Virus record (IMG/VR): IMGVR_UViG_3300029258_001520
Coordinates: 1 to 25,999 of that record
Strand: one strand, 5' to 3'
Source: a virus
DNA length: 25,999 nucleotides
Shown: positions 1 to 25,999 of the stretch, one piece after another
How the letters are laid out: each line of letters starts with the position of its first letter
Position numbering within the stretch: position 1 is the first letter of the stretch
The notes under the pieces: model-generated
Databases searched by the model: none
What the model saw: only the letters and a program-made list of their open reading frames with translations
Told to the model about the DNA's origin: nothing
Position numbers and translations under genes: made by a program

Positions 1-653
1 ATACTAGCTTGTCTTAATAGATTTTCTACCTCTTCTTCTCGTCATTCTTGTGGTGTAAATTCTGTCAGTCTTGTACCTTCTCCATCTCTTGGTTTGTTCT
101 TTTTGACTTCTAATATATAACAAGAATTTGGTTCTTCTCATCTTATTTTTTTATACACATACCAATACAATTTTAACTGTTCTAGGTATTCTTCATACTT
201 ACCTGAGTATTGGTCTGGTTCCATTTTCTCAAATCTTCATACAGTCTTAATATCGTAGATACTTCATTCCCATATCCTATCTAGGTATCATTTAATATTA
301 TAGTTATTATTATATTCTAATTCTAACTTAGCTTCTGCTTCTCCTCCCTTCCCAAACATTTTACTTGCTTCATAATTTTCATAACAAGCATCAAACTCTT
401 TCAACATCTTTTTACTTGTGGTTTCATCTAGTCCGTGTTCTGATACCATATCATAGATATATTTATATCCTATCTCTCTTGTGAGTTCTCCGTGTAATGC
501 TTGTCGTTCTACAACATTATGAAATGCTGTACCTACAACAAAGTAATCCTTGAACTCATTGTCTTTTTCTCATAGAACATACTCAGTATATCGTCTTTTT
601 TCGTCTGTTCTAAGTTTTTTAATTGTACTATAACTTATATTTAGTTTATCCAT
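1..653 (-). CDS. PD-(D/E)XK nuclease (RecB/Cas4-like exonuclease), C-terminus cut by window edge
   Basis: With TGA read as Gly, 217 codons are open from ATG at 653 to the window edge. The Cas4/RecB-type nuclease signature is visible: GTAFH at residues 41-45 (conserved His near the N-terminus), KGYLDRIW at 121-128 with catalytic Asp125, YDIKT at 133-137 with Asp134 and Lys136, and the Q-L-x-x-Y helix EQLKLYWYV at 158-166. This family degrades or trims DNA ends, and phages use it in replication-coupled recombination. It is the last visible gene of the leftward cluster after the SSB-like and NinG-like genes, which fits recombination. An ACCGCT motif sits just upstream of the start. Seen: the motifs. 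Inferred: exonuclease activity. The metal-binding site appears intact. Confidence 0.82.
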
Positions 654-669
654 ACAGCGGTTTAATTAT

Positions 670-1227
670 CTAAAAGACACTTCATGTGGTGTTTATTTTG
701 TGGTCTATTCATTTTACTTTACTTTTATAATGTTTTGGTTCTATGTCTATTATATTACACTTTTTATAGTCTATAATTCATCTATCCAATTTGGAATGAC
801 ATACGCTACAGCAAAATATTATTTTAAAAGGATGCTGATAGTTATAATGATGTGCTTCTATTCTCGTGTTTTGTTTGTCGCATATAGGACAGTCTTTTGG
901 TCTTATTCACAACTTTTTTATTATTCTATAACAAGCAGCATGAATTTTACCATATCATTTTTGTTTTCTGTTTATCTTAGCTTGTGTAAATATATATTCC
1001 CTCCTTTTGGGGTTGTTGTAATATCTGTCAGTATCTCTTTTGCGAGCCATAGCAAGCTCACGATCTGTTTTTCTTCATTTTTTTATACAAGATTTACATC
1101 TTCACAATACTCAAAGGTATCATTGATAATGTTTGTACCGAGATTTATTTCATAGTTTTTTATACTCACAACACTCTTTACATTTTAGATAGGTTGCCCC
1201 ACCAATAACTTTTGTTGGATTAGCCAT
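670..1227 (-). CDS. Zinc-binding HNH-like phage protein
   Basis: A 185-residue protein in the TGA=Gly code. It carries an N-terminal CxxC/CxxC zinc ribbon (Cys16, Cys19, Cys44, Cys47), a basic middle, and a second cluster with Cys113-P-I-Cys116, His126-His127, and CSVCHSK around residues 140-146. The pattern CPIC-x9-HHYNY followed by F-x-CSVCH resembles the HNH-like zinc module common in small phage proteins. Homing-type nicking, DNA binding or a structural zinc role are all possible, and the catalytic residues cannot be settled by eye. A second in-frame ATG lies 12 bases upstream of the chosen start. It follows the SSB-like gene across the structured spacer at 1230-1349. Confidence 0.7.
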
Positions 1228-1229
1228 TA

Positions 1230-1349
1230 TAATACGCATATAATTTAAAAGCCCCATTATAGATAGACTCGGGGGCGTATTACAACCAAGAGATTGTACC
1301 CTGAGCCTATTTATAATAGGGCTTCATGTTGTAATACGCATAGTACAAT
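1230..1349. repeat. Long imperfect hairpin flanked by direct repeats; possible origin or structured RNA
   Basis: A 24-base arm at 1251-1274 pairs with 1299-1322; the few mismatches are mostly G-T in one strand or the other, so the stem would form in RNA or DNA. The apex holds an inner stem TACAA/TTGTA (1281-1285 with 1294-1298). The element TAATACGCATA occurs directly repeated at 1230-1240 and 1332-1342. CGTATTACAAC at 1276-1286 is the exact reverse complement of 1328-1338, and ATTGTAC at 1293-1299 is the reverse complement of 1343-1349; both pairings interleave with the main stem, so pseudoknotted alternatives exist. It sits among replication genes. An origin, a protein-binding site or a cis RNA are all possible. 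Confidence 0.6.
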
Positions 1350-1380
1350 GTAATAATCCAAAATAAAATTGCAACAGTTT

Positions 1381-1398
1381 TAGGAGTTGTCGCTCCTA
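1381..1398 (-). terminator. Short hairpin at the end of the SSB-like gene
   Basis: TAGGAG (1381-1386) and CTCCTA (1393-1398) form a 6-bp stem with a 6-base loop, overlapping the stop codon of the leftward SSB-like gene. The tract after it in that direction is AAAACTG rather than a T-run, so it may be a weak terminator or an RNA-stability hairpin. Confidence 0.35.
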
Positions 1399-1989
1399 GT
1401 TAAAAGGCAAATCATTTGAGTCTTCTTTGTTTTCTGTTTTCAATAGTTTACTACGCAAATCTGCAATAAGTGATTTTTCATTTTCAGTAAACTTATCTCA
1501 TTTCTCAAACTTAGGAACTTTGTATTCTATAGCTCCATTCTTTCTATCTTCTATTCAAGCTATGTCTAATTTCTCTGCAGCTTGGTTGTATTCTGTTTGT
1601 GTGTATTCATAGAACGCTGCTCATTTTAATTTCAAATGTACAACTTCCATACCACTCAATGCTGTCAAGCAAATGTGTAGTTTACCACCACTTACTACTA
1701 CATCGTTCTTAATATCTTTGTACAATCCTTTTTGTAGTAAAGTGTGATCGTCTTTTGTAAATGCTTTCACTTCAAATTCTTCATCTCTCAAGTCTGATAC
1801 TTCATTTGAGTAAATACCACAACTATGCTTCCCACTGTATCATGATATAGTGTATCCGACATTCATTACAGCAAGTGATGTAATGTCTAGTGGTCTTTTT
1901 GCTTTTGCAACTTTGTCATAATAATAGAACTCTCCAGTCTTTCCGTTGTACTCAACGAAGTAGTCGATAACATCTGTATTAATAGTCAT
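1396..1989 (-). CDS. Single-stranded DNA-binding protein-like
   Basis: A 197-residue protein. Its tail, EDSNDLPFN, is an acidic stretch ending in an aromatic residue, the hallmark of SSB C-termini that recruit partner proteins; most of the last 25 residues are charged. The body is rich in beta-type residues (for example a V-V-V-S-G-G-K-L strand near the middle), as expected of an OB fold, but no family-specific motif is unmistakable. The neighbours (helicase, NinG-like protein, RecB-like nuclease) support a role coating ssDNA at the phage fork or during recombination. An ACCGCTTTA motif lies about 30 bases upstream of the ATG. TGA-Gly codons occur, for example in ISGYSG. An unrelated replication accessory protein with an acidic tail remains possible. 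Confidence 0.62.
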
Positions 1990-2022
1990 AACAGTATAAT
2001 AATATAATAGTAAAGCGGTTTT

Positions 2023-2256
2023 CTAATAGATGTATTCCATCTGATTTCTTATCATGTCTGCTCTAAGTAGCTTATTCTGTGTGCATTCTTTCATAAATAA
2101 ATACACATCCCTAGCGTACTCATCGTAATTTCTGTTTGCTGTTTCACATAGAGCTTCTAACTTTCACGAGTTTGTAATCTTAAACTCGTCTAGTGACATC
2201 TTTACAGAATACGATAGCATTTCAGATAAACTGTTGTACTTGTCTTGTATGCTCAT
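2023..2256 (-). CDS. Small hypothetical protein (77 aa)
   Basis: Unrecognised. It starts MSIQDKYNSLSEML and looks mostly helical and charged, with no Cys cluster, membrane segment or signal peptide. One TGA-Gly codon (TNSGKLEAL). It lies between the NinG-like and SSB-like genes on the same strand, with a good promoter match just upstream (2284-2311), so it may open a subtranscript for the SSB-to-nuclease genes. A recombination accessory role is a guess from position only. Confidence 0.6.
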
Positions 2257-2283
2257 AAGTATCTTATCAAATAAAACAATTGT

Positions 2284-2311
2284 AGTATATAGATTTTTAT
2301 CAATAAATCAA
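2284..2311 (-). promoter_or_regulatory. Candidate sigma70-type promoter
   Basis: Read leftward: TTGATT, a 16-base spacer, then TATACT, ending about 28 bases before the ATG of the 77-residue gene. Position and match are good for an internal early promoter; no start site is known. Confidence 0.4.
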
Positions 2312-2329
2312 GACTTTTTTATAATTGAT

Positions 2330-2755
2330 TTACAATCCTTTTTGTTCTTTCAGTTCTGCAACACATTTCTTGTAGTGTTCTATCATTTCTTCTATCTCAG
2401 GTGTTGTTATTTTTATAAGTTGTTTATCATACACCATTCTTTCGACCTCGTCTTCTCACAAATATTTCTGCATAAACAGCGTGTAGTTAATATAGTTTCA
2501 ACTCAAGAATACATTGCATCTCATACATTGAACGTGACAGTTTTTCTCATCCCAACGATATTTATAATTTGACCTGGATATGAAATGTCCGTTCTGCATC
2601 TCTTTCCAATGCTTTATATCTCAACATGTCACACACTCACAATTTCAGTATTTGTCAGTTCCCAACAGGCGTATGTATTGAGAAAAAATAGCGTCTAATT
2701 TTTTTACCAGTTTTCACCTTGTTGGTTTTTTCTTTCTCGTTTTCTTTTTTGACAT
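2330..2755 (-). CDS. ninG: NinG/Rap-like recombination protein
   Basis: The core matches the lambda NinG (Rap) family: a C-x-x-C-G zinc motif (ECVTCGD), then W-K-x-M-Q-N-G-H-F-I-S-R, then N-C-H-V-Q-C-x-R-C-N, followed by a G-x-Y-x-x-Y stretch. Rap is a Holliday-junction/D-loop nuclease in lambda. From ATG 2755 the product is 141 residues, short for the family (about 200). The frame stays open upstream and is strongly Lys-rich, as in NinG N-termini; a TTG at 2914 would give 194 residues and overlap the preceding gene by about 30 bases. No upstream ATG exists in that part of the frame, so the true start is uncertain. The helicase and SSB-like neighbours fit recombination-linked replication. Confidence 0.82.
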
Positions 2756-2883
2756 ATTGGTATTGATAGCACTACGCTTCTTTTGTGTCGCTCATTTATT
2801 TTTTGACTTCAATGACTCCTTGCGTTTCTCTTGATATTTCTTTTGACTTTCAATTTGTTTTTGCCTAAATTTCTTTTGTTGTT

Positions 2884-3222
2884 TTATTTTCTTTTCAAAT
2901 TCTTTTCTATCCAATTTTTTGTATATGTGACTAAAAGCTCATAATCCATTCCTATTTTTATTTCTAACAATGCACACGATAATTGACAGTCTTTTATTTT
3001 TCGTCCGTGTGGCTCTAGCATTGTTGTCACATCATACATATTCGATAGTTGTACGTATGCATCTAGTCTGAGAGATGGACTTGTCCATACGTCTATGATG
3101 TAATCTTTTCACAACAACACTTTTCATCACAACGCTTTCCTTGTCTTTACAACACCGTTTATCCTTCTTAAAATGTTGTCTTCTGGTTTTTGTCTTGTAC
3201 TTTCTGTAGAACGAAAACTCAT
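2884..3222 (-). CDS. Hypothetical protein (112 aa) overlapping the helicase end
   Basis: Unrecognised. It starts MSFRSTESTRQKPEDN, has a mixed hydrophobic/charged composition (LLGKDYIIDVW, LRLDAYVQLSNMYDV) and a basic tail (KNWIEKNLKRK). The start overlaps the last 55 bases of the helicase gene in another frame, a sign of translational coupling. The frame contains TGA-Gly codons (two in tandem in ALGGKVLLGKD) and no other stop. The reading frame that runs on into ninG is also open across this region; this frame is preferred because its composition is protein-like and the other is Lys/Cys-biased. Position between helicase and NinG-like genes suggests a replication or recombination accessory. 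Confidence 0.62.
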
Positions 3223-3968
3223 CTTGAAAAATCCACATCAAATAAAAAGTCTATATTCTTTTTTCCGAACTTGTTCTTAATTATAGAACACGCAATATAT
3301 CCGTCTTGATTGCTTAACAAGAACACAACCTCACTTGAAGCGTATAGCTCTCCTGCTCCTTTTAACGATATGAATGATCTGTCTCATTTGCTTATGTCTC
3401 TACCAGTTGTATTGCTTACCTGCGATAGAGAGAATACTGTTGCTCCTGATTGTATTGCTAGTTGTTGGACGTCTCTTGCTATTGTGGACATCCTTTCGTA
3501 TTCGCTATTCCCTGGACATTGTACGTTTTGGATGAAGTCGATGAACACAACATCAGGTTTCTCATCCATAACATTTTGGATAATAGCATCGATGCTGTAC
3601 TTATCATCGTATATACTCAGTCAATCAAAGTCCTCCAAGTTTATGTCATCAAGTTCCAAATCTCAAAATCTTTTTTGATATTTATTACAAGCCAAGTTCC
3701 ATAATACCATTCATACATCCACCTCCAGTGAGTAGAAGTGTACTTTCTTTTTTTTCCATAGATAGTGATTTGCGTATGTATAGGCAAACTTTGATTTACC
3801 TGTGTTCGAGTATCACGCTATCACATACACCTTTCCAGGTATTACACCACTCGTTTCTTCATCTATTTCAGCGTATGGACTTGTCATTCATAGCATACCA
3901 TCAGATCTCTTCATCTGCATATACTTCTCTAATCATTCTATCGCTTTTTGTAAATTATCAGTAATCAT
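3168..3968 (-). CDS. DnaB-type replicative helicase (ATPase domain only)
   Basis: A 266-residue RecA-fold helicase. The Walker A motif is IAGYSNTGKS (Lys58, Ser59), where the first Gly is encoded by TGA. Walker B is VVFIDFI with Asp144. A downstream L-S-Q-V-S-N motif and DRSFISLKGAGELYASSEVVFLL match DnaB motifs 3 and 4. It would unwind DNA at the phage fork as a hexamer. At 266 residues it lacks the roughly 150-residue N-terminal collar of cellular DnaB, so it resembles compact phage/plasmid helicases. In-frame stop TAA lies just upstream, which limits the start; ATG 3968 is the first. It follows the replisome organizer by about 20 bases. Confidence 0.9.
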
Positions 3969-3987
3969 ATTGACATCATAAGTAAAA

Positions 3988-4728
3988 CTATCGTCCCTTG
4001 CTTTTATTTCTAAACCGAGTATTTATTCTTCCTTTGTGACTTTGCTTCTTAATCATACTTTTGTCTCATTCGTGATAATCAAAACATTCTTCTACTGTAT
4101 TGTAAACAACTTTCCGTTTATGATTTCACATTTGGTCGTATCAAAATGTATCTTTACTTTTTCTTTTCAATCGTTCTACAAACTTTTCTATTTCTTTTTT
4201 GTCTTCTTGTATTCTGTATCCTGCTTTTTCTATAAACAAGTCAAACAATATTTCTAATGCTTCAACATTTTTTGTTAAATATTCTGTATCAAACAAATTT
4301 CTGATTTGGTCTTTTTCTTTTATATATTTTTCTTTTATATATTCTTTATCATTATTAGTTGTGGTTATTTGTTTGTTATGTTGATGGTTATTTGGTTGGT
4401 TATTTTCTTTTTCATCGTCGTTGTAAATACTGTAGTTTACTATAGTTATCAAAGAATATTGGTTGGTTGATTTGGTGGTTATGTTGTTGGTTGCTTTTAG
4501 TTTATCTATTGCGGTCCTAATTTGCTGCCTTGACAATCATAATTCTACCCCTATTTTTGATGGTGATGATATGAAGCTTCATCTTTTTATCTCTTGTCAT
4601 CTCCATTGCTTTCCCGTATGGTTCGCCTTTATGCAACAGTGCACAAACACTCTAAACGTGTTAGCGTCTGTGTATCGCTCCCGTTCAGTTATTTTTCTAT
4701 GCAATTTTATTCGTCATTTATTTTGCAT
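3988..4728 (-). CDS. Phage replisome organizer / replication initiation protein
   Basis: A 246-residue protein. The N-terminal half matches phage replisome-organizer domains: G-R-I-K-L-H-R-K-I near the start, FRVFVHCCIKANH, KQWRGQEIKRGSFISSPSKI, a helix-turn-helix at ELGLSRQQIRTAIDKL, then ITTKSTNQYSLITIVNYSIYN. These winged-helix proteins bind the origin and load helicase; the helicase gene follows directly. The middle is Asn/Gln/Lys-rich and low in complexity, probably a linker. The C-terminal part (LEILFDLFIEKAGYR and a basic tail) could contact the helicase. Gly codons read from TGA fall at conserved sites (RGQEI, RGSFI, ELGLS). Expression is probably controlled by the leader at 4744-4909. 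Confidence 0.85.
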
Positions 4729-4743
4729 CTGTTCACATAAAAT

Positions 4744-4779
4744 AAAATCCAGAGGAGCGAGCAAGAACCTCTGGATTTT
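4744..4779 (-). terminator. Strong hairpin in the leader of the replication operon
   Basis: A perfect 12-bp stem (4744-4755 with 4768-4779, core ATCCAGAGG/CCTCTGGAT) and a 12-base loop, followed leftward by TTTTATTTTATG. It lies only 15 bases before the replisome-organizer ATG and just after the structured element at 4783-4846, so it reads as an attenuator or a regulated intrinsic terminator. A T-run on the other side would let it work in both directions. Confidence 0.65.
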
Positions 4780-4782
4780 AAT

Positions 4783-4846
4783 GTATAGTCCCTCCCCCTT
4801 GTTTGGGGTCCGCCTATCCGTTGTGGCTATAAAGCCCCTACTATAC
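4783..4846 (-). ncRNA. Compact structured leader element (unidentified cis RNA)
   Basis: 64 bases closed by a perfect 7-bp stem (GTATAGT/ACTATAC). Inside, a GC-rich core stands out from the AT-rich surroundings: read leftward, GGGG near the 5' side, a GGCTTTATAGCC hairpin, ACCCC, then GGGGGAGGG. The CCCC can pair with either flanking G-run, so two exclusive folds are possible. Order along the transcript is promoter, this element, terminator hairpin, gene, the architecture of a transcriptional riboswitch or protein-binding attenuator. It fits no tRNA (no T-loop GTTC) and no class I can name. Confidence 0.5.
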
Positions 4847-4869
4847 AAATCAAAAGATATTGCTCGCCT

Positions 4870-4892
4870 TTGATTATTCAAGTAATAATCAA
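4870..4892. promoter_or_regulatory. Operator-like inverted repeat over the -10 region
   Basis: TTGATTATT (4870-4878) and AATAATCAA (4884-4892) form a perfect 9-bp dyad with a 5-base centre. It overlaps the -10 box of the candidate promoter at 4882-4909, a classic repressor site. The HTH-like gene just upstream (4948-5184) is a natural candidate ligand, by position only. Confidence 0.5.
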
Positions 4893-4909
4893 TCAAAAAT
4901 CGTTGTCAA
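4882..4909 (-). promoter_or_regulatory. Promoter for the replication operon
   Basis: Read leftward: consensus TTGACA (4904-4909), a 16-base spacer, then TATTAC (4882-4887). Transcription would begin near 4875, so the structured element at 4846-4783 would be the first thing transcribed. Confidence 0.55.
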
Positions 4910-4947
4910 GTTTTATCCCATCATTCGTATTATCAAAATAATTATAA

Positions 4948-5184
4948 CTATTTCAATCATATTGACTTCTTGTATTCATCTAAAAACGTTTGTAGTCTGT
5001 TTATGTGGTTTTCTACTACTATACAGAATAGCTTTGCGGTGTCTCGTTTTGGTATAGACTTATATTTTCGATTTTTCATAGTCGATATATTTATACCAAT
5101 TTGTTTACAGTATCGACTATTGCTTTTTCCTAATTCTGTTATTATTTTTTTTTGTAGCTCTATTATCTGTTGTCTTTTTGTCAT
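4948..5184 (-). CDS. Small helix-turn-helix-like DNA-binding protein (78 aa)
   Basis: It starts MTKRQQIIELQKKI. The segment RYCKQIGINISTMKNRKYKSIP resembles a Cro/CI-type helix-turn-helix (an alpha helix, a turn at IGIN, and a recognition helix starting STMKN), followed by a C-terminal helix that may dimerise. The frame passes one TGA (SIGLK) and ends at TAG. A TTG 15 bases upstream is an alternative start. It precedes the promoter/operator of the replication operon on the same strand and is a plausible regulator of it. The family assignment rests on pattern only. Confidence 0.6.
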
Positions 5185-5302
5185 CTGTCCATTTTGCAAT
5201 ATAAAAACATAAGTCTAGGATCAGTATGTATGCACATCATATAAATAATAATGCACCTCATATCAAAAAAATATAATATATAATCCAATCTATAGTAGTC
5301 AT
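5117..5302 (-). CDS. Small single-pass membrane protein (61 aa)
   Basis: MTTIDWIIYYIFLIGGALLF continues into IGCAYILILDLCFYIA, one or two hydrophobic segments filling residues 5-38, then a basic hydrophilic tail (KKNNNRIRKKQ). Glycines in the membrane segment come from TGA codons. It overlaps the start of the HTH-like gene by 68 bases in another frame. Possible roles are superinfection exclusion or a lysis accessory; nothing in the sequence decides. Confidence is moderate because the gene is short and overlapping. Confidence 0.45.
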
Positions 5303-5307
5303 ATTGT

Positions 5308-5481
5308 TTATGCATATAAAACGTCTTCATAGAATTCCTGCACTTCTTGTGTTTTCTTTTTTGCTCGCTTGTGTGCTTCCTGCTCATTATCAAAAATCTT
5401 TGTAGCTTCAGTATATCCGTTTATCCATACTGTCACGTGGTGTTTACCGTGTTTTTCAATTATGCTGTGTTGTGCTTTCAT
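5308..5481 (-). CDS. Small hypothetical protein (57 aa)
   Basis: MKAQHSIIEKHGKHHVTVWINGYTEATKIFDN followed by a Lys/Glu-rich helix (EQEAHKRAKKKTQEVQEFYED). The N-terminal part looks like a small beta-hairpin, the rest helical. Its ATG lies just after the stop of the preceding gene (TAAAATG), so the two are coupled. Unrecognised. Confidence 0.55.
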   Translation of the reverse strand: MKAQHSIIEKHGKHHVTVWINGYTEATKIFDNEQEAHKRAKKKTQEVQEFYEDVLYA

Positions 5482-5482
5482 T

Positions 5483-5632
5483 TTATACCATACTATCTAA
5501 AAAGTTTTCAAGATACTCTGCACATATCTCATACATAACATCTTCTGGTACGTATTCCCAGTCTACCTCATTTTCTATCATTTTGTTTGCCACATCTGCA
5601 AGCGTGTCAGCTACTCACTCAGCTCACTGCAT
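5483..5632 (-). CDS. Small acidic hypothetical protein (49 aa); second half of a TAG-split frame
   Basis: MQGAEGVADTLADVANKMIENEVDWEYVPEDVMYEICAEYLENFLDSMV in outline (given here in parts: MQGAEGVADTLADVANKM, then IENEVDWEYVPEDV, then MYEICAEYLENFLDSMV): acidic and helical. It is in the same frame as the 31-codon piece at 5645-5740, from which a single TAG at 5645-5647 separates it. It could be its own gene from ATG 5632, or the tail of an 85-codon gene with a nonsense mutation or suppressed amber codon. Two TGA-Gly codons lie near its start. Confidence 0.45.
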
Positions 5633-5644
5633 AGAATAGACAAG

Positions 5645-5740
5645 CTATAGCCTGTCATTGTCATACTCTCCGTCATCATTCACATACTTATCGCGTACGA
5701 TAATACTCAATATAAACATAAAATAATTATATGCTTTCAT
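5645..5740 (-). CDS. Tiny frame (31 aa) ending in TAG, upstream part of a split frame
   Basis: MKAYNYFMFILSIIVRDKY followed by an acidic stretch and stop TAG. The hydrophobic start resembles a short membrane anchor. It begins in the 27-bp repeated gene-junction sequence (5736-5762), which argues that translation really starts here. Downstream, the same frame continues for 54 more codons after the TAG. Confidence 0.35.
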   Translation of the reverse strand: MKAYNYFMFILSIIVRDKYVNDDGEYDNDRL

Positions 5741-5762
5741 AGTTATTTTTTTATAAATAAAA
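5736..5762. repeat. Repeated gene junction, copy 1 (copy 2 at 5975-6001)
   Basis: 27 bases with a single difference from 5975-6001; core read in plus: CATAGTTATTTTTTTATA. Read leftward it encodes the last codons of the upstream gene (I-K-K, stop TAA), two spacer bases, then ATG-AA of the next gene. The identity covers both coding and non-coding positions, so it may be a conserved termination/reinitiation module or a recent duplication. Confidence 0.6.
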
Positions 5763-5979
5763 GGTCTTTGTGTCGTTGTTCTAGCTCTCATTGCGTGTGT
5801 CAAAAGTCTCAGCGTTGCACTTCACATACCCGCACCATACTGACATCGCTTTTGTTGTTTGCAATAAAAACTCCAGGTAATCTATTTTGTTTTGTGGTCT
5901 CTATAATTTCACGAAGATTGCTATTTTCAAATCAAAATATGATGCAATCATCTCATTTATAAAATGCTCTATACTTCAT
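5743..5979 (-). CDS. Small hypothetical protein (78 aa)
   Basis: It starts MKYRAFYKGDDCIIFGFEN, includes LREIIETTKQNRLPGVFIAN and ends LLFIKK. It has a mixed beta/alpha character, resembles no family I can name, and contains several TGA-Gly codons (YKGDD, IFGFE, RGDFGHTQGE). Its stop and the next start share the repeated junction. Its C-terminus resembles that of the 68-residue gene upstream (FLSIKK). Confidence 0.55.
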
Positions 5980-6001
5980 AGTTATTTTTTTATAGATAAA
6001 A
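5975..6001. repeat. Repeated gene junction, copy 2
   Basis: Near-identical to 5736-5762. It joins the stop of the 68-residue gene to the start of the 78-residue gene in the same arrangement (TAA, CT, ATG). Confidence 0.6.
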
Positions 6002-6188
6002 ACTCTATCATCTCTGCAAAGTCTTCTATATTAATCATTGCTATAAATCAGCTTGTCTTTTTTTCGTCATCGTACTTATATATTTTTATATGTCCGTTTT
6101 CTTTCCTAAACAATAGTCATTGTGTTGTGTGTATGGGATCCGAAAACTTGACAACATTTACTCAACTGTCTGTGGTTATTTTTTGCAT
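5982..6188 (-). CDS. Small hypothetical protein (68 aa)
   Basis: MQKITTDSGVNVVKFSDPIHT at the start, then GHIKIYKYDDEKKTSGFIAM and the C-terminal INIEDFAEMIEFLSIKK in parts. Probably a small beta-rich domain with a final helix. Three TGA-Gly codons. It overlaps the end of the 47-residue membrane gene by 13 bases, implying coupled translation. Unrecognised. Confidence 0.55.
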
Positions 6189-6319
6189 GGTTTATCCTTA
6201 AAAACTAAAACAGGATGCCTTGCTTTGTTGTTTTGTTTTTTTTCTCGTTTCATATAGGCAGTAGCACACAGTCCACCACCTATCCGAAACAATAGTAGTA
6301 GTATGATTGCTTCTCGCAT
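6176..6319 (-). CDS. Small membrane-anchored protein (47 aa)
   Basis: MREAIILLLLFRIGGGLCA gives one N-terminal hydrophobic segment, followed by a basic tail (KREKKQNNKARH and KDKPCKK). The topology would be a short membrane anchor with a cytoplasmic positive tail. The frame extends upstream to a TTG/ATG-like start at 6409, but that part is antisense-compatible with the next gene, so the internal ATG is preferred. Function unknown; exclusion or lysis accessory roles are possible. Confidence 0.45.
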   Translation of the reverse strand: MREAIILLLLFRIGGGLCATAYMKREKKQNNKARHPVLVFKDKPCKK

Positions 6320-6323
6320 TGTG

Positions 6324-6722
6324 TTATTTATTCGAAAATAAATTGTCCAGCTCTGTTTCCAGGTTTTCGATAAACTCGCACCAATCTTCTTCGTTTCTAC
6401 GTGTAGCAAGCAAGCTCGCTAGTCTTTCGCTGTTTATACCGTCCAATCAAAATCAAAGCTCTTCTGCAATTCCTATACTTTCAGATAGTGATGGATCCTC
6501 TTTTGCTAGGTATTCTATAGCTCTGCTATAGTATATAACCTCTTCATTTGTTAGTTCTCCGTCTTCGTTCGCTTTTTCTATAAGTTCTACAACATCTTGT
6601 GCGTCTTCGCATTCTTTCAGTTCGTCTTCGTCGATGTAATTAATAACGTAGTCGTTAAAATCGTAGTCTTTTTGTAGTTCTGTGATAATGTTTTTGATCT
6701 TTTCTGATTGTTTTGTAGTCAT
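6324..6722 (-). CDS. Acidic hypothetical protein (132 aa)
   Basis: It starts MTTKQSEKIKNIITELQKDY, is rich in Asp/Glu throughout, and ends with LDGINSERLASLLATRRNEE and DWCEFIENLETELDNLF. Mostly helical. Two TGA-Gly codons (LGFGLDGIN) link the two halves. Acidic small phage proteins of this kind sometimes mimic DNA or bind host enzymes, but nothing here proves that. It is the second gene of the leftward transcript. Confidence 0.65.
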
Positions 6723-6754
6723 AATGATACATATTTTATAAATATAAACGTTTA

Positions 6755-7099
6755 TTATTTTATTGTCATTTTGTCTTTGTATTCTGTTTTTTTGTCACCG
6801 TCAACGTAATATCGTTGTCGATCCTTTTGCATAATATATCACGTCGCATATCGTGACAAATGATCGTTTATCTGTCTTTTGGTTGTGTTTGTTTGTCGCC
6901 TTCAACTATCCAACACGGTCTCTCCTGCTGTGGTGTTTGTTTTTGCCACCACTGTTTGGTGCAATACTGTCGCTACATAATTTTCACCGTCTAATGCGTA
7001 TCCAATACTTGCACACGATCACGACAAGCGTTCAAAACTTGTTGATTTTGCATCGTGAGGCAGTCAATAATGTAATAATTCTTGTTTTTTTACATACAT
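6755..7099 (-). CDS. Hypothetical protein (114 aa), first gene of the leftward early region
   Basis: It starts MYVKKQELLHYGLPHDAKS, continues with ASIGYALDGENYVATVLHQT and TNTTAGETVLDSG, and has a basic middle (RRQTNTTKRQIN). Likely a small beta-rich fold. A second ATG is four bases upstream in another frame. Four TGA codons read as Gly, including LSGSCAS and TGYIMQ. As the first gene after the divergent control region it is probably expressed immediately on infection. Unrecognised. Confidence 0.65.
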
Positions 7100-7112
7100 G
7101 ATAATGATATAT

Positions 7113-7142
7113 AGTATAAAAAGACTGTAAATGTGCTTGAAA
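7113..7142 (-). promoter_or_regulatory. Leftward early promoter candidate
   Basis: Read leftward: TTTCAA (7137-7142), an 18-base spacer, TATACT (7113-7118), ending 14 bases before the first ATG of the leftward operon. A near-repeat CTTGAAAT occurs at 7136-7143 and 7148-7155. Confidence 0.4.
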
Positions 7143-7260
7143 TAGCACTTGAAATCTGTATCATAAGTGATGACAAGCCCGTCAAGATGTTGCATACTAA
7201 ATCGTATGTTATCACCTCATCAGGCTCTCTCTCATCATCACACTAATATAATATACAAAA

Positions 7261-7332
7261 GTGATATAAAAATCAATATGAAGTGACATAAAAAGACATT
7301 CCAACTTTACATCTCTAATATATGTGATATAA
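7261..7332 (+). repeat. Three GTGAYATAA repeats upstream of the late region
   Basis: GTGATATAA at 7261, GTGACATAA at 7283 and GTGATATAA at 7324; spacings of 22 and 41 bases, close to two and four helical turns, would place the copies on one face of the DNA. The last overlaps the -10 of the rightward promoter. Candidate regulator-binding sites in the divergent region. Confidence 0.45.
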
Positions 7333-7333
7333 T
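7306..7333 (+). promoter_or_regulatory. Rightward promoter candidate before small terminase
   Basis: TTTACA (7306-7311), a 16-base spacer, TATAAT (7328-7333). The -10 abuts the ATG at 7334, so if this promoter is used the small-terminase start must be different or the message must start upstream. Confidence 0.45.
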
Positions 7334-7843
7334 ATGGTAAATGATATAGTAGAGACAAACAATACAGAACTAGCAAAAGATCAGTGAATACCTGACTTGC
7401 CAAAGATAAACCAAAGACAACAGGCACGATTGCACTACTATACAAACCCAGAAAACAAAGACACATATGATAACGCAACCAAATCATATCTTAAAGCATA
7501 TATGCAAGACAGATATACAGACATCGATAAGGTACTATCCGAAAACCCAAAACTGTACGAACAAGCCAATAGAGAGGTATATAAACTCAAACGCACAGAA
7601 AACATACAAGCTCGACTAGACTATATTCTAGACTTGCAGGGATACAACGACTACAGAGTAGACAGGGAACATCTCAAACTTATAAACCAAGACAGCGACA
7701 AAAGCACAAAACTAAACGCAATAAAGCACTATGACAAAAAGAAGGGACGTATCAAAGAGAATACAGGATCCTGAAATATACAAATCAATCAGATATTCGC
7801 ACAAGTAATGCAAAGCAAAGACAATATAGTAGGCAAACAATAA
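7334..7843 (+). CDS. terS: Terminase small subunit
   Basis: A 169-residue protein in the recoded frame. It has the small-terminase pattern: INQRQQARLHYYTNP, NATKSYLKAYM, a helix pair through VLSENPKLYEQANREVYKL, and LKLINQDSDKSTKLNAIKHYDKKKGRI, the familiar end that precedes the large-subunit-binding tail (quoted here as LKLINQDSDKSTKLNA then IKHYDKKKGRI). It would recognise the packaging site and regulate the large subunit. ATG 7334 is the furthest in-frame start; a TTG at 7395 just before PKINQ is the alternative if the promoter at 7306-7333 is used. TGA-Gly occurs at DQGIP and GSGNI. The large terminase follows after about 0.9 kb. Confidence 0.82.
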
Positions 7844-7879
7844 CCAACCACACACAGCACATAATACACACATAAAAAA

Positions 7880-7906
7880 GCTAGTATCACATATCGTGGC
7901 ACTAGC
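7880..7906 (-). terminator. Hairpin with a T-run on the leftward side
   Basis: GCTAGT (7880-7885) pairs with ACTAGC (7901-7906), extended by TCAC with GTGG inside. Read leftward it is followed by TTTTTT; read rightward there is no T-run. It therefore looks like a terminator for leftward transcription entering the small-terminase gene, which hints at a leftward RNA in 7907-8500, or a weaker stop for the small-terminase message. Confidence 0.45.
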
Positions 7907-7990
7907 CTATATGCTACCTATACAAAAAACTCCCATTATATACCATACACTACTCTATACATACCTATATAGATATCATACACAATACCA

Positions 7991-8044
7991 TGAAAATATA
8001 TTCTTATGTTGCGAAAATATAATATCATATTCCACGAAAATATA
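7991..8044 (+). repeat. Three GAAAATATA iterons
   Basis: TGAAAATATA at 7991, CGAAAATATA at 8012 and CGAAAATATA at 8035, spaced 21 and 23 bases. Near-integral helical spacing suggests a protein-binding array. Confidence 0.5.
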
Positions 8045-8092
8045 TCACATTTTTCTCAAAAAACGAACGAAAAACAGAAAAAAACGACAAAA

Positions 8093-8125
8093 ATCAACAA
8101 AATATCAACAAATTATCAACAAATC
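8093..8125 (+). repeat. Three tandem 11-bp iterons
   Basis: ATCAACAAAAT, ATCAACAAATT, ATCAACAAATC back to back at 8093, 8104 and 8115. One-turn periodicity resembles plasmid or phage replication iterons and packaging-site repeats. TTATCAACA within it is one base from a DnaA-box core. Confidence 0.6.
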
Positions 8126-8246
8126 ATAGCAAAACAGAGTGAAACCTCATAAAAAACGCAAAAGTCAAAGTATAGGTGACAACTAGCAAAAGGCAAGCTC
8201 GCTCCGAGTGTAGAGTATCAAAGACAACCTATTGACATTTTCTTAG

Positions 8247-8270
8247 TTTGCACAATGTGCCTTGTGCAAA
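8247..8270. repeat. Perfect 9-bp hairpin
   Basis: TTTGCACAA (8247-8255), loop TGTGCC, TTGTGCAAA (8262-8270). A TTGACA lies 10 bases upstream (8232-8237). It could be an operator, a structured RNA element or part of a packaging or origin site. Confidence 0.5.
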
Positions 8271-8330
8271 GTAGCCAGCGTATAGATACAAGCCACAGAA
8301 TAGGCAACCAATCTTAGCCAAAAAATCAGA

Positions 8331-8342
8331 CCCCCCCCGGGG
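8331..8342. other. C8G4 tract in AT-rich DNA
   Basis: Eight C followed by four G in a region otherwise very AT-rich. The run lies between the terminase genes, where cos or pac sites often lie. A homopolymer miscount in the source data is also possible. Confidence 0.4.
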
Positions 8343-8541
8343 TTACCTAAATAAAAAAAAAGAAAAAGGTAGACATAACCTCCCAAAAATATTTCCCCCA
8401 AAAAACAGGTTTTGCGAAAAAAATATTTTGCAAAAAAATAGGTTTATTGATAAAAATATTTTTAGATAAAAAAAATAGACTTGTATATTTTTATATAAAA
8501 AATATGCTTGAATATTTTAATGAAGTAGGTAAGGTAATGGT

Positions 8542-8775
8542 ATGTATGAATTGATGTTATATAGGACAAAGAAAGAATTGATACGTGTTCATTGAATAGA
8601 TGAGGAGATTTTTAAGGAATGGGAGAGAGATGGAGATGTTATAAAGGTGTGCGATCAGGATAGGAATGTATTATGATGGTGCACGAGTGAGGATAGTATT
8701 TTACTTAGTATGGCTATAACGTATGGCGAGAGGTTTGTGAGGGGGAGCGATTGATACGAGTCAGTTGGCGAATAG
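8542..8775 (+). CDS. Small hypothetical protein (77 aa)
   Basis: MYELMLYRTKKELIRVHGID, then EEIFKEWERDGDVIKVCDQD and a C-terminal region including SILLSMAITYGERFVRGSDG. Mixed alpha/beta, unrecognised. It overlaps the start of the large terminase by 53 bases in another frame, implying translational coupling. Three TGA-Gly codons. A GTAAGG stretch lies just upstream but no strong Shine-Dalgarno. It may be a packaging accessory by position. Confidence 0.6.
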
Positions 8776-10243
8776 GTTATCTGATAGGGTATGGAGATTA
8801 GAGGCTGGGGTATTGTATAAGATTAAGGATAAGTGAGGTAATGTAATACCGTATCATCCTAACGAGGCACAGAGAGATTTGCATAGGAATCAGTGGTATA
8901 GGAATATAATATTGAAAGCGAGGCAGTTAGGGTTCAGTACGGACATAGAGATACAGGCGTTAGATTATGCGTTGTTTAATGAGAACGTAAATGTGTGAGT
9001 AATAGCACATGATTTAGAGAGTGCGAAGAAGATATTTAGGGATAAGGTAAAGTTTGCGTGGGATAATTTACCGGAGTGGATTAGGGAGTTCTATAAGGTA
9101 AAGACGGATAGTGTGAATGAGATGAGTTTTAGTAACGGAAGTACAATAAGTGTAAGAACGAGTTTCAGGTCGGGTACGATACAGTTTTTGCATATATCAG
9201 AGTTTGGGAAGATATGTGCGAAGTATCCTGACAGGGCGAAAGAGATTGTTACAGGAGCGATAGAAGCTGTAGGAAAGGATGGGTATATATTTATAGAGAG
9301 TACGGCTGAGGGGAACGAAGGGTACTTTTTTGATATGACAATGGAAGCAAAAGCGAATATGGAAACAGAGAAGGAGTTAAATAATTTGGATTATAAATTC
9401 CATTTCTATCCATGGTGGGAAGACCCGAACTATTTCTTAGATGACGACCATGTTGTTATAGGGAAAGAGGATGAGGAGTATTTTGATATGTTGAAGGAGA
9501 AGTATGGCATAGAGGTTACGGAGCAACAGAAGAAACGGTATGTAAAGAAATTGGACATATTAGGGAAAGATATGCATAGGGAGTATCCTAGCTATCCAGA
9601 GGAAGCGTTTAACGTTATTTTGGAGTGAGTGTATTATGAGAAAGAGTTGATGATGGCGAGGAAACAGAAAAGGATATGTAAAGTACCGTATGACGAAAAT
9701 CTGCCTGTATATACAGCATGGGATTTATGAGGAGCAGGATGAGGAGACGAAACAGCTATCTGGTTTTATCAGATGTACGGAAAAGAGATAAGAGTGATAG
9801 ATTACCGAGAAGGGACAGGTAATTCTTTGTCTGAAATTGTATATACGGTACTAAAACCTAGGTGATACCGTCTAGAGATTAACTATCTGCCACACGATGC
9901 AGTCGTAGTGGAGCTAGGTACAGGTAAGAGTCGTGTAGAGGTCTTAGAAGATTTGTGATTAGAGTGTGAAGTTGTGCCTAAGTTGAGTATAGCGGATGGT
10001 ATCCAAGCGGTAAGGGAAGTGTTTTGAAGTTTATGGATAGATGAGAGTAAATGTAAGCAGTGAATTAAGTGTTTACAGAATTATAGAAGAGAATGGGATG
10101 ATAAATGAGGGACATTTAAGCAAAGACCGTTACATAATTGGGCATCACACTGAGCAGATGCTATGAGATATATGGCTGTAAGTTTGCAGGAAGAATTAGA
10201 TGATAGCGTTATGAATAAAGCCATCGTTGCAAATTGGTTGTAA
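8723..10243 (+). CDS. terL: Terminase large subunit
   Basis: A 506-residue packaging motor. The N-terminal ATPase shows PNEAQRDLHRNQWYRNIIL and a Walker A-like ARQLGFST at about residues 66-73, FLHISEF with the Walker B Glu near residue 160, and FIESTAEGNEG as the coupling motif. The C-terminal RNase H-like nuclease shows DLGGAGGGDETAIWFYQ (Asp334), YLPHDA, and HGADAMRYMA (Asp479), the three acidic metal sites. Twelve Gly residues come from TGA by my count, several at motif positions. A stop two codons upstream forces the start at ATG 8723. It cuts and threads the genome into the prohead through the portal encoded downstream. Confidence 0.95.
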
Positions 10244-10268
10244 AATATTTTTTGCAATATTTTGCAAC
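10227..10268 (+). terminator. Terminator-like hairpin at the end of large terminase
   Basis: GTTGCAAA (10227-10234) is the exact complement of TTTGCAAC (10261-10268) and is followed by TTTTTATAATTT. The stem overlaps the gene's 3' end; the loop is long but holds its own dyad (TTGCAATATTTTGCAA). Confidence 0.45.
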
Positions 10269-10295
10269 TTTTTATAATTTGGTATATATATTATT

Positions 10296-10328
10296 AAGTT
10301 TATTATAAGTTTATTATAAGTTTATAAA
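10296..10328 (+). repeat. Three tandem 11-bp repeats downstream of large terminase
   Basis: AAGTTTATTAT, AAGTTTATTAT, AAGTTTATAAA in tandem. The unit length equals that of the iterons at 8093-8125 on the other side of the gene, though the sequence differs. The 10244-10474 spacer has no gene; the rest is A/T tracts. Confidence 0.55.
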
Positions 10329-10438
10329 AATCCAAAAAAAAGAAAAAGAAAAATCAATTTTACATTAAAAAAAAGGTTGTAGATTGCAAGAGTTTTTTTA
10401 TACTACCTAAGATGTGAGGTTTCGTTTAGAAAAATCTC

Positions 10439-10467
10439 TTGACAGGAAAATTTTATCGCTGTAAATA
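10439..10467 (+). promoter_or_regulatory. Promoter before the 70-residue gene
   Basis: Consensus TTGACA (10439-10444), a 17-base spacer and TAAATA (10462-10467), seven bases before the ATG. The spacer end and -10 contain CGCTGTAAATATT, the same motif seen before the decoration and capsid genes. Confidence 0.5.
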
Positions 10468-10474
10468 TTAAAAA

Positions 10475-10687
10475 ATGTCAATTAAAAAAATGAAGTTTAA
10501 CCAACCAGTAGAGGTGAAGGATTGATTTTATGAATGACAGACAGTCATTCCTAAACAAATAAACAACAAATGAACAAAAGTTAAGTGTGAATTGATAGAT
10601 GTAGATGGGAAAACAAGAGAGATACGAATAGATGAATATGATTTTGTACCAAAACAGACAATAGACGATGTTATAAAAGAACTATAA
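10475..10687 (+). CDS. Small KOW-like hypothetical protein (70 aa)
   Basis: MSIKKMKFNQPVEVKDGFYE followed by GQTVIPKQINNKGTKVK and an acidic second half. The pattern PVEVKDGFYEGQ resembles the small beta-barrel (KOW/SH3-like) start seen in many phage head-region proteins; both key glycines are encoded by TGA. It lies between large terminase and portal and has its own promoter. A virion or packaging accessory is possible; the function is not known. Confidence 0.62.
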
Positions 10688-10700
10688 TACTTGCAATTTA

Positions 10701-10728
10701 TTGTAGAAAACATATTTACATATATAAT
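10701..10728 (+). promoter_or_regulatory. Promoter candidate before portal
   Basis: TTGTAG (10701-10706), 16 bases, TATAAT (10723-10728), 35 bases before the portal ATG. The -10 is perfect, the -35 weak. Confidence 0.4.
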
Positions 10729-10762
10729 GTATCTCCTTTCATATTATTATACTATATAAATT

Positions 10763-12706
10763 ATGGCAGTAACCCCAGTTATCACCGCTGAGCAAATTAA
10801 GAATAGCGAAAGTCTACAGAAAGAGGTGACTGATATGGTATCGAACCGATATATCGACAACGCAGACTTTGTAAACGAGAAGAGAGATTTTTTTAGAGAG
10901 GTAGAGAAGAAATTAACAGATCCAAGGAACTACGACAAGGACACAATTAGATTATTTGTGCTTCTTAGAGACATTAGGTCGTTTATGGGTGCATATAATG
11001 ATGCGTCTATGACTGTAAGTTTTGAAGATAACTTCAACATAGAGGAGGATTTGGCTCATTTCTTTGAGAAAGCAGCACAATGAGATAGGATTACTATGCG
11101 TAAAGATAGAAAAGACCCTATCAACCTAAGGCATGCACTTCAATTTGGTGCAGGTATTAGAATTAGAACAGGATTTGACAAGATTAAAAAGGTACCGACA
11201 TACGAACAAATGCATCCAGATAGTTGGATACCTGATAGACATGGTAATGTTGTAGATAACAACTTCGAGTACCACATTTTTGAGAGACAGATGTCATATT
11301 ATGACCTAGATTGTAACAAAGACGTGTATTTCAATCTAGATGAAGTAACGACAGGTTCATTTTTGTACACAGATGACATTGACTATAACAAAAAGCAACG
11401 AAGAATGCTGTCATCAGATGATTGGAATACAGCATTAAAGATATTATGTGTCTATTTGACGTTTAGAGGAAGAAAGTATTACGCAGAATTTGCTAATATG
11501 GGTACATTGCTTATTAAATGGAGCGAAATTAAACCCACAACACAAGAAGAGAAGGAAAACCCACACCTTGTGCAGTTCCCTATATCTATTACAAACCTAT
11601 TTCCTATAGAATACGACCCATTTGGGCTTTCTTATTCAGAAATCATTCTATCTAAACAGGATGCGATGAATAAGTTAGCTAACTTGGCATTATTTAAGGA
11701 ACAAAGAAGTGCAGGGTTCCAAAATTACCTGTATGACCCTAAAAAGATTACAAATGGAGACCTTTTGGCGACAAGAAGTGAGACGTGACCTACGTTTATT
11801 CCTGCTAAATCTAGGGATGGTAGTCCGTTATCTAACTTTATTGCACCTGTGCAGGAGGAGAAAATGGATGGGAACACTATCAATCTTGTTGACAAAATAG
11901 ACCAATACGACCAACTAGATACAAATATGACGAACCAAATGAGAGGTATTGATGCTGCAGCGAACACATTAGGGCAATCAAGACAGCTACAGACAAACGC
12001 AAACCTCTTATTTCTTATGGATTACACGTTCTTGTCTCACTGAGAGATAGATTTCTGGAAAAACATCTGGTATAAGAGTATGTTGGAGTACCTTACAGAA
12101 GTAGACGAAAAGATATACAGACAAAGTAGAGGTTTTGGAGCACCTACTGTTAAACTAAGAAAACAAGATTTCAGATATATGTACGACCCTGAAATTAAAG
12201 TAGTATCTACAAGACTACAGAAACTTAAGAACCAACAAGAAATCGCATATTTGGTTGCGAAACAACAAACATTAGCTGCAGACCCAGCCACTCCAGCAGT
12301 ATCTAAAAGGATATTGGCTAGATACATTGATAAGCTCAACGGACTAGAAAGAGATTTGATATATATTATCAATCCTATGTCTGCTGATGAGATTAGAGCA
12401 AAAAATTATTGTAAGATGATAAACGCAGGTGAGAGACCGAGAAACTTTTTCAAACCTGGTATGGATTTGCAAACATATTATATATATGTATCATATTGTG
12501 ATGACAACGAAATAAAACAAGACATAATGCTAGAGTTAGAAAGCAGAATACTCCAAGAAGGACAACAGGTTCCTCGTGGAGATCAAATGCCAGACATAGC
12601 ACAGAAGAATGTTACAGCAAGTAACGCATCACAAATGACAAGTAACTTTATACAGTCTATGGCAGACGATAATAAAGAACCTACTTTAGCTGATATTAAA
12701 GGATAA
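10763..12706 (+). CDS. Portal protein
   Basis: A 647-residue protein built from four open stretches joined by three TGA-Gly codons (at 11081, 11786, 12041). Size and position (after large terminase, before scaffold and capsid) are those of a portal, the dodecameric ring at the head vertex through which DNA passes. Visible features include LFPIEYDPFGLSYSEIILSK and LANLALFKEQRSAGFQNY, a typical portal stem/wing-like alpha region, and a long helical C-terminal half with Gln/Lys-rich segments. No short diagnostic motif exists for portals, so the call rests on size, order and overall character. The stop overlaps the next start (TAATG). Confidence 0.75.
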
Positions 12707-13068
12707 TGTCACAATTAAACGCTGCAGAGAAGTTGTCGCTCCTTAACAAAATGAATGATGAATGATATTTCCAACCATGGATTGACTTCTTAGAACAGAA
12801 GAAAGAAGAACTGACTGGTTCTATTATATATAGTGATAAGCTGTCAGAGAATAATGAGATTAAATATTCTAAGAACGATTTAATCAGGATGATAATATGG
12901 CTTATTGACGAAATACAGAAAGAGCCAGTACAAATACTAGCAGAAGTTGAATGAGCAATTTCTTATGAAGAATTGTCTGAATTACAAAACAGCTTGACTT
13001 CTAACAAGAGAATGTTTAATAAAATAAAAGAAGTTCTTGGCATCGACGATATAAAAGCGTCTGAGTAA
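12706..13068 (+). CDS. Hypothetical protein (120 aa) between portal and scaffold
   Basis: It starts MSQLNAAEKLSLLNKMNDEG, then PWIDFLEQKKEELTGSII, and is helical and acidic throughout, without Cys or membrane segments. Two TGA-Gly codons. It overlaps the portal stop by one base, so the two are probably co-translated. Small helical proteins at this place in other phages include head-assembly factors; the function is not shown. Confidence 0.65.
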
Positions 13069-13119
13069 GTCCGTTTTTTGCGAGTAGTGAACGCATTTAT
13101 CCACTAAAAAATACCGCTA

Positions 13120-13845
13120 ATGTGAATAACAGACCAATTCAAAGGGAAGGTAGACGACCCTATTTTATCTTCTAAGAACCAGCCAAAGGATGTACAAGAA
13201 GACAACCAAGGCGAAGAAGAAAATGATGAAAAAATCACCAATGAAGAAGAAAATGAAGAAGGTGATGAAAAAGAGGAAGTAACAGATGGTAACGATACAA
13301 ATGATGAAGACCAGTCTGATTCTGAAGACGACGCAGATGACGACAACGACGATGACAACGACGATTCTGATGAAGAGGATGAGAGAGATAAAAAGATTAA
13401 AGAGTTAGAGGAACAGCTTGCCAAAGAAAAGGAACAAGCTGAGAAACGAAAGAAAAGGTTCAAGAAAGGCAAGAAAAAGGTATCTGAAACTGTAGAAAAA
13501 AAAGTTTGAGAAACTGAAGCTGACTATGAACAAAGAATTCGTAACCTAGAGCTCAAAAACTTTTTTATTGACCATCCAAACGCAAAGGAATTTGAGAAAG
13601 ACATTGTCAAGATGGCTGATGCGAAATCGCTATCACTAGAAGAATCTATGAAGCTAGTTATGTTTGATAGATATGCAGATGAGGGGTTCCAAAACCAAAA
13701 AGCTGCAGATAAGAATAACATTTCTGGAAAGCCGTTTCGCCAACAAGAGTCTGACATTAAAAACTCAAGACTCAAACAGCCACCTAAGTTCCTACAGAAT
13801 ATGAAGAATATTCAGGAACGCAAAAACACTAGATATGGGAAATAG
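13120..13845 (+). CDS. Capsid scaffolding protein
   Basis: A 241-residue protein whose second codon is TGA (Met-Gly). Residues about 20-85 are extremely acidic (runs such as DDADDDNDDDNDDSDEE), followed by a Lys/Glu coiled coil (KKIKELEEQLAKEKEQAEKR) and a basic C-terminal region (KFLQNMKNIQERKNTRYGK). This acidic, coiled, basic-tailed layout directly before decoration and capsid genes is typical of phage scaffolds, which shape the prohead and are then lost. The antisense strand shows Ser-rich open frames that are shadows of the acidic repeat. An ACCGCT motif sits one base before the start. Confidence 0.8.
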
Positions 13846-13858
13846 TCTTATGTCTAAA

Positions 13859-13874
13859 CGCTGTAGTTTTACAT
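13859..13874 (+). promoter_or_regulatory. Leader motif before the decoration gene
   Basis: CGCTGTAGTTTTACAT, matching 15 of 16 bases of the copy at 14362-14377 before the capsid gene. Candidate late promoter, RNA-processing or translation element. Confidence 0.5.
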
Positions 13875-13880
13875 TGTTAT

Positions 13881-14330
13881 ATGAAAATAATTATGGTAGC
13901 ACAAGATTTTAAGGTTTACAAACCAAACAAACAACTTGGACAAGTAACGCTTCCAAAAGACTCAGCAACTGTTATTAGACCTGGAACATTCGTAGGACTA
14001 GACGGTAGCAAGGAAGCTATTGAAGCAGATGCAACAACAGCAGCAATCGCTTACACTGAAGATGGAGCAGCAGCTGGAGAAACAACTGTATCTGTTTACG
14101 AGAAAAATGATGTATTCTTCCAAGGTACTGCGGACAGAGCTTATGCAGCTACTGACCTCAACAACGAAGTAGACATCGTTATTAACACAGGTGTACAAGA
14201 AATCGACCTAGACGCATCATCTACTGATGTATTAAAGGTTATGCCTGCACAACCAGATAGAGAATCTAACCAAGTTGGTTCAGAAGAAAGAGTAATCGTA
14301 AAGATTAACAAATTCCTATTTGACGACTAA
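13881..14330 (+). CDS. Head decoration protein
   Basis: A 149-residue, mostly beta protein: KVYKPNKQLGQVTLPKDS, RPGTFVGLDGSKEAI, AIAYTEDGAAAGETTVSVYE. Its place between scaffold and major capsid protein and its composition match phage decoration/stabilisation proteins that bind the outside of the mature head. There are no TGA codons; all glycines use GGN. A second ATG at 13893 gives MVAQDFKVY, and because the capsid gene also begins with M-K-V-A-Q encoded by GTAGCACAA, the second start deserves weight. Expected to be highly expressed. Confidence 0.75.
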   Translation: MKIIMVAQDFKVYKPNKQLGQVTLPKDSATVIRPGTFVGLDGSKEAIEADATTAAIAYTEDGAAAGETTVSVYEKNDVFFQGTADRAYAATDLNNEVDIVINTGVQEIDLDASSTDVLKVMPAQPDRESNQVGSEERVIVKINKFLFDD

Positions 14331-14344
14331 TCATTAAAACCAAA

Positions 14345-14377
14345 CGCTGTATTATTACAACCGCTGTAATTTTACAT
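14345..14377 (+). promoter_or_regulatory. Tandem leader motif before the major capsid gene
   Basis: CGCTGTATTATTACAA (14345-14360) then CGCTGTAATTTTACAT (14362-14377), 17 bases apart; the second matches the element before the decoration gene. An AT-rich stretch with TATTAT follows, then ATG 14392. Confidence 0.5.
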
Positions 14378-14391
14378 CATATTATATCTAA

Positions 14392-15336
14392 ATGAAGGTA
14401 GCACAATTTGATAACGCATTTACAAGAGACATCCAACGTACTTTCGATAACTACCGAAGTGAGGTAGCATCTAACAGTGCGTACCAACAAATCTTTGACG
14501 TTAGAAGTACTTCAGAGTATACTACTAACATCACAAGTACAGAAGGTGTTAAAAAACCTACTTGGCTTAACGAAAGTCAAAACCTTACTCAAAACAGACT
14601 AGAGAAAGGGTTCAAGGTTCAATACGAATCTGACGAATTTGGGCACAGAATCATCATCTCACAAAAAGCAAGAAACAAAGCGAGAGATAACGAAAACATC
14701 CTCCTTGACTACATTGCTACAGAAAGAGATGACGCTATTGCTGCAGCTCACATGTTTATGGAAGTTGAATCTCACAGACTTCTTAACAACGTAACAAACA
14801 CAACATTCTTCCAAGCTCCAGATACTCTATCTATTGCTAATGCAGCACATACATGGAACTCATCTGTTGCTACATGGAGTAATGTTATGACACCAGCACC
14901 ATTCTCTACATCAGTAATTGATGCAGCTATGGCATACGGTGGAGCATTCCAATCTCCAACAGGAGACCAAATGCCTGTTTCATTTGACACAATCATTTGT
15001 AAGACAGGTGGTGCAGCTTCAAGAGCAATCAAGAAAACTCTTGGTCTTGGAACAGCTAGCCAATACCTAGCTACAACTATTGGAGCGATTAACCTCTACT
15101 TCGGAGAATTTACAGTAATCGAAACACCATTCCTTACTGACGGTAACGAGTACCACTTCCTATCTAAAGGAGGACAGTACGCTAACCCATTCTTCATAGA
15201 CATTATCGATGCTCCTCACGTAGAAGAAATGATGGTTGACCACGACAACCTTGACTACATCTACCCAGTAGTAGGTTCATTCAAGATTGGAGTACAAAAC
15301 CAACCATTCAACTACCTCTACAACGCAGGTTCATAG
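14392..15336 (+). CDS. Major capsid protein
   Basis: A 314-residue protein, the usual size for an HK97-fold capsid subunit. It starts MKVAQFDNAFTRDIQRTFDN, has a long helix through the E-loop-like region (RLEKGFKVQYESDEFG), a central SFDTIICKTGGAASRAIKK segment, and ends GSFKIGVQNQPFNYLY. Location after scaffold and decoration genes is diagnostic. It contains no TGA codon although it has many Gly (all GGA/GGT/GGG), and its codon choice is more regular than that of neighbouring tail genes, as expected of the most abundant virion protein. A duplicated leader motif lies upstream. Confidence 0.88.
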   Translation: MKVAQFDNAFTRDIQRTFDNYRSEVASNSAYQQIFDVRSTSEYTTNITSTEGVKKPTWLNESQNLTQNRLEKGFKVQYESDEFGHRIIISQKARNKARDNENILLDYIATERDDAIAAAHMFMEVESHRLLNNVTNTTFFQAPDTLSIANAAHTWNSSVATWSNVMTPAPFSTSVIDAAMAYGGAFQSPTGDQMPVSFDTIICKTGGAASRAIKKTLGLGTASQYLATTIGAINLYFGEFTVIETPFLTDGNEYHFLSKGGQYANPFFIDIIDAPHVEEMMVDHDNLDYIYPVVGSFKIGVQNQPFNYLYNAGS

Positions 15337-15360
15337 TTTATATCTTAACAGCATTGCATA

Positions 15361-15534
15361 ATGATTATTAAGAACGTATCAGGAGGAAGTCTTACCATAG
15401 AAAACGGGTACGGTCAACAGACTGTAGCTGATGGGGACTTGGTCACTATTGCACCCGAATACTTTTGGGGACTTGGTGGTGTAAACAGCCCAGATTGGGA
15501 AATCGCCACAGCCACAGATATTCAAAACGCATAA
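15361..15534 (+). CDS. Small virion-region protein (57 aa)
   Basis: MIIKNVSGGSLTIENGYGQQ then TVADGDLVTIAPEYFWGL: a short beta-sandwich-like protein without TGA codons. Similar tiny proteins occur after capsid genes and may stabilise the head, but this one is not recognised. It is separated from the next gene by a stable hairpin. Confidence 0.6.
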   Translation: MIIKNVSGGSLTIENGYGQQTVADGDLVTIAPEYFWGLGGVNSPDWEIATATDIQNA

Positions 15535-15539
15535 TGGCT

Positions 15540-15580
15540 ACATGAGATGCACAGCCCTTCGGGGTTGTGTATCCACATGT
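15540..15580 (+). terminator. Very stable UUCG hairpin after the capsid block
   Basis: GATGCACAGCCC pairs with GGGTTGTGTATC around a TTCG tetraloop, extended by ACATG/CATGT outside a small internal loop: about 17 bp. The following tract ATTTATTATC is T-rich but not a clean T-run. It is a terminator or an mRNA-stabilising hairpin that sets the capsid genes apart from the tail genes. Confidence 0.65.
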
Positions 15581-15602
15581 ATTTATTATCTAATTAACCG
15601 CT

Positions 15603-15968
15603 ATGAAAGCATATCACAGTCAAGAGAACAAGAAAGTAAAAGACCAAACTGAGTACAAGTTAGTAAATTACAAAGGTATGGTAATTACTGACGAACAGTA
15701 CGCAGATATCAGAGCTCAGGAAGAGATTCAAGCTGAAAAGAGAAAAGCTTTTGAAGTTAAAGAAGTTCAAATCTCTGAAATTACTGACGAACTAGAAGAA
15801 AAAGTGAAAGCTAAAAAAGAAGCAGTAAGTAGAAGAGAAGAACTGATGAATGAGCCGGTTGAAAACTTAAGAGAAATCTATAAAGATGAGGTAGGTAAAA
15901 ATGTTGCACCAAGATATATGAAAGACAAGAATTACATGGTGGACAGAATTCTATCTCTTAAAGACTAA
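15603..15968 (+). CDS. Hypothetical protein (121 aa) with a C-terminal SAP/HeH-like segment
   Basis: The N-terminus (MKAYHSQENKKVKDQTEY) and a charged helix (ITDELEEKVKAKKEAVSRRE) lead to a C-terminal stretch LMNEPVENLREIYKDEVGKN that resembles the small helix-extended-helix domain found at the ends of some phage head proteins. No TGA codons. The start ATG directly abuts an ACCGCT motif. It may connect capsid and tail assembly or bind DNA. Confidence 0.65.
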   Translation: MKAYHSQENKKVKDQTEYKLVNYKGMVITDEQYADIRAQEEIQAEKRKAFEVKEVQISEITDELEEKVKAKKEAVSRREELMNEPVENLREIYKDEVGKNVAPRYMKDKNYMVDRILSLKD

Positions 15969-15974
15969 TAACCT

Positions 15975-16964
15975 ATGGATGTATCAGTTCTTATAGAAGA
16001 AATCAGAAAGGCGTCGTGAGCTCCAGACTCTATTACAGATGATGAAATCATGCGTCGAGTTAATTATGAATACAAGAAGTTGTGGTTTGACTTGATTGAC
16101 TTAGACCAAAACTACGCAAAAGACATTTGGACAACACCTCTCACACAGGGTACAAATGAATATTCTCTATTAAGAAGTACATCTAAGTATGAGCTTACTG
16201 GTTGAAGTGCTTCTGCATTTACGTTAAGTTATGGTCAATTCAATGAGTTCACAGATGGACAAACTATCTATGCACAGTTCGACCAAGACACGAATGTGAA
16301 TGCAACCATCAATGTAAATGGTAAAGGAGCTAAGAATATCTACATAAACTCCAGTACTCAAGTGACTAACAATTACTTAGACGACCAGTTGTTTGTCACA
16401 CTGGTATATGATAGCACCCTTGACTCTGGAAACGGCTGATTTCTTATAGATGACAAGACAGTCGCAAGAGCTGGTCAACTAAAACCAGAAGCTGTATATA
16501 TTAAATACTCAGACAATAACGATTATGTAAAAGCAGTATTAAGAACATGGGATAACTTAGACCATGATTTAGAATACTACGCTACAAGACGACCTGCGTC
16601 TAGTCCTATCGTTATTATAAACAATTATTCTCTAGTAATGTATCCAACACCTAGAAATACTGTTGCTGATGGGTTGAAACTTATTTCAACACTAGACCCA
16701 TACGATTTGACAGCTACTATGCAGAGTACAGATATTCTTTTACCATTTGATATGCACGAGTTGCTTATCTGGTGAACGATACCTTGGGTATATCAATGGC
16801 GTCAACAAGCAGACAGAAGACAGGAAGCAGAAGCAACGTATTTGCGTAAAAAGGAGCAGAAACTTATAGACCATTCTACAAGAAAGACTACTCCAGTGCA
16901 AGGATACACTAAAGATTTATCCTCATTAGAACGATGATATGGCTACACCAGTGAACGTAGATAA
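15975..16964 (+). CDS. Head-tail connector with an inserted fibre-like beta domain
   Basis: A 329-residue protein. The N-terminal IRKASGAPDSITDDEIMRRV and NYEYKKLWFDLIDLD, and the C-terminal HELLIWGTIPWVYQWRQQAD with RRQEAEATYLRKKEQKL, resemble podovirus connector/adaptor proteins that sit under the portal. Residues about 73-160 form an insert, with DGQTIYAQFDQDTNVNATIN followed by V-N-G-K-G-A-K-N-I-Y, the hallmark of a small beta domain usually found in tail fibres. It precedes the tail genes and overlaps the next gene by 26 bases. Five TGA-Gly codons by my count. Confidence 0.7.
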
Positions 16965-18489
16965 ACGATATGGTGGAATGTCGGACGTTAGAACACTTAT
17001 GTCTGAAGAACAATTTTTGTATTGAGAAAATCTTGATTGACAATCAGACCCAGAATGCATCCAAGTTGCACATGCAGTAAAAGGTACATGAACTAGCTGA
17101 GTACTTACCATTAGTACATGAAATGATTTAATGTTATGTGCTTGTTCTGATAGTGATTGATTAACGGGTGATGTTTTTTGGTTTTGAGAAAGTTGACAAA
17201 TATATCACGATGACGGTTCTACGTGAGTAAATGTAGGTACATTAAACGACTGATGACCAAAAACAATATATAACTGTGCGAGGTTTGATGACAAAATATT
17301 GATGTTCTATACGGTTTCTGGTTCGCTTAGGATTGCAGAAATAGATTTGGTAAATGTAGGTACTACTACAGGTTCTTGGAACGCTAATATTACAGTAAAT
17401 GCATATACTGGTGTATGATATACATGAGGTATAGATAATTATTCTTCATATTGTCCCTATGTTATTGCTGATAGATATTTATTTGTAGCTACAGAAAACA
17501 CTATAGGTAGAATAGAGAGGGGTGCAACAACTGTTGTGCAATCTAACATAGAATTTGAGGACAACGTAGTTTGAATAACAAGGCAATGACCATTATTTAG
17601 AGTATATCTAGCAAATGGTAAAATATATTTTTGGGACTGATTTGCAGAAAGTGCAGAATCTGGTATAGATAGCAACCTAAAGATATTATGTGTCAGAAAC
17701 TTCGACAGAATGGATTTGTTTTATGAAAATTTTTTCCCTTGGGAATGAGCATTATATCAATCTAGCGGGTATAATGTAGATTTGATAAAAAGAGCTGTTT
17801 ACGATGAAGAGATAGAAAAAGCTAAATATCAATTTGATATAGCATGATACAGGGGGAACAATATTATGCATAAGAACAGAAACAAATATTACATGTCTGC
17901 TATCGTAAAAGATTGAAACCTTGATAATGCTGGTATAGTTTCGTTTGGTAAAGAGTATGACTGATTTCCTATGGCATATTTTGTAAATGCTACTATAGAC
18001 TACAATAATAAAAAAATATCAGAAGTATGAGCTATATTTGCTAAACCTGATAGTTCCCAATTATTACAATTTTCTTACCTAGATGAAGACTCTAACGGAA
18101 GGATAGGGTATATATATTTATGAGACCAAATTTCTAATTATATACCATGACCAGGTATTAACGCTTATGCATTTTCTTGACACTTCTATACAAGAAAGTT
18201 TGATTTTGGAATCAAGAACGCAAAAAAACGTATAACACAGGCAGTTATAAGAGCAGACATACCAGACGCAAACTACTCTATAGATATAGAGTATGCACTA
18301 GATGGTAGTACAACGTATAACACACTTACTACAATATCGTGACCACTAGATAGAACAAGATTATATCCTATAAACCTAATAGATGATTTCTTTGAAATAA
18401 CATTTAAGTTTACATTTAACAACCACTTAGGAATTGAGAGAATCAAGCTATATGACTTTACATTTGAAGTAGAACCTGTCAATGGTTAA
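16939..18489 (+). CDS. Tail (nozzle/propeller-like) structural protein
   Basis: A 516-residue beta-rich protein. Repeated blade-like segments (VFWFGESGQIYHDDGS, FDDKILMFYTVSGSLRIAEI, DRYLFVATENTIGRIER, LFRVYLANGKIYFWDG) suggest a beta-propeller, as in short-tail nozzle proteins. The C-terminal part, HFYTRKFDFGIKNAKKRITQ, is followed by a beta-sandwich with DYSIDIEYALDGSTT-like strands. It lies directly after the connector, where the tail tube or nozzle of a short-tailed phage is expected. It is crowded with TGA-Gly codons and is unreadable under the standard code. The start overlaps the connector end. Confidence 0.6.
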
Positions 18490-19174
18490 AGACCAAGACC
18501 TAAAAAAAGAAAAAGGACTTACACCGTTCACTGATAAACCCAGTAACGCTACTGAGCAATGATTTGCGTATGGTTTGCAAGACCCTCAACTATCTACAGG
18601 TATAGAGGTTAGATGAATAAGAAATAGATGAGTCGTTACTTCACAACCACAGGCACTACAAAACGGAGACTATTATATAGATGAAGCAACGAGAAGAGTA
18701 ATCTTTTACAACTCTCAAACGAATGACATTTATTGAAACGCTATTGTTTGTAACGCTAGTGGTGCTATATCGGTACCTGATTCGACGCAAACTATAGTAT
18801 TACTAAGTAACTACACTACCAACGACCCATGACTGCAAGCAAACGCATGATTTATTACAATAACTGAATCTGCTTATTACTACCTCCATTGATACGTTCT
18901 GTGCGACACCTGAACTTGATATAGAGAAGTAAGTATATATAACGGAGTTACACAGCTTGCCTTTAATAGGATACCTTGAGTGCCAGCACAAAGCGTTCCT
19001 GTTACTGGTTGATGAGGTGGTACTGTTAATATACCAGCAGCAAGTATGCAAAACCCTGCATCTGTAGACCGACTTGCATATTTGAACGAATGAGATATAT
19101 TATCAATTAGGGCAGAACAAGATAGTTGATGACCGCTGAACTGTGCCGCATATTTACTTCTGTTTAAGATATAA
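18482..19174 (+). CDS. Virion protein with a C1q/TNF-like beta domain
   Basis: A 230-residue protein. The N-terminus is hydrophilic (MVKDQDLKKEKGLTPFTDKP). From about residue 113 a jelly-roll pattern appears: LQANAGFITITESAYYYLHG, CDTGTGYREVSIYNGV, LAYLNEGDILSIRAEQDSGG, and the final CAAYLLLFKI. This order (surface strand, sugar-binding-like loop, L-x-x-G-D-x-L strand, terminal strand) is typical of the C1q/TNF-like trimeric domain in phage appendages. It overlaps the tail gene by 8 bases and the next gene by one. Many TGA codons. Confidence 0.62.
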
Positions 19175-21846
19175 TGGCAGAAACTAACACAAATCAGCCA
19201 AATCCACAAGGACAAGGTATTTTCCAAGAAAATGCTAATCAAGATATTATAAATATGGATTCTCAGCAATCTTGACAATGACAAACACCTCCCCAGGGTG
19301 CTGATTGACAACAAGTTACAGATACTGTTACTCCACAATGACAGTGATTTTTTTCACAAAACGCCAATCAGGACATTATAAATATGGATTCTCAAAAAGA
19401 ATCGTCACAATGAATGGACCAAGACGTACAGCAAGTACTTCCATTAAATGAAGAAGAACAACAAAATTTTATACAAGATTTGTGACAAACCCTTAGAGAT
19501 AGACTTACAAAAGCACAAAAAGATTGACAAGAGGTTGATTGACAGTTAAGAGACCAAATATTCTCAGACATCGTATCTGGTATGTGAGGTAGACTAGATA
19601 TAAACAATCCTGATGTTGTTAGATTAAGAGATAGGGTATATCAAAATGCTCTTCTATGATTTCAAAAAGATAGATGGGAAGATGTATATTCTGGTATGCA
19701 AAATACTTTCCAAAGAACACAGCTACTAAATCAGATGGACAATTTTGATATAGCTTCAGCATTACAATCTGGTACAATTAAATATAGAGACATAAGAGGT
19801 CTGCAGGTTTTCAATCCTCAAAAATATCAAGACGTTATAAGACAATATTCAGAATTAAAAAGAAGTAACACATCTAATGTAGTTGCGTGAGACAAAGAAG
19901 CAAAAGACTATGATACAGAAACAATGGTTCCTACTGCTCAAGAATATGGGGAACAAGTATCAGAAGAATATGACACTCCATTAGAACAAATTGAAGCAAA
20001 ATGATTATTATGAGTGTATGACCAAATGATGGGTTCTGCTACTCTACAAGGAGAAAAAGATAGACTTACAGAAGTAAATGGTCAAATTGCTAAACTTCAA
20101 AATGAAAAGAGCAAACTATATAAAAAGCTAGAGAATAAAATAACAGATAAAGCTATATTAGATGCAGTATATAGAGACCAAGTAGAAGACTTGAATCTTG
20201 AATTGTCTACGCTACTTGCAGAACAATCTACGCTACAAGCATCAGTAGATAGTCAAATACAATCTGCTAAAGATAGGTTTGATATAGCAATGAAAGAATA
20301 TGAAATGGAGCAAGATAGACAAATGGAAATGCTTGGATTGCAAAAAGATTTCTACAATCAACAAATACAAATTATGAATGCTGCTATATCTTGAGAAGCT
20401 AAACAACATTTTCTACAGCAAAGTGTATTAACACAAGCATCTCTGTTTGGCATGTCTCCAGAATACGTGGAATATCAATTAGCTGCGATAAAGAATTTGG
20501 ATATGTCTAAATCATCTGGACGAAAACAATCACTAGATACAAAAAATGGGTTGCATATTGCATTCAATGAAGACACATGAGAGATAAGAGTACAAAACTA
20601 TCACGATTGAGATAATTCTGAAGTATGATTAAATTCAGTTGTAGATATATATAATAATATGCCAGTTTCGTATGGAGATTATGATGCAAATGGTAATTTA
20701 TTGGAATGAAGAGACGGTAGCAACTTTGGAGTTGACTTTACTCTCGATAGATGAACTGAAATACAGTCTTCTTATGAATGAGTAATAGAAGATTATAGAC
20801 TAGATGCTTATGGTAGAAATAATTATGTTAGAATAAGAACAGCTGTATGAGACCATACACTTCAATACAACCACTTGGATTATGACAAACTAAAACAACT
20901 AATAGATAGCTGAAAAATACAAAAATGATGAAACATATATGTATGAGATGTTATTTGATATGTTGGTAATACATGAAATGTATATTCTAGTGTGTTAGGA
21001 AAACGACTTAGAAAAGATGGTCAAGTAATGCCATGACAAGAAGAGGCGTTATCTCAATGATATGGTAGTCACTTAGATGTTATGATAAGGGATTCTCTAT
21101 GAAATCCCGTACTAGGTTCCCAAGCACATAAAATACTTAAATGAAGTCTTATTGCTGAAGATAATTTATCATTATTAAGAAACGCATTTAGTAGTGCATA
21201 TTCGTGACCTACGTCACAAAAAGATGATTCTATAGCTATGATTGAAGAGATGATACAACAATGAGATGTATCATCGGTTATGACAGAGATATATGATGAA
21301 GTTGTTGCAAAAATGCAGACCGAAGAAGCTAAAAAATTTGTCTCTAGGAGAAATATTATACCAGAAATGATAAGAACAAATCAGCTTTGGGCTGACTATG
21401 AAGCAAAAATAAATTCTTGAGAATATACTGCATGAGAAACTGATAATGCTTTTCTTAATACTATATTAGAGAATGTAGACAAAACCGTATGAAAAAAACC
21501 AGACTACATGAGTGATGAACAATATCAGCACGCATTACAACTAAGGTCTGCATTTAAGTATCTATTGGATGATGAAGTAAGAAGACAGACTGGTGCTGCT
21601 TTAACAAAAGATGAACAAGAGTTCTACGAAGACCTTTTCCCAAAAAGTGGTTTATGAAGAACAAGGAACGAAGTTAAGAGAGACAGAATACTTATGGAAG
21701 ACCTAATAAATAGAATGGTCAACCAAACTAACGATACATATAAAAACAATCTAAATAATGATAAAGCATGGGATAGATTATACGGCGGAACACTCTTCAG
21801 TGATGAATTTATAGCAGAAGAAGCCGACTTTAGTTTTGATGATTAA
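19174..21846 (+). CDS. Large virion protein with coiled coil and altered M23 peptidase domain
   Basis: An 890-residue protein. Near-identical 16-residue units (F-x-Q/E-N-A-N-Q-D-I-I-N-M-D-S-Q) repeat at residues 16-31 and 59-74. A long coiled coil spans about 281-407. From about 510 to 650 there is an M23 (LytM-like) peptidase fold: GVDFTLDRGTEI with Asp521, YNHL with His567, VGDVIGYVGNTG, and GSHLDV with His633. In active M23 enzymes the metal is held by His, Asp and the second His of HxH; here these read Asn517, Asp521 and Asp635. A peptidoglycan-cutting virion protein is the natural reading, but the changed ligands raise doubt. The C-terminal part is helical. Confidence 0.75.
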
Positions 21847-21850
21847 TAAA

Positions 21851-24217
21851 ATGGCACAAAACATGACACAAATGCAATCAAAAATGACACCTATGATGTC
21901 TACAGCTCAATGAGCTCAGGCGTGATATGTTTCTCGTTGATGACAAAAGACTCAACAGTCACAACAAACAGAAAGTGCTGTAAATCCGATAGTCAGTTAC
22001 AATGCCATTAAATCTAACATGTGAATAGATTCTCCTAATATAAATATAGAATCCGCCAATAAAAACATACCAACTATGGACGCTGCTTCACAAGAGTTAA
22101 CGTGAGTTAACCAAAACCATAATAGTATGCAAGAACTCTTTTCTGCTGTATATAGACAAGACCAATCATTATTAGAAAATAGCCCGCTTAGAGAACAGTT
22201 GGGAGATGCTTCTTATGAAAAATTAATTAGTGGATTGCAAAACTCATTTAAGAACCCTCAGTTCACTGGTATCACAGCTTCTAAAATGATTGAAAAAATG
22301 CCAGAACTTGCGTCATTATATAACGACCTAAAAGACGATAGATGAAACTCTGTGTCTGAAATGTTTAGTTACCAAATATATCCTTGGGATAAAATGTGAG
22401 TTTCTAAAACCGATTATGATAAATACCTAGAAGAATATAATAGTAACTCAATTATCAATAGGGTAAGAAAAAGAGCATTTAGTCAAGTTAAGTGAGATAC
22501 TGTTTTCGGACAAGCTGTAAACGCACTTTTTGGAAAAACTTCTGCTCCAACATTACAACAATATATTGAATGAAGAGCAAATAGTCCTGAGTGAGTAAAA
22601 TGAGAAGCTATGCAAGTGTTAGAAGATATGAATGCACTTACTAGTGTTGTCCTTGGAGGTACAGAACCATTAAGAGATGTAAATCCATTGTTGGGTATAT
22701 TGGAAGAAGCTGAAAAAGAGTTTAATATAGAATGAGAACCAGAGGTAGAACCATCTATATATAATGCTTATGAAAACTTAAATAATGACCTTATAGAAAA
22801 TTGATTATTAGACCAAGACCGATTTAATGCCGCAGAGTTCCTGACAGAAATAGGTATGACATCAACTCTTTTTAAGAAATTAAATTTAAGTAACTTAACT
22901 GGTACAGCTTGACTCGTAAGACTAGTTCAAAAATATCCACAAATATGACAATTTATAAATCGTTCCAAGTTTGTTAATAAATTATTGTGATTTTCAATGA
23001 ATAGAGTTGAAGATATTGTAGAGCAAAATATAGCTTCCTATATTGAATGAGGTGATTCTGCATCTATGGCAGAAAATATTATGGCAATGGCATGATGATT
23101 TGCCATAAAAGATATTCCTCCAGCATTGCAAAAATTTCTACTGCAATGAGGGGATCAAATGAAAAAGTTTGTCCAAAGAATGCCTTTGAAAAAACTAGAA
23201 TGATTTCTAGAGAGTGCAAAACAATATTCTGATGACCTCGTAGGTGTTTGACCAATGTGAATTGTGAGAAATTCTATCTGAATGGCTTACAATAAATTAA
23301 GAAGAGAGGTATCAGATGTGTGACAAAGAGTCACAAACTTGAAAGATGCAATCAAAAAATGAGTTGTTTCTGTAGATACAAGCCCAGTGATTGAAACACC
23401 ACAATGATGATTGGCGACTATGTACGATTATGTTGTGTGAGCTATAGACGAAATGTGATACTTGGTAAATGATAAATGAGATATAGTATCTAAGCCATGA
23501 GTTGTTTGAGCTAAACCGTGATTTGTATCTTTTTTGAATAACGCAAAAGAGTCTGGAGAGTCTTTTATACAGTCAGTTAAAACTTACACCGATAATCCAA
23601 ACCCAGAATCATTAGTAAACTTATATGAACAAATAAATGAAATTTACACCAATGTTCCCGCCAACAGTAGATATATAATTGACACATTAAAGAAACAGAT
23701 TAGGAACAAAATGCCTAGTGATTTAGTAAATTTATTAGACGAATATAGCAATATGAAACAAATTTCTGACAAATTCCAAAAAGCGTTTGTGGCGAACATA
23801 GATTGAGATAATGTGGATATAAAGTGAAATATGTTTAACTTCCTGTTCAATGAAAAAACATCTTGAGCGGATTCAAATAGGGCTATATTTGACCAATTCC
23901 AACAATTTGTTTGAAACGATTATACAGCAGATATAGCTATAGCTACATACATATCAAAAATAATGAAGATTTCAGAATGAGTAGAACTCCGACCATCTCT
24001 TGCTGGAGCATTAAAAGCTGCATGAGGAATTTGAATACAGGCACTACAAAGTCCTAACACTCTTAAATACTACTCTGATGAATTTGTTCCTATGAATCCA
24101 AAGCTATATCAATGAGCTAAAGTGGGTGGAGCAGAGCTGCCTATTAACGTTATGGGTTGATTACAACAAGCAATACAGAAATTTAGTAATTTTATAGGAT
24201 TAGGAAATGACAAATAA
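21851..24217 (+). CDS. Large internal virion protein (788 aa)
   Basis: The N-terminus is Met/Gln-rich and low in complexity (MAQNMTQMQSKMTPMMSTAQ), followed by long helical domains such as MQELFSAVYRQDQSLLENSP and NAKESGESFIQSVKTYTDNP, and a helical C-terminus (GGLQQAIQKFSNFIGLGNDK). No catalytic motif, no long heptad array. Its size and place just after an M23-bearing protein and before the fibre resemble the internal core or ejection proteins of short-tailed phages. Many TGA-Gly codons interrupt it in the standard code. A tape-measure role is less likely because no tube or sheath gene is nearby. Confidence 0.6.
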
Positions 24218-24371
24218 CCGAAACAAACAAAGTTGACCACAGTATACTGTATTCAGAGCTCAAGACGTTGACTGAGAATTGATAGTAGATGTTAACGGAG
24301 AACAGGTGATGTTGATTTCTGAGCCAGAAACAATAGATACAGTATGGGAGAAACAATCTACATTTACATAA
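24207..24371 (+). CDS. Small hypothetical protein (54 aa)
   Basis: MTNNRNKQSGPQYTVFRAQD then VDGELIVDVNGEQVMLISEP and a short tail. Probably a small beta domain. It overlaps the end of the internal virion gene by 11 bases and precedes the fibre gene, suggesting a virion or fibre-attachment accessory. Two TGA-Gly codons. Unrecognised. Confidence 0.55.
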
Positions 24372-24380
24372 CATATAATC

Positions 24381-25955
24381 ATGGCAAAAACTATACCTAC
24401 TTGAATAAGTGCAACTCCTGCTGCTAACGATAGATTCATTTTTGGTGATGCTAATGATTCTGATAACCTGAAAGACGTAGAGTTACAGAATTTGGCTTGA
24501 CCACTATTGAATGAATGAGATACTGATGACTTGCCTGAATGAGCAACAAATTTGTATATGACTCCAGCAGAGAAGGCGAAGTTGACTGGTATAGCTCCAT
24601 GAGCAGACGTAAGCCCAGTTACTACCGTTAACGGAGTTGCAGGAAACGTCACACTAACACAAGACGACATACCAAGCGGTACTACATACGAACAAACTGA
24701 GAATAACTTTAGTGACGCAAAGGATGCTAACTTAGCAACAGCATATTCACACGCATTGCAAACGTCTGGTAATCCACATCAAGTCACTAACACAGATGTA
24801 TGATTAGGTAATGTTGCAGATGAAAGACAGCTATCAAGAGAAGCTGGTAACTTTAGTGCATTGACTGAAAAATCTGATATACAATTTCATCTAGCAGACC
24901 AAACAGTTATCCAAGATAGTTCTGATGGAGATAAAATTAAAAGAGTAAGTAATCAGACTAACCTTATTTGGTATGCTGGATATATCCAAACTTGGCAACC
25001 ATCTATTAACTATAGAAACTATAACTTCACAGGTTCTACTAACTATCAAATAAACAGTATAGTTACCGTATGAGCAAACATATATAAATGTATTGTAACA
25101 CACCAATCTAGTGGTTCTTTTGCTGCAGATTTGGCATTAGGTTATTGGACTCTTATAGGAGGAGGTAGTGGTTCTGGGGGTAACCAAGTAACTGCATGAG
25201 CATGAGCTCCTGTAGGAAGTGGAGTAAATCCTTGAGATATGTATGTGGACTTAACATCAGGTGACTTATACTACCGAGATGGCTCGTCTTGGAATCTTAT
25301 CTCTTGAGGAGGTTGAGGAGTATCATACGAAACTTCTCCAACAACAGGAGACAAACTTGTATTCTCATTTGGAGTTGGTGCAGATAAAATAGAGGAAAGT
25401 GTTATAGAGTATGACCCAGCTTGACCTACATTGACGTTCCCGTCATCGTTGACTGTAGATATAGAGTCTGCTGTTAACTTTACGAACAATACAATTACGT
25501 ATGATAATGTAACAAGTAATTATACTAATAACAGTGTCACAAATTATGACAACACTACAACAGTAAACAATAATGGTAACGCAATAAACAACACAAACAA
25601 TACGGTCACGAATACGAATGTTACTGAGACATACGACAACAGTTCTACTATTACAAACAATGGAACTACCAACTTTAATGGTACTACTAACATTTCTAAT
25701 GCAAACATAACAAATCTTACAGTAACAAACCCGTGAACAATTATTCAGTGGATAGATGAAACCCCAGCTGGAGCTATAGATGGCTCTAACACTTCATTTA
25801 CTATAACGCAAGATGTCATAGCTGATAGTGAGTTTTTGTACATAAATTGATTATTTCAAATACCATGAGTTGATTATACTAGAGTTGGTACTGCTATTAC
25901 TATAAATGTACCGCCTGTAGCATGAGATAGTTTACACTTTAAATGAATGTACTAA
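24381..25955 (+). CDS. Tail fibre protein
   Basis: A 524-residue fibre with textbook modules. DDLPEGATNLYMT (about residue 49) and EKAKLTGIAPGAD follow an attachment-type N-terminus (MAKTIPTGISATPAANDRFI). VNGVAGNVTLT and GNPHQVTNTDVGLGNV (Asp139) are classic shaft motifs. A Gly-rich hinge lies near 270-310, then residues about 365-450 are almost all Asn/Thr with short hydrophobic spacing, a likely trimeric beta-helix. The C-terminal module, TPAGAIDGSNTSFTITQ to EFLYINGLFQIPGVDY, is a common fibre cap. TGA encodes the first Gly of VGLGNV and both glycines of NGLFQIPG, which fixes the code. It binds the host surface. Confidence 0.92.
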
Positions 25956-25999
25956 TGACACAACAAGTAACTAACAGACAAAGAAAGTACCAATCATAT
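25955..25999 (+). CDS. Start of a further gene, cut by window edge
   Basis: ATG at 25955 overlaps the fibre stop (TAATG), and 15 codons are open to the edge (MTQQVTNRQRKYQSY). The overlapping-start arrangement is the same as at portal and other late junctions, so this is likely real, but nothing can be said about function. Confidence 0.4.
   Translation, partial: MTQQVTNRQRKYQSY

Follow-up and report, generated by a model that had tools for sequence, protein, structure and literature searches.

Transcription attenuators that work through mutually exclusive folds are known, including ahead of plasmid rep genes (PMC5703833). Among these, the countertranscript-driven attenuators of pT181 repC and pIP501 repR resemble the leader described here, in that a terminator-like structure attenuates a replication-protein gene (PMC5703833). 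No attenuator of this kind ahead of a phage replication operon was found in the literature searched, and gene control is little known in phages that infect Absconditabacteria and Gracilibacteria, recoded bacteria of which most are uncultured. The reading of TGA as glycine together with CGA/CGG as tryptophan is the code that Shulgina and Eddy reported for Absconditabacteria (PMC8629427). Liu et al. described phages of such hosts in which TGA is recoded (PMC10746230), and a text search of that paper returned neither CGA nor CGG. Here, we analysed a leader in a 26-kb virus record (IMG/VR IMGVR_UViG_3300029258_001520; the whole stretch of 25,999 nucleotides will be referred to as the window). This leader is very likely a genuine genetic switch, and in the best-supported reading it is probably a cis-acting transcription attenuator of the replication operon.

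Under the standard code the genes of the window are broken, and long open reading frames are obtained when TGA is read as glycine, with 191 such in-frame codons across the 15 main ORFs. The first gene of the operon (3988-4728, minus strand) encodes a replisome-organizer or DnaD-like replication protein of 246 aa with TGA as glycine and CGA/CGG as tryptophan. It was identified by tblastn matches to replisome organizers of phages and to DnaD-like helicase loaders, by translation and by alignment with two relatives, L018 and L019. Because its residues 6, 16 and 18, all encoded by CGR, are aligned to tryptophan in standard-code homologues as far as the match extends over them, the replication protein also requires CGA/CGG to be tryptophan. 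In the terminase (8723-10243, plus strand), the CGG codon of residue 272 is likewise aligned to a tryptophan in a terminase relative, L003. Judged by these codons, the window phage appears to use a code of the NCBI table 37 type, i.e. the Absconditabacteria code, and the code in turn would appear to place it in an Absconditabacteria-type host. The next gene of the operon encodes a DnaB-like helicase (3168-3968, minus strand; Pfam DnaB_C, E 8e-16), and it is followed by a gene for a NinG-like protein (2330-3241, minus strand; Pfam NinG, E 8e-20).

Relatives were sought in IMG/VR using a nucleotide pattern that covers the N-terminus of the organizer (WIKLHRK and then WEWY) and that permits or demands CGR at the tryptophan codons. 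This pattern, which holds no leader sequence, returned two other phages with the Absconditabacteria code, L018 and L019, whose organizers are 43% and 37% identical to that of the window, respectively. Two further replication-protein patterns (YGR/CGR at tryptophan) added only a chance match, L027, and ordinary back-translated organizer searches returned nothing, as expected given the differing glycine and tryptophan codons. In five standard-code organizer homologues (from Vibrio, lemur-gut and Cellulophaga phages), another annotated ORF ends within about 55 nt upstream. A separate record, Dulem virus 31 (L041, PP511318.1), is labelled Microviridae, yet it is 35.8 kb long and carries a replisome organizer, an exonuclease and an endodeoxyribonuclease, so that its taxonomy label looks wrong.

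In the window, the layout of the leader fits within 180 bases 5' of the replication gene on the minus strand. A 12-bp hairpin with a T-run had been noticed in a first, sequence-only reading; it lies at 4779-4744, and both sequence and fold describe it as an intrinsic terminator with a 12-nt loop and a T-rich tail (TTTTATTTT, 4747-4739). The key part of the arrangement, absent from the list of that first reading, is a pairing between an upstream antiterminator strand (AT5', GGCGAGCAA, 4868-4860) and a complementary strand within the terminator loop (AT3', TTGCTCGCT, 4764-4756), amounting to nine pairs, one of them G-U. Between AT5' and the terminator lies a core of 66 nt (4847-4782), which the folds show to be closed by a stem, P1 (UGUAUAGU/ACUAUACA).

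The same layout was detected upstream of the homologous gene in both relatives: an antiterminator strand, a P1-closed core and a terminator whose loop is complementary to the antiterminator strand. In the case of L019, AT5' is AGCTTTTGCGAGC (13 bp), the core runs TGATAGTAGG...GGGAGGGACTATCA and the terminator is AATCCTCTAGGA-[aactcGCTCGCAAAAGC]-TCCTAGGGGATT. In the case of L018, AT5' is ACAATCCTTGC (11 bp), the core runs CCGTTTG...CAAACGG and the terminator is AAAGCCCTAT-[agctttctcGCAAGGATTGTgc]-ATAGGGCTTT. Across the leaders P1 is perfect and 7-8 bp long, and the core measures 66 nt in the window and in L019 and 68 nt in L018. The gap from P1 to the terminator is 2, 4 and 3 nt in the window, L019 and L018, and the gap from AT5' to P1 is 2 nt in both relatives and 12 nt in the window. 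An intrinsic terminator thus stands between the promoter, which is only a weak match, and the first gene of the operon in all three phages.

In each leader the loop strand abuts the 3' arm of the terminator (0 nt apart in the window, an overlap of 1 in L019 and 2 nt apart in L018), so that the two helices are not expected to form completely at the same time. Stepwise minimum free energy folding of lengthening 5' fragments of the window leader gave the antiterminator first, and the terminator only once its 3' arm was complete. When the antiterminator and the terminator were forced, the ensemble energies were -45.1 and -47.1 in the window, -48.4 and -48.0 in L019, and -38.6 and -36.9 in L018, so that the two forms are about 2 kcal/mol or less apart in all three leaders. 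Folding, which the sequence-only reading had proposed with and without the terminator, yielded mutually exclusive forms of nearly equal energy. Between its likely start and the T-run, the RNA of the window is far more stable than shuffled versions of it (z -4.2, 0 of 300), and the z values of the three leaders are -4.2, -4.0 and -2.8.

How far chance could produce such an arrangement bears on a plainer explanation, namely that the region is an ordinary small-RNA gene or an end-of-operon terminator with incidental complementarity. The same look would be expected of a terminator between the same-strand gene at 4957-5199 and the organizer, and complementarity of the quality seen in the window is not rare by itself: in 60 whole-genome shuffles, the nine-pair match of the window was reached 17 times, the 11 pairs of L018 three times and the 13 pairs of L019 never. 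The window match is therefore insufficient alone at the genome-wide scale, and the weight is carried by place and recurrence. When the terminator loops on both strands of the three phages were compared with the preceding 220 bases, the replication leader ranked first in each. The combination of a terminator, an antiterminator (score at least 7.2) and a P1 of at least 7 bp occurred in 0 of 30,000 shuffles for each of the three leaders. Moreover, the complementarity recurs, longer (13 and 11 pairs), at the same place in two relatives that were found without using it; none of 30,000 shuffles of either leader attained these levels, and the sequences are largely unlike those of the window. We therefore consider an ordinary terminator very unlikely.

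Altogether, a pairing that excludes the terminator is present according to the folds, the shuffles and the pairwise comparison of the leaders. In this comparison, both sides had changed at 7-8 positions of the antiterminator, 7-9 of the terminator and 2-6 of P1, and yet the helices remained fully paired, counted on only three sequences with helices anchored by hand at their inner ends. At such divergence, these counts are best taken to mean that each phage keeps its own pairing, individual compensatory events not being traced. When strands were swapped between phages, they mostly did not pair. P1 and P2 (a hairpin inside the core) of the window and L019 provide a cleaner covariation, as the flanking words align there, and each of these two helices carries two double compensatory changes. 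An alignment of the three leaders by MAFFT misaligned the helices. Covariation among related leaders, which the first reading had put forward as a check of its stem, is supported by two independently found phages with the same layout and compensatory changes.

Inside the core, the folds place P2 (GGCU-UUAU-AGCC) at 4836-4825 and P3 (CCCC..GGGG) at about 4808-4794. The 64-base element with a 7-bp stem that had initially been described (GTATAGT/ACTATAC, 4846-4783) was recovered, and a further U-A pair lengthens its stem to 8 bp (4847-4782). Its two exclusive folds were also reproduced: with P1 closed the energy is -20.6 kcal/mol, and with AUAG of the P2-P3 joint (J2/3) paired to CUAU of the P1 3' strand it is -15.5 kcal/mol, the 5' strand of P1 being kept blocked in that fold. 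Compared to its shuffles, the window core alone has a z of -3.2. Common to the window and L019 is the series of words AGU-AGG(C)-P2-..ACGG..GG..-P3-AGGG-ACU, with helices that differ in sequence, P2 being GGUA-GUAA-UACC and P3 CCUUUCG-GAAA-CGAAGGG in L019. A possible second partner in J2/3 for the P1 3' strand is found in both, and in L019 the two folds lie within about 1 kcal/mol. In L018, GUUUG of the joint J1/2 duplicates part of the P1 5' strand, but the core is otherwise unlike the other two, with two hairpins and a putative loop-loop complementarity (GUAG/CUAC). Among the three sequences, the words of the candidate aptamer and the covariation in P1 and P2 are common to the window and L019 and absent from L018. 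Because the L018 core differs, the core would be a fast-evolving or exchangeable sensor, or no aptamer at all. A G-quadruplex, suggested by the GG tracts in the joints, was discarded, as RNAfold with a quadruplex term favours the ordinary fold.

Upstream of the switch, a candidate -35 box TTGACA is read from the sequence at 4909-4904 (minus strand), and a 9-bp inverted repeat, TTGATTATT-ACTTG-AATAATCAA (4870-4892), lies over the presumed -10 or start as a possible operator. The TTGACA and the dyad of the promoter proposed in the earlier reading are therefore present; its -10 is poor (TATTAC or ATTACT, about 4887-4881), a promoter scan placed it not above chance and the promoter is not in the list of that scan. 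L019 has an 8-bp dyad (CTTTATTA/TAATAAAG) in the corresponding place, and AT-rich dyads of such a type are common. The gene just 5' of the leader on the same strand (4957-5199) encodes a small basic protein that may regulate the dyad at 4892-4870.

Promoter-like sites on the opposite strand are relevant to another trigger of the same attenuator, in which an antisense RNA from inside the replication gene would pair with the leader and steer it to the terminator, as in the rep systems of pT181 and pIP501, which control the same kind of gene (PMC5703833). Such a site, facing the leader and matching 11 of 12 positions, lies inside the gene start of L019 (2842-2814, minus strand), and the window has one matching 9 of 12 at the matching place (4594-4622, plus strand). 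However, promoter-like sites are no more frequent than in shuffles and L018 has none, and the sites of L019 and the window fall on homologous coding residues, which may make them a coding coincidence. The Rfam family ctRNA_pT181 matches L019 far under its threshold (23.1 versus 56 bits). An antisense trigger is thus unlikely in our estimation.

Translation within the leader was considered in two forms. Firstly, the sequence-only reading had set the organizer ATG directly after the T-run; this did not hold, since the ATG at 4738 meets a TAA after six codons even with TGA as glycine, and homology places the start at the ATG at 4728. The frame of the organizer itself is open through the window leader, but it is interrupted by stops in L019, so a coding leader is unlikely and was rejected. 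Secondly, attenuation could be mediated by a ribosome on a leader peptide, as ATG-started ORFs of 26 codons in L019 and 16 codons in L018 end at a TAG in the 5' arm of the terminator. These two peptides are unrelated and the window leader has no ATG ahead of its terminator, which makes control by a leader peptide highly improbable.

Taken as a transcription attenuator, the leader would act as follows. In the order of transcription, AT5' would be made first, followed by the P1-closed core, the 5' arm of the terminator, the loop bearing the sequence complementary to AT5', and finally the 3' arm with the T-run. Capture of the loop by AT5' would block the terminator, and the replication genes would be transcribed; without such capture, the terminator would form and release would be limited to a leader RNA of about 135 nt. 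P1 flanks the switch helices. Since both states retain P1, simple strand competition is an unlikely mode of action for the core; most likely, it would hold or release the two ends of which the antiterminator is made. In the likeliest version, a correctly folded or ligand-bound core would bring the antiterminator strands together and favour read-through, and with an altered core the terminator would win. Computation gave two exclusive folds, near-equal energies and a conserved layout with compensatory changes, whereas control of transcription by these folds is inferred, and so are the way in which the effect runs and the kind of signal. Against the attenuator stand the compatibility of P1 with both states, the deviating L018 core and the weak -10. 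Of the attenuator with a sensor that had first been suggested, the attenuator is upheld by the exclusive folds, the relatives and the compensatory changes. The sensor is plausible, since the core and its closing stem are well placed and shared by two of the three phages, L018 having a different core.

Candidates for the trigger are, roughly in the order of our belief, a small molecule, a phage protein and an antisense RNA. Tentatively, the leader could represent an undescribed, phage-borne riboswitch class, in which a 66-nt aptamer (a P1-P2-P3 junction with AGUAGG, ACGG and AGGG in its joints) would sense a small molecule and antitermination would decide on transcription of the replication operon in Absconditabacteria-type phages, with exchangeable cores on one conserved platform. 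It is also conceivable, if doubtful, that a phage protein (the organizer or the protein encoded at 4957-5199) binds the core or AT5' of the same attenuator, which would amount to replication feedback instead of metabolite sensing. The variation of the core between L018 and the other two would be expected if each phage had its own partner, and the controlled gene encodes a nucleic-acid-binding replication protein; the binding itself is hypothetical.

The impression of the first reading that the leader belongs to no recognised class agrees with a covariance-model search of Rfam 15, in which it matched no family at gathering or lax thresholds. T-box likewise gave no Rfam match, and no tRNA or tmRNA gene was detected by ARAGORN. 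The leader had no blastn match among phages. A 15-mer of the core had 11 matches in IMG/VR, all unrelated and mostly in GC-rich contexts, and the gapped core words returned L019 and a chance match in a coding region (L025). In 353 host-class genomes these words were not more frequent than a reversed-pattern control (7 hits), and the host-class genomes yielded neither a convincing prophage copy nor a convincing organizer homologue preceded by a leader of this kind. The terminase relatives L003-L006, by appearance largely standard-coded, showed no organizer and no convincing leader. A Campylobacterales MAG contig (L022, JAMOPZ010000019.1) encodes, at 443-468, a GTPase motif of the EF-Tu type in which an in-frame TGA stands for glycine, and it is probably a mis-binned Gracilibacteria contig.

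If the attenuator reading is true, the start of phage DNA replication would depend on an RNA decision that is open to assay in vitro. As a candidate new aptamer, the core would show through its ligand what the phage measures in a minimal, parasitic host, and an exchange of cores on one platform would inform on the evolution of leader RNAs. In comparison with known systems, pT181 and pIP501 are set by antisense RNA, whereas no conserved antisense promoter was found in the three phages; moreover, the phage AT5' and its partner strand in the terminator loop pair across a closed core that lies between them, and no Rfam family matches the leader at threshold. Riboswitches that terminate transcription likewise place a compact structured core, followed by an exclusive antiterminator and terminator, before a start codon, but the phage core is in no known aptamer class of Rfam and is not conserved in all three phages, its ligand being hypothetical. 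The glutamine riboswitch of the marine phage Melnitz (PMC9004378) is likewise a regulatory RNA in a phage of a streamlined host; it is of a known class associated with tmRNA, whereas the leader described here matches no class and sits on a replication operon. What would be new is thus a candidate element without a family match, carried by phages of a recoded lineage, in which an upstream strand is set against a terminator loop around a closed core.
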